A stretch of DNA of 64,000 bases from Myxococcales bacterium (GTDB lineage Bacteria > Myxococcota_A > Polyangia > Polyangiales > Houyiibacteriaceae): assembly GCA_029861865.1 (NCBI GenBank), contig JAOTYL010000002.1, positions 1 through 64,000 on the forward strand. Direction: 5' to 3'. Below the pieces are notes generated by a model, which ran no database searches, was not told the origin of the DNA, and was given only the letters and a program-made list of their open reading frames with translations. The position numbers and the translations under genes were made by a program. This document shows positions 1 through 64,000 of the stretch, one piece after another (within the stretch, counting starts at the first letter, position 1; each line of letters starts with the position of its first letter).

Positions 1-128
1 ATGCCGTGTCGACGGATCTGCTCCAACCGAGCTCCCCTCGCCAAGACGGTCACCTCCTGCCCGCTCTGGGCGAGCTTCGCGGCGTAGAGGCTGCCGATGT
101 TGCCCGCTCCGATGACCAGAAACCGCAC
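1..128 (-). CDS. 2-dehydropantoate 2-reductase-like, N-terminal end only (partial)
   Basis: Reading leftward from a GTG at 128, the strand encodes an N-terminal dinucleotide-binding fold: a short strand RFLVIGAGNIG followed by SLYAAKLAQSG and the second strand EVTVLARG. This is the typical opening of ketopantoate reductase (ApbA/PanE), the NADPH enzyme of pantothenate synthesis, which usually starts within a few residues of this glycine motif. The gene runs off the left edge after about 42 codons, so the catalytic lysine and C-terminal domain cannot be seen. A more general NAD-binding reductase is the alternative. Confidence 0.7.
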   Translation of the reverse strand, partial: MRFLVIGAGNIGSLYAAKLAQSGQEVTVLARGARLEQIRRHG

Positions 129-315
129 ACGGCGACGCTACCACGAATCAGGTTCGAGGTACTTGGGCAGCGGCTATGAGCAGGGCTCGTACGAGGATGG
201 GGAAGCGCTCCATTGCAAGTACTTCAGAGAGTTCTAGAACCGGCGTTGACGCGGCGTCGCTCTTGCGGTTAGCTGACTGCCCGGTCCAGCTTTGACCGGG
301 TTCAGGCAAGTACCA

Positions 316-582
316 ATGAGCGAATTCGATGTCATCGTCGTCGGGTCAGGCATGGGCGGCATGACGACCGCGGCCGCGCTGTCCTGGTTGGAACACAAAG
401 TCCTGCTTTCAAGGAGGACGTCGAGAATGTTGTCCGACGCGCTCGCCGCCAGTACGCCCGTCCCCGGCCTGTTCTTGACGGGCCAGGACGTCATGAGCCC
501 CGGGATCGCTGGAGCGCTTGCGGGCGGTATGCTTGGCGCCGCGGCGATCGACCCGCGAGTCTACCGGAAGTTCGTGTGGTGA
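316..582 (+). pseudogene. Internally deleted FAD-dependent phytoene desaturase/retinol saturase-type gene
   Basis: The reading frame joins two ends of a long protein. Residues 1-24 from the ATG at 316 are the N-terminal FAD-binding motif of the phytoene desaturase/RetSat family (FDVIVVGSGMGGMTTAAAL). After about 20 unrelated residues comes the typical C-terminal end of the same family (TPVPGLFLTGQDVMSPGIAG, then ALAGGMLGAA). Intact members have about 500 residues; here about 400 are missing, with the frame kept. The middle of the FAD and substrate domains is gone, so the product cannot be a working oxidoreductase. It is best read as a deletion relic that may still be translated (89 codons). 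Confidence 0.75.
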
Positions 583-610
583 AAGACGAGACCCTCCTGA
601 GGCCGAACGA

Positions 611-1111
611 ATGAATGCTTCGCGACCGGATCGTTCGCTTCGCCATAGGGTGGCTGCGTGGATCTACACCGGCATCGCGATCCCTAGCCTGGTACTCGGC
701 GCGATCTATCTCTTTCGACCCACCTTCATGCCGTATCACGCGGTTGCGTTGGGCAAGGAGTGGGCGGAGCTCGACGCTGCGACGCAGGCGCTGATCAAGG
801 CTCTCATGGAAGTCGCCGGCGGCGGCTGGCTGGCGCTCGGGACGCTGATGCTGTTCCTTGTTGCGTTTCCGATTCGCCGCGGCGAGCGCTGGGCACGATG
901 GGCTGCGCCTACCGCGTCGCTGTTGTTCTATGTGCCCACGCTCCTCGCCACCCTGAGCGTGCTTCAACAAACCCCAGCCTCGCCACCTTGGCGCGCCAAC
1001 CTCGGCATGTGCGTGGCTTCGGTGCTCGCCTTCTTGCTCGACGCACCTTGGCAACGCAGCCAACGGCGGGACCAAAGCGGCCGCGGTGGCGACGCCGCCT
1101 ACGCGAGCTAG
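611..1111 (+). CDS. Four-helix integral membrane protein, function unknown
   Basis: The ATG at 611 gives 166 residues; a longer frame upstream would overlap the desaturase relic and has no membrane character. Four hydrophobic segments are visible at about residues 17-36, 65-85, 97-115 and 122-138, separated by short charged loops (a positively charged RRGERWAR loop lies between helices 2 and 3). The C-terminus is basic and Ser/Gly-rich. The size and layout resemble small DoxX-like or DUF-type inner-membrane proteins, but no diagnostic motif is seen. It converges on the SnoaL-like gene with only 2 bases between. Confidence 0.6.
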   Translation: MNASRPDRSLRHRVAAWIYTGIAIPSLVLGAIYLFRPTFMPYHAVALGKEWAELDAATQALIKALMEVAGGGWLALGTLMLFLVAFPIRRGERWARWAAPTASLLFYVPTLLATLSVLQQTPASPPWRANLGMCVASVLAFLLDAPWQRSQRRDQSGRGGDAAYAS

Positions 1112-1113
1112 TT

Positions 1114-1548
1114 CTACGTCTCGGCGAGCACCCTAAACTGCATGAACTCGCCTGCCTCCGTTCTCGTCTGCGGGCGCCCCGTATTAACAGCGGGAATGTC
1201 CCAGGCCTCGGCGATGTGGCCGCCAACGATGCGCCAGACGACGACCGCGTCGATCTCGATCGGCGCGCCTCCAACTACCAACCTATCCCTGACGTGCGTA
1301 ACGACCAGCTCATCTCCGTAGGGCGTGATGGAAATCGGCTCGACCTCGAAGGTCCCGCCGGTGACCCCGCCTAGCTTCTCGAAGAAGGCCTGAAGGCCCT
1401 CGAGACCAACATAGTCACCCTCGAGATCCGGCAGGTGGGAATTGAAGTAATGCCAGACGAAGTCTTCCGCGAAGAGGTCCGAGGCCTCGCCCAGGTTGCG
1501 GAGGTCTAGTTGCTTGAGCAGGGAGATGTTCGGATGCTCTTCGGTCAT
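1114..1548 (-). CDS. SnoaL-like/NTF2-fold protein
   Basis: The 144-residue product has the cone-shaped NTF2 layout: an N-terminal helix (NISLLKQLDLRNLGEASDLF), the aromatic-rich strand DFVWHYFN, a GLEGLQAFFEKL helix, and alternating strands ending in VVWRIVGGHIAEAWDI. That last pattern (hydrophobic strand, GHIAEAWD) is common in SnoaL-like polyketide cyclases and ketosteroid isomerase relatives, where the pocket binds small hydrophobic molecules. Without a substrate clue the function is open. Its start codon overlaps the stop of the repeat-protein gene upstream (ATGA at 1545-1548), so the two are probably translationally coupled. Confidence 0.75.
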   Translation of the reverse strand: MTEEHPNISLLKQLDLRNLGEASDLFAEDFVWHYFNSHLPDLEGDYVGLEGLQAFFEKLGGVTGGTFEVEPISITPYGDELVVTHVRDRLVVGGAPIEIDAVVVWRIVGGHIAEAWDIPAVNTGRPQTRTEAGEFMQFRVLAET

Positions 1549-2174
1549 GGTCGTGCGCCTCCCCCGCTAGCCGCCGAGCCCTCGAGCAGGCTTCGATCCG
1601 ATGCTACGGAGCCGCCCCTGACTTCGCCCACATGGATTTTCGCTGACACCTCGCCATCGTAGACGTTTCCGAGGAGAACATTGACATCGAGTCTTCCACC
1701 ACGGACGTCCCCGATGAACAGATTGGTCTTCGTGACGACGCCTCCCCGTAGGTTGCCGACGAGCACGTTCGCCCCCTCGATGGAGCCGCCATGCACGTCG
1801 CCGGTCAGCACGTTGATGCCGCGCAGGGCGCCGCCGCGGACATCTCCGATGAGCAGGTTCACGCCGCGGACATCCCCATCCGCGAGGTCGACCACACCCA
1901 CGTTGCACCCTCGCACCGTTCCGCCTGTGACGGTGCCCTTCATCAGGTTGACCCCACGAAGTGCAGCCCCGCGCTGGAGTTCCCCCAGGAAGACCGCAAC
2001 GCCGCGGAGTGTCTTTCCCTCAGCAAGCGGCTCGCTCCGAATCAAAGTGGGCTTGTCGTTGGCTGCGAGATCCTCGAGGGCGTCGCGGACTTCGGTCGGT
2101 AGAGACTCGACCACTCGGCCGAACAGCTTGCTCTCGGTCAGTTTGGATACGAACTGATGAATTGGACTTGTCAT
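1545..2174 (-). CDS. Repeat protein with about nine 15-residue beta-solenoid-like repeats
   Basis: The start is the ATG at 2174, preceded by a good Shine-Dalgarno (GGGAGGAAG, 5-6 bases upstream); a further upstream ATG lacks one. The first 55 residues are helical (VSKLTESKLFGRVVESL). From about residue 60 the chain is a regular series of units of 14-16 residues, such as GGALRGINVLTGDVH and GGSIEGANVLVGNLR, with consensus GGxVRGxNVLxGDVx. The period, the invariant Gly and Asn positions and the alternating hydrophobic residues fit a right-handed beta-solenoid, similar in spirit to bactofilin or pentapeptide folds but with a different consensus. No signal peptide is visible, so it is presumably cytoplasmic. 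It overlaps the SnoaL-like gene by 4 bases. Confidence 0.75.
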   Translation of the reverse strand: MTSPIHQFVSKLTESKLFGRVVESLPTEVRDALEDLAANDKPTLIRSEPLAEGKTLRGVAVFLGELQRGAALRGVNLMKGTVTGGTVRGCNVGVVDLADGDVRGVNLLIGDVRGGALRGINVLTGDVHGGSIEGANVLVGNLRGGVVTKTNLFIGDVRGGRLDVNVLLGNVYDGEVSAKIHVGEVRGGSVASDRSLLEGSAASGGGARP

Positions 2175-2383
2175 GGCACTTCCTCCCGCAGTCTCCAAAC
2201 TTGTGCAAGACCTGTTCCATACGGGAACCCGTCGACGCCCCGCTTCCTGCCGAACGACGGGCGGTGCACGAATCCAGGCTTTCGCGCAGATCTTTCACGC
2301 CACGCGAAATCGTTTCAGACCCGGCGCCAGGGTGATGAACTGGTACGATTCGAAGTGTTGATTGCACCCAAGCGAACGCAACG

Positions 2384-2578
2384 ATGCACGAGGAATCGCC
2401 GAAACGAATTCTGCTGGTCGGAGCGACGCGCTATGCGGGTCGCAAGCTGGCGAACTACTTGCTGACGAGTACCGACGCGACCGTCATCCTGTCCGGCCGA
2501 GACAGATCCAAGCTCGGTGACCTACAGTCGAGCCTTCCTACGCTGGATCTCTCACGGCACAACGCCTTGATGATCTAG
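2384..2578 (+). pseudogene. Truncated N-terminus of a saccharopine dehydrogenase/epimerase-like NAD(P)-binding protein
   Basis: The 64-codon frame opens with a Rossmann strand and glycine turn (RILLVGATRYAGRKLANYLL) and continues to the second strand VILSGRDRSKL, as in trans-acting enoyl reductases and saccharopine dehydrogenase-like proteins. These families normally exceed 350 residues; this copy stops soon after the second strand. The middle glycine of GxxGxxG is replaced by Arg (GATRYAG), which would disturb cofactor binding. The truncation point is followed directly by transposase-derived sequence, so the gene was probably broken by insertion and deletion. Confidence 0.6.
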
Positions 2579-2611
2579 GCCTGCCTCGAACGACGAGCTG
2601 ACTGGATCGAC

Positions 2612-2797
2612 ATGCAGATGACGAACGAGCTGCTGAATCCGCCGACCGAGCTTCGAGCGAAGATCGAACACGCAGGTGACGAAGCGGCAACCAAACCGAC
2701 GCAGAACGCGTTCATCGAGAGCTTCAACGCCCGGCTCCGCGTTAAGTGCGTCAACGAGCACGTCTTCCGTACCGAGCATGCGTTGCGCGGCGTGGTG
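2612..2797 (+). mobile_element. IS3-family transposase scrap (integrase core, third catalytic residue region)
   Basis: A short open stretch contains KPTQNAFIESFNARLRVKC followed by VNEHVF. This closely resembles the conserved end of IS3-group transposases (PTQNAFIESFNGRLRDECLNEHWF), in which the Glu after FI is the last residue of the DDE triad. Nothing of the first two catalytic Asp regions is present and no terminal inverted repeats were recognised. The homology fades at about 2780, and the frame then runs antisense into the end of the TetR gene. The element is a dead remnant flanked by another broken gene (2384-2578). Confidence 0.65.
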
Positions 2798-3406
2798 CTA
2801 GCGTCCCTCTCCGAGACGCGCGTTGAGGGCGGAGCGCACCCGCTCCAAGATTTCGGGGCCGCGATGGAGCAAGTACACGATGTCGGCGCCGGTGAGCATT
2901 GCACCGAGCTCGAAGGCGAGTTGTTCGGGCGACTCCTCCGAACCGAGCTGCCCGAGCTCGGCGGCGCGCGTCGCGCTCTGCCTGAGCAGTGAAGCCCACT
3001 GCTTCTGATCGCTCGCTACACGATCGCGGATCGGCCCTGGGCGGCCGCCGACTTCGGCCGCCACCGAGGCGAAGAAGCATCCACTCGGCCACTCCCGAAG
3101 GGCGATGTGATCCAAGTAGCCCTCGCAGAGCGCGCGGAGTCTCGGTGCGCCTTCGGGAGCGGCAAGCGCCGGTATCACCACCTCGTGCATGAAGCCTTCG
3201 CGCGCTTTGTCGATGATCGCGAACTGCAGGTCTTCTTTGGAGCCGAAGAGCCCGAAGAGCCCGCTCTTGCTGAGCCCCGAGGCCTCGGCGAGGCGTGATA
3301 GCGAGAGCCGCTCGAGCCCTTCGATCGTCGCGAGTCGTACCGCCGCCTCGAGTGCGCGTTCACGGGATTTTTCACCGTCGATTCGGATGCGTTTGGATGA
3401 GGTCAT
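2798..3406 (-). CDS. TetR/AcrR-family transcriptional regulator
   Basis: The 202-residue product has the N-terminal TetR helix-turn-helix (about residues 13-60: ALEAAVRLATIEGLERLSLS, then RLAEASGLSKSGLFGLFGSK), including the typical GLSKSGLFGLFGSKEDL recognition region. The rest is an all-helical ligand-binding domain similar to TetR_C regulators (GCFFASVAAEVGGRPGPIRD). It diverges from an OsmC-family gene with 80 bases between starts, and that gap holds two copies of a 14-base palindrome. The natural inference is autorepression and control of the OsmC gene, perhaps in response to a reactive organic compound. Confidence 0.9.
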   Translation of the reverse strand: MTSSKRIRIDGEKSRERALEAAVRLATIEGLERLSLSRLAEASGLSKSGLFGLFGSKEDLQFAIIDKAREGFMHEVVIPALAAPEGAPRLRALCEGYLDHIALREWPSGCFFASVAAEVGGRPGPIRDRVASDQKQWASLLRQSATRAAELGQLGSEESPEQLAFELGAMLTGADIVYLLHRGPEILERVRSALNARLGEGR

Positions 3407-3427
3407 TTTCTTCCTTGACTCTTAGCA

Positions 3428-3467
3428 CGCACGGTCGTACGGTCTAGTTAACCCGCACGATCGTGCG
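3428..3467. promoter_or_regulatory. Twin palindromic operators between tetR and the OsmC gene
   Basis: Two related 14-base sites lie in the divergent gap. The right site, 3454-3467 (CGCACGATCGTGCG), is a perfect palindrome. The left site, 3428-3441 (CGCACGGTCGTACG), matches it at 12 of 14 positions. Their centres are 26 bases apart. Palindromes of this length are typical TetR-family dimer sites, and both sit close to the two start codons. Binding by the adjacent TetR protein is an inference. Confidence 0.65.
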
Positions 3468-3486
3468 CTCTAATCAGGAAAAAGCT

Positions 3487-4041
3487 ATGAACAACCACAA
3501 TTCCCTCGTCGCCCGCCGCCAAGACCCCCTCCGCCCGCTGTATCGTGAGGACCCAACCAAGGCGCTCTCCTATAAGGAAGTGCGCACGCTCTACACGGGC
3601 GCGACCGATGCCGTCCATGGCAGAGTCCTGCCGACGGGATTCCCGGAAGTCGCCTGGGATTACGGCATCGACGACAAGGTCGGTGGCTTTGACGACCTCC
3701 CCAATCCGGGACACCTGCTGTGCGCGGCACTTGCCGCCTGCCTGGACAGCACAGTGCGAATGATCGCCGATCGACTCGGCGTGCGTATCGAACGGCTGGA
3801 AGTCGAGGTCAACGGCGACGCGGACGTCCGTGGTTGTCTCGCGATGAGCCGCTCGGTTCGACCCGGGTTTCGTCAGATGCAGTGCCGCCTCGCTCTGGAG
3901 CTCGATCCCAGTGTGGACCCCCAGGTCGGCGCGATGCTCGTTCAACAGGCCGAAAAGCTCTGCGTCACCCTCGACACCCTTCGCAATGGCACCCCGATCG
4001 CGGTGGACTTCGAGTTGACAAAATATATGTACGTTTTATAA
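3487..4041 (+). CDS. OsmC-family (peroxiredoxin-like) protein
   Basis: The ATG at 3487 is preceded by AGGAAAAAG and gives 184 residues. The product has the OsmC layout: an N-terminal beta region, then the central helix carrying the first conserved cysteine (LLCAALAACLDSTVRMIADR), and a second helix with the other cysteine (AEKLCVTLDTLRNGTPI). In OsmC/Ohr proteins these two cysteines reduce organic hydroperoxides. The size and the spacing of the cysteines fit the broader OsmC group rather than classical Ohr. Divergent TetR control fits an inducible detoxification role. The last codons lie in an unusually AT-rich stretch that also contains the promoter of the next gene. Confidence 0.8.
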   Translation: MNNHNSLVARRQDPLRPLYREDPTKALSYKEVRTLYTGATDAVHGRVLPTGFPEVAWDYGIDDKVGGFDDLPNPGHLLCAALAACLDSTVRMIADRLGVRIERLEVEVNGDADVRGCLAMSRSVRPGFRQMQCRLALELDPSVDPQVGAMLVQQAEKLCVTLDTLRNGTPIAVDFELTKYMYVL

Positions 4042-4042
4042 A
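4015..4042 (+). promoter_or_regulatory. Near-consensus sigma-70 promoter in an AT-rich patch
   Basis: TTGACA (4015-4020) and TATAAA (4037-4042) are separated by 16 bases, embedded in the last codons of the OsmC gene. The patch 4013-4065 is strikingly AT-rich against GC-rich surroundings. The expected transcription start, about 7 bases after the -10 hexamer, falls on or next to the ATG at 4049, so the next gene might be leaderless; no Shine-Dalgarno is seen before it. Confidence 0.5.
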
Positions 4043-4048
4043 TTATGT

Positions 4049-4531
4049 ATGTTTGTTTTGGTTGACGTCTTCTTGGCCCTCGACCAGTGGGTTGCTCGGG
4101 AGAACGTTCGGGCGCGCGCCGATGGGACGCCTACCCACAAGAAGTGCACCATTCGCGTGCTCGGGCAGGCAGCGCTCTGGGTTGCCCAGGTCGATCTGGC
4201 ACTCACCGCGACACAAGATCTGGATGCATACGCAGACTACGACTGGGCGGTCCAGAAAGAGCTCGAGCGTCTGTTGGCGAAAGACGGGAAGGTTCTCGAT
4301 CCGCACGGGCACGAGGTTTGGATGCCTCGAGAGACGCGGTACGACCTGCTGTACGAGGGCACGTATGTCGATGCACGGGTCGCTGATCCGGATGCAGTAT
4401 TGATTTCCAAGGCTTGCAAAGCGCCTGAGAAGAACATGGGATTGATCACCGAGTACCTGGCGAAAGGCGCAAGCGCGCGCTTCTTCGAACTAGCGCAGAA
4501 GTATGCTCTGGACTTGGAGCAGTTCGCATGA
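4049..4531 (+). CDS. Nucleotidyltransferase-like protein (AbiEii/DUF6036-like), putative toxin component
   Basis: The 160-residue product has a motif arrangement like small minimal nucleotidyltransferases: RVLGQAALW (around residue 39, in place of the usual GGxAL) followed 16 residues later by TATQDLDAY, with the Asp-x-Asp pair D57/D59 that would bind metal. The C-terminal half (ISKACKAPEKN, then a helical tail) resembles the conserved lysine region of AbiEii/DUF6036 proteins. It is shorter than AbiEii. It overlaps the next gene by 4 bases (ATGA), and that gene ends in a DNA-binding ribbon-helix-helix, so a toxin-antitoxin-like pair is plausible. The start is uncertain, as no ribosome site is visible. 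Confidence 0.5.
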   Translation: MFVLVDVFLALDQWVARENVRARADGTPTHKKCTIRVLGQAALWVAQVDLALTATQDLDAYADYDWAVQKELERLLAKDGKVLDPHGHEVWMPRETRYDLLYEGTYVDARVADPDAVLISKACKAPEKNMGLITEYLAKGASARFFELAQKYALDLEQFA

Positions 4532-5064
4532 CCCGCGCCCAGGACGATCTCCAAGCCAGGGCGCGCAAGCGGTATCAAGCCCTACGTCGAAAGCAGCGAG
4601 ATCCGCGCTTTCGAAAGGTGATGGGCCGGTTCGTTGCGGAGGGCCTGTTGGCGACCACCATCGAAGGAATCCCGCTGCACGAGAAGCCGGTGCCGCTCGA
4701 GGAGGCACTGTGGGCTGGCACGGTGGAGCCCCGGATCATGGAGCTCCTCCCCGCCGTGCTTGTGAAGAAGCCCCGACTGCTGCGGCTGCCCAAGGAGCTT
4801 CCTGATGACGTGGCGGCGGTCATGTACGCCATCCGTCACGGCAAGCCGGCACCGAGCTTTCGCGGTGTGGCGCCCGATCGATATCTGCCCTGGGTGACGG
4901 AGGTCGGTCGCAAAGGAAAGTCTCCCTCCGTCCTGAAGAGCTTTCGCTTCAAGCACGAGGACGTTCTGCGTCTGTCGAGGCTCCGCAGGAGCCTACCGGC
5001 ACGCTCAGACACCGAGGTGATCCGTATGGCGCTGGAGCTCCTCGAGGGTACCTCGCCGGCCTGA
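4528..5064 (+). CDS. Ribbon-helix-helix C-terminal protein, putative antitoxin partner
   Basis: The 178-residue product begins with a basic helical region (RARKRYQALRRKQRDPRFRK) and ends, from about residue 133, with a stretch that reads as a ribbon-helix-helix DNA-binding domain: a short strand KSFRF, helix EDVLRLSRLRRSL, a turn, and helix SDTEVIRMALELLEG. Such domains are common in antitoxins and autoregulators. The middle region (VPLEEALWAGTVEPRIMELL) is not recognised. It overlaps the nucleotidyltransferase-like gene by 4 bases, which implies coupled expression. The order (enzyme first, DNA-binding protein second) differs from classical abiE. Confidence 0.5.
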   Translation: MTRAQDDLQARARKRYQALRRKQRDPRFRKVMGRFVAEGLLATTIEGIPLHEKPVPLEEALWAGTVEPRIMELLPAVLVKKPRLLRLPKELPDDVAAVMYAIRHGKPAPSFRGVAPDRYLPWVTEVGRKGKSPSVLKSFRFKHEDVLRLSRLRRSLPARSDTEVIRMALELLEGTSPA

Positions 5065-5403
5065 AATATCGTTTGCCGTACCGACTAGCCGGTGAACTTG
5101 CTGCTCGACCGCGTGTAGTCCTCTGAAACGGGTGTCTCTGAGACGGATGCCGAGCTGTCTCGCGACGGACAACGTTCTGAGGAACAACAGGATTCGAGCC
5201 ATCAGCGCTTGGATGACTCCCGGATCGGCGTCCTTGGCGGCGATCACACGAGCCGCACCATTGAGTGCGATCGTGGCAGCGGGAATCTTGAACCACGGCA
5301 TGAACGGAATCCGTTTCGGGATCGTCACGTTGAGCGCCACGCGTGGATTCAGGCGTGGCGTCGATCGAAGGCGTCGGAACATCCACCCGTTCGATCGGAC
5401 CAT
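5005..5403 (-). pseudogene. Probable remnant of a PPOX-fold (flavin/F420 split-barrel) protein
   Basis: The ATG at 5403 overlaps the stop of the GMC oxidoreductase (TGATG). The first 50 residues (NPRVALNVTIPKRIPFMPWF, then KIPAATIALNGAARVI) resemble the middle of pyridoxamine-phosphate-oxidase-like proteins, where a strand-rich block follows the phrase NPRVAL. The family's N-terminal strands are missing upstream and the usual C-terminal strands are not recognisable downstream. The frame then runs antisense over the end of the ribbon-helix-helix gene. Both features suggest a gene truncated when the neighbouring pair was inserted. A short genuine protein remains possible. Confidence 0.35.
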
Positions 5404-6995
5404 CAGCCCGCGTCTGCGTCCTTCGGAGGAAAGCGGGCGCTAAAACGCTCCGCGAGGGCAGCGATGGTGAGCGCGGGGTTGACGCCCACGTTGGCCGGTA
5501 TGGCCGCCGCATCGGTGACGAAGAGCCCGGGGTGACCAAAGACTTCATGGTCGATATCGACGACGCCGCTTTCAGGTCCCGCTCCGATCGCGCATCCACC
5601 GAGTATGTGCGCGGTCACCGAGGCGTTACCTAGGGTTTCGAGCAGGGTGTTGTGTGCCGTGCCGCCGATGTGCTCGGCCAGCCTGCGAGCCGCTTCGTTG
5701 GCCTCCGGAATATAGGATGGCACGGCCTGCCCTGGAGCCATCTCCGAGCTGAGCCGACGCCGAAAGGGCGAGAACAAGCTTCGGCGGAAACGAAAGGCGA
5801 TCTGGCTGTCGAGGTTTTGCATCACCGTCAGCGGTACGACGCGCTTGTGCCAGTTGCGCGCAAACCAGCTTCGGAGCGAGCGAAACGGACGCACGAGGAT
5901 CTGCGCCAAGGTCTTCAGCGCGCGGCGCAGCGGAGTGGAACCGTCGACCAAGGGGCCCTGATACCAGCGCATGAACTCGTAGCCCGGGGGAAAGCGGTTC
6001 TGGGTGATGTGTGTGTGGTCGCCGACATAGAAGTGAGACGAAATCGCGGCGCCATCCGTCAGATCCTCATCCACGTCTGGAGCGAGAGCCGAAACGATCG
6101 CCTCGCTGTTGGTGCGAACGACTTGGCCGAGCTTAGCGGAAATCGCAGGAAGCGTTCCGAGCTCATCGCGGCAGCGAAATAGCAAGTCTAGGCTGCCCAC
6201 CACTCCGGCCGCGACAATCACTGACTTCGCGCGGAGGGGAGCATGCGTTATTTGAGAGGAGAACGGGCTGACCGTTCGCACTTCGTAACCGCCATCTTCG
6301 AGTGGCCGGATCGACACGGCCTTGCGCTCCGGAAGGATGTCGGCGCCCTGCGCCTCGGCGAGATGGAGATAGTTCTTGTCGAGGCTGTTCATCGCGCCGT
6401 CCGCGCACCCCGTCAGGCATCGGCCGCATCGCGTGCAGCCCGTGCGGTCCGGACCTGCACCGCCGAAGAACGGGTCGCGCACAGCGCTGCCGGCTTCACC
6501 GAAATAGATCCCCTGATCGACGGATCCGAAGGAATCCCCTGCGCCCATCGATTCCGCCGTGGCCTGCAGCCAGTCGTCCATCTTGCTATGATGCGGATTG
6601 CGAGTGACACCGAGCATCTGGGCCGCCCTCTCGTAGTGCTCCGCAAGCTCCGCTCTCCAATCCACTCCGAGCTGCGACCATGCCGGATCGGCGAAGAAGC
6701 CCTCTTTAGGCCGCAAGAGGACGGCCGCGTAGACCAAACTCCCTCCACCCACGCCGACTCCGCCCACAATTCCCACGTGCTTGAACACATGCTGGACGAA
6801 GAAGCCTCGAAAGCCGAGCTGTGGCAGCCAGACGAGATCACGAAGACGTTCGTCCGCAGCTCGCATGTCATCCGGCGTAATACGTCTTCCCTGCTCGACG
6901 ACCACGACTCCGTAGCCCTTTTCCGTAAGGCGGAGCGCGGGCACACTGCCTCCGAAGCCGCTTCCAATGATGATGATGTCGTAGTCGGTGTCCAA
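5403..6995 (-). CDS. GMC-family oxidoreductase (cholesterol-oxidase-like)
   Basis: The best start is a TTG at 6995, with GCGGAGC about 9 bases upstream; a further ATG would lie inside the preceding gene. The 530-residue product has the FAD motif YDIIIIGSGFGGSVPALRL at its N-terminus, the GMC signature region (GVGVGGGSLVYAAVL), a ferredoxin-like CTRCGRCLTGC cluster region typical of the large cholesterol-oxidase-like subgroup, and the C-terminal TAHILGGCAIG and FVTDAAAIPANVGVNPALTI motifs. Family members oxidise alcohol groups of sterols or other lipids. It sits 28 bases after a small membrane-protein gene and is coupled to the remnant at 5005-5403. Substrate is not shown by the sequence. Confidence 0.85.
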   Translation of the reverse strand: MDTDYDIIIIGSGFGGSVPALRLTEKGYGVVVVEQGRRITPDDMRAADERLRDLVWLPQLGFRGFFVQHVFKHVGIVGGVGVGGGSLVYAAVLLRPKEGFFADPAWSQLGVDWRAELAEHYERAAQMLGVTRNPHHSKMDDWLQATAESMGAGDSFGSVDQGIYFGEAGSAVRDPFFGGAGPDRTGCTRCGRCLTGCADGAMNSLDKNYLHLAEAQGADILPERKAVSIRPLEDGGYEVRTVSPFSSQITHAPLRAKSVIVAAGVVGSLDLLFRCRDELGTLPAISAKLGQVVRTNSEAIVSALAPDVDEDLTDGAAISSHFYVGDHTHITQNRFPPGYEFMRWYQGPLVDGSTPLRRALKTLAQILVRPFRSLRSWFARNWHKRVVPLTVMQNLDSQIAFRFRRSLFSPFRRRLSSEMAPGQAVPSYIPEANEAARRLAEHIGGTAHNTLLETLGNASVTAHILGGCAIGAGPESGVVDIDHEVFGHPGLFVTDAAAIPANVGVNPALTIAALAERFSARFPPKDADAG

Positions 6996-7023
6996 GTCAC
7001 ACGCTCCGCGCTTCGTTCGCGCG

Positions 7024-7416
7024 TCAACCCGGTGACAACCGGCGTCGGACCACGTCCACGGCGAGCAACGTGGCTCCCGCGAGTAGAGACACATAGCACA
7101 TCGGAAGGGCCTCGAACGTCGGGCACTGGGCCGTACCCTGAAGCTGGCAGGACGAAAAATAGATCCCGATCAGGACAACGGCACCGGCGCCCGTGTAGAA
7201 GAGAGCAACGCCGAAGCTCTCGTCGGAGAACCAAGCTCCGATTGTTGCCAGTGCATACCCGGCGAGCACGAACCAGCACGCGGGGATGCCGAAGAGTGGG
7301 GGACACGTAGGCCCAATGAAGACCTGGGACGCGACGAGCCAGGCGCTGAGGAGGACGCCGATAGACCCGACGCCAACCAGAACGCCGAGGAGGCGCTCGC
7401 CGGTGATCCGCGACAT
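7024..7416 (-). CDS. Four-helix membrane protein with a duplicated Cys/Pro loop
   Basis: The 130-residue product has four hydrophobic helices (about 9-30, 44-62, 68-88 and 105-123). Two loops carry the same pattern: GPTCPPLFGIPACWFVLAGY after helix 1 and QCPTFEALPMCYVSLLAG after helix 3. This indicates an internal duplication of a two-helix unit with paired cysteines facing the periplasm, likely disulphide-bonded. The CP..iPxC(Y/W) pattern recalls small membrane proteins near vitamin-K-epoxide-reductase-type systems but lacks their CxxC. It precedes the GMC oxidoreductase on the same strand by 28 bases, so the two are probably co-transcribed. Confidence 0.7.
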   Translation of the reverse strand: MSRITGERLLGVLVGVGSIGVLLSAWLVASQVFIGPTCPPLFGIPACWFVLAGYALATIGAWFSDESFGVALFYTGAGAVVLIGIYFSSCQLQGTAQCPTFEALPMCYVSLLAGATLLAVDVVRRRLSPG

Positions 7417-7508
7417 ACGGTCGACTCTAACTCAATTCTTGTAAAGAGGGCGCCCAAAGAGGTCGTGCTAGCATCTGGACCACGGTCGCTCCGGTTGATT
7501 CCCGGCTG

Positions 7509-7627
7509 TCGGGACCGCGCCGTAGAACGGGCCCGCCACGGCAAACGCTTGGTCGGCCGCCGCGATCAAGGCGAAGCCCCCCACCCAAGCAGAAACCCAC
7601 GACACCGATGCGATTGGCCGAGGCTCA
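7509..7627 (-). pseudogene. Scrap of a dienelactone hydrolase gene with a frameshift
   Basis: Within the 321-base gap before glgX the minus strand encodes ASANRIGVVGFCLGGG and, after a one-base shift at a run of Gs, FALIAAADQAFAVAGPFYGA. Together these form the nucleophile-elbow region of dienelactone hydrolases (GxCxGG with the catalytic Cys, followed by the YGxxP motif). A stop codon lies directly upstream in frame, and the downstream part is lost. The rest of the gap shows no other gene. Confidence 0.55.
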
Positions 7628-7737
7628 CGAGCGCGCCACCCGGGGTGCGCAACGCCAGCGCCCGTGCCCGTACCCGTCGCTCTGTGCCTTCCCTCGTTCG
7701 CCGAAGCACGGCACTATGGGCTGACCCGAGCACCTCC

Positions 7738-9801
7738 ATGAAGGACATCACGCAAGGTCAGGCCTATCCATTGGGCGCTACGGTCCATCGGGACGGCGTC
7801 AATTTCAGCGTATTTTCGAAGCGTTGTGCTGCGCTCGAGCTATTGTTTTTCGATGGGCCCGAAGACGCGCGACCGGCGCGGGTGATCGAGCTCGATCCCG
7901 CGCGCGGCCACCGCACGTTTTCGTACTGGCATGCCTTCGTGCCCGGCGCCAAGAAAGGTCAGATCTACGGTTATCGAGCCTACGGGCCGCACGATCCGGA
8001 GCGAGGGAAGCGATACGATAGCGGCAAGGTGCTGCTCGACCCCTACGGCCGGAGCGTCGCTGTGCCTCGGGGCTACGACCGTGAAGCGGCGAGCCGCCCT
8101 GGAGACAACGCAGCGACGGCGATGAAGAGCGTGGTGGTAGATTTGACCGCGTACGACTGGGAGGGCGACACTTCCCCCAATCGTCCATTCGCGCGGACCG
8201 TAGTCTACGAAATGCACGTCGGTGGCTTCACCCGGCATCCAAGCTCCGGTCTCCCAACGCGCAAACGGGGAACATACCTCGGCCTCATCGAGAAGATCCC
8301 CTATCTCCTGGAGCTCGGGGTCACCGCGGTGGAGCTCCTGCCAGTCTTTCAGTTCGATCCCCAGGAAGCGCCGCCGGGCCTGAGCAACTACTGGGGATAC
8401 AACCCGGTTTCGTTTTTCGCGCCGCACTCGGGCTACAGCTCCAGCAGGAATCCGGTACGCGTCCTCGACGAGTTTCGCGACATGGTCAAGGCGCTTCATC
8501 GCGCTGGGATCGAGGTCATTTTAGACGTCGTCTACAATCATACTGCGGAAGGCGACGAATCAGGCCCCACGTTTTGTTTCAGAGGGTTGGACAACATCGA
8601 CTACTACTTCCTCGATGCCGACGATAAGGCTCGTTACGTCGACTACGCCGGCACCGGCAACGCGCTCAACGCCAACCACGCGATCGTACGGCGTCTCATC
8701 CTCGACAGCTTGCGCTATTGGGTGGAAGAGATGCACGTCGATGGCTTTCGTTTCGACTTGGCGTCGATCTTGTCGAGAGACATCGAGGGCCGGCCGGTCG
8801 CGAATCCCCCCGTTCTTTGGGATATCGAGACGGATCCCGTCCTGAGCGGCACAAAGCTCATTGCCGAAGCCTGGGACGCAGCTGGCCTCTATCAGGTCGG
8901 CAGTTTCTTCGGCGATCACTGGAAAGAGTGGAACGGCCGGTTCCGTGACGACGTTCGTTCGTTCCTGCGCGGTGATGAGGGCTACGTCAAGGAGCTGGCC
9001 GCGCGCTTCTTGGCGAGTCCTGACATCTACGGACATCGCGAACGCGAACCCGAGCAGAGCATCAATTTCGTCACCTGCCACGACGGATTCACGCTCAATG
9101 ATCTCGTTTCCTATAACAAAAAGCACAACGCTGCGAACCAGGAACAGAACCGAGACGGCAGGGACGACAACCGAAGCTGGAACTGTGGCGTTGAAGGCGA
9201 AACCGACGATCCCAGTGTAGAGAGATTACGGGCCCGGCAGATCAAGAACTTCTTCTCGATCAACCTGCTCGCTCTCGGCGTGCCGATGATCTCCATGGGA
9301 GACGAAGTGCGCCGGACCCAACGGGGAAACAACAACCCCTATTGTCACGATAGCGAGCTCACCTGGTTCGACTGGAGTTTCGTCGACGAGCATCGGGACC
9401 TGCATCGGTTCGTGAAGAAGCTCGTCCATTTCCGGTCGAATCTGCCTCTCCAAGACCACGGCTTCAGTCTCACCGAGGTGCTTCGCCTGACTCCGGTTCA
9501 GTGGCATGGCGTCAAGCTCAACGAACCGGACTTCGCCCATCATTCCCACAGCCTGGCGCTCACCTTCAAAGGCCTCGGCCACTGGTGGCACCTCATGGTC
9601 AACGCATACACAGAGCCACTGCAGTTCGAGCTTGCGCTGCCCGCCAAGAAGGCCACTCGCTGGCGACAGTTGATCGACACTTACAAGGAATCCCCGGAAG
9701 ACTTCCACGACCTGCCGGACGCGCCGTTTGTAGAGGAGCCACACTACCTGGTCCCGCCACATTCGCTGGCGCTTCTCGTCGCCCAACACAAGAGAGACTA
9801 A
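7738..9801 (+). CDS. glgX: Glycogen debranching enzyme GlgX
   Basis: The ATG at 7738 gives 687 residues, close to the usual GlgX length (about 650-720). An N-terminal CBM48/isoamylase domain opens the protein (YPLGATVHRDGVNFSVFSK). The GH13 barrel carries all expected residues: nucleophile Asp340 in DGFRFDLAS, general acid Glu377 in IAEAWDAAG and Asp449 in TCHDGFTLNDL, the latter with the SYNKKHN motif specific to the GlgX/TreX group. It hydrolyses alpha-1,6 branches of limit dextrin made by glycogen phosphorylase. The malQ gene follows after 9 bases, forming an operon for glycogen/maltodextrin breakdown. Confidence 0.95.
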   Translation: MKDITQGQAYPLGATVHRDGVNFSVFSKRCAALELLFFDGPEDARPARVIELDPARGHRTFSYWHAFVPGAKKGQIYGYRAYGPHDPERGKRYDSGKVLLDPYGRSVAVPRGYDREAASRPGDNAATAMKSVVVDLTAYDWEGDTSPNRPFARTVVYEMHVGGFTRHPSSGLPTRKRGTYLGLIEKIPYLLELGVTAVELLPVFQFDPQEAPPGLSNYWGYNPVSFFAPHSGYSSSRNPVRVLDEFRDMVKALHRAGIEVILDVVYNHTAEGDESGPTFCFRGLDNIDYYFLDADDKARYVDYAGTGNALNANHAIVRRLILDSLRYWVEEMHVDGFRFDLASILSRDIEGRPVANPPVLWDIETDPVLSGTKLIAEAWDAAGLYQVGSFFGDHWKEWNGRFRDDVRSFLRGDEGYVKELAARFLASPDIYGHREREPEQSINFVTCHDGFTLNDLVSYNKKHNAANQEQNRDGRDDNRSWNCGVEGETDDPSVERLRARQIKNFFSINLLALGVPMISMGDEVRRTQRGNNNPYCHDSELTWFDWSFVDEHRDLHRFVKKLVHFRSNLPLQDHGFSLTEVLRLTPVQWHGVKLNEPDFAHHSHSLALTFKGLGHWWHLMVNAYTEPLQFELALPAKKATRWRQLIDTYKESPEDFHDLPDAPFVEEPHYLVPPHSLALLVAQHKRD

Positions 9802-9810
9802 AAGGCTTCG

Positions 9811-11346
9811 ATGCTTCCCCGGCGCAGCGGAATCCTCCTACACATCACGTCTCTGCCGGGAGGACCCTTTTCGGGAGACTTGGGTCGATCGGCCTACGAC
9901 TTTGCCGACTTTCTGGCAGAGTCCGGACAGGCCTGGTGGCAAACCCTACCCCTCAACCCTATCGGCGCTTGGAGCTCACCGTATTCGAGTATGTCGTCCT
10001 TCGCGGGCGAGCCCTTGTTGATCTCTCCGGAGCTGCTCGTCGAGGAAGGACTTCTCGGCAAGCAGGCGTTGAAGGAGATCCCCACGACTTCGAGCACGTG
10101 GCGATCGAGCTTCGCGAGCTCCAAGCGGCTTCGCGCGAAGCTGGTGAGGGATGCGTATCGATCGATCCTGGACCAACGACCTAAGTCGATGCTGCGGTCT
10201 TTCGCTTCGTTCAAAGCCCGTGAGAAGGATTGGCTCGACGACTACTGTCTTTTCGGGGCGCTATCGAGCCATTTCAAGACTCGCGATTGGACCCGTTGGC
10301 CCAAAGACGTCGCGAAGCGTGCAAGTGCGTCCCTTCGATCCGCGCGCAGCGAGCTCGCGCACCCGATCGACTTCCTGGCGTTTCAGCAGTTCGAGTTCGA
10401 CCGACAGTGGCGGGCGCTCAGAACCTACTGCCGCAAGCAAGGCATTGGCATGATCGGCGACATCCCCATGTTCGTCGCTCACGATAGCTGCGACGTCTGG
10501 GCCCATCAGCGGGCCTTCTTGTTGAACGCCAAGGGCCTTCCGAAGTTCGTGGCGGGTGCCCCTCCCGACGCTTTCAATGCCGACGGCCAACGCTGGGGCA
10601 ACCCTCTCTACGACTGGCCACATCATCAACGAAGTGGCTTTGCGTGGTGGACTCGCCGAATACAGCGTCAGCTCGATCTCTTCGATGTGGTACGGCTCGA
10701 CCACTTCATCGGATTCAGCAGGTACTGGCGAATTTCGAGCAGAGCTAAGACCGCCAAGAGCGGCCGGTGGATGCCCGCACGGGGGCGACAGCTTTTCGAC
10801 GCGCTCGTGCGCATGCATGGGGAGCTGCCACTCATCGCGGAGGACCTCGGTGCCGTGACGCAGGAGGTCTGGGACCTTCGCGATCGCTATGGTTTGCCGG
10901 GCATGAAGGTGCTCCAGTTCGGCTTCGGAAACGGTGTGGGTTCGCGCGTTCACCGGCCGCACGACTATCCCCGCCACACCGTCGCCTTCACGGGCACCCA
11001 CGACAACGACACGACCCGGGGCTGGTACAAAGCCTTGAAACGCCGCGCACGCTCCAAGGACCGGAACGCAAAAACAGAGCTGCGGAGGGTGCACGCCTAT
11101 CTCGGCACCGACCAGGAAGCGGAGGTGGCCCTAGCCGCGATCCGAACCCTTTCCGCCTCGCCTGCCGACACGGTGATCTTCCCCCTACAAGACGTCTTGA
11201 ATCTCGATGGCAAACACCGAATGAATGCGCCAGGAACGACCGGGGGCAACTGGGCGTGGCGACTGAAAGACGGTCAACTCGACGCGAACGTATCGACGCG
11301 CTTGCGGGATTTGGCCGAGGCCACGGACAGGTGCGCCCATCGCTGA
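9811..11346 (+). CDS. malQ: 4-alpha-glucanotransferase (amylomaltase)
   Basis: The 511-residue product is a GH77 enzyme from end to end: RRSGILLHITSLPGG at the N-terminus, WWQTLPLNPIG, the substrate loop FVAGAPPDAFNADGQRWGNP, the nucleophile region VVRLDHFIGFSRYW, the acid-containing LIAEDLGAVT, and the C-terminal FTGTHDNDTTRGWY and MNAPGTTGGNWAWR motifs. It transfers glucan chains between maltodextrins. It begins 9 bases after glgX and the length is normal for bacterial MalQ. The two proteins together convert phosphorylase limit dextrins back to usable chains; glycogen phosphorylase lies about 4 kb downstream on the opposite strand. Confidence 0.95.
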   Translation: MLPRRSGILLHITSLPGGPFSGDLGRSAYDFADFLAESGQAWWQTLPLNPIGAWSSPYSSMSSFAGEPLLISPELLVEEGLLGKQALKEIPTTSSTWRSSFASSKRLRAKLVRDAYRSILDQRPKSMLRSFASFKAREKDWLDDYCLFGALSSHFKTRDWTRWPKDVAKRASASLRSARSELAHPIDFLAFQQFEFDRQWRALRTYCRKQGIGMIGDIPMFVAHDSCDVWAHQRAFLLNAKGLPKFVAGAPPDAFNADGQRWGNPLYDWPHHQRSGFAWWTRRIQRQLDLFDVVRLDHFIGFSRYWRISSRAKTAKSGRWMPARGRQLFDALVRMHGELPLIAEDLGAVTQEVWDLRDRYGLPGMKVLQFGFGNGVGSRVHRPHDYPRHTVAFTGTHDNDTTRGWYKALKRRARSKDRNAKTELRRVHAYLGTDQEAEVALAAIRTLSASPADTVIFPLQDVLNLDGKHRMNAPGTTGGNWAWRLKDGQLDANVSTRLRDLAEATDRCAHR

Positions 11347-11385
11347 TTCTGTAGCGACCCTCAACCGACGCATCGAGGGTGCCCG

Positions 11386-12030
11386 CTAGTCACTCTCTGC
11401 CTCCTCGGAGGCTGCGTGCCAACTCTCGTCCACTTTGCGGTGCGAGACGTACAAGAGCGGAACCATCATGAAGAACAGGGTACCCACCCGCGGCTCGACG
11501 AGGCTTACGAGTGCGCCGATGAGACACAGGAGCGGCCCGAGGGCGATGCGTATGCTCATGCTACGCACGACCGATGGATCGACGTTGGAGGACTTGAATC
11601 CGCGGGTCCCGGTCGCATAGCGCCAGATGGCCAGAAGCAAGAGGCCACAGAGGATCTGCGCTCCGCCGTAGAGCGCGGCGGGAAGCACGTCCGTGGGGTA
11701 GTCGACGCGCAGCTCCGTCAGGAACGGTAGCAGTGTGAGCGGCAGGAGGAACAGGATGTTCAGCCAGATGAAGTACCGGTCGCTGTAGGGGGCGTAGTGC
11801 AGGATGACCGTGTGCTGAACCCAATAAGCCGCCACGAGCCCAAAGCTTCCGATGTAGGGATGCAATTGGCGTTCGAGCTCCATCAGGAAGTGACCGGTCT
11901 CGCCCGCGCTGAAGTCCATGCTCGGGACATCCAGCCCCAACACGAGGATGGTGACGACAATCGCCATCACGCCATCGACGAATGCTTTGAGGCGATCCGT
12001 CGAGAGCATGGGTCGCTGCGCTCCGCTCAT
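11386..12030 (-). CDS. TMEM175/DUF1211-family potassium channel-like protein
   Basis: The ATG at 12030 follows AGAGGTAG and gives 214 residues. The first helix contains the family signature RLKAFVDGVMAIVVTILVL (RxxxFxDGVxAI), which in TMEM175 channels lines the potassium pore. Five further hydrophobic segments follow, and the HPYIGSFGLVAAYWVQH and HTVILHY region is typical. Bacterial members form tetrameric, leak-type K+ channels. It follows the sulfatase gene on the same strand by 44 bases and converges on malQ. Confidence 0.85.
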   Translation of the reverse strand: MSGAQRPMLSTDRLKAFVDGVMAIVVTILVLGLDVPSMDFSAGETGHFLMELERQLHPYIGSFGLVAAYWVQHTVILHYAPYSDRYFIWLNILFLLPLTLLPFLTELRVDYPTDVLPAALYGGAQILCGLLLLAIWRYATGTRGFKSSNVDPSVVRSMSIRIALGPLLCLIGALVSLVEPRVGTLFFMMVPLLYVSHRKVDESWHAASEEAESD

Positions 12031-12074
12031 GCTTCTACCTCTTTCACTGCTGAGAGCCACCCAACGCGGCAGCG

Positions 12075-14474
12075 CTAAGAATCAGTCAGCCGGATGACTA
12101 CTTTGTCTAGCTTCCCGGTGTACGGATAGTGATTCTTCACTCGATACTTGTCGCTCACCGGGGTGCCTGAGTCGGTGCCCACGTCGAAGGTCTCCGAGAG
12201 CGAGAAGGTCGAGATGTGCATTTCCGGCATGTCGACCTCGTCGACTTTCTCGCCGTTGATGTAGAGCTCGCCCTTCCCACCAGGGATTTTCGCCTTGGCT
12301 CCGCCGGTCTCGGTGAAGCTGAACTGAATCTTGACCTCGCCCTTGGGCAGCTTCGGCGACTCCAAGGTGTAATAGAGACCGTTGTAGTAGTTGTAGTCGT
12401 AGTAGACCTTGTTGTTCTTGATGAAGAGCGTGTAGCCGCCGGTGAACCCACCGCAGGCAACGATGACCCCTTCCTCCTTGCCCGTGAGCTCGAGGGTCGT
12501 CTCGATGCTGTGTGACCGGCCCTTGACCGGCGCGGAGGCCTTCTCGGCGATGCGTCTCGCACCGGGGTCGTAGTAGACGAACTCCGTCCGGTCCCCGAAC
12601 AGCCGGCCTTGCTGCTTGGCGATTCGCTGGATCATGTCGTCGTAAAGCGGATAGACATTGTTTTCCCAGGCGAGCTCGTCCCAGCGCTTCTTCAGCGCTT
12701 CGAGCTTCTCGGGATATTCGTCGGCCACATTCACGGCCTCCGAGAAATCCTCGTCGATGTGATAGAGCTCCCAGACGTCGTCTTCGAAAGGCGACACCGA
12801 GGCGAGGATCCAAGGCATGCGATTGCCGTGGATCGTCACGGCCTTCCAACCGTCTTGATAGATCGCGCGGTTGGCGAAAAGCTCGTAGTACTGTTCGGGA
12901 CGCTTCGTCGCCGCACCCGCGTCGTCGAACGAGTACGCCATGCTCACGCCGTCAAGCGGCATCTGCTCGTGGCCGTCGAGCACTTCGACGAACGGAGTTT
13001 TCGTCACGTCCATGATTGTGGCGCCGATGTCGATGATGTGATGGTACTGGCTTCGAATTTCGCCCTTCGCCTCAATCCCATTCGGCCAGTGAATGACCAG
13101 CGGATCCTGCACGCCGCCGCGGTGCACGATCTGCTTAAAGTATTGAAACGGTGTATTGCCCGCGAGGGCCCAGCCCGCATGGAAGTGCGGGTACGTATCG
13201 GGCCCGCCCCACCCTTCGTAGTGCTCCATGTTCGCTTCGAACGGGGTCTGCAGCCCGTTGAGCACGTAGGTCTCGTTGAAGCTGCCGGTGAGCCCACCCT
13301 CGCCGGAGGAGCCATTGTCCGCCGTCACGAGGATGATGGTGTTGTCGAATTGGCCGGTCCGCTTCAGGGTTTCGATCACGCGGCCGATCTGCGCATCGAC
13401 GTGGTCCAGCATGGCGGCGAACACCTCCATCTGTCGCGCGTAGAGCTTCTGCTCCTCCGGCTTGAGGCTGCCCCAGGCTGGGATTTCCTTGGTACGTTCG
13501 GTGAGCTTGGTGCCAGCTGGAATGATGCCCATCTCCAGCTGGCGCTGATGGATCTTCTCACGCGCCTCATCCCAGCCCATGTCGAACTTGCCCTTGTACT
13601 TCTCGATGTACTCGGGCGGCGCTTGGTGCGGGGAGTGCATGGCCACCGGCGCCCAGAACATCATGAACGGCTTGTCCGGCGCGATCGAGACGTGGGAGGT
13701 GATGTTTCGAATGGCCTCGTCGGCCATGGCCTCGCTGTAGTGATAGCCTTTCTTTCCTTCCCAGTCCTCGACGGGGTAGTGGTCGCGCCAGACCAGTGAG
13801 CGGTAGTTGTCGGCATCGGCCGCCATGTAGCCGTAGTAGTGATCGAAGCCTTCACCGCTCGGCCAGCGGTCGAACGGCCCGGTCTCCGAGACCTCGTAAA
13901 GCGGCGTGTGGTCCCACTTGCCGATCGCGTAATTGACGAAGCCCGCTTCCTGTAGGTGCTTGGCGACGGACTTGCCCGACTCGGGCGGGAACGCGTTGTA
14001 TCCCGGAAAGCCCATGGCGGTCAGCGAGTGCGAGCCGAGGCCGATGCGGTGATGGTTACGCGCGGCCATGATCGCAGCGCGTGAAGGAGAGCAGAGCGCC
14101 GTCGTGTGAAAGTTGTTGTAGCGAAGCCCGTTTTCTGCGAGCGCATCGATGTTGGGGGTCTCGATCAGGCCACCGAAGGAGCCAAAATGCCCGAAGCCTG
14201 TGTCGTCCAATAGAAAGATGATGGCGTTGGGAGTTCCTTCCGGTGGCCTTGGCGTGCTCGGCCACCACTCTTCGGACTCCTGGTAGGTCTTGGCGATCTT
14301 GCCCTCGAAGCGCTGACCGTACTTTGCCATGTCGTCTTCTTCTTGAACCGCGGGCGGCGGGACCTCTGCGTCCACCTGCGTTGGAGCGGCCTCTTCGGCG
14401 CGTGGCATACAACCCACGACAGCCAGGGTGGCCAATGCCATGATCAGATCAGCGGTCCTCTTGCTAAGCGTCAT
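12075..14474 (-). CDS. Arylsulfatase, predicted outer-envelope lipoprotein
   Basis: The 799-residue protein begins with a lipoprotein signal (LATLAVVGC, acyl-Cys 22) and an acidic/proline linker. The sulfatase domain starts near residue 82 with the metal-binding LLDDTGFG (D90, D91) and has the CSPSR motif (Cys128), whose Cys is converted to formylglycine; an AIGKWDH region and LVTADNGSSGEGG follow. The C-terminal 190 residues form a strand-rich domain likely for carbohydrate binding or packing. The type resembles large arylsulfatases acting on sulfated glycans or aryl sulfates. No formylglycine-generating enzyme is in the window. Substrate unknown. Confidence 0.9.
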   Translation of the reverse strand: MTLSKRTADLIMALATLAVVGCMPRAEEAAPTQVDAEVPPPAVQEEDDMAKYGQRFEGKIAKTYQESEEWWPSTPRPPEGTPNAIIFLLDDTGFGHFGSFGGLIETPNIDALAENGLRYNNFHTTALCSPSRAAIMAARNHHRIGLGSHSLTAMGFPGYNAFPPESGKSVAKHLQEAGFVNYAIGKWDHTPLYEVSETGPFDRWPSGEGFDHYYGYMAADADNYRSLVWRDHYPVEDWEGKKGYHYSEAMADEAIRNITSHVSIAPDKPFMMFWAPVAMHSPHQAPPEYIEKYKGKFDMGWDEAREKIHQRQLEMGIIPAGTKLTERTKEIPAWGSLKPEEQKLYARQMEVFAAMLDHVDAQIGRVIETLKRTGQFDNTIILVTADNGSSGEGGLTGSFNETYVLNGLQTPFEANMEHYEGWGGPDTYPHFHAGWALAGNTPFQYFKQIVHRGGVQDPLVIHWPNGIEAKGEIRSQYHHIIDIGATIMDVTKTPFVEVLDGHEQMPLDGVSMAYSFDDAGAATKRPEQYYELFANRAIYQDGWKAVTIHGNRMPWILASVSPFEDDVWELYHIDEDFSEAVNVADEYPEKLEALKKRWDELAWENNVYPLYDDMIQRIAKQQGRLFGDRTEFVYYDPGARRIAEKASAPVKGRSHSIETTLELTGKEEGVIVACGGFTGGYTLFIKNNKVYYDYNYYNGLYYTLESPKLPKGEVKIQFSFTETGGAKAKIPGGKGELYINGEKVDEVDMPEMHISTFSLSETFDVGTDSGTPVSDKYRVKNHYPYTGKLDKVVIRLTDS

Positions 14475-14564
14475 CTTTTTTCCTCGGGTTCGCCAACGGA
14501 TGGGTGTCGGGGTCGTGTTGGCAGGGGTTATGGCACACTCTGCACGCGGTGTAGACCCGCGGTA

Positions 14565-15317
14565 TTACCGGGCGCTTATCTTGTAGTTGCCGCGGTCCTC
14601 GTCGTAGTCGAGGGCGATGAGACCACGGGCTTCGGCATCTTTCATCAAGTCGGGGAAACCGCGGTAGCCGTAGTAACCTTCATTGAACCCCGGGTACACG
14701 CGCCGGAGGGTTTGCTTGACCATCGAGCCCCACAGGGTGTCGTAATCCTGGTCCATCGACTCGACGATCTCCATGAAGCGTTCCACCGCCTCGTCCTTTT
14801 TGGTCGCGGTCTTCTTTCGGGTCGATGCCCGTGTCGTCTTGGGTTTGGCCGCGCGGACGAGGTCGTCGTAATAGATGAACTCATCACAACCTGCGATCAG
14901 CAGGTCGGATGTGGACTTCTTGACGCCCACACCGATGACACGCTTGTCGTTCTCCTTGAGCTTGGAGACGAGCGGCGAGAAATCGCTGTCCCCCGAGAGC
15001 AATGCAAACGTGTCGATGTGTTCTTTCGAGTAGCAAAGGTCGAGGGCGTCGACGACCATGTGGATGTCGGCGCTGTTCTTGCCGCTCATCCTGCTCTGAG
15101 GAATGTCGACGAGGCCAATTCCCTGACCGTGAAACTCGCGCACGGCGCTTTGATAGTGACTCCAATCGCAGTACGCGCGCTTGAACACGATGCGGCCTTT
15201 TTCTAGTAGACGCTTCAAGACGAGCTCGATCTGGAAGCGCCCAGATTTCGTGACTTGGGCGCCGATGGCCAGATTCTCGAAGTCGACGAAAACCGCGATC
15301 AGGGATTCACCAGGCAT
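14565..15317 (-). CDS. NYN-domain (PIN-like) RNase with C-terminal OST-HTH/LOTUS-type domain
   Basis: The 250-residue product starts with IAVFVDFENLAIGA, the first acidic strand of the LabA/DUF88 NYN fold. KNSADIHMVVDALDL and LLSGDSDFSPLVSKLKE supply the remaining acidic residues (D in ADIHMVVDA and the GDSDF motif). A lysine-rich linker (about residues 165-180) leads to a C-terminal winged-helix region (MVKQTLRRVYPGFNEGYYGY) similar to OST-HTH/LOTUS domains, which bind RNA. Such proteins are thought to be metal-dependent ribonucleases acting on structured or modified RNA. It lies 37 bases upstream of glgP on the same strand. Confidence 0.85.
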   Translation of the reverse strand: MPGESLIAVFVDFENLAIGAQVTKSGRFQIELVLKRLLEKGRIVFKRAYCDWSHYQSAVREFHGQGIGLVDIPQSRMSGKNSADIHMVVDALDLCYSKEHIDTFALLSGDSDFSPLVSKLKENDKRVIGVGVKKSTSDLLIAGCDEFIYYDDLVRAAKPKTTRASTRKKTATKKDEAVERFMEIVESMDQDYDTLWGSMVKQTLRRVYPGFNEGYYGYRGFPDLMKDAEARGLIALDYDEDRGNYKISAR

Positions 15318-15354
15318 GCGAGCTCTCTAACACAGATGGCATGTGTCCCACGCC

Positions 15355-17859
15355 TCACCCTACATCGACCAGCTGCACTGGGTGGGGCTCGACTCGCCAG
15401 ATGTCCCGACTGTAATCGCGGATGGTACGGTCCGAGGAGAACCGCCCCATCCGGGCCGCATTCAGGATAGACATCTTCGTCCAATGATTCTGGTCCGCCC
15501 AGGCCTGGCTGACCTTCTCCTGACAGTCGATGTACGACTGAAAGTCGGCCAGAACGAAGTAGTCGTCGTGATGGATCAGGCTGTCGATCAAAGGTTGGAA
15601 CAGCGTCCGATCTCCTCGAGAGAAATGACCAGAACCAATTAGATCGAGGGCGCCCTTGAGCGCCGCGTTCTCCTCGTAGAACGCGTAGGGGCGATATCCT
15701 GTTCGTTGCAGTTCATGGATCTCGTCGGCGGTGAGCCCAAAGAGGAAGAAGTTCTCCGCTCCGACTGCATCGCGGATCTCGACATTGGCACCATCGAGGG
15801 TGCCGATGGTGAGAGCACCGTTCATCGAGAACTTCATGTTACCGGTTCCAGAGGCTTCTTTGCCGGCGGTGGATATCTGCTCGGAGAGGTCGGCACAAGG
15901 ATAGACAAGCTGGGCTGTCTTGACGTTGTAGTTCGGGATGAACACGACTTTCAGCGTGCCCCGGGTGTCCGGATCGGCATTGACGACTTCCCCCACCGAG
16001 TTGATCAACTTGATGATGAGCTTGGCCATCGTGTAGCCGGGCGCAGCCTTGCCGCCGAAGATGAAGGTTCGGGGCGCGGTCACCAGGTTGGGGTTTTCCT
16101 TGAGCTTCCGGTAGAGGTGCACGATGTGCAGCACGGCCAGATGTTGACGCTTGTACTCGTGAATACGCTTGACCTGAACGTCGAACATCGAGTCGAGATC
16201 CGCCTCAACCTTCATGAGCTTCAGAGCCTGCTCCGCGGCGACCCGTTGACGTGCGGTCTTGACGGCCCGCCATTGCGCTTGAAAATCGCGGTCATCCGCA
16301 AGCCCCTCGAGCCTGCGCAGCTGGTCCAGATCGGTTATCCACGCCTCGCCGATGTGTTCGGTGATCAGCTCCGCGAGCTCTGGGTTGGCGAGTGCCACGA
16401 AACGGCGGGGCGTCACTCCATTGGTCTTGTTGTTGAATTTTCCGGGGTAGAACTCGTCGAAGTCCCGCATGACGCGGGTCTTCAATAAATCGGTGTGGAG
16501 GGCGGAGACTCCATTCACCGAAAAGCTGCCCACAGTGGCGAGGTTGGCCATGCGCACGGCGCCGCCGCCGTGGTCATCGATCAGGGACATCCGTTGTTGC
16601 CGCTCGTTATCATCCGGGAAGCGCTCGCGCACTTCATCCATGAAGCGGCGATTGATCTCGTAGACGATTTCCAGGTGACGCGGCAACAATCGCCCGAACA
16701 TCGGCAACGGCCAGGTCTCGAGGGCCTCCGGAAGCAAGGTGTGATTCGTGTATGCAAACGTGTCGGAGGTGATCTGCCAAGCGTCCTCCCAGCTCATCGC
16801 GTACTGGTCGAGCAGGAGCCGCATCAGCTCGGGTATGGCGAGCGCCGGATGGGTGTCGTTCAGCTGTATGGCAAACCCTTCATGCAGATTCTCGGGCCGC
16901 CCTCCGCGCAGTTGGTGCAGCCTCAGCAGATCCTGCAAGGAGCACGACACCAGGAAATATTGCTGCTGGAGCCTCAGTTGTTTGCCTTGGGCGGGTTCGT
17001 CGTTGGGGTACAGCACCTTGGTGAGTGTCTCCGAGGCCACCTTGTCTTCGACCGCGCCGTAGTAGTCACCGACATTGAAGCTCTCGAAGTCGAACGTTTC
17101 GGCTGCCTCCGCGGCCCAGAGGCGCAGCATGTTCATGTTGTTGACCTTGTATCCGGGGACGGGGGTGGCATAGGCGACCCCCTTGACCACGGTGCCGGGA
17201 CGCCAGCGAACTCGGTAGTGACCTTTTTCATCTTGGTACGATTCGGTATGACCGCCGAAGCCCACCGGATAGTTGTATTCCGGCCGAACAACTTCCCAGG
17301 GGTTGCCATGGTGCAGCCATTTGTCGGTGTGCTCGACCTGCCAGCCGTCTTCGATCCGCTGTTGAAAGATGCCGAACTCGTATCTCAAGCCGTAACCGAC
17401 CGCGGGGATCTGCAAAGTGGACAGCGAGTCCATGAAGCACGCGGCTAGACGACCCAATCCGCCATTGCCGAGGCCTGGCTCGCGTTCTTCCTCGATGAGC
17501 TCGTCGAGGTCCTGCCCGAGTGATGCCACCGCCTCGGCAACCTGGTTGCGAACGCCGAGATTCAACAGTGCGTTGCCCAACGAAGGCCCCAGCAGATACT
17601 CGGCCGATAGATAGCAGACCACGCGTGTCGGCTGAGCCAGCAATGCCATGGCCGTGCTCAGCCAACGCTGCATGAGCCGGTCGCGCACCGTATAGGCTAC
17701 CGCCAGGTAATAGTCCGATCGAGTTGCGAGCCTTGGGACATTGCCGCAGCGATAGAAGAGATTCTCCTGAATCGCGCGGCGCAGAGTCTCGACGTCGAGC
17801 CCAGTTCGGTCTTCTTGGACCATCGCGGTTTTTTGTCGTGACCGACGCTTCGCGTCCAT
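15355..17859 (-). CDS. glgP: Glycogen/starch phosphorylase
   Basis: The 834-residue product is a full-length GT35 phosphorylase. Clear landmarks are RVVCYLSAEYLLGPSLGNAL, the EEREPGLGNGGLGRLAACFM nucleotide/active-site stretch, the FNNKTNGVTPRRF motif and the C-terminal EASGTGNMKFSMNG, whose lysine binds pyridoxal phosphate. It releases glucose-1-phosphate from alpha-1,4 chains. The ATG at 17859 has AGAGGATAGGG upstream. With glgX and malQ on the plus strand nearby, the window holds a complete breakdown set without the synthesis genes glgA, glgB or glgC. Confidence 0.95.
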   Translation of the reverse strand: MDAKRRSRQKTAMVQEDRTGLDVETLRRAIQENLFYRCGNVPRLATRSDYYLAVAYTVRDRLMQRWLSTAMALLAQPTRVVCYLSAEYLLGPSLGNALLNLGVRNQVAEAVASLGQDLDELIEEEREPGLGNGGLGRLAACFMDSLSTLQIPAVGYGLRYEFGIFQQRIEDGWQVEHTDKWLHHGNPWEVVRPEYNYPVGFGGHTESYQDEKGHYRVRWRPGTVVKGVAYATPVPGYKVNNMNMLRLWAAEAAETFDFESFNVGDYYGAVEDKVASETLTKVLYPNDEPAQGKQLRLQQQYFLVSCSLQDLLRLHQLRGGRPENLHEGFAIQLNDTHPALAIPELMRLLLDQYAMSWEDAWQITSDTFAYTNHTLLPEALETWPLPMFGRLLPRHLEIVYEINRRFMDEVRERFPDDNERQQRMSLIDDHGGGAVRMANLATVGSFSVNGVSALHTDLLKTRVMRDFDEFYPGKFNNKTNGVTPRRFVALANPELAELITEHIGEAWITDLDQLRRLEGLADDRDFQAQWRAVKTARQRVAAEQALKLMKVEADLDSMFDVQVKRIHEYKRQHLAVLHIVHLYRKLKENPNLVTAPRTFIFGGKAAPGYTMAKLIIKLINSVGEVVNADPDTRGTLKVVFIPNYNVKTAQLVYPCADLSEQISTAGKEASGTGNMKFSMNGALTIGTLDGANVEIRDAVGAENFFLFGLTADEIHELQRTGYRPYAFYEENAALKGALDLIGSGHFSRGDRTLFQPLIDSLIHHDDYFVLADFQSYIDCQEKVSQAWADQNHWTKMSILNAARMGRFSSDRTIRDYSRDIWRVEPHPVQLVDVG

Positions 17860-17938
17860 TGCCCTATCCTCTGATGACGAGCCCAGTATGGGGTCCGGCT
17901 AATGTCGGCTCTCATCGAGAGGATAGCAAGCAGGTATA

Positions 17939-17968
17939 CATACTGTAAGATTCCTTTGATACGGTATG
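17939..17968. promoter_or_regulatory. Inverted repeat in the glgP / MscS-like divergent gap
   Basis: CATACTGTA (17939-17947) and TACGGTATG (17960-17968) are inverted copies matching at 8 of 9 positions, with 12 bases between, in the 132-base gap between two divergent starts. The AT content is above the surroundings. This could be an operator for glgP or for the gene at 17992; no regulator gene is adjacent. Confidence 0.35.
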
Positions 17969-17991
17969 AAACGCTCCCCTAGACTGATCCG

Positions 17992-18387
17992 ATGACGGGA
18001 GAACGACTCGAGTCGCCCGCGCTGGTGGCTCAGGTCGTCTACTACGCCGTCCTCGTGGTCGCGATCACGCTCGCCGCGCAACAGGCAGGGCTGGACACCG
18101 ACCTCATCACACTCGTGATCGGGATCGCCATCGGTGGACTGGTTCTTGGATTCGCCCTCATGTTCGCACTGAGCGCACGCAGCGTATTTCAGAATATCAT
18201 CGCCCGACACTACTGCCAGTCGTCGATCCGGCCAGGAGACGAGGTCGAGGTCGAAGGCGTAAGGGGACGGGTCCTGCGCTACACGGCCGTGTCGGTGGTC
18301 CTAACGGCGGACGATGGAAAGGAGAAGCTAGTGCCCTGTAGCGCCCTGCTCGAGTTGCCCGTCGTGCTTCACGGGCGCCCGCAGTAG
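17992..18387 (+). CDS. Short MscS-like membrane protein
   Basis: The 131-residue product has two hydrophobic helices (about 12-27 and 39-59) and then a beta domain with the MscS pattern SVFQNIIARHY, IRPGDEVEVEGVRGRVLRYT and LVPCSALLE. In MscS channels this is pore helix TM3 followed by the Sm-like beta domain. The cytoplasmic C-terminal vestibule that full MscS proteins have is absent, so this is a minimal or truncated version. It may form a small channel or be a relic. It diverges from glgP and has no obvious operon partner; pgsA-like follows after 70 bases. Confidence 0.65.
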   Translation: MTGERLESPALVAQVVYYAVLVVAITLAAQQAGLDTDLITLVIGIAIGGLVLGFALMFALSARSVFQNIIARHYCQSSIRPGDEVEVEGVRGRVLRYTAVSVVLTADDGKEKLVPCSALLELPVVLHGRPQ

Positions 18388-18457
18388 ACGCGACAGCTCG
18401 CCGGCGGCCATCCTCCCTTCGCGAAATCCAAGCAGGTGTGCAAATAGATGGCTAGCG

Positions 18458-19021
18458 GTGTCAAAGCTCCGACATATCCCCAATCTCATCTGCTTCGTGC
18501 GGATCCTCTTGGTGGCCCCGGCCGTCTGGGCTTTGCTGGATGGCCGCTACCCGCTCGCCTTGGGCCTCATCGTGATCGCCGGCCTGTCCGATGCACTCGA
18601 CGGTTATCTGGCCAGAAAGTTCGATTGGCGCTCGCGGCTTGGTGCTCTGCTCGACCCCGCAGCCGATAAGTTCTTGGTCGCGAGCGTATTCGTCACGCTG
18701 ACCTGGCTCGGGCTCGTGCCGGTCTGGTTCACCGCGGTCGTGCTGGGCCGCGATCTCCTGATCGTCGTAGGTGTCCTCGTCCATCAAGTGTGGGTTGCCC
18801 CGGTCCGCGGAGAGGCCACCACCGTGAGCAAGCTCAACACCACCTTTCAGATCTCGTTCATGGTGCTCACGATCACTCACGCCTGGCTAGGCTGGCCGGC
18901 CATCGTTTGGCTGCAAGTACTCGGTGCTGCCGTGCTCGGGACTATCGCGGTCAGTGCGTTTCAGTACGTGAAGGCGGGGTGTAAGGCCGCATGGGAAGCC
19001 ATACAGACTCGTAGCACTTGA
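18458..19021 (+). CDS. CDP-alcohol phosphatidyltransferase (PgsA/cardiolipin synthase-like)
   Basis: The start is a GTG at 18458 giving SKLRHIPNLICFVRILLVAP, the characteristic opening of this family (IPNxLxxxR). The catalytic CDP-alcohol phosphotransferase motif is complete: DALDGYLARKF followed by GALLDPAADK, matching DGxxARx8GxxxDxxxD. About six helices are visible. Such enzymes transfer phosphatidyl groups from CDP-diacylglycerol to glycerol-3-phosphate or another alcohol in the inner membrane. The exact acceptor cannot be read from the sequence. It lies just upstream of a stand-alone acyltransferase domain and the HAD/PlsC fusion. Confidence 0.85.
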   Translation: MSKLRHIPNLICFVRILLVAPAVWALLDGRYPLALGLIVIAGLSDALDGYLARKFDWRSRLGALLDPAADKFLVASVFVTLTWLGLVPVWFTAVVLGRDLLIVVGVLVHQVWVAPVRGEATTVSKLNTTFQISFMVLTITHAWLGWPAIVWLQVLGAAVLGTIAVSAFQYVKAGCKAAWEAIQTRST

Positions 19022-19054
19022 TCGGGAGCAGCTTCGTGCAGTAGTGATGCACCC

Positions 19055-19897
19055 ATGGCCAAGAACATCTCCGGACATTTCGTAGAGCACCTTTCGAGCT
19101 GGCGCCGCATGGCCGCGGTGGCTTGGTCGCCGCCAGATGATCCCACGATATATGGAACCATCGATCTAGACATGACGGACGCCCTCGAGTTCTTGCGGGA
19201 AGAGTCGGAGCGTACAGGCGAGCACCTCACGGTGACACACCTCGTCACCAAAGCAATGGCCGATACACTCGCCGAGCATCCGGAGTGCAACTGCATCATC
19301 CGGCGCGGGCGCATCTTTGAACGCGATGATATCGATATTTCCGTGCTGGTGGCCGTGCCGCCTGAAGAGGCTGACCGCGAGCAGGAGGCCGACCTCTCGG
19401 GGGCACTCGTCAAGAACGCCGACCGCAGATCGATAGCAGAGATCGCGAGAGAGATTCGCGAAGGCGCGCGCAAGGTGCGGAAGCACGAGGACCCGCTTCT
19501 CGATCGCACCAAGAAACTCTTCGACCGGGTGCCCCCCGTTGTGATGGGGCCCCTTTTGCGCTTGGTTGCCCGACTGCAGTACGACTTCAACCTCGACCTT
19601 TCGGCCGCAGGCATTCCCAACGACCCCTTCGGCAGTGCGATCGTGACCAGCGTAGGAGTGCTCGGCATCACCGAGGCCTTTCCGCCGCTCCTGACTTTCA
19701 CGCGCGTGCCCGCGGTGTTGGCGGTGGGTGCGGTGGAGGACAAGCCCGGCGTCCGAGATGGAGAGCTCGTCGTCGTGCCCGCCATGCGTATCGCCGCGAC
19801 TTTCGATCACCGGGTCATCGATGGCTTCCAAGGGGGAAAGCTCGCCAAGACCTTCAAGTCGATCATCCAAGATCCGGCGGCCCACTTCGGCACCTGA
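19055..19897 (+). CDS. Stand-alone 2-oxoacid dehydrogenase E2-type acyltransferase domain
   Basis: The 280-residue product contains only the catalytic domain of E2 subunits. The end has the active-site motif FDHRVIDGFQGGKLAKTF (His and Asp), preceded by MRIAATFDH, and the N-terminal part has a helix with TVTHLVTKAMADTL typical of the domain. No lipoyl domain or peripheral-subunit-binding domain precedes it, and an N-terminal HFVEHLSSWRRMAAVAW region replaces them. Such free-standing copies occur in various bacteria and may use acyl-CoA as donor, as chloramphenicol acetyltransferase does in the same fold. It sits between phospholipid enzymes. The substrate is unknown. Confidence 0.8.
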   Translation: MAKNISGHFVEHLSSWRRMAAVAWSPPDDPTIYGTIDLDMTDALEFLREESERTGEHLTVTHLVTKAMADTLAEHPECNCIIRRGRIFERDDIDISVLVAVPPEEADREQEADLSGALVKNADRRSIAEIAREIREGARKVRKHEDPLLDRTKKLFDRVPPVVMGPLLRLVARLQYDFNLDLSAAGIPNDPFGSAIVTSVGVLGITEAFPPLLTFTRVPAVLAVGAVEDKPGVRDGELVVVPAMRIAATFDHRVIDGFQGGKLAKTFKSIIQDPAAHFGT

Positions 19898-19899
19898 GG

Positions 19900-21336
19900 T
19901 CACTCCCCTTGATGCGACTGTTTTAGGACCTCGATATACCGGTTGCGCATCTTTTCGATCTCCTGATCGAGTGTAGCAAGGGTCCAGGCGGAGGTATCCA
20001 CAGGTGGAAGAGCTACCGCCTCGATCACCGCAGGGCGCACGATGAGCGCCCCTTTTGGAAGCGCGTCGAGGACGTTCCGAAACACGACCGGCACGATCGG
20101 AACGCGAGCCTCCATCGCCAGCCGAAAGGCTCCCTTCTTGAAGGGGCCGAGAGTCGGTGTAGTCGAGCGGGTCCCTTCGGGCGCGATGATCAAAGACCGG
20201 CCGTGGCGGAGAGCTTCGACAGCGGGAGCGAGGGCTTGGATGGCCTTGACGGTGTTCGAACGATCGACGAAAGCAACACCCGCCGCGCTGAAGAGGGGCC
20301 CAAAGATCGGGTTGTGACGGATTTCAGCTTTCGCGATGCCCGTCAAGTCACGCCTAAGAAGCTTGAGCAGGAGCACGAGCTCGAGCCCGCTTTGATGGTT
20401 GAAGATGAATACCGCCGGCCGGTGCGACCACAGGTGGTCTTCGCCTTCGACTCGCAGGTCGATCCCCGCTGCCGAGGTGGCGAGATCGCCCCAGACCGAC
20501 CCCATGACATTGAACGCTTCGCGCTTCGATCGATTGAGAAGGCCAGCAGCTACGCCAAACGCTACTGACGGCGCAAGGGTCCCGTAGATCAACCCCGTGC
20601 GAACGACATCCCCAAGGGTTGGTCTCCCGCGACTCGTAAACCTACGCACGGGCCATCGTCTCTCCTTGGCGATCTGCGCGAGCTGCCGCGTCGGATTCAG
20701 AGGGCGCGGACGGCCCACCAGCTCGAAAAGAGGGAGGTCTTCGTGGCTGTCGGAATAGAAATAGCTCTCCTCGAGGTCGAGGTCTTCTTGCGAGGCAAGG
20801 CCCCGCGCTGCCACGGCCTTCCCTTTTCCGTAGCAGGTGGGCCGCACGACCTCACCGGTAAGGACCCCGTTCTCGACGCGGAGCTCAGTGTACATCAGCC
20901 GATCGATGCCGAGCTCGCGAGCGACGGGCTCGGCCTGATACCGGGTGGCGGAGGTGACGATCGCGACGGTATGTCCTTGGTCTTTGTGCGCTCTTACCAG
21001 AGCGCGGGATTCCGGATAGATTTGAGTCGCCAGATACTTGTCGAACGCGTGTTGCCCCACTTCCTCGAGGACCGACTCGTCGAGGCCCCGATAGACCGCG
21101 GTCGTCGCCGACACAAACGAGGAGAACCCGGTTCGCCCGAGTGCGAAGGAAAGCGTGGCGCGGAAGGAATCGGCGAGGTCTCTTGGGGAGAGTCGACCTG
21201 AAGCGAGTTGATCGCGGGTGAACGCCGTCGCCGAGAACCCAGCAAAGAGGGTTTGATCCAGATCGAAGAACGCTCCCACTTTCGGCCCCGGTGGTCCGGT
21301 TCGAATCTCGCGCGTGAGCTGTTCGTGAAGCGTCAT
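19900..21336 (-). CDS. HAD-IB hydrolase fused to PlsC-type 1-acylglycerol-3-phosphate acyltransferase
   Basis: The ATG at 21336 gives 478 residues. Residues 20-210 form a HAD-IB (SerB-like) phosphatase: FFDLDQTLF with D25 and D27, the SAT motif TSATRYQAEPVA, and the acidic SDSHEDLPLFE. Residues 295-440 form the PlsC acyltransferase with APEGTRSTTPTLGPFKKG (E387, R390). The first acyltransferase motif reads NHQSGLE: the usual NHxSxxD aspartate is Glu319, a conservative change at a catalytic residue. Fusions of this type are known in Actinobacteria and Proteobacteria. It probably works in phospholipid or lipid-A-like acyl transfer. It is 8 bases downstream of the acyl-CoA dehydrogenase stop on the same strand. 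Confidence 0.9.
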   Translation of the reverse strand: MTLHEQLTREIRTGPPGPKVGAFFDLDQTLFAGFSATAFTRDQLASGRLSPRDLADSFRATLSFALGRTGFSSFVSATTAVYRGLDESVLEEVGQHAFDKYLATQIYPESRALVRAHKDQGHTVAIVTSATRYQAEPVARELGIDRLMYTELRVENGVLTGEVVRPTCYGKGKAVAARGLASQEDLDLEESYFYSDSHEDLPLFELVGRPRPLNPTRQLAQIAKERRWPVRRFTSRGRPTLGDVVRTGLIYGTLAPSVAFGVAAGLLNRSKREAFNVMGSVWGDLATSAAGIDLRVEGEDHLWSHRPAVFIFNHQSGLELVLLLKLLRRDLTGIAKAEIRHNPIFGPLFSAAGVAFVDRSNTVKAIQALAPAVEALRHGRSLIIAPEGTRSTTPTLGPFKKGAFRLAMEARVPIVPVVFRNVLDALPKGALIVRPAVIEAVALPPVDTSAWTLATLDQEIEKMRNRYIEVLKQSHQGE

Positions 21337-21344
21337 CGAAGCGC

Positions 21345-22526
21345 CTATGCAGTGAATGCCTGGATGCCTGTTTGCGCGCGCCCCAAGATCAGCGCGTGAA
21401 TGTCGTGCGTGCCCTCGTAGGTGTTCACCGTCTCGAGATTCATGACGTGACGAATGACGTGAAACTCGTCCGAAATGCCATTGCCACCATGTATATCCCG
21501 TGACAGCCGCGCGATCTCGAGGGCCTTGCCGCAGGAGTTCCGCTTCAACATCGAAACGAGCTCCGGCGTGCAACGGCCCTCATCCATCAGTCGCCCTGCC
21601 CTCAAGCAGCTCTGCAAGCCGATCGTGATCTCGGTTTGCATGTCCGCGAGCTTCTTTTGGATGAGCTGAGTAGCCGCGAGAGGCCGTCCGAACTGGTGCC
21701 GATCGAGGGCGTACTGCCGCGCGGCGTGCCAACAAAACTCTGCCGCGCCAAGCGCGCCCCAGGCGATGCCGTATCGGGCTTTGGTGAGACAACCAAAGGG
21801 CCCGCGCAGGCCCTCGGCCTCCGGAAGCAGTCGATCCTCGGAAACGAAGACCTCGTCCATGACGATCTGGCCGGTCACAGATGCGCGCATGCTCATCTTG
21901 CCCTCGATCTTCGGGGTGCTCAGCCCGTCGGCCCCTTTTTCCAAAACAAAGCCGCGCACGACCCCTTCGAGCTTTGCCCACACGATGAAGACATCTGCGA
22001 TGCAAGCGTTCGTGATCCATGTCTTGGTGCCGCTGAGCCTGAATCCGCCATTGGTCGGGACTGCCTTGGTCTGCATGCTTCCCGGATCGGACCCCGAATC
22101 GGGCTCGGTCAGGCCGAAGCAACCCACCCATTCGCCGGTAGCCAATCGAGGAAGGTAGTGCTGTCGATGCTCCTCGGTGCCGTAGGCGTGGATCGGGTAC
22201 ATCACCAGAGACGACTGCACGCTCATGGCGGAGCGGTACGCGCTATCGACGCGGTCGAGCTCTCTTGCGATCAAGCCGTAGGCGACGTGATTCGCCCCCG
22301 CGCACCCGTAGGCCTCGGGCAGTGTCGAGCCTAGCAGCCCGCGGGCGCCGAGCTGGTTCATGATGTTGCGGTCGAAGTGCTCCTTCCGGTTCGCTTCGAT
22401 CACGCCCGGCATGAGCTCGCCTTGCGCATATTCGCGCGCCGTGTTCCGAATGAGCCGTTCGTCGTTGGTGAGCTGGTCCTCTAGCAGCAGGGGGTCTTCC
22501 CAGCGAAACGAGGGCTTCTTGCTCAT
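21345..22526 (-). CDS. gcdH: Glutaryl-CoA dehydrogenase-like acyl-CoA dehydrogenase
   Basis: The 393-residue product is a full acyl-CoA dehydrogenase. The FAD-binding region is [20 protein letters not shown] and [15 protein letters not shown]. The end ([29 protein letters not shown]) has the catalytic Glu in [18 protein letters not shown], a phrase typical of glutaryl-CoA dehydrogenase, which oxidises and decarboxylates glutaryl-CoA to crotonyl-CoA. The opening ([20 protein letters not shown]) also fits GcdH. It diverges from badH-badI across 122 bases. Pimeloyl-CoA from BadI is degraded via glutaryl-CoA, which gives a metabolic reason for this pairing. Another acyl-CoA dehydrogenase specificity is the alternative. 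Confidence 0.9.
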
Positions 22527-22648
22527 GAGGGTTCGACGGGCGGATCCCGCTCCGTGGTTGAGGAGTATGCATCAGGCCATTCGCTGCCGCCATGGTCAAG
22601 GTCGCTGTTGCTGAGAAGCTGTCGCGAAAGTAGGGTGACCTGACGATC

Positions 22649-23413
22649 ATGCGAGGGATCGAAAACCAAGTGGTAGCCGTGACCGGCGGGGGCGGCGGTA
22701 TCGGGCGAGAAATCTGCGTTCGTTTTGGCGAAGAAGGGGCCCGTGTGGCGGTCCTCGACATCAACGAGGAGACGGCCGAACAGACCGCCGAGGCGATCGG
22801 TGACGGGAGCGCAGCCCGTGCGTTTAGAGTGGACATCACCGATCCGCAGTCGGTCAAGCAAGGGATTGCAGACGTACTCGGCGCGTACGGCACCATCGAC
22901 ACGTTGGTCAACAACGCGGGCTGGGATCGCGGCGCCCCGTTTCTAAACACCGAGCCTGAGCTTTGGGCGAAGATCATCGCCATCAACTACCAAGGGCCGC
23001 TCAACATGCATCGCGAGGTGCTCCCGCTGATGTTGGAACGCAAGCGCGGCAAGATCGTCAACGTCGCCTCGGACGCGGGCAGGGTTGGTTCTTCGGGGGA
23101 AGCCGTGTACGCAGGCTGCAAGGCCGCCGTCATCGCCTTCGGGAAAAGCGTCGCGAGAGAGATGGCGAGAAGTGGGATCTGCATCAATACGGTCTGCCCG
23201 GGCCCCACCGACACTGCGTTCTTCCGCGACTTCGCCGGCCAAGGCGAGTACGGCGAAAAGCTAAGAGAGGGGCTGAAGCGCGCCATTCCAATGCGGCGGC
23301 TCGGCCAGCCACACGACATTCCCGGTATCGTCGCGTTTTTGGCAAGCGATGATGCCGACTTCATCACCGGCCAGGTCATCAGTGTGTCTGGCGGTTTGAC
23401 GATGCATGGCTGA
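22649..23413 (+). CDS. badH: Short-chain dehydrogenase, BadH-like 2-hydroxycyclohexanecarboxyl-CoA dehydrogenase
   Basis: The 254-residue SDR has the cofactor motif TGGGGGIGREICVRF (about residues 12-26), the LVNNAGWDRG motif, and the catalytic Ser-Tyr-Lys, with Tyr-Lys in YAGCKAAVIAFGKS. The C-terminal SGGLTMHG is typical. Its identity as BadH rests mainly on its partner: the next gene is a very clear BadI. BadH oxidises 2-hydroxycyclohexane-1-carboxyl-CoA to the 2-keto compound with NAD+. A generic 3-oxoacyl reductase is the alternative. It begins 122 bases from the divergent gcdH and ends 7 bases before badI. Confidence 0.8.
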   Translation: MRGIENQVVAVTGGGGGIGREICVRFGEEGARVAVLDINEETAEQTAEAIGDGSAARAFRVDITDPQSVKQGIADVLGAYGTIDTLVNNAGWDRGAPFLNTEPELWAKIIAINYQGPLNMHREVLPLMLERKRGKIVNVASDAGRVGSSGEAVYAGCKAAVIAFGKSVAREMARSGICINTVCPGPTDTAFFRDFAGQGEYGEKLREGLKRAIPMRRLGQPHDIPGIVAFLASDDADFITGQVISVSGGLTMHG

Positions 23414-23420
23414 GGTCATT

Positions 23421-24203
23421 ATGAACTACGAAGACATTCTGTATGCGGCGAAGGATGGCGTCGCGACAATCACCATCAACCGCCCCGATAAGTACAACGC
23501 CTTCCGCGGGCAAACGTGCGAGGAGCTGATCCACGCCTTCAACCGAGCGGGGTGGGACAGAGAAATCGGCGTCCTCGTCCTTACCGGCGCGGGGGACAAG
23601 GCGTTCTGCACCGGAGGTGACCAGTCGGCCCATGCCGGCTCCTATGACGGTCGCGGCACGATCGGCCTACCGATCGAAGAAGTCCAAACCGTGATCCGGG
23701 ATATACCCAAGCCGGTCATCGCGAGAGTCCAGGGCTACGCGATCGGTGGTGGTAACGTGCTTGCAACGCTCTGCGATCTCACGATCGCTTCCGAACAAGC
23801 GCAGTTCGGGCAAGTCGGTCCGAAGGTCGGCTCAGTCGACCCCGGCTTCGGGACGGCGTTCCTCGCGCAAGTCGTCGGCGAGAAGCGAGCTCGTGAGATG
23901 TGGTACATGTGCCGGCGTTATACCGCACAGCAGGCGTACCAGATGGGGTTGGTCAACGTGGTCGTGCCCCACGAAAAGCTAGATGATGAGGTGGCGGCTT
24001 GGTGTGCCGAGCTCATGGAGCGCAGCCCAACCGCGCTAGCTATCGCCAAGCGGTCGTTCAATGCCGCCACCGAGAGCTTTCGCGGCCTGGCTTCCCTCGG
24101 CATGCAGTCCCTCGCGCTTTACTACGGTACCGAGGAGTCGAAAGAAGGCGTCCGCGCGTTCCAAGAGAAGCGCAAGCCCAATTTTCGCAAGTACCAACCT
24201 TGA
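23421..24203 (+). CDS. badI: 2-ketocyclohexanecarboxyl-CoA hydrolase (BadI)
   Basis: The ATG at 23421, with TGAGGT just upstream, gives 260 residues, equal to the length I recall for BadI of Rhodopseudomonas palustris. Stretches almost identical to my memory of that protein include INRPDKYNAFRGQTCEEL, GDKAFCTGGDQSAHAGSYDG and RVQGYAIGGGNVLATLCDLT, plus GQVGPKVGSVDPGFGTAFLA and SPTALAIAKRSFN. BadI is a crotonase-fold hydrolase that opens the ring of 2-ketocyclohexane-1-carboxyl-CoA to pimeloyl-CoA. DHNA-CoA synthase (MenB) is the closest relative but is normally found among menaquinone genes, which are absent here. It forms an operon with badH. Confidence 0.9.
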   Translation: MNYEDILYAAKDGVATITINRPDKYNAFRGQTCEELIHAFNRAGWDREIGVLVLTGAGDKAFCTGGDQSAHAGSYDGRGTIGLPIEEVQTVIRDIPKPVIARVQGYAIGGGNVLATLCDLTIASEQAQFGQVGPKVGSVDPGFGTAFLAQVVGEKRAREMWYMCRRYTAQQAYQMGLVNVVVPHEKLDDEVAAWCAELMERSPTALAIAKRSFNAATESFRGLASLGMQSLALYYGTEESKEGVRAFQEKRKPNFRKYQP

Positions 24204-24260
24204 GGGTTGACCGCTTAAGGACGGGTGCGTATGTGAACGCTACGGCAGGAGGTAGTTGTC

Positions 24261-26801
24261 ATGGCAGTTCCCTTTCTGACTCGGTTCGTGGCGCTGTCCT
24301 TCGTCACATCGGTGATCGTAAGCGCGAGTTGTACGAGCACATCGGAACAGCAAGTCGAGGTGTTCGAGTACGAGGTTCCACTCGACCCGATGAGTCCGTG
24401 GCCGAAGTTTCGCCGCAACGCGATGCAGAACGGACGAAGCCCGGTGAAGCCCATCGATACCGGCGCCGATGTCTGGGAGTTCCAAACTGGTAAAGGCATC
24501 TTCTCGACGCCCGTTATCGACGCCGACAGCAACGTGTACATTGGATCTGCCGATCGCGTCTTCTACTCACTCGACCGAAACGGCAACGAGCGTTGGCAGT
24601 ATTTGACAGGAGAGGTCGTCGACTCTTCCGCACTTCTCGATGACCAGGGCGTCGTCTACTTCGGCTCCGGTGATGGCAACCTATACGCGCTCGACTGCGA
24701 CACCGGCGAAGAGGTGTGGGATCGGCCGTTCGAAGCCGACGATCCGTCCGTCAATTCCAGGGCGTTGATCAACTGGTTTGAAGGCAACGTTGCGATGATG
24801 CGAGACGGCTCGCTCATCGTGCCAAACGACAATTTCTGCACCTACTCGATCGACCGTGACGCAGGCACGGCAAACTGGTGCTTCGTCACCCTCGATCAGA
24901 CTTGGTCGCTCCCCGCGCTAAATCCGGAGACCGACACGCTCTTCATTGGGAACAACTTTTTCGCCCCGCCAAATGTCTTCGGCTTGGACCCGAATGATCT
25001 CGATCCTGTCAGCGGAGCGCCTGCGAGGCTCTGGTCCTTCGGGGCGCTCGGGACCGTTGCGGCTAGCCCGCTTCTGACGTCGAGAGAACCGTCTGGGCTC
25101 GTGGTGATCGGCGCCTATGATGGCTTTGCGTATGCACTCCGCCAAGACACCGGCGAGCTCGTTTGGAGCCTCGGCGCTCGCGACCACATCTATGCCAGCC
25201 CCGCGCAAATGGAAGACGGCACGATCATCCAGCCCGCAGGCGACGGCACGATCTACGCCCTCGACCCCGCGGATGGCTCGGTTAACTGGGCTTTCGATAC
25301 CCGCGAGCCGATCCGCTCGTCTCCGGCCGTCGATGGGGATGGAAACATCTATGTCGGTTCGGGTGAAGGCCGGTTGTTCGTGTTGAACCCCGACGGCTCT
25401 CTTCGCTGGTCGATGCTGCTCCTCGAAGGCCAACGCAACGATCTCAATGCCTCTCCGGCGCTCGGCAAAGAGTTCGTCGCGATTGCGGGCGAGGATGGAC
25501 GGGTATTTGGCGTCCCCTACGATTACTGCCTCCGCGAGGGTCTAAGCGATGAACGCTGCAACATCGGGCCTGGAGAAGGAATTACCGATGACGGTGCGTT
25601 CATCGTGTTTACGACCCACTTCGGCGGCCTGGAGGTCGAGGCGCCGGGGACGATCACCGCGAACCAGCCGCTCACTTTTTGGCTCTTCGTCCGCGAAGCA
25701 GGGGACACCAAGCTCGCCCTCATCGATTCCGAAAGCGTGGAGGTGACCACAAGCGGCTCCACGCAAACCCGCATCGATGTGTCGGGCGATCGACGCTTCA
25801 TCACGATCATCCCGACATCACCCTGGGTCGATGCGGCTGGAGGTACGCTCGACGTGCGCATCACCGGCGACTACCTCGTCGACTTCGATCGTATAGGGCT
25901 GGTTTTCCTTGGGGGAACCGTGGGCGGCTCGTTCGATCAAAGCTTTACCTTCTCGATCGACGGGCGCAGCGAAACCGCGTTTCCGTTTGCCGTTCCCGAT
26001 GCACCGGGCGACGACTCGGGGTTCATGGAGCTCTATCGGCTCGCGGCTCCGCTACCGACCGTTCTGCCCAGCTACAACCAGATCGGGTTCGACTCGATTC
26101 ACTACCTGATCGGGGTCGTCGAAGGGGTGGGCGACAACATCGTTACGTGGGGCGTCGGGGGCATGCTCGACGAGGACGGCAACACCGTCGTGAATCCAGC
26201 ATCGCGCGTCCGCTTTCCGTTGGTAGCTCGATGGGACGGTGGACCCCTAACCATGTTCAACGAAGAGGGCTTCACGATCGAATTCAACGGCTTTCCACTG
26301 CCCTTCCGCTTCTTCGGGGTGGCTACCACGCTCGACTCGGAGGGAAACGCGCTGCACAGCCCCTACCTGAACGCGAAAACGATCTGTGGGCAGATCGATA
26401 CCTACGGCGTGTTTCTGCAGCAACTCGGCCTTTGCAACGCCGACACAGACCTGATGGAAGCCGTGGGAGGCGCCGAGTTCCGACCCCATGAAGGCGGAAC
26501 CCAGACGGCGCCAGAGGGCGTGGGCACAGTGGAGTTTTCGCGGAGCGCAGGTTCGATCGTCGCTACCCTTACCGATTCGACTCTCATGAGGGAGGACCAC
26601 AATTTCGGCATCCTCTTGCTCGATGCGAGTAACGGCGTTCCGGTCGGGCTGAACTACACCGCCAACACCGCGCACAGCCCTGAAACCACCGGGACCATCG
26701 AAGAGGTCACTCTCAACGTCACTGGTGTCGAGCTGCCAGGATCGTTGCGGGTGTACCTCATGGTCGACGCCTACCCGGCTGCGGTCCAAACCCTCAACTG
26801 A
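24261..26801 (+). CDS. Secreted PQQ-type beta-propeller protein with C-terminal strand-rich domain
   Basis: A strong AGGAGGT lies 7 bases before the ATG at 24261. The 846-residue protein has a signal peptide ending near SASC, a weak lipobox. Residues 50-410 contain about seven PQQ/BamB-like blades, each with phrases such as GNIYVGSGEGRLFVLNPDGS, ending in GxxYALDxxTGxxxW patterns. The propeller lacks Trp-docking features for a PQQ cofactor, so a structural or binding role is likely. The last 430 residues (strand-rich, with LTFWLFVREAG and FTIEFNGFPLPFRF) are not recognised. It is followed convergently by the CoA-binding gene with 22 bases between. Confidence 0.75.
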   Translation: MAVPFLTRFVALSFVTSVIVSASCTSTSEQQVEVFEYEVPLDPMSPWPKFRRNAMQNGRSPVKPIDTGADVWEFQTGKGIFSTPVIDADSNVYIGSADRVFYSLDRNGNERWQYLTGEVVDSSALLDDQGVVYFGSGDGNLYALDCDTGEEVWDRPFEADDPSVNSRALINWFEGNVAMMRDGSLIVPNDNFCTYSIDRDAGTANWCFVTLDQTWSLPALNPETDTLFIGNNFFAPPNVFGLDPNDLDPVSGAPARLWSFGALGTVAASPLLTSREPSGLVVIGAYDGFAYALRQDTGELVWSLGARDHIYASPAQMEDGTIIQPAGDGTIYALDPADGSVNWAFDTREPIRSSPAVDGDGNIYVGSGEGRLFVLNPDGSLRWSMLLLEGQRNDLNASPALGKEFVAIAGEDGRVFGVPYDYCLREGLSDERCNIGPGEGITDDGAFIVFTTHFGGLEVEAPGTITANQPLTFWLFVREAGDTKLALIDSESVEVTTSGSTQTRIDVSGDRRFITIIPTSPWVDAAGGTLDVRITGDYLVDFDRIGLVFLGGTVGGSFDQSFTFSIDGRSETAFPFAVPDAPGDDSGFMELYRLAAPLPTVLPSYNQIGFDSIHYLIGVVEGVGDNIVTWGVGGMLDEDGNTVVNPASRVRFPLVARWDGGPLTMFNEEGFTIEFNGFPLPFRFFGVATTLDSEGNALHSPYLNAKTICGQIDTYGVFLQQLGLCNADTDLMEAVGGAEFRPHEGGTQTAPEGVGTVEFSRSAGSIVATLTDSTLMREDHNFGILLLDASNGVPVGLNYTANTAHSPETTGTIEEVTLNVTGVELPGSLRVYLMVDAYPAAVQTLN

Positions 26802-26823
26802 AAGAACGGCACAGCGTTGATGG

Positions 26824-27708
26824 TTAGGTGATCTCTTTCGGCAGGCGGCCGGTGAGATTGAGCACGCTCCGCATGCAGCGGTGGCCGAAATCCACAGGCG
26901 CGAGGTGCATCATCGGGCAGCCACCCGGAATGACGAAGGCACCGTAGCCACGACAAAACGCAAGCGCCTCATCGGATACGGAGCCGCCATCGATCGAGCG
27001 GTGAAACCAGACGTAATGGACACCAGCCTCTTTGCACTGACGGGCGACCTCGATCGATGTATCGGGATGGGTGGCGATCACCACGGCATCAACGCGCTCC
27101 GGCAGCTCGAGCAATGAGCGGTAACAGGGATCGCCTTCGACGGTTTCGGCGTTGGGGTTGGTCGCAAAAACCTGGCGGCCTCCTTCTTTGAGCTTGCGGT
27201 AGATCAGGTTCGCTGGGGAATTGCCCGCACGAGAGACGCCCGCAACGGCAAATCGTCCTTGCGAGAGAAATTCGGCAGCGGCTTCAGCAAGCGTGGTGGT
27301 GCCTACGCCCTTCGCAGCGGCGGCAGCACCCGAGCGGAGGTAGCTGTAGGAAAAGAGCATCACGAGGAATGCCTGAAAGACCCAGGTGGGGATCATCCTC
27401 GGCAGGGCGATCAAGCCCGAGTTCACAGCATAAGCACCAGCCGAGGCCAGGCCGAAGATCACGAACACCGTGATCAACAAGATGCCTCGCCGTTCGACCG
27501 GCCTTCGGTCCGCCCAGAGCAATAGAACCGTCCACCCGAGCATCAACGAAGCCCCGAGGGCCATCGCGTAACGATAGTCAGAGCCAGGCTCGAAGCCGGT
27601 GCCGTACGCCACCCTCCCCGCTTCCGGAAAGAGCATCAGGACGCCGGCGATGACGTCCGCAAGGGCGCCCACCCAATAGGAGGCTCGCAACCAACGCACT
27701 CCAGACAT
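26824..27708 (-). CDS. Membrane-anchored CoA-binding domain protein
   Basis: The chosen start is the ATG at 27708; the longer upstream frame is not protein-like and would reach into gdhA. Residues 1-125 of 294 hold four hydrophobic helices (8-25, 44-62, 72-92, 100-120), and residues 150-280 are a CoA_binding_2 (Rossmann) domain with FAVAGVSRAGNSPANLIYRK, VFATNPNAETVEG, VDAVVIATHP and the ending GVHYVWFHRSIDGGS. The soluble domain is usually found alone (YccU-like). The fusion to four membrane helices suggests acyl-CoA or nucleotide sensing at the membrane. C-terminal GGCPMMHLAPVDFGHRCM contains two Cys and two His that may bind metal. Confidence 0.8.
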   Translation of the reverse strand: MSGVRWLRASYWVGALADVIAGVLMLFPEAGRVAYGTGFEPGSDYRYAMALGASLMLGWTVLLLWADRRPVERRGILLITVFVIFGLASAGAYAVNSGLIALPRMIPTWVFQAFLVMLFSYSYLRSGAAAAAKGVGTTTLAEAAAEFLSQGRFAVAGVSRAGNSPANLIYRKLKEGGRQVFATNPNAETVEGDPCYRSLLELPERVDAVVIATHPDTSIEVARQCKEAGVHYVWFHRSIDGGSVSDEALAFCRGYGAFVIPGGCPMMHLAPVDFGHRCMRSVLNLTGRLPKEIT

Positions 27709-27792
27709 TTCAATCGCCACTCTACCACAGGCCCTTTGCGTGGTGGTGCTCGCCACCGCGGCGGCAATACGGTACCGTGCCTCTCCAATATC

Positions 27793-29217
27793 ATGGTTTT
27801 CAAGACGAACACCTCGCGCGGATTTTTCGACGACGTCAACTATTATTTCGATCGAGCCTCTCGCTACACCGACGTACCTGGTGACCTGCTGGCCCAGGTC
27901 CGCATGTGCAACGCGGTTTACCGGATTCGCTTCCCCGTCGTCAGAGATGACGGCAAGATCGCGGTCGTCGAGGCGTACCGTGCCGAGCACAGCCACCACC
28001 GATTGCCTACGAAAGGTGGCGTTCGCTATGCCTTAGACGTGTCCCAAGACGAGGTGATGGCTCTTGCGGCACTGATGACTTACAAGTGTGCGGTGGTGGA
28101 CGTTCCCTTCGGGGGCGCCAAAGGCGGTGTTCGAGTCGACCCACGGCACGAGTCCACCTCGTTTCTCCGGCGCCTCACGCGTCGTTATACGAGTGAGCTG
28201 ATCCGGAAGCGGTTCATCGGACCCGATGTAGATGTGCCAGCACCCGACGTCGGTACGGGCGCGCGTGAGATGGGATGGATCTACGACACCTACAAGAGCC
28301 AAGGTCCAGACACCCTCAATGCACTCGCCTGCGTAACCGGCAAGTCGGTCAGCATGCACGGTGTTGCCGGGCGTGAGGAGGCGACCGGTGTGGGCGCTGT
28401 GATCGCGCTGCAGCATTTCTTGTCCGAGCCGGAGGATGTGAAGCCCCTCGGGCTCACGCCGGGTTTGTCGGGCAAGCGTGTCCTCGTGCAGGGGCTCGGC
28501 AAAGTCGGGCTGCATGCCGCGCGCGAGGTGATCAAACAAGGTGGTTCTGTCGTCGGCGTTTCGGTGAGCAACGGGGCGCTTTACGATCCTGATGGGCTCG
28601 AAGTCGACGCGGTCGTCGAGCACCGCCGCGAGTCTGGGTCACTGGTCGGGTTTCCGCGCGCCCGCTTGCTACCGAACCCGGATGAGCTGCTCGAACAGCC
28701 CTGCGATATTTTGATCCCGGCCGCACTCGAACATCAGATCACCGCCGACAACGCGCCCCGACTGCGGGCAAAGGTGATCGTAGAAGGGGCAAACGGACCG
28801 GTGGACCCCAAAGCAGATGCCATGCTGAGAGAGGCGGGCTCGGTGATCGTACCCGACATCTATGCGAACGCTGGGGGGGTTGTGGTATCTTACTTCGAAT
28901 GGATCAAGAACCTCTCCCACGTGAGCTTCGAGCGAATGACGCGGCGCTATCAACAGATTGCCAATGATCGGCTGCTGGGCGTGCTCACCCGGTTGACGGG
29001 CAAAACGCTACCCCCGGAGGACGAGGCGCTTCTGCTCTATGCCCCGAATGAGATCGATTTCGTGCGGACGGCGCTCGAGAACACGCTAGCCATCTCATAC
29101 GAGAGAATCCGTACACGATGGAAGGAACAATCCCTTCCTGACTTGCGCACGTCGGCTTATGTTGGTGCGATCGAAAGGGTCGGAAGCGCATACGTGCAGG
29201 ACGGGATCTTTCCCTGA
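27793..29217 (+). CDS. gdhA: Glu/Leu/Phe/Val-type dehydrogenase (NAD-specific glutamate dehydrogenase-like)
   Basis: The ATG at 27793 gives 474 residues. The dehydrogenase motif is complete: LPTKGGVRYALDVSQDEVMA, then MTYKCAVVDVPFGGAKGGVR with the catalytic Lys region. The Rossmann half follows (KRVLVQGLGKVGLHAAREVI) and ends with PDIYANAGGVVVSYFEWIKN. This reversibly interconverts glutamate and 2-oxoglutarate plus ammonia, linking amino-acid catabolism to the TCA cycle. The start overlaps no neighbour and is 84 bases from the divergent CoA-binding gene, which leaves room for a shared promoter region. Leucine or phenylalanine dehydrogenase activity cannot be excluded. Confidence 0.95.
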   Translation: MVFKTNTSRGFFDDVNYYFDRASRYTDVPGDLLAQVRMCNAVYRIRFPVVRDDGKIAVVEAYRAEHSHHRLPTKGGVRYALDVSQDEVMALAALMTYKCAVVDVPFGGAKGGVRVDPRHESTSFLRRLTRRYTSELIRKRFIGPDVDVPAPDVGTGAREMGWIYDTYKSQGPDTLNALACVTGKSVSMHGVAGREEATGVGAVIALQHFLSEPEDVKPLGLTPGLSGKRVLVQGLGKVGLHAAREVIKQGGSVVGVSVSNGALYDPDGLEVDAVVEHRRESGSLVGFPRARLLPNPDELLEQPCDILIPAALEHQITADNAPRLRAKVIVEGANGPVDPKADAMLREAGSVIVPDIYANAGGVVVSYFEWIKNLSHVSFERMTRRYQQIANDRLLGVLTRLTGKTLPPEDEALLLYAPNEIDFVRTALENTLAISYERIRTRWKEQSLPDLRTSAYVGAIERVGSAYVQDGIFP

Positions 29218-29250
29218 TCTCGGACCTTCTCGTACACGAAACGACGCGTG

Positions 29251-30018
29251 TCAACGCACGATCAAGGCCGGACAATCGATGCTTCGACGCAGGAGGCTCA
29301 CCCCTGAGCTCTCGAGAAAGAGTTCGTTAGCGCCGATGACGAGCAGCGCTGGCGCAGCCGTGCGTATCGCATCGGTCAGGGTTTCGATTGCCATGTCCGA
29401 AACGCCCCGCAATGTGGCGGTCTGTGGCGCGAGCAGCTGGACCGCACGATCCCGAAGCTCTGCCACCGCGTCGGCGGTCGCCGCCACCAAGATGACCTCG
29501 AGCCTCCGATTCGTGTTCCGCGACAGGCGGATCGCCGATTGAAGGGCCACTGTAGCCGGATCAGACGCATCAAATACGGCGACAATCGGCCGCGTTGCCT
29601 CGTTCTCGGACGTACGCAACGCCTTGCCGAGTGCCCTAGCCTCTCCAGATGAAACAATGCTGCGCCGGGTCGCACTCAGTAGGAGTAGGTTGACGTTCGG
29701 CGCGGCCTCGAGTGCCGTGTTTAGCCGGCCGCGCATTCTCTGAAACGACCACTTCAGCCCGGCGCGTTCGGCAGTGACCTGAAGTGCTCGTTCGGCGTGA
29801 ACGGCTTGAACCCGGACCTCACGCTCGAGCTCGATGGTTGTGAGTGGGTGCGACCGGGATGTCAGGCGAGAAATCTCATACGAAAAGGGAAGCTCCGCCA
29901 AACGGAAAAGATCCGCGTCCTCGAGGAACAGCCCCGCTACCTCTGGACTGAATTCGCTAAGCACGGACGCCAAGATCCCAAGTGCCCGCGCGTCGGCATC
30001 GCCACCGCCGAGAATCAC
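29251..30018 (-). CDS. Universal stress protein-like tandem-domain protein
   Basis: The GTG at 30018 begins VILGGGDADARALGILASV; a longer frame would run into the Lon gene. The 255-residue product shows two open alpha/beta halves: an N-terminal one ending with LNTALEAAPNVNLLLLSATR and a C-terminal one beginning RPIVAVFDASDPATVALQSA and ending APALLVIGANELFLESSG, with SLLRRSIDCPALIV last, as in UspA proteins. The ATP-binding GxxGxxG pattern is weak, so nucleotide binding is doubtful. It is the last gene in a minus-strand run with Lon-like protease, HPF-cold-shock fusion and MscS. Confidence 0.6.
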   Translation of the reverse strand: MILGGGDADARALGILASVLSEFSPEVAGLFLEDADLFRLAELPFSYEISRLTSRSHPLTTIELEREVRVQAVHAERALQVTAERAGLKWSFQRMRGRLNTALEAAPNVNLLLLSATRRSIVSSGEARALGKALRTSENEATRPIVAVFDASDPATVALQSAIRLSRNTNRRLEVILVAATADAVAELRDRAVQLLAPQTATLRGVSDMAIETLTDAIRTAAPALLVIGANELFLESSGVSLLRRSIDCPALIVR

Positions 30019-30059
30019 CGCAAGACGACGAGCGCCATGCGAGTCGTTTCCACCTGCGC

Positions 30060-32495
30060 TCAAGAATCGCCTCGTTGTTCTCCGTCCTTGGCAAAAGAAC
30101 GGCGTTTTTCGGCCAGATCTAGCAGTCGAGCGGTCACACGTTGATTGATCGATCCTTGTGGGAACTCGCCCTGGCTGTCCCTTTGTCCAGCAGGGAGCCC
30201 CGTGAGAATCTCCATGCACTCGTCGATTGTCTCTACTGGATAGACGTGAAACTTTCCTTCTCCGACCGCCTTGCGAACGTCTTCACGCAACATGAGATGC
30301 TTGACGTTCGAGGCTGGGATTAAGACACCTTGGTCGCCGTTCAGCTCGCGCGCGCGGCAGATATCGAAGAACCCTTCGATCTTCTGATTGACACCGCCGA
30401 TTCCTTGAACCTGACCGTGCTGGCTCACCGAGCCCGTGATCGCCAGCGACTGCTTGATGGGGGCGTCGGCCAGCGACGAAAGCAACGCGCACAGCTCTGC
30501 GCACGAAGCGCTATCGCCCTCCACGCCGCCGTAGGATTGCTCGAACACGAGACTCGCGGACAGCGAGAACGGGCGATCGCTGACGTAGTGTGACGCGAGG
30601 TAACTTGCCAGGATCAGGACTCCCTTGCTGTGAATCGGACCACCGAGCTCGACTTCGCGTTCGATGTCGATCACTTTCCCTGAGCCTAAGGACAAACGAG
30701 CGGTGATGCGGCTGGGCCGCCCGAACGCGAAGTCGCCGAGAGCAATTACTGACAATCCGTTGACTTGACCTGTTCGCTCGCCTTCGGTGTCGATCAGGAT
30801 GGTCTCTCTGAGTATCTCTTCTTGGAGTCGATCGCGGAGACGGCTGCTTCGGCGGATCTGCTTTTCAATCGCGCGCTCGACGTCGACGACGGTGATGTGG
30901 TCGGTGCCGTTCTTGACGGCCCAGTAGTTGGCTTCGCGCACGATGTCTGCGACAAGCCCGATTCGAGCGGAGAGTTTCTCGCCGTCACTGGCCTGCCTTG
31001 CGCTTTCTTCGATCACACGAGCGACAGCGTCGCGATGTAACGGCTTTAGGCTTTCTTGACGCGCGAGCGTGGCAAGAAGCCGTGCGTAAAGCATCGTGTT
31101 CTCCGTGCTGCGATCGAGCTCGTCCTCGAAATCGGCGGCAACTTTGAACAGCGTGGAGAACTCCGGATCAAGCGCTTGCAGCAAATAATACAGCATGCGT
31201 TCGCCGATCAGGACGACTTTGGCGGACAGTGGGATCGGCTCAGGTTCGAGTGAAACCGTGCTGACCAAGCTGTATGCTTGTCCAGCCGACTGGACTCGGA
31301 GCTCGTGCGACTGAAGTGCTCTCTTGAGGGCATCCCAGACAAAGGGCTGAAGGAGCACCTTGCGCGCGTCGAGGATGATGTAGCCTCCGTTGGCCCGGTG
31401 TAGAGCGCCGGCTTTGATGAAGCGAAAATCCGTGACCAACGTGCCCATCTGTGACACATGTTCGATGTCTCCCATGACACGTTGGTGGGTTGGGTGGTCC
31501 TCGAAGACCACGGGTGCGCCCTTCTCGGGGTGGTGGTCTACCAGCACGTTGACGCTGTATCGCTTGGCTGCCGGCTGCTCTTCCTGTACTCGCGCTGCCC
31601 CACCACCCAGCAGCAGTTGTTGGAGAGGCGATTGCTCTTCGGACCGGATCCGAAAAAGCGAAATGTTCTCCAAGATGTCGCCCTCGACGCTTTCGAGGTA
31701 AGCCACCGCATCGGGGCAGTCTTCGTATTTCGCTTTCAGCGCTTGAATCAGACTACCCACCGCCCATGATGCAACTTCCCGATCGAGCTCGCGGACCCTG
31801 TTGCGCGCCATTCGAACCCTTTGCGGGGCCGCTTGAAGCGCCGCTTGAAACTTCTGGCCGAGCTCCTCGATGGCCTTCTTGAAGCGTTCCTGCTCCTCCT
31901 CGGGCAACAGCTCGAACTCGCGTGGGCTAATCGGCTCGTCCTTGTGTAGCGGGGTGAAAGCGATGCCGGTTGGCGTTTGGATAAGCCCGACACTGCGTTC
32001 GTGTGCCTCCTTGTTGACTGCTCCGAAGGCCTTCTCCTGTAGCTCCTCGACCTCTTGTTCGATCGCTTGCCGACGCGTCCGGTAGTCTTCACTTTCAAAG
32101 GCCGCGGGAATCGCCGTATACGCGTCGTCGAGCAGTTGGTCGATGTCCTCCCCGAGCTCCCGACCACGGCCGGCGGGGAGTCGCAGGGCATTGGGTTTTC
32201 TCGGCTCCTCGAAATTGTTGACGTAGCACCAATCGGAGGCGGCAGACTCCTTCGTGGCCTTCTGCTGGAGGTATTCGCGGACGAACGTGTGTCGCCCCGT
32301 CCCTTCGCGCCCGAGTACGAAAAGATTGTATCCATCGACGTCGATATTCGCGCCGAGCTCGACGGCCTCGGTCGCACGCTCCTGGGCGACCAAATGCTTC
32401 AGGTCCTCGAGCTCAGAAGTGCTTTCGAACGAGAGCCGTTCTGGATCACAGGCTTGATAAAGCTCGCTTGGGGATAACTCTCGCGGTGACTCCAT
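30060..32495 (-). CDS. Lon-like ATP-dependent protease (YcbZ/LonC-type, S16 family)
   Basis: The ATG at 32495 lies 5 bases after the end of the HPF fusion gene and gives 811 residues. The N-terminal half has a nucleotide-binding-like LFVLGREGTGRHTF (residues 58-71), where the Walker lysine is Arg, a long helical insert (about 110-290), and the AAA-like RANGGYIILDARKVLLQPFV. The C-terminal half is a Lon peptidase: GVEGDSASCAELCALLSSLA with Ser near residue 660, and GGVNQKIEGFFDICRAR with Lys exactly 43 residues on, matching the Ser-Lys spacing of E. coli Lon. It probably degrades damaged proteins. It overlaps nothing but is tightly spaced in the stress run. Confidence 0.9.
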   Translation of the reverse strand: MESPRELSPSELYQACDPERLSFESTSELEDLKHLVAQERATEAVELGANIDVDGYNLFVLGREGTGRHTFVREYLQQKATKESAASDWCYVNNFEEPRKPNALRLPAGRGRELGEDIDQLLDDAYTAIPAAFESEDYRTRRQAIEQEVEELQEKAFGAVNKEAHERSVGLIQTPTGIAFTPLHKDEPISPREFELLPEEEQERFKKAIEELGQKFQAALQAAPQRVRMARNRVRELDREVASWAVGSLIQALKAKYEDCPDAVAYLESVEGDILENISLFRIRSEEQSPLQQLLLGGGAARVQEEQPAAKRYSVNVLVDHHPEKGAPVVFEDHPTHQRVMGDIEHVSQMGTLVTDFRFIKAGALHRANGGYIILDARKVLLQPFVWDALKRALQSHELRVQSAGQAYSLVSTVSLEPEPIPLSAKVVLIGERMLYYLLQALDPEFSTLFKVAADFEDELDRSTENTMLYARLLATLARQESLKPLHRDAVARVIEESARQASDGEKLSARIGLVADIVREANYWAVKNGTDHITVVDVERAIEKQIRRSSRLRDRLQEEILRETILIDTEGERTGQVNGLSVIALGDFAFGRPSRITARLSLGSGKVIDIEREVELGGPIHSKGVLILASYLASHYVSDRPFSLSASLVFEQSYGGVEGDSASCAELCALLSSLADAPIKQSLAITGSVSQHGQVQGIGGVNQKIEGFFDICRARELNGDQGVLIPASNVKHLMLREDVRKAVGEGKFHVYPVETIDECMEILTGLPAGQRDSQGEFPQGSINQRVTARLLDLAEKRRSFAKDGEQRGDS

Positions 32496-32499
32496 GGCC

Positions 32500-33075
32500 C
32501 TAACGCGGGGGAACGAACTGTCTGTCCAAGGCTTCGACGGTGCTTGCTTGAGGTCCGGCCTCACCCTCGCCTTCCGCGAGCACGAAACGTACCTTTGTGC
32601 CGACCACGAGCTCGGAAAACCCGGCACCGACGACCGCGTTTTCGTGAAAGTAGACCTCGAGCGCGTCTGGAGTCTCTAAGAAACCGTACCGTTCGTGGGG
32701 AAAGAGCTTGGTGACCCGACCGTGCGTCGGCTCGTCGTGCCGCTTTACCTTGCCCCGTTGCTTGCGCACCTGATCTTGAAGCTGACGTCGGGCGGCCCGG
32801 AAGGCGTCTCGAAGCGCGACGTATACATCCCTGTGCGCTTCGTCTTTGGGACCCTGGTGACTCACCACCACCTCGCCGCCAGCCACCGTGATGTCCAAGC
32901 GAACGGTGTAGAGATGTCCGCGCTTTTGGTGCCGATGGGGCGCTTCGACCACGACGTGGCAGTGCACGATGCGATCGTGGTATCGATTCAATTTCGATGC
33001 ACGCTCTCGAATCCACGCTTCGATAGCTGGTGATGGCGGCATGTCCTTAAAGGTAATTTGGATGGGTTCAGCCAT
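32500..33075 (-). CDS. Ribosome hibernation factor (HPF/RaiA) fused to a cold-shock domain
   Basis: The 191-residue product has two parts. Residues 1-100 are an HPF/RaiA-like domain (PIQITFKDMPPSPAIEAWIR, then HCHVVVEAPHRHQKRGHLYT), which in other bacteria binds the decoding centre and shuts down ribosomes. Residues 115-185 are a cold-shock OB fold (GRVTKLFPHERYGFLETPDA and VYFHENAVV, with KVRFVLAEGEGEAGPQAS), which binds single-stranded RNA. Such fusions are known in Proteobacteria but are not the classical stationary-phase HPF. Translation likely continues into the Lon-like protease 5 bases later. It suggests coupled translation arrest and proteolysis under stress. Confidence 0.9.
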   Translation of the reverse strand: MAEPIQITFKDMPPSPAIEAWIRERASKLNRYHDRIVHCHVVVEAPHRHQKRGHLYTVRLDITVAGGEVVVSHQGPKDEAHRDVYVALRDAFRAARRQLQDQVRKQRGKVKRHDEPTHGRVTKLFPHERYGFLETPDALEVYFHENAVVGAGFSELVVGTKVRFVLAEGEGEAGPQASTVEALDRQFVPPR

Positions 33076-33107
33076 TTGATCTCGTCAATACTAGCACTAG
33101 TACAAAT

Positions 33108-34013
33108 CTATGGGTCAGATGGGGTTGCCGAAGAGAGTACATCCGCGAGTTTTTCTCCACCACGAATGCCGAAGTCCAACGTTCGGATGGGGAATGGAAT
33201 CATGATGTCGTTGTCGTCCAAGGCTTTTTTGAGTGCGAAAATTCCGTCACTCTGCGCTTGCAAGAAATTGGCTTGCTGGTCGTATTCGATCCAGAAGCGG
33301 ACCACGAAGTTGATCGAGCTGTCTCCAAACCCCGTAAAGAAGAACTGCACGTCCCGGGATTGATCCCGCCCATTTAGCTCTTCTATAGCCTTTTGCACGA
33401 CGGACGTGACCTTCTCGAGATCATCACCGTAGGAAATCCCACATTCGACATCTACCCGTCTGCGCCCTGTGGCAGAGTGGTTGACCACTTTGCCTTGGTA
33501 GATTTGCCTGTTCGGCAAGATGACGATCTTGCCGTCGAGAGTCTCGATGGTGGAAGTCCGAAGCTGGATCTTTTTCACGATCCCAAACACGTCGTTTGTC
33601 TCCACCAGATCTCCGATCTTGAAGGGCCAACGTTGGTTGACTGCCAGCCCGACGCCGGAAATCAGATTGGATGCGAGATCCTGAAACGCGAAACCCAACG
33701 CAAGTCCGATGACCCCAGCCCCGGCCAAGATAGAGGCCAACGCCTTGTCCAGGTTGAGCACGCCCAAGGCGACGACGACCCCCAGCAGGATGATCGCTAC
33801 CGATATGATCCTCGCCATCAGGTCGCGCGCCGCCGCATTGGTCTGCACGCGATCGAGCGCGCGGCATACCCCCTTGTAAACCAACCGCGAAATGAACCAG
33901 AACGTTGCTAGGACTAAAACCGCAACGATCAGGTTCGGAAGCATCTCGACGAAAGCCTCCACCCAGCCCTGCAGCTTACCGACTAGCGTTTGTAAGAGAT
34001 TGTCTAGGTTCAT
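33108..34013 (-). CDS. mscS: Small-conductance mechanosensitive channel (MscS family)
   Basis: The 301-residue product has three transmembrane helices (about 24-45, 64-85, 91-110), with the pore helix TM3 reading ILAGAGVIGLALGFAFQDLA, rich in Gly and Ala as in MscS. The beta domain follows (PFKIGDLVETNDVFGIVKKI, then IVILPNRQIYQGKVVNHS), and the C-terminal alpha/beta vestibule ends with VVRFWIEYDQ. The length matches E. coli MscS (286). It opens under membrane tension to release solutes in osmotic downshock. It is the first gene of a minus-strand run with ribosome hibernation and protease genes. Confidence 0.95.
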   Translation of the reverse strand: MNLDNLLQTLVGKLQGWVEAFVEMLPNLIVAVLVLATFWFISRLVYKGVCRALDRVQTNAAARDLMARIISVAIILLGVVVALGVLNLDKALASILAGAGVIGLALGFAFQDLASNLISGVGLAVNQRWPFKIGDLVETNDVFGIVKKIQLRTSTIETLDGKIVILPNRQIYQGKVVNHSATGRRRVDVECGISYGDDLEKVTSVVQKAIEELNGRDQSRDVQFFFTGFGDSSINFVVRFWIEYDQQANFLQAQSDGIFALKKALDDNDIMIPFPIRTLDFGIRGGEKLADVLSSATPSDP

Positions 34014-34135
34014 TAGCCTGTCTCCTCGCTCATACGTCTATTTGGCGTTCCAGGAACCACAAGTCGAGCTCAGACGAACTGTAAGTTCGCTGCTGTGAAT
34101 GGTTGCAAAGAAGGCATGAGCGGTCGAGCGCTCTT

Positions 34136-34157
34136 GAAGTTTACGAGTTGTAACTTC
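34136..34157. promoter_or_regulatory. Imperfect inverted repeat upstream of the sterol methyltransferase
   Basis: GAAGTT (34136-34141) and AACTTC (34152-34157) form inverted arms around a 10-base centre. The site lies about 85-105 bases before the start codon of the methyltransferase, in a 226-base gap that shows no gene. It could be a regulator binding site or chance. Confidence 0.25.
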
Positions 34158-34239
34158 ATGCACGCCGGCGGCGGCGAAATCGTGGCTGTTGGCTGGCCTG
34201 ATTCGTGGTATCCGAGCCCCTCAATCACAAAGGGGTGTC

Positions 34240-35271
34240 ATGCAAGAGCAAGCGGTAAACCGGTTCTACTCCGACCAGCGAACCCGTGGTCGAGTGCGCG
34301 GAGCGATCAACGAGTACCTCGGATTCTTCGACGAATCGAACGGCGGCGACGTGAAGGCACGCCAGGCCGGGTACACGACGATGATCAATCACTATTACGA
34401 TCTCGTCACTGATTTCTACGAGCAGGCGTGGGCCCAGTCTTTTCACTTTGCCCCGCGATTCAAAGGCGAGTCCTTCGACTCGTCCCTCGCACGTTCGGAG
34501 CATACGTTCGCCCTCAAGCTCGGCCTGGCGCCGGGCATGAAGGTGCTCGATGTCGGGTGCGGCGTGGGCGGGCCCATGCGAAACATCGCCCGGTTCTCCG
34601 GGGCGACGATCGAAGGCGTGAACAACAACGACTACCAGCTGACCAAGGTGCGCAAATACAACGAGGCGGCCGGTCTCTCGGACCTGTGCTCGGGCTTCAA
34701 GGGGGACTTCATGGACCTCCAGGTGCCGGACGAAAAGTACGACGCCGCATACGCGTTCGAGGCCACGTGTCACGCGCCAGACAAAGTGGGAGCATTCAAA
34801 GAGATTCACCGCGCGCTGAAGCCTGGAGGGCTCTTCGCAGCGTACGAGTGGTGCATGACCAGTAAGTTCGACCCGAACGACACGGAGCATCAGCGCATCA
34901 AAAAAGGCATCGAGGAGGGCGACAGCCTTCCGGACATCGCCACGATTCCACACACACTCGAGGCGCTCGGTGCTGCTGGGTTCGAGGTGATCGAGAGCCA
35001 TGATGCGGCCGGCGCCTGCGACCCCGAAACACCTTGGTATCTGCCGCTCGTGGGCGAGACCAACAGTCTCCTGGCCCTTCGGCGTGGACGCCACGGCCGA
35101 TTTCTCGCGCGCCGTATGATTCGAACGTTGGAAGCGTTGCGGATCGCGCCCAAGGGGTCGACGGAGGTGAGCCAGATGCTCGGTGCGGCGGCGGAGTCCC
35201 TCATCGCCGGCGGCGAGCTCGGGATCTTCACCCCCAACTACTTCTTCCTGGCCAGACGACCGGCGCAGTGA
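34240..35271 (+). CDS. Sterol C-24 methyltransferase-like SAM enzyme
   Basis: AAGGGGTG precedes the ATG at 34240. The 343-residue protein shows the defining sterol methyltransferase signature almost in full: YYDLVTDFYEQAWAQSFHF (region I-like, residues 52-70), the SAM motif LDVGCGVGGPMRNIARF, VNNNDYQL, the family-specific EATCHAP (residues 174-180) and AYEWCMTSKFDPND. The length is close to yeast ERG6 (383). These enzymes methylate the sterol side chain at C-24. Bacterial homologues are rare but have been reported in Myxococcota. The stop overlaps the start of a Rieske oxygenase (TGATG), so the two are an operon. Activity on a hopanoid or other triterpenoid is possible. Confidence 0.85.
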   Translation: MQEQAVNRFYSDQRTRGRVRGAINEYLGFFDESNGGDVKARQAGYTTMINHYYDLVTDFYEQAWAQSFHFAPRFKGESFDSSLARSEHTFALKLGLAPGMKVLDVGCGVGGPMRNIARFSGATIEGVNNNDYQLTKVRKYNEAAGLSDLCSGFKGDFMDLQVPDEKYDAAYAFEATCHAPDKVGAFKEIHRALKPGGLFAAYEWCMTSKFDPNDTEHQRIKKGIEEGDSLPDIATIPHTLEALGAAGFEVIESHDAAGACDPETPWYLPLVGETNSLLALRRGRHGRFLARRMIRTLEALRIAPKGSTEVSQMLGAAAESLIAGGELGIFTPNYFFLARRPAQ

Positions 35272-36389
35272 TGAACGGCGGCGTCCACGCACCACTGGGG
35301 GCGCGATCGCAGCCCTTTGGTCGGAGAGATTTGGATCCTCTCGTCGAGTCGGCACGGGAGGCAACCTACCCCCCGCCCTACCCCGAGGGTTGGTACGTCA
35401 TTGGTCGGTCGATCGATTTTCGCGCTCGGCCGAAGTTCGTGCAGTGCGTGGGCAACCAATGGGCGGTATTTCGCGACGGTTCGGGGCAGGTGCACGTCCT
35501 CGACGCCTATTGCCCGCACCTGGGCGCGAACCTCGCCGACGGAAAGGTGCACGACGATTGCATCGAGTGCCCGTTCCACGGTTGGAAGATCCGCGGGGAT
35601 GGGAGTGTGGTCGGTCAACCCAACGAGAGCCGTCCAGATGGTCGATACCGCACGAGGTCGTGGGCGGTCGAAGAGCTTCACGGGTGGGTGCTCGTCTACC
35701 ACCGCCACGGAGCCACCAGTGACGGCCCGACGCCAGAGCCACCCTACCACATAGAGCGCGTTCCAGCGATCGAGGATGGCAGTCTCATGTGTCGGGGAGA
35801 GCACGATGCCGGATTGGTGCAGATGCACTTGCTCGAGTTCGTCGAGAACAGCGTCGACTTCCAGCACTTCGCGGCGATCCATGGACGCCTTCGGCTACCT
35901 TGGACAAAGATCCCGGTGCCCGGCATGACCATCCACCACGAAGCGACATGGCGTCGGGACGATACCCAAAAGCACGTGTGTTGGTTCGGGAACGACGCAA
36001 CCCTCGAGTTTCGTGGCAAGCAAATCAAGCGATCGGGCGCACATGCAGACGTTCGACTCGACGGCCCCGGAAGCATCATCCGATTCGACTTCACGCTCAG
36101 TCGAGGGCGAGGTCGCGTCGTGCTCTACCAAAGCCACACGCCGATCGCTCCGCTAACCCAACACGTCCGCTTCCGTTGGTTCAGCGGGCCGAACGTCCCC
36201 AAGCCTTTGGCGTCGTTCATCGTTGGAAATTGGGTCTCGCAGTGGCGTCAAGACATCGGAATTTGGGAGCGAAAGATCTATCGCAAGAACCCGATGCTCA
36301 CCCGAGCAGACGGTCCCATTCACCAACTTCGTCGCTGGTACGCGCAGTTCTACCCAGAAAAAGGCTCCAAGCACGCTCGTGCATCCTGA
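35271..36389 (+). CDS. Rieske non-haem iron oxygenase (sterol-type)
   Basis: The start codon at 35271 shares bases with the methyltransferase stop. The 372-residue protein has the Rieske [2Fe-2S] site CPHLGANLADGKV ... CPFHGW (C81, H83, C100, H103) and, 90 residues later, the mononuclear iron motif EFVENSVDFQHFAAIHG (D196, H199, H204 with N193). The layout matches the KshA/DAF-36 (Neverland)/SdmA group of steroid oxygenases, which hydroxylate or desaturate sterol rings. The tight coupling with a sterol C-24 methyltransferase strongly supports a sterol substrate. Candidate roles are C-7 desaturation or C-4 demethylation. A reductase partner is not seen nearby. Confidence 0.85.
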   Translation: MNGGVHAPLGARSQPFGRRDLDPLVESAREATYPPPYPEGWYVIGRSIDFRARPKFVQCVGNQWAVFRDGSGQVHVLDAYCPHLGANLADGKVHDDCIECPFHGWKIRGDGSVVGQPNESRPDGRYRTRSWAVEELHGWVLVYHRHGATSDGPTPEPPYHIERVPAIEDGSLMCRGEHDAGLVQMHLLEFVENSVDFQHFAAIHGRLRLPWTKIPVPGMTIHHEATWRRDDTQKHVCWFGNDATLEFRGKQIKRSGAHADVRLDGPGSIIRFDFTLSRGRGRVVLYQSHTPIAPLTQHVRFRWFSGPNVPKPLASFIVGNWVSQWRQDIGIWERKIYRKNPMLTRADGPIHQLRRWYAQFYPEKGSKHARAS

Positions 36390-36417
36390 GCCTCGGTTTC
36401 TGGTACGATAGGCGGCG

Positions 36418-37275
36418 ATGAAATCGACCCGGCGTTGGATACCGGTTCTCATGCTGTGCCTCGTTGCCTGCACGTCGTGCAAGAAGAAAACAGGCACTGC
36501 TCCGGAGGAGCCCACAATGACCGATGCCGCGACGAAGCCCGATATCAAAGGCGAGCAAGTCACCTATCGAGCAGGCGACACCACGCTCAAAGGCTATATC
36601 GCTTGGGACGCGAACAAACCGGAGCCACGCCCTGGCGTGATCGTAGTCCACGAGTGGTGGGGACACAATGAATACGTCCGACGCCGCGCGCGCATGCTTG
36701 CCGAAGAGGGGTACACCGCCCTCGCGGTCGACATGTACGGCGATGGCAAAGAGGCGGCGCATCCAGAGGACGCGAAGAAGTTCATGATGGAGTCCATCAG
36801 CAACGCCGATGTCGCGAAGGCACGGTTCTTGGCGGCATACGAGCTTCTCAAAAATCATCCGTCTACCGATCCAACGAAGATCGCCGCGATCGGCTATTGT
36901 TTCGGCGGCGCTGTCGTGCTCCAGATGGCGCGGGCGGGCGCTGACCTCGATGGGGTCGCCAGCTTTCATGGCAATCTCTCGACCGAGTCTCCCGCCGCGC
37001 CGGGCGCGGTGAAGGCGAAGATCCTGGTGCTCCATGGGGCCGACGACCCGTTCGTGCCCAAAGAACAGATCGATGCCTTCAAAGAAGAGATGAACGCGGC
37101 GGGGGCGGACTACGTCTTCATCGAGTATCCAGGCGCCGTGCATGCCTTCACCAACCCCGCTGCAACCGAGACGGGCAAGAAATTCGAGATGCCACTCGCC
37201 TACAACGAAGAGGCCGACAAGAAGAGTTGGGCCGAGCTTCAAAAGTTTCTCCGGAGCCTGTTTAGCGATTCCTAA
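36418..37275 (+). CDS. Dienelactone hydrolase-family lipoprotein
   Basis: The 285-residue product has a lipoprotein signal (MLCLVACTSC) and then a dienelactone hydrolase domain. The alpha/beta-hydrolase core has GVIVVHEWWGHNEYVRRRAR with the activating Glu, the nucleophile elbow GYCFGGAVVLQMA (Cys as nucleophile), HGADDPFVP (Asp) and GAVHAFTNP (His), so the triad is complete. The usual enzymes are cytosolic; this copy is predicted to be exported and acylated, so it probably acts on small esters or lactones in the periplasm. It follows the Rieske gene on the same strand by 28 bases. Confidence 0.9.
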   Translation: MKSTRRWIPVLMLCLVACTSCKKKTGTAPEEPTMTDAATKPDIKGEQVTYRAGDTTLKGYIAWDANKPEPRPGVIVVHEWWGHNEYVRRRARMLAEEGYTALAVDMYGDGKEAAHPEDAKKFMMESISNADVAKARFLAAYELLKNHPSTDPTKIAAIGYCFGGAVVLQMARAGADLDGVASFHGNLSTESPAAPGAVKAKILVLHGADDPFVPKEQIDAFKEEMNAAGADYVFIEYPGAVHAFTNPAATETGKKFEMPLAYNEEADKKSWAELQKFLRSLFSDS

Positions 37276-37354
37276 CGCGACCGCGAGTGCTCCCTTTCGC
37301 TCGCTCTGTAACGAGCCTCGGTGCGCAAGCTCGGTCCGTGGTAGTAAGCAAGCG

Positions 37355-38986
37355 ATGAAGCCTCCGAGCGTCAGAGGCCTGTCGGAAAGCGAGGAGGATC
37401 GCGCTTTCTTGCAACGGCGCGTCGCGCTTTTCGGTGCGTTCGTCGGAGGAGGCTACCTCTTCTTCTGGCTGTATCGAGTCGTGATTCTGCTCCTCGTCGA
37501 GGACTATGAGGGTTTTCGTCACCCGTCGTTTTGGTGGCACCTCGCGGCTGCGGTTCTTTTTCTCATGCTCTGGTTCTCGTGCCGGCTCGGGAAGCGCACG
37601 ACGCGCGCCATCCGGATCAGAGAGCTCGTGCTGCTCACGTTGGGTGTGTTTGCGACGGGAATGATGGGCGTCGCCATCGAGTTTGAGGCACGGCCGGACT
37701 TCATCTTGCTGCTGGCGCTTTCGAATGTGATCCTCGGACGAGCGATCTTCGTACCGAGCTCGGGGCGGTGGACTCTCACGCTCGGCGCGATCATCGGGGC
37801 GGTGCTTCTCACCTGCGTTTACCTCGGCTCGCTGAGCTTGGACCTACAAAAGTGGTCGGCGCTCTACCCGCAGATCATCGAGCAATCGCCTGAACACTTC
37901 GCCGCCGCCGTCATGGGCGAGATCGCAGCCTGGTGGTTGATCGCAGTGGCGCTGAGCGTTGCAACTTCGGTGGTCATCTACGGCCTGCGGCGCCGGGTGC
38001 GCGACGCTGAGCAGCTAGGCCAGTATCGTCTCGAAGAAAAGCTCGGCGAGGGAGGGATGGGCGCCGTCTATCGAGCAAGCCACTCGCTTCTACGACGACC
38101 AACCGCAGTGAAGCTTCTTCCGCCCGACAAGGCTGGGGCGGACAATCTTCGTCGGTTCGAGCAAGAGGTCCAGCTGACCGCAAGGCTCAACCATCCGCAC
38201 ACGATCACCATCTTCGACTACGGTCACACTTCGGATGGGTTGTTCTACTACGCGATGGAATACGTCGAGGGGCTGACATTGTCGGATCTGGTTGCGAGAT
38301 CCGGCGCGCAACCCGAAGGCCGGGTGGTGCACTTGATGCGACAGTCGGCCTCGGCTCTCGTTGAAGCACACGACATCGGCTTGGTTCATCGCGACATCAA
38401 GCCCGGCAACATCATGGTATGCCTGCATGCGCACGGCGGAGGAGGAGACTTCGTTAAAGTGCTCGACTTCGGTCTCGTCAAGGAAGTTCGAGGTGAAGGC
38501 GGCATCCAGTTGACCAACGCGGCGTATCTCGCCGGCACACCGCAATACATGGCACCCGAGTCCATCACCAACCCAGACACCGTCGATGCGCGCGCCGACC
38601 TCTATGCGCTTGGCGCCGTGGCCTATTACCTGTTGACCGGCACACACGTATTTGCGGGCAAGAGTGTCGTCGAAGTGTGTAGCCACCACCTGCACAGCAC
38701 CCCCGAGCCCTTGTCGTCGCGGCTTGGCCAACCAATCGCCCAGGATCTCGGAGAACTGGTGCTCTCATGCCTCGCCAAAGACCCGGCCGATCGGCCTCAG
38801 AGCGCGTTCGAGCTCGAGCGCCGACTGACTGAATGCTCCGGTGTCGCACCGTGGACCACCGAGGACGCGTTGGCTTGGTGGGCAACGCATGGTGAGCTCT
38901 TGCGAAAGGCACCCCCGCTCGGGGGCGAGGGTATGCTTACCGTCGATTTGCAGGTCACTTCCCGAGCTGGTCGCGACCGGGCATGA
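37355..38986 (+). CDS. Membrane-bound Ser/Thr protein kinase with N-terminal polytopic domain
   Basis: The ATG at 37355 gives 543 residues; upstream frame is non-coding. About 200 N-terminal residues contain five to six hydrophobic helices. The Hanks-type kinase begins near residue 223: LGEGGMGAVYRASH (P-loop), AVKLLPP (Lys), VHRDIKPGNIM (catalytic Asp), LDFGLVKE (DFG) and GTPQYMAPES. All catalytic residues are present. The usual myxobacterial layout is kinase first, membrane helix later; here membrane helices come first and the kinase faces the cytosol. Its 3' end overlaps the end of the convergent transporter gene by 32 bases. Confidence 0.9.
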   Translation: MKPPSVRGLSESEEDRAFLQRRVALFGAFVGGGYLFFWLYRVVILLLVEDYEGFRHPSFWWHLAAAVLFLMLWFSCRLGKRTTRAIRIRELVLLTLGVFATGMMGVAIEFEARPDFILLLALSNVILGRAIFVPSSGRWTLTLGAIIGAVLLTCVYLGSLSLDLQKWSALYPQIIEQSPEHFAAAVMGEIAAWWLIAVALSVATSVVIYGLRRRVRDAEQLGQYRLEEKLGEGGMGAVYRASHSLLRRPTAVKLLPPDKAGADNLRRFEQEVQLTARLNHPHTITIFDYGHTSDGLFYYAMEYVEGLTLSDLVARSGAQPEGRVVHLMRQSASALVEAHDIGLVHRDIKPGNIMVCLHAHGGGGDFVKVLDFGLVKEVRGEGGIQLTNAAYLAGTPQYMAPESITNPDTVDARADLYALGAVAYYLLTGTHVFAGKSVVEVCSHHLHSTPEPLSSRLGQPIAQDLGELVLSCLAKDPADRPQSAFELERRLTECSGVAPWTTEDALAWWATHGELLRKAPPLGGEGMLTVDLQVTSRAGRDRA

Positions 38987-41126
38987 GAGACCGCATGCTT
39001 TGCAGGAGCTCGTCCGGCGAGACCTTCGTCGAACGGACCGGGGGCCGTTCCGAGCGTTCGGTGAGCCGCGGCCAAAGGGCATCGCGAATTCGCTCGGGCA
39101 GAACGTTGTGCAGATACTCGAGCGCCGTGCCCCGTAGATTGGTGTCTTTACTCGAGAGCGCCCTGAGCGAAAGAACGACGGCTTCGCGATCGAGGATCAG
39201 GCTGAGCAGCGTAAACACATGCTGCAAGTTGCGGTCCTCGCGTGCCTCGAGCAGCGCATCGATTTCGCCTCGAATGTCAGGAGAAACTTCTTCGCTGAGA
39301 CGTCGTTGCTGCCATCGTTCCTGATCCGCTGCGACCTCTCGTTCGATCGCTTCCATGATCGTTCGGTCTGGGACGTCGAGGTTCGGGTTCTCGCGATGCA
39401 AAACTGAGAGCGCGTGCCCGCAGCGATAGCGAACATCGAACTCCGCGTCCCGAAGGCCTTCCAACAAGCCAGCGATGGCGCGCGGGTCGGAGACTCTCCT
39501 CAACAGCCGTGGAATTCGGCGGCGCGTGGCAAAAGGACTGTCGTCGGAAAGCATTGCATCGACCAGCTGACCGATGATCCGCGGGCTCATGCGCTCCAAG
39601 GCGTGGTGAGCAGGCCGAGCGTAGACGTCGTTTCCGAGCAAGTCGATCACATGAGCGGCGAATCGAGGGCTGAGGGATTCGTCCAGCAGAACTGTCAGCA
39701 CCCGCTCTGGCTCGTTGGACAATAGATCGGAAAGCTGGCCGATCCAGATCTGCCGATCACCGGCCCTTCCGTGGACGTCACGCTTGCGTTCGAGTGCTTC
39801 AATGCTGTCGAGAAGCTCTTGACGATTCATCATCGCGGCGCTCTCGGCAAAAGTATGAAGGGTCGTGGCGTCGACGATATCATCGGCCTGAAGCACGATC
39901 GACCCATCGCGCAGGCTCGTGGCGAGCTCGTGCACGTAGCCGTCGCGTAGTTGGAGGACCATCCAAGCGGAGATCAGCGCCACGAGGGTCGCGATCAAAA
40001 GCACCCACGACGTTGCGCCATCGACCGTGGCTGGGATTGCGACGATCACCATGATGATGGCGCTCCCGATCCCGTACCCAATTCGGTTGCAGGCGATGTC
40101 GATGAGCGCCTTGGTCGCCCGCTTCTTGAGCGGTTGAACCGGCGTGTAGAGAAGCTCGTACCCCGTGCGGAATAGGGAGCTCGAAACGACGGTCTGCGTT
40201 CCACGGGCGAGGGCAGTCGTCCAAAGCCGCGTCCACGCGGCACCCAAGCCGGCGCTGAGCGCGACTGCCAACGGCAGAATGGCCATCGTCCCACCGAGGC
40301 CGATCTTTTCTAAAAGCGGCTTTGCGGCGCCGGCTTGCATCACGAACGTCAGCAACGAAGTCGCCATGTAGAAGATTGCAAAGAAAGACAGAAGGCCCGC
40401 CGAGTCGGTGAAGCGCGCGTCGGCCTCTGCCTTCATCGCGTAATCCACGAACACACCGACGGTGCCGAGCAGCACGACCGTCACCGCGACTCTGCGGAGA
40501 TACGCGTCTTTGCGAATGGTTTGGATGCCAAACTTCGCCTGCTCCCCGGACGACCTTCTCGGTTGAGTGGGCTTGCCCATGTTCCAGACACCGAGCGCAA
40601 CCAGCAAGCTCACCGCAGCGAGGCCGTAGAGAACGACCGCGAGCGTGAAGTATTCCGAAAGAAGGAGCGCTACGATCCCTCCCAACACACCACCCAACGC
40701 GGCTGCCGTACCAGCGCGAGCGACTACGGTTTTTGCATAAAGCGGATCAAACCGTTCGTTGACGACGGATGAGAACGCGCTCACCACTAGAGCGCCGACG
40801 ACGCTGACGTGAACGTAGGTGACCACTGCGATGCTCTGCGGAAAGACGTCTAGCAGAGCTGCCTCCAAAACGAACACCGCTCCGTGGATGACCGCGAGAA
40901 CGAGCGCTGTGGCACGAGGACCCCAACGGGGCATCAAGCGGCCGACCCACACGGCGGCCAACAACGAAAGAGCCGCCGCGGCCAACATCACGCGAGGCAA
41001 GTACACCGCTGCGTATTCGGTCAAAAACAAGGTGTCGCGGACTGCACGGCCCGCGACCAGCTGTGCGACCATCGGGATCGACGTTAGGATCGCAACCGAT
41101 GCTGCGCGCTCGCGGGCTGGTTCCAC
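38955..41126 (-). CDS. NTT (ADP/ATP translocase)-like membrane transporter with C-terminal HEAT-repeat domain
   Basis: The 723-residue protein has about eleven hydrophobic helices in its first 410 residues, laid out like the major facilitator/NTT superfamily, with a repeated VTVVLLGTVGVFVDYAMKAE region in the middle. The remaining 300 residues are soluble and helical, with HEAT-like units such as DPRAIAGLLEGLRDAEFDVR and REAVVLSLRALSSKDTNLRG. The combination is found in NTT-type proteins of various free-living bacteria, where transport of nucleotides has not been shown. It converges on the kinase gene with a 32-base overlap of coding ends. Confidence 0.75.
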   Translation of the reverse strand: MEPARERAASVAILTSIPMVAQLVAGRAVRDTLFLTEYAAVYLPRVMLAAAALSLLAAVWVGRLMPRWGPRATALVLAVIHGAVFVLEAALLDVFPQSIAVVTYVHVSVVGALVVSAFSSVVNERFDPLYAKTVVARAGTAAALGGVLGGIVALLLSEYFTLAVVLYGLAAVSLLVALGVWNMGKPTQPRRSSGEQAKFGIQTIRKDAYLRRVAVTVVLLGTVGVFVDYAMKAEADARFTDSAGLLSFFAIFYMATSLLTFVMQAGAAKPLLEKIGLGGTMAILPLAVALSAGLGAAWTRLWTTALARGTQTVVSSSLFRTGYELLYTPVQPLKKRATKALIDIACNRIGYGIGSAIIMVIVAIPATVDGATSWVLLIATLVALISAWMVLQLRDGYVHELATSLRDGSIVLQADDIVDATTLHTFAESAAMMNRQELLDSIEALERKRDVHGRAGDRQIWIGQLSDLLSNEPERVLTVLLDESLSPRFAAHVIDLLGNDVYARPAHHALERMSPRIIGQLVDAMLSDDSPFATRRRIPRLLRRVSDPRAIAGLLEGLRDAEFDVRYRCGHALSVLHRENPNLDVPDRTIMEAIEREVAADQERWQQRRLSEEVSPDIRGEIDALLEAREDRNLQHVFTLLSLILDREAVVLSLRALSSKDTNLRGTALEYLHNVLPERIRDALWPRLTERSERPPVRSTKVSPDELLQSMRSLMPGRDQLGK

Positions 41127-41607
41127 AACTCGCTAACCCTCTTCTTTCGGCACCTTGAACGCTCGTGTCATCCAGACCATCGACGCGACCACGAACGTGT
41201 TGGGACGAGCCGCACTCGAGCCCCGTTTCAGTGCTCCAACCCTCGTTGCTGAATCGTCATCCACTGGGCGCATAGTACCCGGTCGAACGGGATTTGACAT
41301 AGACGTCGGCGTGCTGTGCGGTCGGGCGACGTGTCGTACAGCTCCTTTTCGGTCATGGTCGGAGACGACACGCTGACGAGGCACCGAGGCCGTCGGGTCG
41401 AAGGGCATCACCATCGGCGGCACGGTCCCCGGCGGCAGATAGAACATGTCGCTGACCGCATACGAGGCGACCTAGCTCATCGCCGTCTCGAAGGCGTGAA
41501 TCACGGAATCCCACCTATGCGCATGAGGCGCCTAGGTTCTCCCGCTTCGCGTCATACTCTAAGCCGAGTAGTTCTGAGGGCCCCTCGGAGCTATCAGGGA
41601 ATGAGCG
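41127..41607. other. Gap without a convincing gene; degenerate minus-strand reading frame
   Basis: No convincing gene was found in this 481-base gap. On the minus strand a frame with one internal TAG (near 41473) reads HAFETAMS, stop, VASYAVSDMFYLPPGTVPPM, then loses protein-like character. The phrase recalls the C-terminal part of some cupin-like proteins (MFYLPPG), but the match is too short to name. It may be a decayed gene. The promoter for the methyltransferase at 41608 should lie at the right end, but no clear -35/-10 pair was seen. Confidence 0.3.
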
Positions 41608-42276
41608 ATGAGCAGCTTTGTCTGGATGAAGTTCCTCGAGTCGTCTCCCGGCCGCTATGACCGGGGTGTCGCGCTCTTATCTAAGGGGCGCATCGCAGAG
41701 GTCTATGAGACGATCGCCGAGCTCGCGGCATCGCCTGGAAAACGGGTTCTGGACATTGGCTGCGGCACCGGTGGGGTGTCGCTCGCCTGTGCGGCAAAAG
41801 GCGCTCAGGTGATTGCGATCGATTCGAACGCCGGGATGCTCGACATCGCCTGCGCGAAGCCTGTTCCGCGCGATCAGGGGGGCGACGTTGAGTGGATCGA
41901 AATGGGTCTTGCAGAGATCGAAGACCGATTTGGCGAAGCACACTTCGATGCAATCGTCTCCTGCCTCGTGTTCAGTGAGCTTTCGCCTGACGAGCAAGTT
42001 TACGCGCTTGACATCGCGCGCTCCCGATTGGTGCCCGGCGGGCGCCTGGTGATTGCCGATGAGGCTCTGCCCACGTCGGGACCCGAGCGGCTATGGTACC
42101 GCATGCGACAGCTTCCTCTTGCCCTGGTCACCTATTTGCTAACCCAAACGAGCACGCGACCGGTCGAGGGCCTCGCCGAAAGCATTCGACTAGCCGGTTT
42201 TGGTCGGGTTGAAGAAACGCGTCTTTGGGGGGATACGTTCATCGTCGTCAGTGCCGTCCGAGAGGATGTCGGATGA
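41608..42276 (+). CDS. Class I SAM methyltransferase, CpaM-like (corrinoid protein-associated)
   Basis: The 222-residue product is a small SAM-dependent methyltransferase: VLDIGCGTGGVSLACAAKGA (motif I), DSNAGMLDIA, FDAIVSCLVFSELSPDE (motif IV region) and RLVPGGRLVIADEALP (post-motif). The opening SSFVWMKFLESSPGRYDRGV and the ending GDTFIVVSAVRE also look characteristic of a narrow group I recall as CpaM, found next to HgcAB-like corrinoid fusion proteins. Its stop overlaps the start of exactly such a protein (ATGA at 42273-42276). It may supply or accept the methyl group on the corrinoid, or methylate an unknown product. Confidence 0.8.
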   Translation: MSSFVWMKFLESSPGRYDRGVALLSKGRIAEVYETIAELAASPGKRVLDIGCGTGGVSLACAAKGAQVIAIDSNAGMLDIACAKPVPRDQGGDVEWIEMGLAEIEDRFGEAHFDAIVSCLVFSELSPDEQVYALDIARSRLVPGGRLVIADEALPTSGPERLWYRMRQLPLALVTYLLTQTSTRPVEGLAESIRLAGFGRVEETRLWGDTFIVVSAVREDVG

Positions 42277-43394
42277 TGAGGCCGCAGGATTTTCCACATT
42301 GGCTGCGAGACACGATGCTCCGGATGTTTCCCCATCGTGCGCCGACCGGGCTTGTCCGGGTCGGTAATCCTGGACGCGACTCACCTGTGCTGGTCACCGG
42401 CAACTTTACACTCACGATTCGCCGGCTGATCGATGCGCTAAGGGGCCACGATGTCTGGCTGCTGTGTGCGAACAGTAAAGGCATCAACGTTTGGTGCGCG
42501 GCCGGCGGTGGTCACCTCACCCACCATGACATCATATCCGTCGTGCGAATCTCGCGGATCGGCGAGCTAGTCGACCATCGCGAGCTCGTACTGCCGCAGC
42601 TCTGCGCGACCGGCGTCGAGCGGCGCAAGATCACTGAAATCACTGGATGGTCTGCACGGTGGGGGCCGGCACGCCTGGAAGACCTCCCGGGGTTCTTGAG
42701 GCGGCGGCGGCACGTGGTCAAAGGCGAGCGGTTTGTTCGCTTTCCGGCCTGGGAACGAATGGAGATGTCCTTCATGTGGTCCTGGGCCCTCATCGCGCTC
42801 GCTCTGTTGGGTGCATGGGGGATCGGCAGCTGGGCGGTTGCGCTGTGCGCGCTCGCGGTGATTCTTGGGATCGTGGGAGGGATCTTCGCCGCATTGCCTT
42901 GGCTCATCGTGACGGGTCCAAAACGATGGCTCACTTTTGGCGCCTTCGCTGCAATCGGTTTCGGGGTAGGCGCGGGTGTTCTTGCTGCGCTTGGATCTGC
43001 AACCTCGGCTCATCTGTGGCTGGCTGCAGGCATCGCGATCGTTGCGACAGGCGTGCTCTCCATCGATCTTGCCGGGACCACGCCCTGGTACGGGAGCTAC
43101 ATCAATCGGTTTCACAACCCGGCGCTCGTCGACCTGGTGGAAACACGATGCACCGGTGCTGCCGAGTGCGTGCAGGTCTGCCCCCGCGACGTCTTGGAGA
43201 TGAATGGACACCGCAGAAAGGTCGAAATCAAACGACCAGACCAGTGCATTCAATGCGGAGCTTGCATCGTGCAGTGCCCCGAGGATGCTCTGCGCTTCCG
43301 GTACGATGATGGTCGCATCGTCGAAGCGGCGACAATTCGCCGTACACGCATGAATATGGTCGGACAACGAATCGTCGAGCTGCCCGAACCATGA
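42273..43394 (+). CDS. HgcAB-like fusion: corrinoid-binding HgcA-type domain, membrane helices, ferredoxin
   Basis: The ATG at 42273 overlaps the methyltransferase stop; 373 residues. Residues 20-165 match the corrinoid domain of HgcA, with the cap-helix motif GINVWCAAGGGHL (Cys75), followed by HRELVLPQLCATGVE and the DLPGFLRRR motif. True mercury methylators carry NVWCAAGK; here the Lys is Gly78-79. About four hydrophobic helices occupy 168-268. The C-terminus is an HgcB-like ferredoxin: cluster II motif CIQCGACIVQCPEDAL is complete, while the first motif CTGAAECVQVCP lacks the second Cys (Ala296). HgcA and HgcB are normally separate genes. The likely role is methyl transfer from a corrinoid, probably not to mercury. 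Confidence 0.85.
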   Translation: MMRPQDFPHWLRDTMLRMFPHRAPTGLVRVGNPGRDSPVLVTGNFTLTIRRLIDALRGHDVWLLCANSKGINVWCAAGGGHLTHHDIISVVRISRIGELVDHRELVLPQLCATGVERRKITEITGWSARWGPARLEDLPGFLRRRRHVVKGERFVRFPAWERMEMSFMWSWALIALALLGAWGIGSWAVALCALAVILGIVGGIFAALPWLIVTGPKRWLTFGAFAAIGFGVGAGVLAALGSATSAHLWLAAGIAIVATGVLSIDLAGTTPWYGSYINRFHNPALVDLVETRCTGAAECVQVCPRDVLEMNGHRRKVEIKRPDQCIQCGACIVQCPEDALRFRYDDGRIVEAATIRRTRMNMVGQRIVELPEP

Positions 43395-43401
43395 CGGCGC
43401 A

Positions 43402-44199
43402 TTAGCGAAAAGCCCAGGTGCCGTACCCCACCACTTCGTCTCGCGACCCCGCCGTGTCTCCCGAGTTACGAAGGTCGACTGTAGTGGCAGCTAGCGAATG
43501 GTGTCGCGCCGCTTGAAGCAGTCCCTGGACCGCGATGCATCCACACGCGTCATCGTGCTGGATTCGAGGTGGGTCGAGCGTCTCGATCGCACGGGCGGTG
43601 GCGGCGTCCATCTGCTTCGCGGTGTCGTAATCGAAGTAGTGGCTGAGGTCCGAACTGATGACGATCAAGGTTTCGTCGGCGCCCCAGCATGAGTCCAATA
43701 CCTCCGCCACTTGTTCCGGGGTTGCTTGCCCGACGGCGATCGGCATGAGGGTGAACCCCCGCAGCACCTCCTGCAGAAATGGAAGTTGAACCTCGAGGGA
43801 GTGCTCCCAACGGTGGGCTTCATTCAGCGCGTGGACGAAGGGCAAGCGCAGCAGACGCTGGCGACACGCATCGTCGAGGGGAACTTTTCCGAGGGGCGTT
43901 TCGAAAGCGTCGTGTGCCGCGACAGCGAGACCCGCAAACGGAACATGATGACTCGGTCCCAAGAGGATCACGCGCTTAATCCTGTCGCTGGCACCCTCCA
44001 ACAGCACGTAACCGCGAGCGGCGACGGGACCCGAATAGACCAAACCGGCATGCGGTACGATCAGCGCCTTCGGCGGCGTCTCGCTGAGCGCAGAAGATGC
44101 GCGAGCCGCCTCGAGGTACTGGTGAATCGCCCCATGAAGCTCCTTTGGTTGGGCAGGATAGAATGTGCCCGCAACCGCCGGTGGTCTCGCTGTCACCAT
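43402..44199 (-). CDS. amrB: AmmeMemoRadiSam system protein B (MEMO1 family)
   Basis: The 265-residue protein follows the Memo family closely: RPPAVAGTFYPAQPKEL at the start, ALIVPHAGLVYSGPVAARGY (with the conserved His), LLGPSHHVPF, the EAHRWEHSLEVQLPFLQ segment and VISSDLSHYFDYDTAKQMDA. Family members resemble non-haem iron dioxygenases and occur with an AMMECR1 protein and a radical SAM enzyme in the AmmeMemoRadiSam system of unknown product. It converges on the HgcAB-like gene (7 bases between stops) and diverges from the radical SAM gene after about 50 bases. Confidence 0.9.
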   Translation of the reverse strand: MVTARPPAVAGTFYPAQPKELHGAIHQYLEAARASSALSETPPKALIVPHAGLVYSGPVAARGYVLLEGASDRIKRVILLGPSHHVPFAGLAVAAHDAFETPLGKVPLDDACRQRLLRLPFVHALNEAHRWEHSLEVQLPFLQEVLRGFTLMPIAVGQATPEQVAEVLDSCWGADETLIVISSDLSHYFDYDTAKQMDAATARAIETLDPPRIQHDDACGCIAVQGLLQAARHHSLAATTVDLRNSGDTAGSRDEVVGYGTWAFR

Positions 44200-44252
44200 A
44201 AGGCGACTGTGCCCACGACCGCGCGCTTGTCAATGGTCGTCAGAGGTTGCGG

Positions 44253-45371
44253 TTGAACACCGCCGTGCGCATGTTGTTTTTGATGGTGTTGAGCACCGAT
44301 AGCTCGGCGAGCACGGTCGAGACCAAGTATTGGCGCCTTCTCGAAGACGGGCGCGTCTTGTGTGAAGTGTGCCCACGAGCGTGCAAGCTACATGAAGGCC
44401 AGCGAGGCTTGTGTTTCGTCAGGGCTCGGGAAAACGATCAAGTCGTGCTCACGACCTATGGTCGGTCGAGCGGTTTTTGCGTCGATCCGATCGAAAAAAA
44501 GCCATTGAACCACTTCTTGCCCGGCACGCCGGTGTTTTCGTTCGGCACCGCCGGATGCAATCTCACCTGCAAGTTTTGCCAGAACTGGGACATCTCGAAA
44601 TCGCGCGAGATCGATACGCTGGCCGACGCAGCAAGCCCCGAGCAAATCGCAGAGACCGCCGCGCGCCTCGGCTGTCGAAGCGTTGCATTCACCTACAACG
44701 ACCCGATCATCTTTCTCGAGTACGCGCGAGACGTCGCGGAGGCTTGTAAAGAAAGAAACATAGCCACCGTCGCGGTGACCGCCGGATACATGAACCCGGA
44801 GCCCAGAGCCGAGTTCTTCTCGTTCATCGACGCGACGAACGTCGACCTCAAGGCATTCGACGAAGATTTCTATCGACGCATTGCAGGAGGAAAGCTCGAA
44901 ACTGTCCTCGAGACTCTTCGCTATCTCCGGAGCGAGGGGTCGACTTGGTTTGAGATCACGACTCTATTGATACCGGGACACAACGACAGCGATGATGAGA
45001 TCGGTCGCATGAGCGATTGGATCGTCCACGAGCTCGGCCCAGACGTCCCGCTTCACTTCTCGGCGTTTCACCCAGACTACAAAATGCGGGACGTCCCGCC
45101 GACGCCGAAAGCGACACTCGAGCGTGCTCGCAGGATCGCCCGCGAGGCGGGGATTCACCATGTCTACACGGGCAACGTGCATGACCGTGAAGGCGACACG
45201 ACATTCTGCGCCAACTGCGGCAAGAAGCTCATCGTCCGCGACTGGTACGAGCTCTTGGAGTGGAACCTCCGAGACGGCGCCTGTCCCGACTGCGGCGCCG
45301 CGTGCGCCGGCGTGTTCGAATCCCGCCCTGGCGCCTGGGGTGCGAAGCGGCTTCCGATCCGAATGTCCTGA
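44253..45371 (+). CDS. amrS: AmmeMemoRadiSam system radical SAM enzyme
   Basis: The protein of about 372 residues has the radical SAM cluster motif CNLTCKFCQNWDISKS, preceded by a family-specific Cys-rich start (VLCEVCPRACKLHEGQRGLC) and followed by RSVAFTYNDPIIFLEYARDV, as in AmrS. The C-terminus carries two CxxC knuckles (CANCGKK and CPDCGAAC). The start is uncertain: TTG at 44253 has AGAGG six bases upstream, while ATGs at 44271 and 44283 lack a ribosome site; family members normally begin near the ETKYWRLLEDG phrase. It diverges from protein B. No AMMECR1 (protein A) gene lies in the window, so the third component must be elsewhere. Confidence 0.9.
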   Translation: MNTAVRMLFLMVLSTDSSASTVETKYWRLLEDGRVLCEVCPRACKLHEGQRGLCFVRARENDQVVLTTYGRSSGFCVDPIEKKPLNHFLPGTPVFSFGTAGCNLTCKFCQNWDISKSREIDTLADAASPEQIAETAARLGCRSVAFTYNDPIIFLEYARDVAEACKERNIATVAVTAGYMNPEPRAEFFSFIDATNVDLKAFDEDFYRRIAGGKLETVLETLRYLRSEGSTWFEITTLLIPGHNDSDDEIGRMSDWIVHELGPDVPLHFSAFHPDYKMRDVPPTPKATLERARRIAREAGIHHVYTGNVHDREGDTTFCANCGKKLIVRDWYELLEWNLRDGACPDCGAACAGVFESRPGAWGAKRLPIRMS

Positions 45372-45391
45372 GCACGCTCGGACCCTGCACC

Positions 45392-45775
45392 TCACCGAAA
45401 GAGCCGACGGAACGCCAAGACCGCCATGCCGACGCAGGCAACTACGCCGAGGCCAAACAACAAACGCCCGAGCGCTTCGCCTACGGATGGAGGGATGAAT
45501 GAAACGCCACCCTCGATGATCCCCTCCGCGCCGTAGAACGTGAGCCAACCGGTGATCACAGAAAATGCCAAGAGCAGAATGGCGCCGAGCGCGTCACTGC
45601 CACGGTGGTCGCGTGCCAAGAGCGCCAAGGCCAGGATGATGAGCGCACCGCCCGCGGCCCCGATGACCCCGCGAGGCGCTTCGACAATGGCGTACTCCGG
45701 GGGCAGGACGCCAAGCGCGTCAGCACACAGGACGCCGCCCAAAGCCAGACTCAGCAATGCAATCGCTTTTCCCAC
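45392..45775 (-). CDS. Four-helix membrane protein, unknown
   Basis: The 127-residue product has four hydrophobic segments (about 5-22, 36-54, 65-81 and 103-122) with only short loops, and a basic RRLFR end. No motif was recognised. It converges on the radical SAM gene with 20 bases between and follows the PHA-system gene on the same strand by 47 bases. The hydrophobic pattern, clear start and consistent coding character support a real gene, but no function can be given. Confidence 0.6.
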   Translation of the reverse strand: MGKAIALLSLALGGVLCADALGVLPPEYAIVEAPRGVIGAAGGALIILALALLARDHRGSDALGAILLLAFSVITGWLTFYGAEGIIEGGVSFIPPSVGEALGRLLFGLGVVACVGMAVLAFRRLFR

Positions 45776-45822
45776 TGACTACCAAGATAGCGGGGGACGG
45801 TGGCTGTTCGCCACCTAGGGCG

Positions 45823-46110
45823 TCAACCGCCCTCAAAAGCCTCTTTGAGGCGTCGGCTGATGCTCTTCTCGAGACGGGCAGGGTCGATCCCGGCTGCCTT
45901 GGCAAGCATGCCGAGCTTGAGCTCGACTCGAACGTCGCTTGCACTCACGTCGATCGAGCCTTTGACCCCCGTTCCCTTGAGATCGGCGTGGTCGCCAGAC
46001 CAGCGCGCGCTCACGCCGTACTTCTTCATCATCTCTTCGAAGCCCGCCATCTGCCGTTTGGCATCGTCTGGACTCAAACTGTGGGGTTGCGTGACCCGAA
46101 CGTCCGCCAT
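45823..46110 (-). CDS. Polyhydroxyalkanoic acid system family protein (PHA_gran_rgn-like)
   Basis: The likely start is the ATG at 46110 (95 residues). The sequence ADVRVTQPHSLSPDDAKRQM followed by MKKYGVSARWSGDHADLKGT, then GVKGSIDVSASDVRVELKLG, fits the small family annotated as putative polyhydroxyalkanoic acid system proteins, with the SLSxxxA helix, RWxG strand, GxxG turn and LG. Function is not established; the name comes from genome context near PHA genes in some Proteobacteria. No PHA synthase is present here. It is divergent from the amidase gene with 45 bases between. Confidence 0.7.
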   Translation of the reverse strand: MADVRVTQPHSLSPDDAKRQMAGFEEMMKKYGVSARWSGDHADLKGTGVKGSIDVSASDVRVELKLGMLAKAAGIDPARLEKSISRRLKEAFEGG

Positions 46111-46155
46111 CCTTGCGCTATACAACGATGCACCAGTCGACGTAAAGTCCCGGCC

Positions 46156-47571
46156 GTGAGTCGAGTCAGTGCATTTCGCGACGATGTTCTAGGGACGAGC
46201 GACGCGGTAGAGATCCGGCGCAAGATCAAGCATGGTGAGATCACCGCCGTTGAAGCGGTCGATGCTGCGGTGGCGCGTGCCGAAGGCGTCAATCCGGTTC
46301 TGAATGCGATTGCAACGCCGCAATTCGACTCCGCACGCGCCAGAGCGGCAGCGGCGCGTAGAGGAGCGTTCGCTGGCGTTCCAACGTTCATCAAAGATAC
46401 CGACCCCGTGGAGGGGGTTCCGCTCTTATTCGGCTCGCGCGGGATGCCGAATGAGCCCTCGACGAAGACGTCGGAGTTCGTCGTTCAGTTGTTCGACTTG
46501 GGCTTCATCAGCCTCGGAAAAACGACGACACCTGAGTTCGGGCTGACGGGAACGACCGAGGCCCTGCTTTACGGACCAACCCGCAACCCTTGGAACATCG
46601 AGCACTCGACCGGTGGATCCTCTGGGGGCGCTGCGGCCCTGGTTGCGGCCGGTGTCGTCCCGATTGCACACGCGAATGATGGGGGGGGCTCGATTCGCAT
46701 CCCAGCCTCGTGCTGTGGGATCGTCGGGCTCAAGCCTTCGCGCGGCCGTCTGCCCGACGTCGAGGGTGCAGCCCTCATCCCGGTCAAGATCATTCACCAA
46801 GGGGTGGTCACTCGAACCGTCCGGGACACCGCGGCGTTCTATCATGCGGCGGAGCAGCAACGCCCCCATCGAAGCCTGCCAAAGATCGGCCTGGTCGAGG
46901 GATTTGGACCTCGACGACGGATCCGATTCTTCTCTCAATGGGACCACGACCACGAAACCGATCCCGACGTTGCGGCCAGCATCGAACGGATCGCCCGCCT
47001 CTGCGAAGCGCACGGACATTCGGTCGAGGAAGTGCCCTTTCCCTTCAATGCGGCGCTTGCGGACGACTTCCTCGCCCTTTGGTCAACGATGGCATTCGGC
47101 ATCCTTCAATTCGGCCGGCAACTCATCCACCCGAGGTTCGACAAGCGCCAGGTTGAAGAATTTACGCGGGGGTTGGCCCGGATGTTCCGGGAGCACGCCT
47201 TCAACATGCCGGCTGCAATCCGCCGCCTCCGACGATTTGGAAGCTTTTACGCGTCGCTTTTCGGGGATTGCGACGTTTTGCTGACGCCCACGGTAGCAAC
47301 CCCACCGCCGCGTCTTGGGCACCTTGGCCCCGAGGTTCCGTTCGACCTCGCCATCGAGCGGTTGAGAGCGTTTCTTCCGTTCACCGCGGTGCAAAACATC
47401 TCTGGCGCACCCGCAATGTCGGTGCCCGCAGGAATGAGCAAGAGAGGTTTGCCGATCGGGGTCCAGCTCGCGGCAGCTCTCGGCCAGGAACGGACCCTTC
47501 TAGAGCTTGCTTTCGAGCTCGAGGAGTCCGCCCCGTGGCCTCTGATCTGCAAGGCTTTTAGCCCTTGCTAG
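46156..47571 (+). CDS. Amidase-signature family enzyme
   Basis: The GTG at 46156 starts [10 protein letters not shown] and gives 471 residues. The amidase signature is complete: [12 protein letters not shown] supplies the catalytic Lys, [20 protein letters not shown] the cis-Ser, and [20 protein letters not shown] the nucleophile Ser. The C-terminal [20 protein letters not shown] is the usual ending. The family includes 6-aminohexanoate-cyclic-dimer hydrolases, acylamidases and GatA-like enzymes; this copy has no Gat partners, so a catabolic amidase is likely. It diverges from the PHA-system gene. Confidence 0.9.
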
Positions 47572-47635
47572 AAGCCCTTGAAAACACCTGCGAATACGTG
47601 ATTCCGAAAATCCCGGTAGACGCGGTCACGATTTG

Positions 47636-48733
47636 ATGCGAGACCAATGTAGCAGGATGTGTGCTTTCGTCGGCACGCACCGACACGACATTGGAGGATG
47701 GGTGGATCCCGCAGGTGCAGCGATTATCGACTTCACCGAGACGGCCTATAATCTCGGCCTTGATGGGCAGCAATGGTTGCCAAAGCTCTTGAGAGATGGC
47801 GTCGAGTTCATCGGCCACGGCCTTGGTCTCGCCGGCCTCACCTGTCGGCGCGGCGTAGACCGCGGGGAATTCGTCATCGAGCAAGTCCACGTGGAGTCGT
47901 GCCCCGACGACTTCATGCAGAGCGTCATGAAAGCCCAGCTCGAAGTCCCACGGGAGTTTCTGTGGGAGATGAGCCGCCCCACGCACCCAAAGACTCTAAG
48001 CGAAGCCGCCGCCGAGAATCTTGCGGGATTCCACGATGTGATGCGCCACTTCACGCACGTGGAGGATGGCCTCGGAATGTCTGCGTTCGACCCCGACGGG
48101 CACGGTGTCTACCTGATCGCGCCACTCCGGGAGCGTACCTCCCTAACGACACGAGAGCGTGAGCGCCTACAAATGGTTGCCTCCCACTTCGGCGCTGGCT
48201 ATCGCTTGCGCCGCTCACTCGGCCGACCGAGCTCCAGCCGGCCGCCGAAGACAACGCTCCCGCACAGAGCCGAGGCCGTATTGGATCCAAAAGACTTCCG
48301 AGTGACCGATGCGGCCGGCGACGCAAAAGCCTGCGATTCGATCGAGGGGTTGCGGGAGGCCGCCAAACACATCGACCGTGCGCGCGGCCATATGCGCGAG
48401 AACGACCCACAAGCGGCGCTCGAGCTCTGGAAGGCATTGGTTCGGGGCAGGTGGTCGATGGTCGATTGGTTCGACTCAGACAGCCGGCGTTTCGTGCTCG
48501 CGGTGCCCAATGAGCCCAAGGTCAAGGATCCCCGAGGCCTCACCAAACAGGAGGCCCAAGTCGTTTCCTTCCTCACCATGGGGCACACCAGCAAGCTCAT
48601 CGGTTATCAGCTCGGGCTCTCCCAAGCCCGAGTGTCGGCTCTGGTGAGCTCTGCGATGCACAAACTCGGGGTCCGTACGCGGGCGCAGCTCGTCAAGAAA
48701 TGGCGCGACTTCGCAGGAATGGCGACGGGGTAG
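47636..48733 (+). CDS. LuxR-family transcriptional regulator
   Basis: The ATG at 47636 gives 365 residues; ATG at 47657 is an alternative. The last 60 residues are a LuxR helix-turn-helix (LTKQEAQVVSFLTMGHTSKL, then IGYQLGLSQARVSALVSSAM), with the usual KLGVRTRAQLVKKW after it. The N-terminal 280 residues have no clear response-regulator Asp or acyl-homoserine-lactone domain; they resemble PAS/GAF-like sensor regions (RTSLTTRERERLQMVASHFG). It is followed by a PPOX-fold gene after 18 bases and probably regulates a nearby gene or set. Confidence 0.8.
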   Translation: MRDQCSRMCAFVGTHRHDIGGWVDPAGAAIIDFTETAYNLGLDGQQWLPKLLRDGVEFIGHGLGLAGLTCRRGVDRGEFVIEQVHVESCPDDFMQSVMKAQLEVPREFLWEMSRPTHPKTLSEAAAENLAGFHDVMRHFTHVEDGLGMSAFDPDGHGVYLIAPLRERTSLTTRERERLQMVASHFGAGYRLRRSLGRPSSSRPPKTTLPHRAEAVLDPKDFRVTDAAGDAKACDSIEGLREAAKHIDRARGHMRENDPQAALELWKALVRGRWSMVDWFDSDSRRFVLAVPNEPKVKDPRGLTKQEAQVVSFLTMGHTSKLIGYQLGLSQARVSALVSSAMHKLGVRTRAQLVKKWRDFAGMATG

Positions 48734-48751
48734 TCGCTGCGGAGAGCCACT

Positions 48752-49147
48752 ATGAAGTCGATTCCAGAAAGCCACGCGGATATCCTCGAAAAGCCTGCGT
48801 TCGCGCATCTGTCGACGCTGATGTCCGACGGGAGCCCTCATTCCGCCCCTGTCTGGGTCGACACCGATGAAGGATATGTGGTGATCAATTCGGCCGAGGG
48901 CCGTCTCAAGGATCGCAACATTCGCCGCGACCCGAGAGTCGCCATCTCGCTGACCGACCCGGAGAACCCGTACCGGTCCCTCACGATTCGCGGCCGAGTC
49001 GTGAAGATCACCAGCGAAGGGGCCGATGCGCACATCGATCGGATGGCAAAGAAATACATGGGGGTAGATTCGTATCCGTACCGCAAGCCGGCCGAGATCC
49101 GCGTGCTCTACTACGTCGAGCCGGAGAAAGTCTCGGTCACCCCATGA
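48752..49147 (+). CDS. PPOX-class flavin- or F420-dependent protein
   Basis: The 131-residue product is a compact split-barrel protein: AFAHLSTLMSDGSPHSAPVW (typical first strands), YVVINSAEGRLKDRNIRRDP (cofactor phosphate contacts in RLKDRNIRRDPRVA) and YRSLTIRGRVVKI. The length and the RNIRRDPRVAIS phrase are typical of the F420-dependent PPOX subgroup, which reduces biliverdin or other small substrates, although F420 biosynthesis is not visible here. FMN is the alternative cofactor. It lies between the LuxR regulator and a convergent DUF3365 gene. Confidence 0.85.
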   Translation: MKSIPESHADILEKPAFAHLSTLMSDGSPHSAPVWVDTDEGYVVINSAEGRLKDRNIRRDPRVAISLTDPENPYRSLTIRGRVVKITSEGADAHIDRMAKKYMGVDSYPYRKPAEIRVLYYVEPEKVSVTP

Positions 49148-49157
49148 CCGAAGAAGC

Positions 49158-49697
49158 TCAGTTTCGACTGAGCTCGGCCCAAAAGACCCCGCGAAAGCGC
49201 CCAGGCTCGAACCCCGTGGCTTCGTCGGCAGGATAGAGCTCGTCGATGCGTGCTTGGACATCCGGCGCGATCGCGGTGCCGTGGCAGTGCACGCACATGG
49301 GTTGCAGATAGATCGGCTCGACATATCCCACCGTGTCGTCGTCGAGCGCGACAACCTTGGGCTCCATTTGGTCGGGCATGCTCAGGTATTCTTGCAACAA
49401 CGGTTGCATCCAAAGCTTCGGCGCGTTGCTCGGGTTTCGAAGCTTGTGACTGGTGCGGCCCACCTTGGCAACCTGCGAGCTGGCGCCCTTGGTAACGGCC
49501 GGCGCGACCGCGTGGCAAGCCGTGACGGCTTCGACGGGCCCTTCCTCCATGGCTTTGGTCAAAGCTCTCTTGAGGTTTTTTTTCAGCGGCAGGACTGCTT
49601 GAGCGCCTCGCTCCCGCCAATAGCTCTCGCTGATCCGGTCCTTGTCACAGGCAGGCAATACCAGAATCACCAACGCAACAAGCACGGCTCGCCACAT
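49158..49697 (-). CDS. DUF3365-type haem-binding lipoprotein
   Basis: The 179-residue product begins with a lipoprotein signal (LVILVLPAC). The mature part matches DUF3365 (Tll0287-like): a PAVTKGASSQVAKVGRTS stretch, HKLRNPSNAPKLWMQPLL, and a c-type haem motif CVHCH near residue 135 within QPMCVHCHGTAIAP. The domain is found in periplasmic haem sensors and single-haem proteins. Maturation needs the cytochrome c assembly system, which is not in the window. It converges on the PPOX gene with 10 bases between. Confidence 0.85.
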   Translation of the reverse strand: MWRAVLVALVILVLPACDKDRISESYWRERGAQAVLPLKKNLKRALTKAMEEGPVEAVTACHAVAPAVTKGASSQVAKVGRTSHKLRNPSNAPKLWMQPLLQEYLSMPDQMEPKVVALDDDTVGYVEPIYLQPMCVHCHGTAIAPDVQARIDELYPADEATGFEPGRFRGVFWAELSRN

Positions 49698-49771
49698 GGG
49701 AAGTGTGTTGCCTCAGCCCAAGCTCTGAATCAAGCCGGGCTTCCGAACCTTGGCTTTGCTAGGATCCATGT

Positions 49772-50506
49772 ATGATTCGGGGACTCCTCTGGCTTGCACT
49801 GTTCGTCATCGTCATCTCGCTACCAATGGAGGCACGCGCACATTTGGACATGACGAGCCCGGTCTCTCGCTATGGGCCCGACACGTTGAAGACGGGGCCC
49901 TGTGGGGTCGCGGGAGGCGAGCGAAGCCCAAACATCAACTACTTCGAGCCCGGGCAGATAATCGACGTCGAATGGAACGAGTACGTCAATCACCCCTCGC
50001 ATTACCGGATCGCCTTCGACGAAGACGGGGACGACGATTTCGTCGACCCTGCCACCATGCAGGAGTACGACTCCAACGACGCGGTCCTGCTCGATGCCAT
50101 CAAAGACGATTCGCCGACCTCGCTCTACCGCGTAAGCGTCACTCTCCCCGAAGTCGAATGCGACAACTGCACGCTTCAATTGATCCAAGTGATGTACGAC
50201 AAACCTCCGTACGTGGTTCCGGGCAACGACATTTACTATCAGTGTGCCGATCTCGTGTTGAGAAGGGGCGACGCCCCTGACGCTGGCACCGACGCTGGCA
50301 CCGACGCTGGCACTGACACTGCCCCTGGCACTGACGCTGGCACTGAAACTGACACTGCCCCTGGCACTGACACAGGCTCTGCCACTGACACTGGCTCTGG
50401 GTGCCGCGCATCACGCGGAGACACGAGCTCAGTTGGGCTCATCTTCTGGCTCTCATCGCTCGTGGTGATTCGGCGTCTTGCTCGCGGGGCTGAGTTGCCC
50501 GTATAG
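49772..50506 (+). CDS. Secreted LPMO-like protein of the SCE4755 type with C-terminal anchor
   Basis: The 244-residue product has a signal peptide (residues 1-23, ending ARA) that leaves a histidine as first mature residue (HLDMTSPVSRYG), as required for the copper histidine brace of lytic polysaccharide monooxygenases. A second His pair lies at NHPSHYRI (H74, H77). Cysteines at 44 and in VECDNCTLQ suggest disulphides. I recall a family named SCE4755-type monooxygenase-like from Sorangium. Residues about 170-215 are a Gly-Thr-Asp-Ala repeat linker, and the end (GC, a hydrophobic stretch, then RRLARG) resembles a MYXO-CTERM sorting tail. The enzyme activity is inferred, not shown. Confidence 0.75.
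   Translation: MIRGLLWLALFVIVISLPMEARAHLDMTSPVSRYGPDTLKTGPCGVAGGERSPNINYFEPGQIIDVEWNEYVNHPSHYRIAFDEDGDDDFVDPATMQEYDSNDAVLLDAIKDDSPTSLYRVSVTLPEVECDNCTLQLIQVMYDKPPYVVPGNDIYYQCADLVLRRGDAPDAGTDAGTDAGTDTAPGTDAGTETDTAPGTDTGSATDTGSGCRASRGDTSSVGLIFWLSSLVVIRRLARGAELPV
50277..50400 (+). repeat. Coding tandem repeat (GACGCTGGCACC-type) in the LPMO-like gene
   Basis: About 125 bases consist of 6- and 12-base units related to GACGCTGGCACC and GACACTGCCCCTGGC, encoding a Gly-Thr-Asp-Ala-rich linker. The first units are near perfect and later ones drift (GACACAGGCTCT). The repeat is likely to vary in length between strains. Related units occur outside genes at 51380-51415 and 53173-53206. Confidence 0.8.
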
Positions 50507-50517
50507 AGAAGCGCCTA

Positions 50518-51381
50518 ATGCGGATCGCGGAGTTGTATGCGGCGAACCGGGAGCCGGTTTTCTCGCTCGAGTTTTTCACGCCGAAGGACGAAGCGGGCCG
50601 GAGGGCCTTGTTCCGCGCAATCGAGCGGCTGCTGGCGATCGAACCCGCGTTCGTGTCGATCACCTGCGGGGCTGCCGGAACGACCCGGGAGCGCACCGCT
50701 GACCTCGCGATCGAGGTGCAGCGAGAGCTTGGCGTCTCGACGATGGCGCACCTCGTGTGCACCGGGACCACCAAAGAAGAGCTCGACGAGACCCTGCGAC
50801 ACATGGAAGGACATGGCATCGAAAACATCCTGGCCCTGCGAGGCGACCCACCCCGGGGCGCGTCCGCCTGGACCCCGGTCGAGGGGGGGTTTCATCACGC
50901 CAACGAGCTCGCCGCGTTCATCAGAGGGCGATTCGATTTAGGCATCGCCGGCGCATGTTATCCCGAGAAACACCACGAGGCCCCGAGCCTCGAGGCGGAC
51001 ATCGACAACCTCGTGCGCAAGGTCGAGGCGGGCGTAGAGGTCCTCATCACGCAGCTGTTCTTCGAGAACGACCGATACTGGTCCTTCGTCGAAGCGGTGC
51101 GCAAGCGCGGAGTCGAGGTGCCGATCGTGCCCGGGATCATGCCTGTGCTGAACCTTGCAAACCTTCAACGGATCGCGTCGCTGTCCCCGGGGACGACGGT
51201 GCCCGCGGCTCTCGAAGCGGGGCTTCGAAGGGCCGGTGACGACGGGGTAGCGGCATTTGAAACGGGCGTCGCGTTTGCGGCGGCGCAATGTCGTGCGCTT
51301 CTGGACAGAGGAGCGCCAGGGATTCACTTCTATACGCTCAATCGATCCAAAGCGACCCTGAGCACCATCGCGTCCCTCTGA
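50518..51381 (+). CDS. metF: Methylenetetrahydrofolate reductase
   Basis: The 287-residue product is a bacterial-type MetF: SLEFFTPKDEAGRRALFRAI at the N-terminus, FVSITCGAAGTTRERTADLA, MAHLVCTGTTKEEL, HGIENILALRGDPPRG (FAD and folate contacts) and GVEVLITQLFFENDRYWSFV near the C-terminal half. It reduces 5,10-methylene-THF to 5-methyl-THF for methionine synthesis with an FAD. It begins 11 bases after the LPMO-like gene, with no clear shared function. Confidence 0.95.
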   Translation: MRIAELYAANREPVFSLEFFTPKDEAGRRALFRAIERLLAIEPAFVSITCGAAGTTRERTADLAIEVQRELGVSTMAHLVCTGTTKEELDETLRHMEGHGIENILALRGDPPRGASAWTPVEGGFHHANELAAFIRGRFDLGIAGACYPEKHHEAPSLEADIDNLVRKVEAGVEVLITQLFFENDRYWSFVEAVRKRGVEVPIVPGIMPVLNLANLQRIASLSPGTTVPAALEAGLRRAGDDGVAAFETGVAFAAAQCRALLDRGAPGIHFYTLNRSKATLSTIASL

Positions 51382-51415
51382 CGCCGACACTGGCGCTGAC
51401 GCTGGGGCTGCCACC
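51380..51415. repeat. Short GCTGAC/GACRCTG repeat after metF
   Basis: Directly after the metF stop, units related to CTGACGC and GACACTGGC (CTGACGCCGACACTGGCG, then CTGACGCTGGGGCTG) occur for about 36 bases. They resemble the coding repeat of the nearby LPMO-like gene and the block after the carbonic anhydrase gene. Confidence 0.5.
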
Positions 51416-51465
51416 TGCTACAAGTACCCGAGCCGTACACCAGACCCTGACCGTTCAGTCGCGCG

Positions 51466-52527
51466 ATGTATACCAAGAGGAACTACTCGATGAAGGATAT
51501 GGCCTGGTGGACTCGCCAGGACACGGTTCTTTTGTTTCTGATCGCGCTCGTCCCCGTGATCGTTTACGAGATCCTCGATCAAAAGTGGCTCCATCTTCCA
51601 TGGCTGCCCATTGCCGTCGTCGGCACGGCTGTCGCTTTCATCATCAGCTTCCAGAACAACGCCACGTACGATCGCGTTTGGGAGGCGAGAAAGATCTGGG
51701 GTGGGATCGTCAACGCCTCGAGAGCCTGGGGCATCGCGGTGAACGATTTCATCACCAATGACTTCACCGATGAGAAGGTTGGTGATGCCGAGCTGAGAGC
51801 GATCCGTAAAGAGCTGATCTTCCGGCATGTGGCTTGGTTGACCGCGCTGCGGCACGCGATGAGACAACCGCGGCCGTGGGAGCACGCGATGAAGCACCCA
51901 ACGAATAGGGAATGGAGGGACATGATCGGGGTAAGAGAGCATCGCTATCTGCTCGAAGACGAGCTCGAGCTCTACCTCTCGGAGGAAGAACGCGCCTATG
52001 TCCTCTCCAAATCCAACAAGGCCACGCAGATCATCTCTCTTCAATCGAAAGAGCTGCGCCGACTTCGAACCCGGGGACTCATCGAAGACTTCAGACACAT
52101 GGAGATGGAGAACCTGTTGGTAGAGCTCTACGCGCTGCAGGGCAAATCGGAACGGATCAAGAATTTCCCCTATCCGCGACAGTACGCAACTCTCAATTCG
52201 ACGTTCTTGTGGATCTTTGTGATCCTCCTTCCGTTCGGCGTGATGTTCGAGTTCGACAGAATTGGAGCCGAATTGGTCCCCAAGTATCCATACATCGGTG
52301 CGAACTTCGTCTGGCTGAGCGTGCCCTTCAGCGTTCTCGTCATGTGGGTCTTTCACACGATGGAGCGAATCGGACGAGTCAGCGAGAATCCGTTCGAAGG
52401 GACGCCAAACGACGTGCCGATCACGACGATTTCCCGAGGCATCGAGATCGATCTCCGCGAAATGATCGACGAGGATCCCGCATCGATCCCGGCCCCGATC
52501 GAACCGCAATACGACACCCAAACGTGA
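51466..52527 (+). CDS. Bestrophin-family anion channel
   Basis: The 353-residue product matches the bacterial bestrophin family: hydrophobic helices at about 22-36, 44-62, 242-258 and 272-292, with SFQNNATYDRVWEARKIWGG between the first pair (a hallmark WExRxxWG-type region), and the NSTFLWIFVILLPFGVMFEF pore region. The C-terminal tail (GTPNDVPITTISRGIEIDLR) is typical. Bestrophins conduct anions such as chloride and bicarbonate. A carbonic anhydrase gene starts 8 bases later, which points to bicarbonate transport. The start at 51466 begins MYTKRNYSMKDM; MKDM at 51490 is an alternative. Confidence 0.85.
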   Translation: MYTKRNYSMKDMAWWTRQDTVLLFLIALVPVIVYEILDQKWLHLPWLPIAVVGTAVAFIISFQNNATYDRVWEARKIWGGIVNASRAWGIAVNDFITNDFTDEKVGDAELRAIRKELIFRHVAWLTALRHAMRQPRPWEHAMKHPTNREWRDMIGVREHRYLLEDELELYLSEEERAYVLSKSNKATQIISLQSKELRRLRTRGLIEDFRHMEMENLLVELYALQGKSERIKNFPYPRQYATLNSTFLWIFVILLPFGVMFEFDRIGAELVPKYPYIGANFVWLSVPFSVLVMWVFHTMERIGRVSENPFEGTPNDVPITTISRGIEIDLREMIDEDPASIPAPIEPQYDTQT

Positions 52528-52535
52528 GGAGCGCC

Positions 52536-53174
52536 ATGAGTACCTATCAAGAGGTCTTTGAGAACAACCGCAAATGGGTCGAGGAGAATACCCAACGAGA
52601 CCCTGATTTCTTCCGGCGGCTCGCGGATCACCAAGACCCGGACTTTTTGTTCATCGGATGCGCCGATAGCCGTGTCCCTGCCAACGAGATCATGGGGCTC
52701 GATCCCGGCGACGTTTTCGTTCACCGCAACGTGGCCAACCTGGTCGTCAATACCGATATCAACGCACAGTCGGTCATCCAGTACGGGGTCGCGAACCTCG
52801 ATGTGAAGCACATCATCGTTTGTGGACACTATGGGTGCGGCGGAGTGGCGGCGGCGATGCAGCCAGCAGACCTCGGTTTGCTCAACGGCTGGCTGCGTGA
52901 GATTCGAGACGTTTACCGTTTGCACCAAAAGGAGCTGGACGCCATCAAGGACACCGATGCTCGCTACAGGCGACTGATCGAGCTGAACGTTCAAGAGCAG
53001 TGCGTCAATGTGATCAAGACCGCCGTCGTCCAGAAGACATACCTGCGAACAGGCCATCCGACCGTGCACGGATGGGTGTACGACATCTCGAACGGGCTAT
53101 TGCGCGACCTGGAAATCCCGTTCGGAAAAATCCTCGAGCGGATCCAGGAAATCTACCGCCTAGAAGCCACGTGA
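52536..53174 (+). CDS. can: Beta-class carbonic anhydrase
   Basis: The ATG at 52536 has GAGGAG upstream and gives 212 residues. The zinc ligands are all present: C42 and D44 in GCADSRVPANE, H98 and C101 in CGHYGCGG. The substrate-site VHRNVANLV and QYGVANLDVKHIIV match the family. It interconverts CO2 and bicarbonate. Coupling to a bestrophin channel suggests a bicarbonate-handling unit for pH or CO2 supply to carboxylases. Confidence 0.95.
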   Translation: MSTYQEVFENNRKWVEENTQRDPDFFRRLADHQDPDFLFIGCADSRVPANEIMGLDPGDVFVHRNVANLVVNTDINAQSVIQYGVANLDVKHIIVCGHYGCGGVAAAMQPADLGLLNGWLREIRDVYRLHQKELDAIKDTDARYRRLIELNVQEQCVNVIKTAVVQKTYLRTGHPTVHGWVYDISNGLLRDLEIPFGKILERIQEIYRLEAT

Positions 53175-53206
53175 CGCTGCCGCTGCCGCTGACACTGCTG
53201 CCAACA
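53173..53206. repeat. Short CTGCCG/GCTGACACTG repeat after carbonic anhydrase
   Basis: Immediately after the carbonic anhydrase stop, about 33 bases consist of CTGCCGCTGCCG followed by CTGACACTGCTGCC. The unit is related to those at 51380-51415 and inside the LPMO-like gene. The gap between the two convergent genes consists almost entirely of this block. Confidence 0.5.
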
Positions 53207-54679
53207 CTACCCCGGCGAGCCCTCGTGCAGCTTGAGGTATTTCAGGAACTCGCGCCTCGTCTGTGGGCCGTGCTTTCGGTAGCTCGGGCGCTTCAAGGAT
53301 GGGTCCGCTTCGATCGCGGCTTTGGCTAGGGAGACATCGTCGCCTGCAATGGCGCAGCGGGTCGCATCGACGTCGATCCCGTATACCCCGGCGGCGTTCA
53401 AACCGAGGATCTTCGCGCGGATCTCGTCGCTGAGAGCGGGGTAGCCATACTCGTCCTGCATGCTCTGTGGGATCTGAAATGTGCGAAACGCGTTGATCTG
53501 GTCTTGGGGCGAGCCATACCAAATCGAGTCGGTGCCCCAGAGGATCCGGTCTTCTCCGAGATTGACGAGGAGCTTCCCCAACACGTGAGCCGCCTGAGTT
53601 GGCTGCGTCATCAGGAGCCGCCAGGTGCTCCCGAGCTCGGCGTAGACGTTGCCTTGCTTGCCGATCCCGTTGTCGAGGACCGCCTTCACCAGCGTATCGA
53701 CACCTTGCAGAGAGGTTGGGTCGTAGGGGCCCTCTTCCACCGAACGCTCGTAGCCGGAATGGTACACGAGAAAGTTCACGTCCGGATACCTCGGCGCGAC
53801 CACCCCGATGTCTTCGGGGGTCGTCGTAGCGGGATCCAACCCAAACAGCGACAGACCCTTGTGCGCGCAGATCAACTTCACATCGAGCTCTCGCGCTTTT
53901 TCGATGAACGGAATGCCGATCGCCTCGTCATCGAGGCGCCAAGAGTTGAACTGAGTGTACACTTTCCACGCCGCGATTTCTTGTTCTTCTTTGAGGGCTT
54001 GCATCCCGTCGAGCTGCGCTTGCCCTTGGTCCGGCAAGACGATCCCGTGGATGACGAGGCGCTTCGAGTCTGCCAGGCAGTTGACGATTTCCCGGGTGGC
54101 CGCGGCCTCGTCGGTCTCGAGCGGATTGTTGCCGGGAACCGCCGGCACCTGCGACAACACGGCAACGCTGGTGTCGCTGTTCACGAAAAGCTCGCGGATG
54201 TAGTGGTCCGCATCGAAACAATCGACGAAGTCCATCTCGCCGCAGCCCGACTGCGGGAACATCGCCAACGCGCCTTCGAATCCTCCGCCTTCACGCCAAG
54301 CACCGTTTGGGTTCACGTGATGGGTCTGGACGTCGAAGATGAACTCGCCGCCCTGGAGCGCTTCACATGCGCCGGCATCCAGCATCATCCCGGCGTCGAC
54401 GTCGAATCCCGCGTCCCCTCCAGCGCCGCCAGCGTTCTCGCTCGAGCATCCATAGACCTGATTGATCACGCAAAGGGCCGTTGCCGTTCCCATCGTGCTC
54501 GAAACGAATTCACGACGCGAGAGCCCGAGCCGCCGCGACTTCTCGGCCACCAAGCGGTGAAAGATTTCTTCTGCAATACGGTCGCGTTTGGTCGGCGGCG
54601 GAGGATCGAACTCCCCATTCGAGCCCGTCCGAAACGGAATCGGCGATTCGATCGGTGGCTCATGTGAGCTCTTCTTCAC
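53207..54679 (-). CDS. Tat-exported amidohydrolase-like metalloenzyme
   Basis: The start is a GTG at 54679; 490 residues. Residues 1-50 are a proline-rich and basic extension, and the Tat motif SRREFVSSTMG lies near residue 53, followed by a hydrophobic segment and a possible lipobox (VYGC). The rest is an Amidohydrolase_2-type TIM barrel: FDVQTHHVNPNG (HxH-type metal site), VYTQFNSWRLDDEAI, LICAHKGLSLFG (metal His), FLVYHSGYERS and ILWGTDSIWYGSPQDQINAF (catalytic Asp). Such enzymes decarboxylate or hydrolyse aromatic acids and esters. The long N-terminal extension before the Tat motif is unusual. Confidence 0.8.
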   Translation of the reverse strand: MKKSSHEPPIESPIPFRTGSNGEFDPPPPTKRDRIAEEIFHRLVAEKSRRLGLSRREFVSSTMGTATALCVINQVYGCSSENAGGAGGDAGFDVDAGMMLDAGACEALQGGEFIFDVQTHHVNPNGAWREGGGFEGALAMFPQSGCGEMDFVDCFDADHYIRELFVNSDTSVAVLSQVPAVPGNNPLETDEAAATREIVNCLADSKRLVIHGIVLPDQGQAQLDGMQALKEEQEIAAWKVYTQFNSWRLDDEAIGIPFIEKARELDVKLICAHKGLSLFGLDPATTTPEDIGVVAPRYPDVNFLVYHSGYERSVEEGPYDPTSLQGVDTLVKAVLDNGIGKQGNVYAELGSTWRLLMTQPTQAAHVLGKLLVNLGEDRILWGTDSIWYGSPQDQINAFRTFQIPQSMQDEYGYPALSDEIRAKILGLNAAGVYGIDVDATRCAIAGDDVSLAKAAIEADPSLKRPSYRKHGPQTRREFLKYLKLHEGSPG

Positions 54680-54723
54680 AGCACGATGATAGCGCGCCGC
54701 CGACGGGGTGACGACCGCTGTCT

Positions 54724-55086
54724 TCAAACACCCCGAAAGAAGGCCATCGAGACGCCGGCTCCCATCATCAGTAAGCCGATGCAGATCACTACGAAACCGA
54801 GGCCGCCGACATAACACCAGGACATCACGCCGGGTCGCTCTTCGGGAAGAAGACAGGTGTTGAACCGTAGCGGCCGCCAGTACCAGCCGCGTGGCAGCTC
54901 GCCTCTCGGATTGAGAACCTGGTAGAGCCGGATGTGATAGATGAACCCTGTCGGCACGCCCACCACGAAGCCTAGTACCGTGATCCAGATGCCGTTGTAA
55001 TAGAGCGTCTCCCAGGGAGCGAACCAGGCGCCGCTCAACAGGCACATGAAAGCGGTGACCGCCGCCACGATCCCAAGCTCACGCAT
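54724..55086 (-). CDS. Two- to three-helix membrane protein, unknown
   Basis: The 120-residue product has hydrophobic helices at about 5-22, 32-50 and 93-115 with a hydrophilic middle (IYHIRLYQVLNPRGELPRGW). The ELPRGWYWRPLRFNTCLLPE segment is probably on one side of the membrane. No family was recognised. It precedes the amidohydrolase on the same strand after 44 bases and diverges from the second Rieske gene with 158 bases between. Confidence 0.55.
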   Translation of the reverse strand: MRELGIVAAVTAFMCLLSGAWFAPWETLYYNGIWITVLGFVVGVPTGFIYHIRLYQVLNPRGELPRGWYWRPLRFNTCLLPEERPGVMSWCYVGGLGFVVICIGLLMMGAGVSMAFFRGV

Positions 55087-55244
55087 TGCTGCACCACGTC
55101 GGTTCTTTCGTTCGGTCCGGCACAGATTTTCAGGTTAAACCCTCCATTGCGCCGTAGGCCAGCTTTCGCGAAAAAGCTGCGCTTCACCAGAGTGGAAAGA
55201 GTACTTGCATTAAAGCGTTTTTCGTTTTTAAACAGTCCCCCATC

Positions 55245-56297
55245 ATGCGTAATTCGGGTTTTGTGACACGGGAGTCGAATCGTCTCCGAGCGTTCCCAAC
55301 CGGCTGGTTCCTGATCTGTTTCTCAGACGAGCTCGAGGCCGGCGAGGTGAAGTCGATCAAGTTCATGGGCCAAGACCTGGTCGTGTTTCGGACCGAGTCG
55401 GGAGAGGCATGCTTGAGTGACGCCTTTTGCCCACACATGGGCGCTCATTTTGCCTACGGCGGCGCGATCGAAGGCGAGATTCTGCGCTGCCCATTCCACG
55501 GATTCTGTTTCGACACCGAAGGCAACTGCATCAAGACGGGCTACGGCACGAAGCCCCCGCGGAAGGCGAAGCTCCGCACCTGGCCCCTCCAAGAAATGAA
55601 CGGGCTGATTCTCGCGCATCATCAACAGGACTGGAAGGCTCCCGAGTGGACCGTGCCCAAGCTCGATGACGACGAGTGGACCCCGCTGACCCACCACACC
55701 TGGGAGCTCCGCGCCAATCCCTACGACACCGCCGAGAACAGCGTCGACTTCGGGCATTTCTCGACCGTCCACGGGTATCGCAAAACGGAGATCCTCCGGC
55801 CACTCCACACCGATGGCCCCAAGCTGACAGCGCGTTACGCGATGGATCGCGACGCGGGCGTGTTTGGAAACAAGAACGACCTTCGGGCGGAGTTCGAGAT
55901 TACCAAGTGGGGTCTCGGCTACTCGTGCGTCGAGGTCGAAGTGCCTGAATACGGCCTGCGCTCGCGACACTTCGTGTTCCCCAGCGCCATCGACCACGAG
56001 ATGCTCAAGCTGAGTCTCGCGATCAGCCTTCGACACGTCGCGCACCCCGAAAAGATTAACCCTTTGCTCAGGCTCGTCCCGAGGAGCGTGCTCCACAAAT
56101 TGATCCTCGCGGCCTCGATGCGCGGCTACAAGGACGACGTCTCCCAAGACTTCGAAATTTGGCGCAACAAAATCGGTATCGAGCGCCCTCCCCTCGCCGA
56201 AGGCGATGGTCCCATCCACGCTTTCCGAAAGTGGGCGAAGCAGTTCGACCCGAGCTCGTCCGGCGAGCACGATCGAGTGGTCAGCGCCGCCGAATAA
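55245..56297 (+). CDS. Rieske non-haem iron oxygenase (second copy; SdmA/KshA-like)
   Basis: The 350-residue product has the Rieske site CPHMGAHFAYGGAI ... CPFHGF (C62, H64, C82, H85) and the iron motif AENSVDFGHFSTVHGY (D168, H171, H176). N-terminal FPTGWFLICFSDELEAGEVK is typical of the sterol/steroid group. It is distantly related to the copy at 35271 and could be an SdmA-like C-4 demethylation oxygenase or a ketosteroid hydroxylase. The gap upstream is 158 bases with an AT-rich patch (55200-55235), a possible promoter. No reductase is adjacent; the next gene is a convergent GH31. Confidence 0.8.
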   Translation: MRNSGFVTRESNRLRAFPTGWFLICFSDELEAGEVKSIKFMGQDLVVFRTESGEACLSDAFCPHMGAHFAYGGAIEGEILRCPFHGFCFDTEGNCIKTGYGTKPPRKAKLRTWPLQEMNGLILAHHQQDWKAPEWTVPKLDDDEWTPLTHHTWELRANPYDTAENSVDFGHFSTVHGYRKTEILRPLHTDGPKLTARYAMDRDAGVFGNKNDLRAEFEITKWGLGYSCVEVEVPEYGLRSRHFVFPSAIDHEMLKLSLAISLRHVAHPEKINPLLRLVPRSVLHKLILAASMRGYKDDVSQDFEIWRNKIGIERPPLAEGDGPIHAFRKWAKQFDPSSSGEHDRVVSAAE

Positions 56298-56318
56298 CCG
56301 ACACCGAAACGCTCGCCG

Positions 56319-58481
56319 TTAGCGGCAGTCCTGCGGCGTAAGGTTTGCCTCGGCGTTTCGAAGGTCGTCCCGGTCCGCGTCGAGCGCATAGACCGGGGGG
56401 CTCCCGATCGGCGCAAGCAGGTCGAGCTCGATCGGTCCTCGAATGTCGTTTCCGGTCCAGACGTCGAACCATTTGCCCGCGGGGAAATACACCGTGCGTC
56501 TCGTTCCTTCGGTCAGGACCGGCGCAACCAAGAGCGAATCCCCGATCATGTATTGATCGCTGAGGTCCCATGTCTCCGGATCATTTGGGAAGTTGAGCAT
56601 CATGTGCCGCAGAATCGGCGCACCGGTCGTCTCCCACTCGGCAGCGAGCGTGACGAACTCGTCCATCAGCGCGCAGTGCACGTAGGTAAACTTTCGAAAA
56701 TGCGCGGTGGTTTCTTCGTCGCTGTCCCAACGATGGTTCTTAACTTTGTCCGCACCCTGATGCGTCCGCATGATCGGAGTGAACGCGCCTAGCTCGGTCC
56801 ACCGTTGATAGAGCTCTTTCGTGCTCGGGCCGTCGCTGCGCCCGAAGCCGGCGATGTCGTGTGTCACGAACGGCTGGCCGGCCAGCCCCAAGTTGATCAA
56901 GGCCGGGACCACCGTCGGCAAACCGTCGAGCTCGCTCCAGCTGGTTTCCTGGTCGCCGGTCCAGTGAATCTGCGCCACGCTTTGGACACCGGTGAACCCC
57001 GACCTTGCGAACATCACCCAGTTGCCGTCGGGACGAACGGTATCCATCGCTTCGCGGGTGGCACGTTGCCAATCGATGGGGAACGTATTGCGGCGCTCGA
57101 CCGGGTCGCTACCATCGCCGGCCACTGCATCGAGCGGAATTTCCTCGCCGAAGTCGGCCATCCAGCCGTCCACACCATAGTCGCGGACGATGTTCGCGAG
57201 CGACTCGGCGATGAAGTCCAAGGTATTGGGGTTGGAGAAATCGGGATGGCCGTTTTGCTCCGGGAGGTTGTTGCGAAGGATGGGAAGGTACGTTTCGCCA
57301 TCGGGATTGTTCACCAGCAAGCCCATCTCTTCCATCGTCGAGAACCTTTGATCGACGACCCCCGTGAGGCCGGGGTCTCGAACGATGAGGGGATTCACAT
57401 AGGCCAGAAACCGGTACCCACGGTCGTGTAGGCCCGTTACCATTTCGCCAAACTCGGGGTAGCACACGCTACAATCCTCGTTGCTCGGGCAGAGCTCTTT
57501 CGGAAGACACGTTTCTCGAGGTTCCCACACGTATCGCACTCCGAATCCGCCTGTGACGTTGACTCGCGCGCCGACCCAGTCCTGAACCCACATCGCCGAT
57601 ACCGGTATGTTGGCTGCCTCGAGTGCGTCGACCTCCGCAAGAACCGCATCGCGACCGCCCTGCGAGCCAATCCACAGCGAGTACGCCCAAAGAGGAGGCT
57701 GAGCCGGCCGACCGACGAGGTCGCCAAGCTGGCGAATCACGTCGACAGGCGTCGGTCCATGAAAGACGCGCCACACGACGGGCGCCCCGCTCACGACCTC
57801 GAACCACGCGATGTTTTGATCGGTAGCGCATAGGTCCACTCGCACTCGACGCTCCGTGTCGAAGAGCGCTCCAAAGCCCCGCGCATCGATGTAGTAAGGC
57901 ATCGGAAAGTACGTGGTGTGCTCGTCACCCGCCAGGATGCCAGAGCCATCTCGGCCAATGCCCTGTTCGGTGACCAAAAGCTGAAATTCCTCACCGCGCT
58001 GGTTGGTGGCGTTGTACTGCTCACCAAAACCGTGAAACGTACCTTCGGCATCGCAACGAATGCCGACCGCGATCGAATCGGCAGCGGTACCTGCGAGCTC
58101 GAGTCGAAATTCGCTGGCGTCGTCGCCTACCCTTTGGGCGGTCAGAGTCGCCGTGCGTGATTCGTCCGCGTTGGCGTATCGGACCGTGGCTCCGGACTCG
58201 TCGTTCGCCACGGAACGCACGGTCAGCGAATCGATCGTTTCGTTCATCCGCTGGACTTGCTCTGGCGCCCCGAGAAGAAAAGACTCGTCGAAGTTCCGCG
58301 CCACCGGCCCGGTTGGCGCCAACGCGAACAGCGTGCGCTCGCCGACGATGACCTCGACGGTGCCGTCGTCGTTCGCCACGATCTGCACCGTTTCCGCCGG
58401 CGAGGAGCTGTCACCGCCGCTGCTGCATCCCACCCCGAACCATAAGAGAATACCCAAGCCTGAAAGCCATGATCGTCGCAT
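56319..58481 (-). CDS. GH31 glycosidase lipoprotein, sulfoquinovosidase-like
   Basis: The 720-residue product has a lipoprotein signal (FGVGC) and a GH31 barrel. The nucleophile is Asp443 in DGWMADFGEE and the acid/base is Asp510 in WTGDQ. Residues Q300, R316 and W319 in WVQDWVGAR and GVRYVW align (with a 3-residue insertion) to Q288, R301 and W304 that bind sulfonate in E. coli YihQ. The later block MRTHQGADK also fits. This supports an exported sulfoquinovosidase-type enzyme acting on plant or algal sulfolipid. An alpha-glucosidase or xylosidase remains possible. The signal peptide sets it apart from cytosolic YihQ. Confidence 0.85.
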   Translation of the reverse strand: MRRSWLSGLGILLWFGVGCSSGGDSSSPAETVQIVANDDGTVEVIVGERTLFALAPTGPVARNFDESFLLGAPEQVQRMNETIDSLTVRSVANDESGATVRYANADESRTATLTAQRVGDDASEFRLELAGTAADSIAVGIRCDAEGTFHGFGEQYNATNQRGEEFQLLVTEQGIGRDGSGILAGDEHTTYFPMPYYIDARGFGALFDTERRVRVDLCATDQNIAWFEVVSGAPVVWRVFHGPTPVDVIRQLGDLVGRPAQPPLWAYSLWIGSQGGRDAVLAEVDALEAANIPVSAMWVQDWVGARVNVTGGFGVRYVWEPRETCLPKELCPSNEDCSVCYPEFGEMVTGLHDRGYRFLAYVNPLIVRDPGLTGVVDQRFSTMEEMGLLVNNPDGETYLPILRNNLPEQNGHPDFSNPNTLDFIAESLANIVRDYGVDGWMADFGEEIPLDAVAGDGSDPVERRNTFPIDWQRATREAMDTVRPDGNWVMFARSGFTGVQSVAQIHWTGDQETSWSELDGLPTVVPALINLGLAGQPFVTHDIAGFGRSDGPSTKELYQRWTELGAFTPIMRTHQGADKVKNHRWDSDEETTAHFRKFTYVHCALMDEFVTLAAEWETTGAPILRHMMLNFPNDPETWDLSDQYMIGDSLLVAPVLTEGTRRTVYFPAGKWFDVWTGNDIRGPIELDLLAPIGSPPVYALDADRDDLRNAEANLTPQDCR

Positions 58482-58553
58482 CTCGCCGCTCCTACCTAAG
58501 AGGCTTGAAGGATCCCCGGATCGAGACGGCTTGGCAAGCAGACGGCCCGCGGC

Positions 58554-59630
58554 CTACGGAAGTGTCGAGACCCGGATACGGCCCCAGCTTGGCTCCAAAA
58601 GGCTGCCGACGTGGAGCCAGTCACCGACCTGTTCCGCGCTGCTCGTCACGGAGAAGCGGGCACCCTCGACGTCTTGGAGGTTGTGAACGACCTTGCCCTC
58701 TGCATCGAGACCCAACACGAACGGATGCCGCGCGGGTTTCTGCTGAAGCGCCGACGGAATTCGATGGATGATCTTACGGAGCCACGGACGGTCCGACGCG
58801 CTATCGAGCACCGCATTGCGCGGCCCGTACATCGCCAACCAGAAGATCCCGTCCGCCCCCGTGGAAATGCCATCGGGAAAGCCTGGCAGATTAGCGACGA
58901 ATACCTCGACCCGACCAGCTCTTGGGCCGCGCACGAACACCCTCTTGGTCCGGTAGCGCATGGTCTCGTTGACGAGGACGTACGTCTCGTCTGGAGACAC
59001 GGCCACACCGTTGGCAAAATGGAACTCGCTGAGCACTACATCGCATTCGTCCGTGTTGATGTCGTACTTGAGCAGCCTGCCGTTGGGCGCGTTCTCGAGG
59101 ACTTCGTTCATGGTCTGGTGTTGGTTCCATTTGGAGGATGAATCCGAGAACCAAGCGACGTTTTGCGAATCGACGTCCACGTCGTTGGTGTACCCGAGTG
59201 GATGGTATCCGGCCTCGTTACAGAGCACGGTGGTCTTGCCGTCCGGATCGATCGAAAGAAGCCCTTTGAACGCGTCTGCAACGATGAGATTCCCGTCGTT
59301 ATCGAAATCCAGGCCCAGCGGCCTGCCCCCCGTCTGTGCGAACACCTCGACGCTTGCTCCATCGGGCGAGTACCGAAGGATCTGCCCCTCGTGTACGCCT
59401 ACGTAAGCCACGCCCTCTGCATCGATGGCGACATCCTCGGGCCCGTGCGCGTTGGGCGTCGAGAAAAGCTCCATTCCTTGGAGCACCCGATTGGGGGCGA
59501 AGTCTCCCGCGAGGGGCGGAGGCTCCTTTGCCGTCCACGACGTCGGCTCGATCGGCACGGGCCACAGCAAGAGATAGACGACGAGAACCGCAAACATAAC
59601 GCCCACCAAGAGACCCACCGTGCGTCCCAT
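58554..59630 (-). CDS. Strictosidine synthase-like/SMP-30-type six-bladed propeller with membrane anchor
   Basis: The 358-residue product starts with an N-terminal hydrophobic helix (about residues 5-26), then a six-bladed propeller of the SMP-30/strictosidine synthase group: GPEDVAIDAEGVAYVGVHEG, GRPLGLDFDNDGNLIVADAF, YTNDVDVDSQNVAWFSDSSS, the EFHFANGVAVSPDETYVLVN calcium/active-site blade and NLPGFPDGISTGADGIFWLA. The order resembles APMAP/SSL hydrolases, which may act on lactones. It follows the unknown gene at 59633 by 2 bases and precedes GH31. Confidence 0.8.
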   Translation of the reverse strand: MGRTVGLLVGVMFAVLVVYLLLWPVPIEPTSWTAKEPPPLAGDFAPNRVLQGMELFSTPNAHGPEDVAIDAEGVAYVGVHEGQILRYSPDGASVEVFAQTGGRPLGLDFDNDGNLIVADAFKGLLSIDPDGKTTVLCNEAGYHPLGYTNDVDVDSQNVAWFSDSSSKWNQHQTMNEVLENAPNGRLLKYDINTDECDVVLSEFHFANGVAVSPDETYVLVNETMRYRTKRVFVRGPRAGRVEVFVANLPGFPDGISTGADGIFWLAMYGPRNAVLDSASDRPWLRKIIHRIPSALQQKPARHPFVLGLDAEGKVVHNLQDVEGARFSVTSSAEQVGDWLHVGSLLEPSWGRIRVSTLP

Positions 59631-59632
59631 CG

Positions 59633-60268
59633 TTAGTCCTCCTCAGCTTGTGGCGTTTTGGCCTCGGCGTTTTGTTTCGCCAGAGTCGGGTCGTTGATCA
59701 GCCCCATGACTGTGATCGACAACAGATCTTCATCGGCTTTGCCCAAAGGACAAAGCTCCTTGCCAAGGTACACGCACGCCGCCCTTCGAGCCTCGTCGGC
59801 ATCCTCGACGTACTTGCCTTTCTGGGTGTACCAGATCCCCTTAGGGGTTCGCGCCAGCATGCCATTGGCGTATTGCCAACGGCCAAGCGCGCTCTTGGCC
59901 CGCGGACCACTTGGGTAGTACCACTCGCCTTGCCGGCTCTTGGCGATGCGGCCGTTTGGATGATTGAGCTCGCGAAACGAACGCGTGATGGGCCTTCCGT
60001 TCGTCCAGGTGGTCGTGGGCGCCCGGGTGACCCGGTAGCCAACATACGGGGCGCAAACGTCACGCTTCACTTGCGACAAATTTCGTTTTTCGTCGACGGT
60101 CAAGACGCGTCGAACGCGCTTCGGATCGTCGAGGCGGGCGAGGAAGTCCATGATCGTGAGCTCCTCGCAGGTTGGCGATGCCATGAGGGTCTGTTGTGTC
60201 GAAGCCGAGTCGACCAAGAACCAACAAAGGCAAGCGGCAGCGATGATGATGGTGAGCCTACGAAACAT
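59633..60268 (-). CDS. Secreted protein with three to four aromatic-Gly repeats, unknown
   Basis: The 211-residue product has a signal peptide (about residues 1-22) and a helical region, then a series of 15-residue units starting with Trp or Tyr (HPNGRIAKSRQGE, WYYPSGPRAKSALGR, WQYANGMLARTPKGI, WYTQKGKYV). They resemble MORN-like or YwqK-type aromatic-Gly repeats. No catalytic motif was found. It ends 2 bases before the propeller gene and begins 23 bases downstream of the ppk1 stop on the same strand, so these three are probably one operon. Confidence 0.65.
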   Translation of the reverse strand: MFRRLTIIIAAACLCWFLVDSASTQQTLMASPTCEELTIMDFLARLDDPKRVRRVLTVDEKRNLSQVKRDVCAPYVGYRVTRAPTTTWTNGRPITRSFRELNHPNGRIAKSRQGEWYYPSGPRAKSALGRWQYANGMLARTPKGIWYTQKGKYVEDADEARRAACVYLGKELCPLGKADEDLLSITVMGLINDPTLAKQNAEAKTPQAEED

Positions 60269-60291
60269 GCGCCGGAGAGCTCACCCTCCCG

Positions 60292-62511
60292 CTATTCGTC
60301 TGCGGGCGCAAGGCCTCTCGGACCGCGTGCGCTTCGACGTCGCAAGCGATTGGCCTCTGCAAATCGGGCGTCGGCCCACTTGATGGTTTGTTGGTGTGCG
60401 CTTTGGGCGTTTGGCCCGCCATTGCGTTGGATGTAGGTTCCGTCCGACTGCATGTCCCACGCGCTTCGCTGATCGTCGAGCAGCGTGTCCAACATGACGC
60501 GCAGCTCTCCGCGCAGGGTCGCAGGCTCGACCGGCACGAGGACTTCGACTCTGCTGACCAGATTGCGTGTCATGCAGTCCGCGGAACCGATGTAGTACTC
60601 TTCTTCGCCGCCGTTTCGGAAGTAACAGATCCGAGAATGTTCGAGGAATCGACCGACGATGCTGATCACGCGCACATTGTCCGACAGCCCGGGCACGCGA
60701 GGACGCAAACGGCACGAGTCACGCACGATGAGGTCGACGTGGACACCCGCTTGCGACGCCTCATACAGTGCGCGCGTGATGTCGACGTCTTCGAGCGCGT
60801 TGGTCTTGATCTGAATCAGCCCCTCCTCGCCCTTTTCGACTTGGCGGATCTCTCGACGAATCTTGGAGAGCAGCGCCGGTTTGAGAAGCTTCGGTGCGGG
60901 AAGGAGCTTTTTGTAGCTGCGCTTCGGTTTGTAACCCGTGGTGAGATAGTTGAAGAGCTCCGTTGCATCACGCCCGATGTCGGGATCGCAGGTTAGCAAA
61001 CCGAGGTCGCAGTAGAGCTTTGCCGTCTCTTCATGATAGTTCCCGGTACCGACGTGCACGTAGCGACGCAGGCCATCGTGGTCGCGCCGCACGACGAGGA
61101 TCACTTTGCAATGGGTCTTGAGGCCGACGACCCCATAGGTGACGTGAATGCCCGCCTGCTCGAGCTTGCTGGCCCAGTTGATGTTGGCCTCTTCGTCGAA
61201 TCGAGCCTTGAGCTCGACCACGACAGCCACCTGCTTGCCGTTGAGGGCGGCGTTGATCAAATGCTGGATGACGCGGGACTTTGCCGAGGTCCGGTAGAGG
61301 GTCATCTTGATCGCCCGGACTTTCGGATCCTCGCTCGCTTCTCGCAAGAACCGACCCACCGAAGTGCCAAAGGCCTCATACGGGTGGTGCACCAAGAAGG
61401 CTTTGTGGCCGCGGATCGCATGAAACACGTTGCTCCGCCCCACCAGAGCTGCTGGGTCGACCGGCCGATGGTCGGGGTCGCGGTGCTCGGGCAGATCGAG
61501 CCGGGCAAGCTGAGAGACATCACCCAGACCGACGAACCCGTCGATCTCGAAGACATCGGACTGCTCATCGAGGCCGAGCTCCGCGGCAAGGCGTCCTCGG
61601 TGCGTCGCATCCATCCCACGCGCAACTTGCAACCGCACGATCGGCGCAAACTTGCGCTCTCGAAGCTCGGACTCGATCAGCGCAAGCAGGTCGTCTGCCT
61701 CGTCCTCGTCGCTTTCTACGTCGGCATTGCGGGTTACGCGGAATAGCTCGGTTCGTTCGATGACCATCCCTGGGAACAGGAGATCGAGGTTCTGGGCCAT
61801 GATCTCCTCTAGCGGGACGAAGACGAGCGAATCGCGAAGTTGAACGAACCGCGGCACGCCGGCTCCGAGGGGCACCTTCACGCGGGCCATCAATGGCGTC
61901 GGGTCGTTCGGATAGTGCAACGAAACGAGCAAGTTGAGGGACAGGTTCGAAACGAATGGAAACGGATGAGCGGGATCCATGGCCTGCGGCGTCACCAACG
62001 GAAAAATGTTGTCGAGGTAGTCATCGCGTAGCCACTTGCGATCTTTTTCGCGAAGGGATTCGTAGGATGCGACCTGTACGCCAGCATCGGAAAGCCTCCG
62101 TCGAAGCTCTACCCAGAGGGCCTGTTGCTCGACGGCCAGAGGTCGTATGACATCGTACGCCTCTGAGATCTGTTGAATCGGAGTGCGCCCATCCACGGTG
62201 AGCTCGTGAACCCCGGCGGCCACCTGCTGCTTCAAACCTCCGACGCGCTTCATGAAGAACTCGTCGAGGATCGAGCCCGTGATCGCCAGAAACTTCACTC
62301 TCTCGAGCAACGGGGTGCGCGTGTCTCGAGCCTCATGCAACACCCGCTTGACGAACTCGAGCCAAGTCAGCTCGCGGTTGAGGTAGTGTTCTGGCGAGTC
62401 GAGGGCTACTTTGGGTAAAGGTCGACCGTCCTCGTCGGGAGCGGTCTTGGTTTTGGCTGGGTGGCCGTTGGTAGTGCCAGTGGGTGAGCTCATGCTTGCT
62501 GAACTTTTCAT
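60292..62511 (-). CDS. ppk1: Polyphosphate kinase 1
   Basis: The 739-residue product is a complete Ppk1: LNRELTWLEFVKRVLHEA at the start, IAITGSILDEFFMKRVGG, the HVGTGNYHEETAKLYCDLGL motif with the phosphorylated His region, LSDNVRVISIVGRFLEHSRI, and YYIGSADCMTRNLVSRVEVL at the end. It makes polyphosphate from ATP reversibly. AGCAGG lies 5 bases upstream of the ATG at 62511. The last gene pair downstream is the unknown secreted protein and the propeller. In some other families the ppk1 neighbour is ppx, which is not seen here. Confidence 0.95.
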   Translation of the reverse strand: MKSSASMSSPTGTTNGHPAKTKTAPDEDGRPLPKVALDSPEHYLNRELTWLEFVKRVLHEARDTRTPLLERVKFLAITGSILDEFFMKRVGGLKQQVAAGVHELTVDGRTPIQQISEAYDVIRPLAVEQQALWVELRRRLSDAGVQVASYESLREKDRKWLRDDYLDNIFPLVTPQAMDPAHPFPFVSNLSLNLLVSLHYPNDPTPLMARVKVPLGAGVPRFVQLRDSLVFVPLEEIMAQNLDLLFPGMVIERTELFRVTRNADVESDEDEADDLLALIESELRERKFAPIVRLQVARGMDATHRGRLAAELGLDEQSDVFEIDGFVGLGDVSQLARLDLPEHRDPDHRPVDPAALVGRSNVFHAIRGHKAFLVHHPYEAFGTSVGRFLREASEDPKVRAIKMTLYRTSAKSRVIQHLINAALNGKQVAVVVELKARFDEEANINWASKLEQAGIHVTYGVVGLKTHCKVILVVRRDHDGLRRYVHVGTGNYHEETAKLYCDLGLLTCDPDIGRDATELFNYLTTGYKPKRSYKKLLPAPKLLKPALLSKIRREIRQVEKGEEGLIQIKTNALEDVDITRALYEASQAGVHVDLIVRDSCRLRPRVPGLSDNVRVISIVGRFLEHSRICYFRNGGEEEYYIGSADCMTRNLVSRVEVLVPVEPATLRGELRVMLDTLLDDQRSAWDMQSDGTYIQRNGGPNAQSAHQQTIKWADARFAEANRLRRRSARGPRGLAPADE

Positions 62512-62584
62512 TATAGCCTGCTTTTTCAGTTACGAGCTAGGTCCCAAATTGCGCTCGTAGGGCAACCCCCGTAGGCTGGCCGCT

Positions 62585-62602
62585 CAGCCTTCGAAAAGGC
62601 TG
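62585..62602. promoter_or_regulatory. Perfect hairpin ahead of the TetR gene
   Basis: CAGCCTT (62585-62591) and AAGGCTG (62596-62602) are a perfect 7-base inverted repeat with a CGAA loop. It lies 10 bases before the GTG of the TetR gene, close to where a ribosome would bind, and in the divergent gap with ppk1. It may be an operator for the TetR protein or a translational hairpin. Confidence 0.45.
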
Positions 62603-62612
62603 CCGCAGTCAC

Positions 62613-63263
62613 GTGCCTTCGAAAACCGAACCACTCACTCCGCGTCGGCGACCGAGCCAGGACCGCTCGAGAGACCGCGTGGAGCGCATCCTCGAGGCGA
62701 CCGCGCAGCTGCTCGGCCAAATGCCGGTCGACAAAATCACGACGGCTGCGATCGCCGAGACTGCGAGTGTTCCGATCGGATCGATTTATCAGTACTTCCC
62801 CAACAAGCTCGCCGTACTTGCCGACCTCGCGCGACGCGTCATGGAGAAAGTGGACTCGACGACGGCAAGCTTGATCGCCGAGGACTTTGGCGTTTTGCCC
62901 TGGGATCAAGCGATCGATCGCGCGGTCGACGCAACCATCGAGGGCTACGCGCAGCAACCCGGTTACGTGCAGCTCCTCTTGAGCATTCGACCAACCCCCG
63001 AGTTCCGGGAAATCACCGACGAGTCGAACGACCGAGTCGCAGCGATGATGGCTGCTCACCCCGCATTGCAAGCGGTCATCCCGAGCGATCGAGTTGAGCT
63101 GGTCACCCGTGCTGCGATTAAAGCAGTCAATGCGCTACAAGACTGGGCGCTTTCGACGGATGACCCAAAGCTCGCCGCTCAGATCATCGACGAAATGAAG
63201 ACTTTGCTGAAGGGCTACCTGGCGGTCTACATGGGCGAGCCGGACTCTGGCCGCAAATCCTAA
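62613..63263 (+). CDS. TetR-family transcriptional regulator
   Basis: The 216-residue product starts at a GTG (62613) and has a basic N-terminus (RRRPSQDRSRDRVERILEAT), then a TetR helix-turn-helix with the second helix and recognition helix in DKITTAAIAETASVPIGSIY and QYFPNKLAVLADLARRVMEK. The C-terminal part is an all-helical TetR_C domain. It diverges from ppk1, with a perfect hairpin in between, and precedes a lipoprotein gene after 126 bases. It may regulate that lipoprotein or a gene at a distance. Confidence 0.9.
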   Translation: MPSKTEPLTPRRRPSQDRSRDRVERILEATAQLLGQMPVDKITTAAIAETASVPIGSIYQYFPNKLAVLADLARRVMEKVDSTTASLIAEDFGVLPWDQAIDRAVDATIEGYAQQPGYVQLLLSIRPTPEFREITDESNDRVAAMMAAHPALQAVIPSDRVELVTRAAIKAVNALQDWALSTDDPKLAAQIIDEMKTLLKGYLAVYMGEPDSGRKS

Positions 63264-63294
63264 CAAAAGATAGGTGCTTACAAGAAGAGCAAAT

Positions 63295-63311
63295 AGTGAG
63301 CGATGCTCACT
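63295..63311. promoter_or_regulatory. 17-base palindrome AGTGAGC-GAT-GCTCACT downstream of the TetR gene
   Basis: AGTGAGC (63295-63301) and GCTCACT (63305-63311) are perfect inverted copies with a GAT centre, followed by TTTT. It could be an intrinsic terminator of the TetR gene (short stem and short T-run) or a TetR-type operator upstream of the lipoprotein gene. Confidence 0.5.
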
Positions 63312-63351
63312 TTTCAAACAGGACGGTTGGTGTTACATACCAGGGGTTCGT

Positions 63352-63365
63352 GTCACGTCCGTGAC
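63352..63365. promoter_or_regulatory. 14-base palindrome GTCACG-TC-CGTGAC before the lipoprotein gene
   Basis: GTCACG (63352-63357) and CGTGAC (63360-63365) form a perfect inverted repeat just upstream of the Shine-Dalgarno of the lipoprotein gene (63390). It is a candidate operator for an unknown dimeric regulator. Confidence 0.4.
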
Positions 63366-63389
63366 GCACTCTCGAGGAGGAGCCCGAGC

Positions 63390-64000
63390 ATGATTTCAAG
63401 ATACCTTACGAGCGCGGTGCTGGCCGCATCGCTTCTGGCATTTGGCTGCGGTGATGACGAGGGCGGTACTGGAGGAGATGGTGCGACCGGCGGCACGGGT
63501 GGCGCGGGTGCTACGGGTGGCGCAGGCGGAAGCGGTGGAGTTGGTGGCGGTACAGGCGGAACCGGTGGCGGCGCAGGCGGTGCGGGTGGCACGGGTGGAA
63601 TGATCGCCCTGGTCGACTGCAATAACTTGCCGGACCTCACTGCGTACGCGGTTGAAAATGCTCCGCCCACGCCGGCCGGTGACTGTACCGGAGAGATCTT
63701 CATGCCCGGCCTGGACGACGGTGCACGCTTAAATATCCGTCTCGAGAACGCGAACCCCGGGGACACGATCTGCTTGGCGGAGGGCACCTACGAGATGGAA
63801 GTCACCGTGAGCATCACCCTGGTCTCCGGCCTGACACTCAAAGGCATTGCGGACTCGCCCGACAAGACGATTCTCAACTTCGGAGGTCCAGGCACGGGCC
63901 CGGGCATCAACGTGACCGTGGACAATGTCACTATCGAAAACCTCTGGGTCAAGAACACCGGAGCCAATGGCGTCGTACAAGACGGAACGACGGGGTCCCG
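63390..64000 (+). CDS. Lipoprotein with Gly/Ala/Thr-rich linker and right-handed beta-helix repeats (partial)
   Basis: CGAGGAGGAG lies just upstream of the ATG at 63390. The first 20 residues are a lipoprotein signal (LAASLLAFGC, Cys20). Residues 25-70 are a glycine-rich linker in GGTGG/GGAGG units. From about residue 130 the sequence ICLAEGTYEMEVTVSITLVS, then GLTLKGIADSPDKTILNFGG, is the start of a parallel beta-helix of the pectate-lyase/polygalacturonase-like type (PbH1). The gene runs off the right edge, so most of the helix and any catalytic residues are unseen. Such linker-plus-helix lipoproteins are common in Myxococcota, where they act at the cell surface. Confidence 0.8.
   Translation, partial: MISRYLTSAVLAASLLAFGCGDDEGGTGGDGATGGTGGAGATGGAGGSGGVGGGTGGTGGGAGGAGGTGGMIALVDCNNLPDLTAYAVENAPPTPAGDCTGEIFMPGLDDGARLNIRLENANPGDTICLAEGTYEMEVTVSITLVSGLTLKGIADSPDKTILNFGGPGTGPGINVTVDNVTIENLWVKNTGANGVVQDGTTGS

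Follow-up and report, generated by a model that had tools for sequence, protein, structure and literature searches.

The window (the whole 64,000-nucleotide stretch of DNA analysed here) contains two overlapping genes on the same strand, encoding a SAM-dependent methyltransferase (P0001) and a protein in which an HgcA-like and an HgcB-like part are joined (P0002). The overlap is the four-base sequence ATGA at 42273-42276, in which the stop codon TGA of cpaM (42274-42276) and the start codon ATG of the fusion gene (42273-42275) are interleaved. The features at the locus are listed below.

41608..42276, + strand: CpaM, SAM-dependent methyltransferase (222 aa, P0001), NF043040 match, SAM motif LDIGCGTGG
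42273..43394, + strand: HgcAB-like fusion protein (373 aa, P0002), NF043039 match, AF2 model
42330..42710, + strand: corrinoid-binding domain of P0002, about residues 20-146, from the alignment with CFeSP 2ycl_A and PF03599 (CdhD)
42486..42512, + strand: cap helix (NVWCAAGGG), whose Cys75 is predicted from alignment to ligate cobalt
42747..43067, + strand: four transmembrane helices, residues 159-265, from AF2 secondary structure
43122..43307, + strand: HgcB-like dicluster ferredoxin, from Pfam Fer4 hits
43402-44199, - strand, and 44256-45371, + strand: MEMO1-family protein (TIGR04336) and AmmeMemoRadiSam radical SAM enzyme (TIGR04337)

In profile searches, P0001 matches the CpaM family NF043040 with 272.3 bits (E 2.4e-81, cut-off 180), and P0002 matches the HgcAB_like family NF043039 with 398.8 bits (E 2.8e-119, cut-off 285) over profile positions 3-350 of 350. 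CpaM membership also requires a neighbouring corrinoid protein, and here cpaM lies directly upstream of the fusion gene. The matches of P0002 to HgcA NF040863 (155.1 bits, E 2.4e-45, cut-off 275) and HgcB NF040864 (53 bits, E 1.9e-14, cut-off 99) are below the cut-offs. The window pair are ordinary members of NF043039 and NF043040, and the locus is a genuine conserved two-gene unit of named, uncharacterised families. NCBIfam already names both families without assigning a function, and we found no use of the names CpaM or HgcAB-like fusion in the open-access papers searched. A sequence-only reading of this DNA had described two overlapping genes for a SAM methyltransferase and an HgcA/HgcB-type fusion, named these two families as having no known function, and taken the N-terminal domain of the fusion for an HgcA relative; the profile matches and the ATGA overlap bear this out. 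Its description of the system as undescribed was too strong, as both families are named in NCBIfam and fused hgcAB had already been published (PMC5893877).

The AlphaFold2 model of P0002 (pLDDT 92.9, pTM 0.88) consists of a corrinoid-type domain, four long helices, and a ferredoxin domain. The first of these has the fold of the C-terminal part of CFeSP (2ycl_A; Z 20.1, rmsd 1.8, 128 residues aligned with VIA-align), and residues 1-282 align with the published HgcA model 9a0b_A (Z 16.2, rmsd 5.4). The cap helix reads GINVWCAAGGGH. Its Cys, residue 75, is invariant across 50 aligned sequences, classical HgcA among them, and is the predicted cobalt ligand. The motif G(I/V)NVWCAAGK has been used to recognize the cap helix of HgcA (PMC7438021), and the corresponding stretch of P0002 is GINVWCAAGG. 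The helices of the model span residues 159-184, 187-206, 218-239, and 245-265, and a crude hydropathy count matches this four-helix picture only roughly. With four helices, both termini of P0002 would face the same compartment, an arrangement compatible with a C-terminally fused ferredoxin. For HgcA, five transmembrane helices are reported (PMC7305189).

The first cluster motif of the ferredoxin domain (C293-TGA-AE-C299-VQV-C303-P) contains three Cys residues and has Ala where the second Cys is normally found; the second motif, CIQCGACIVQCP, is intact. The 38-residue tail that follows it, PEDALRFRYDDGRIVEAATIRRTRMNMVGQRIVELPEP, contains no Cys. By analogy with known 7Fe ferredoxins, the three-Cys first cluster is probably of the [3Fe-4S] kind. 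The lost Cys had been counted as a sign of a different methyl-transfer reaction. It is a weak guide, because close relatives differ at this position (CKGVGFC in locus L145 vs CNGCGFC in locus L146), and we dropped it as functional evidence. Such variation is common among 7Fe/8Fe ferredoxins.

CpaM is a class I SAM methyltransferase whose relatives, such as UbiE and ArsM, are small-molecule methyltransferases. Each of the residues M7, E11, Y17, G27, D72, S123, and E152 is shared by 97% or more of 52 CpaM sequences. A model containing CpaM has the bacterial phosphatidylethanolamine methyltransferase 8ys9 among its structural matches (TMt 0.77), and a model of a CpaM-HgcA-HgcB triple fusion has a pTM of 0.66, with the arrangement of the domains relative to each other uncertain. 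The CpaM of L145:2550-3242 (L170:10023-10715) begins with helicase-like sequence in place of its N-terminal 60 residues and so has no SAM motif I, which may reflect decay, recombination, or an assembly error.

Among 284 genomes of the window's phylum, profile searches found 24 HgcAB_like loci in 22 genomes. CpaM, either scoring above its cut-off or truncated where a contig ends, was found in all 22 of these and in a single additional genome (G235). There, CpaM is followed by the start of a fusion gene that is truncated by the end of the contig shortly ahead of the cap helix. The two genes are thus never separate in the 284 genomes, which answers the question of co-conservation raised by the sequence-only reading. 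In a scan of named genomes, the same pair was found in Actinomycetota, Acidobacteriota, Chloroflexota, Aminicenantes, Deferribacterota, Thermodesulfobacteriota, and Bdellovibrionota among bacteria, and in Thermoproteota, Bathyarchaeota, and Heimdallarchaeota. CpaM and HgcA form single proteins at six Chloroflexi, one Poribacteria, and two Thorarchaeota loci, and CpaM, HgcA, and HgcB form one protein at a Caldithrix locus. The distance matrices of CpaM and the HgcA-like proteins are correlated (r 0.79, 52 pairs; permutation maximum 0.18). In the window's own genus, the pair is present in 3 of 5 genomes with differing flanks, which suggests that it moves or is lost as one unit; plasmid copies were looked for and none were found. 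Some CpaM-coupled systems have HgcB as a separate protein, so the HgcA-HgcB fusion, also put forward earlier as an argument for a different reaction, is not decisive.

The earlier note suggested a survey of the neighbours for a conserved third gene. The only recurrent neighbour is a TetR-family regulator, which immediately precedes CpaM at 14 loci. It is absent from the window locus and was found beside no classical hgcA, and it hints at an organic inducer. ArsR-type regulators have been reported beside hgcAB (PMC7438021). Downstream of the window pair are the two AmmeMemoRadiSam genes (43402-45371), which belong to a named system without known function. We rejected them as part of the CpaM system, as they adjoin the pair only in the window genome (G000) and in G013, and they stay together without a nearby CpaM-HgcAB in G131, G169, and G178. 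By genome, they co-occur with the pair in 17 of 22 cases vs 111 of 262 without it (Fisher p 0.003), an enrichment only, with kinship uncorrected. Upstream of cpaM, the window carries a TLC/MFS-type membrane transporter with a C-terminal HEAT-repeat part (38955-41126, - strand). At a Bdellovibrionales locus, a gene resembling indolepyruvate-ferredoxin oxidoreductase directly follows the fusion gene (L060:11106-12962) and is a possible electron source. The window genome contains a heme-copper oxidase and two cobalamin riboswitches, whereas searches for CbiC, a corrin-ring enzyme, and for the corrinoid protein of acetyl-CoA synthase gave no match. The genome therefore probably encodes salvage of cobalamin.

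To judge from its sequence, the methyl acceptor of the window pair is probably not mercury. Lys follows NVWCAAG in 53 of 54 classical HgcA rows (the exception is L109) and in none of the 51 CpaM-coupled rows. Where HgcB has Cys73, each of the 48 classical HgcB proteins found shows either Cys or an in-frame TGA, whereas 41 of 43 fusions are devoid of Cys past the second Fe-S motif. These differences sit on one or two tree branches, and the large counts are not independent observations. The change of the cap Lys to Gly, proposed earlier as a non-mercury sign, is therefore a feature of the whole group. The stronger argument, which the sequence-only reading missed, is the absence of both Cys73 and the C-terminal Cys tail past the second cluster. 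In HgcB, the Cys73Ala mutation abolishes mercury methylation, and a Cys94/95 double mutant loses 95% of the activity (PMC7305189). The earlier interpretation is thus partly supported: the absent cap Lys speaks for it, the lost cluster Cys is a weak argument, and the fusion is not decisive. Examination of 54 classical HgcA loci turned up no CpaM. Pyrococcus furiosus and Methanococcoides methylutens, which have fused hgcAB, made no methylmercury (PMC5893877). Two fused hgcAB loci in Methanosarcinales have CpaM directly upstream with a four-base overlap as in the window, and CpaM lacks SAM motif I in one of them; these loci may stand for M. methylutens, a link made by taxonomic order only.

We note two further arrangements at classical loci. 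The in-frame TGA at the Cys73 site occurs in seven classical HgcB genes (L057, L068, L069, L074, L077, L096, and L107), which keep the normal Cys-rich tail ending in Cys-Cys, and it likely encodes selenocysteine, as the literature suggests. In one Anaerolineales genome and one Methanoperedens genome (L078:8947-9876 and L088:8933-9745), a gene for an ArsM-type arsenite methyltransferase (PRK11873 family) precedes classical hgcA by 44-46 bases; we considered these genes as CpaM and rejected them, as they belong to a different family.

In a tree of the HgcA family rooted on corrinoid iron-sulfur proteins, classical HgcA forms one clade (100/99) and 43 CpaM-coupled proteins form another (97/88). 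The Thorarchaeota CpaM-HgcA fusions branch beside classical HgcA, though this placement is weakly supported (92/52); the fusion from Poribacteria stands apart. Unlike nearly all other CpaM-coupled proteins, the Thorarchaeota and Poribacteria systems have a Cys at the Cys73 site. At L070:5934-7688, L105:9209-10945, and L082:9242-10828, CpaM-HgcA lies beside an HgcB with a Cys73-like cysteine, and the Thorarchaeota ones also have the Cys-Cys tail; these arrangements are possible intermediates between CpaM-coupled and classical systems. The CpaM tree groups the three Thorarchaeota and Poribacteria sequences (94/60) and is otherwise poorly resolved. These placements and the Cys at the Cys73 site are compatible with a CpaM-coupled ancestor of mercury methylation, but a single clade for all CpaM-coupled proteins is not rejected (p 0.36), so we treat such an ancestor as a hypothesis. 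It is conceivable, and we propose it tentatively, that an uncharacterised membrane class passing methyl groups from SAM to corrinoid to acceptor, CpaM-HgcAB, gave rise to mercury methylation. An HgcA ancestor would have been coupled to CpaM; the metal-handling cysteines of HgcB would have arisen with CpaM still fused, as in present Thorarchaeota and Poribacteria; and classical HgcA would later have dropped CpaM and retained the SAM donor.

We consider it fairly probable that the window pair is a two-component membrane SAM:corrinoid methyltransferase, with an acceptor that is most probably not mercury. CpaM would bind SAM and methylate the corrinoid of the HgcA-like domain in its Co(I) state, after which Cys75 would ligate the cobalt from below. 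From the Cys-ligated methyl-Co(III) species, the methyl group would move on to an acceptor accessible at the membrane, and the fused ferredoxin would re-reduce the cobalt when needed. The domains, the strict pairing, the natural fusions, and the lack of the cysteines that HgcB needs for mercury are observed here, and from them we infer cofactor binding, cobalt as the target of CpaM, electron flow, and a non-mercury acceptor. The corrinoid fold, the invariant Cys75, the correlated distance matrices, and the presence of cobalamin riboswitches in a genome with no acetyl-CoA-synthase corrinoid protein also favour this reading. The constant pairing of CpaM with a related corrinoid protein, and its occasional fusion to it, are most simply explained if CpaM loads that corrinoid. 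In classical HgcAB, the methyl group comes from SAM through methyl-Co(III) with Cys ligation, and the purified proteins use SAM without any CpaM (PMC11588087). This last observation counts against the loading model, as CpaM could have another job. Such a job might be methylation of the acceptor or product, for example a metalloid or a membrane lipid, so that the two proteins add methyl groups successively. The small-molecule relatives UbiE and ArsM and the match to 8ys9 suit this proposal, as does the use of SAM by classical HgcAB without a partner, but we find it unlikely: a modifier of a free product should sometimes occur alone, yet within the phylum CpaM always accompanies the corrinoid domain, and several lineages have the two as one protein. 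No conserved substrate gene was found at CpaM-HgcAB loci.

CpaM could also reactivate the corrinoid by reductive methylation, with another methyl donor working in turnover. The SAM domain of methionine synthase reactivates its corrinoid in this way, and by analogy a ferredoxin and a SAM enzyme would suit reactivation from Co(II). This role appears rather improbable to us, as classical HgcAB already draws on SAM for turnover (PMC11588087) and the loci share no conserved gene for a different methyl donor. That the pair is a mercury methylation system and the fusion a divergent HgcAB is a reading to which we give very little weight. P0002 is homologous to HgcA (2.4e-45) and retains Cys75 and a transmembrane domain, but its score is under the HgcA cut-off, the cap Lys, Cys73, and tail cysteines are absent, the classical HgcA clade (100/99) excludes it, and the fused-hgcAB organisms that were tested made no methylmercury (PMC5893877).

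That a widespread sister system has a dedicated SAM methyltransferase but not the cysteines that handle mercury points to a native reaction on something other than mercury. The two-protein CpaM-fusion system bears on the native role and origin of HgcAB and on its choice of SAM as donor, and is a concrete target for assay. The sequence rules described here (cap Lys, HgcB Cys73 with the tail, and absence of CpaM) could keep such genes out of surveys of methylmercury producers.

Compared with known systems, the window pair is closest to the families NF043039 and NF043040, scoring well above the curated cut-offs, with the two genes adjacent and in the same order. The fused hgcAB of Pyrococcus furiosus, Methanococcoides, and Kosmotoga share the HgcA-HgcB fusion and would belong to the same family. 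With CFeSP/CdhD, the pair shares the fold of the corrinoid-binding domain (Z 20), whereas CFeSP is soluble, has no cap-helix Cys ligand, and receives its methyl group from methyltetrahydrofolate. With HgcA and HgcB, it shares the corrinoid fold, the cap-helix Cys, membrane helices, a dicluster ferredoxin, and SAM as the likely methyl source, but it has a separate SAM methyltransferase, Gly in place of the cap Lys, four helices rather than five, and a fused ferredoxin without Cys73 and without the Cys tail. Taken together, the pair appears to act as an HgcAB relative supplied with methyl groups by SAM, but its sequence does not pass as that of a mercury methylator.
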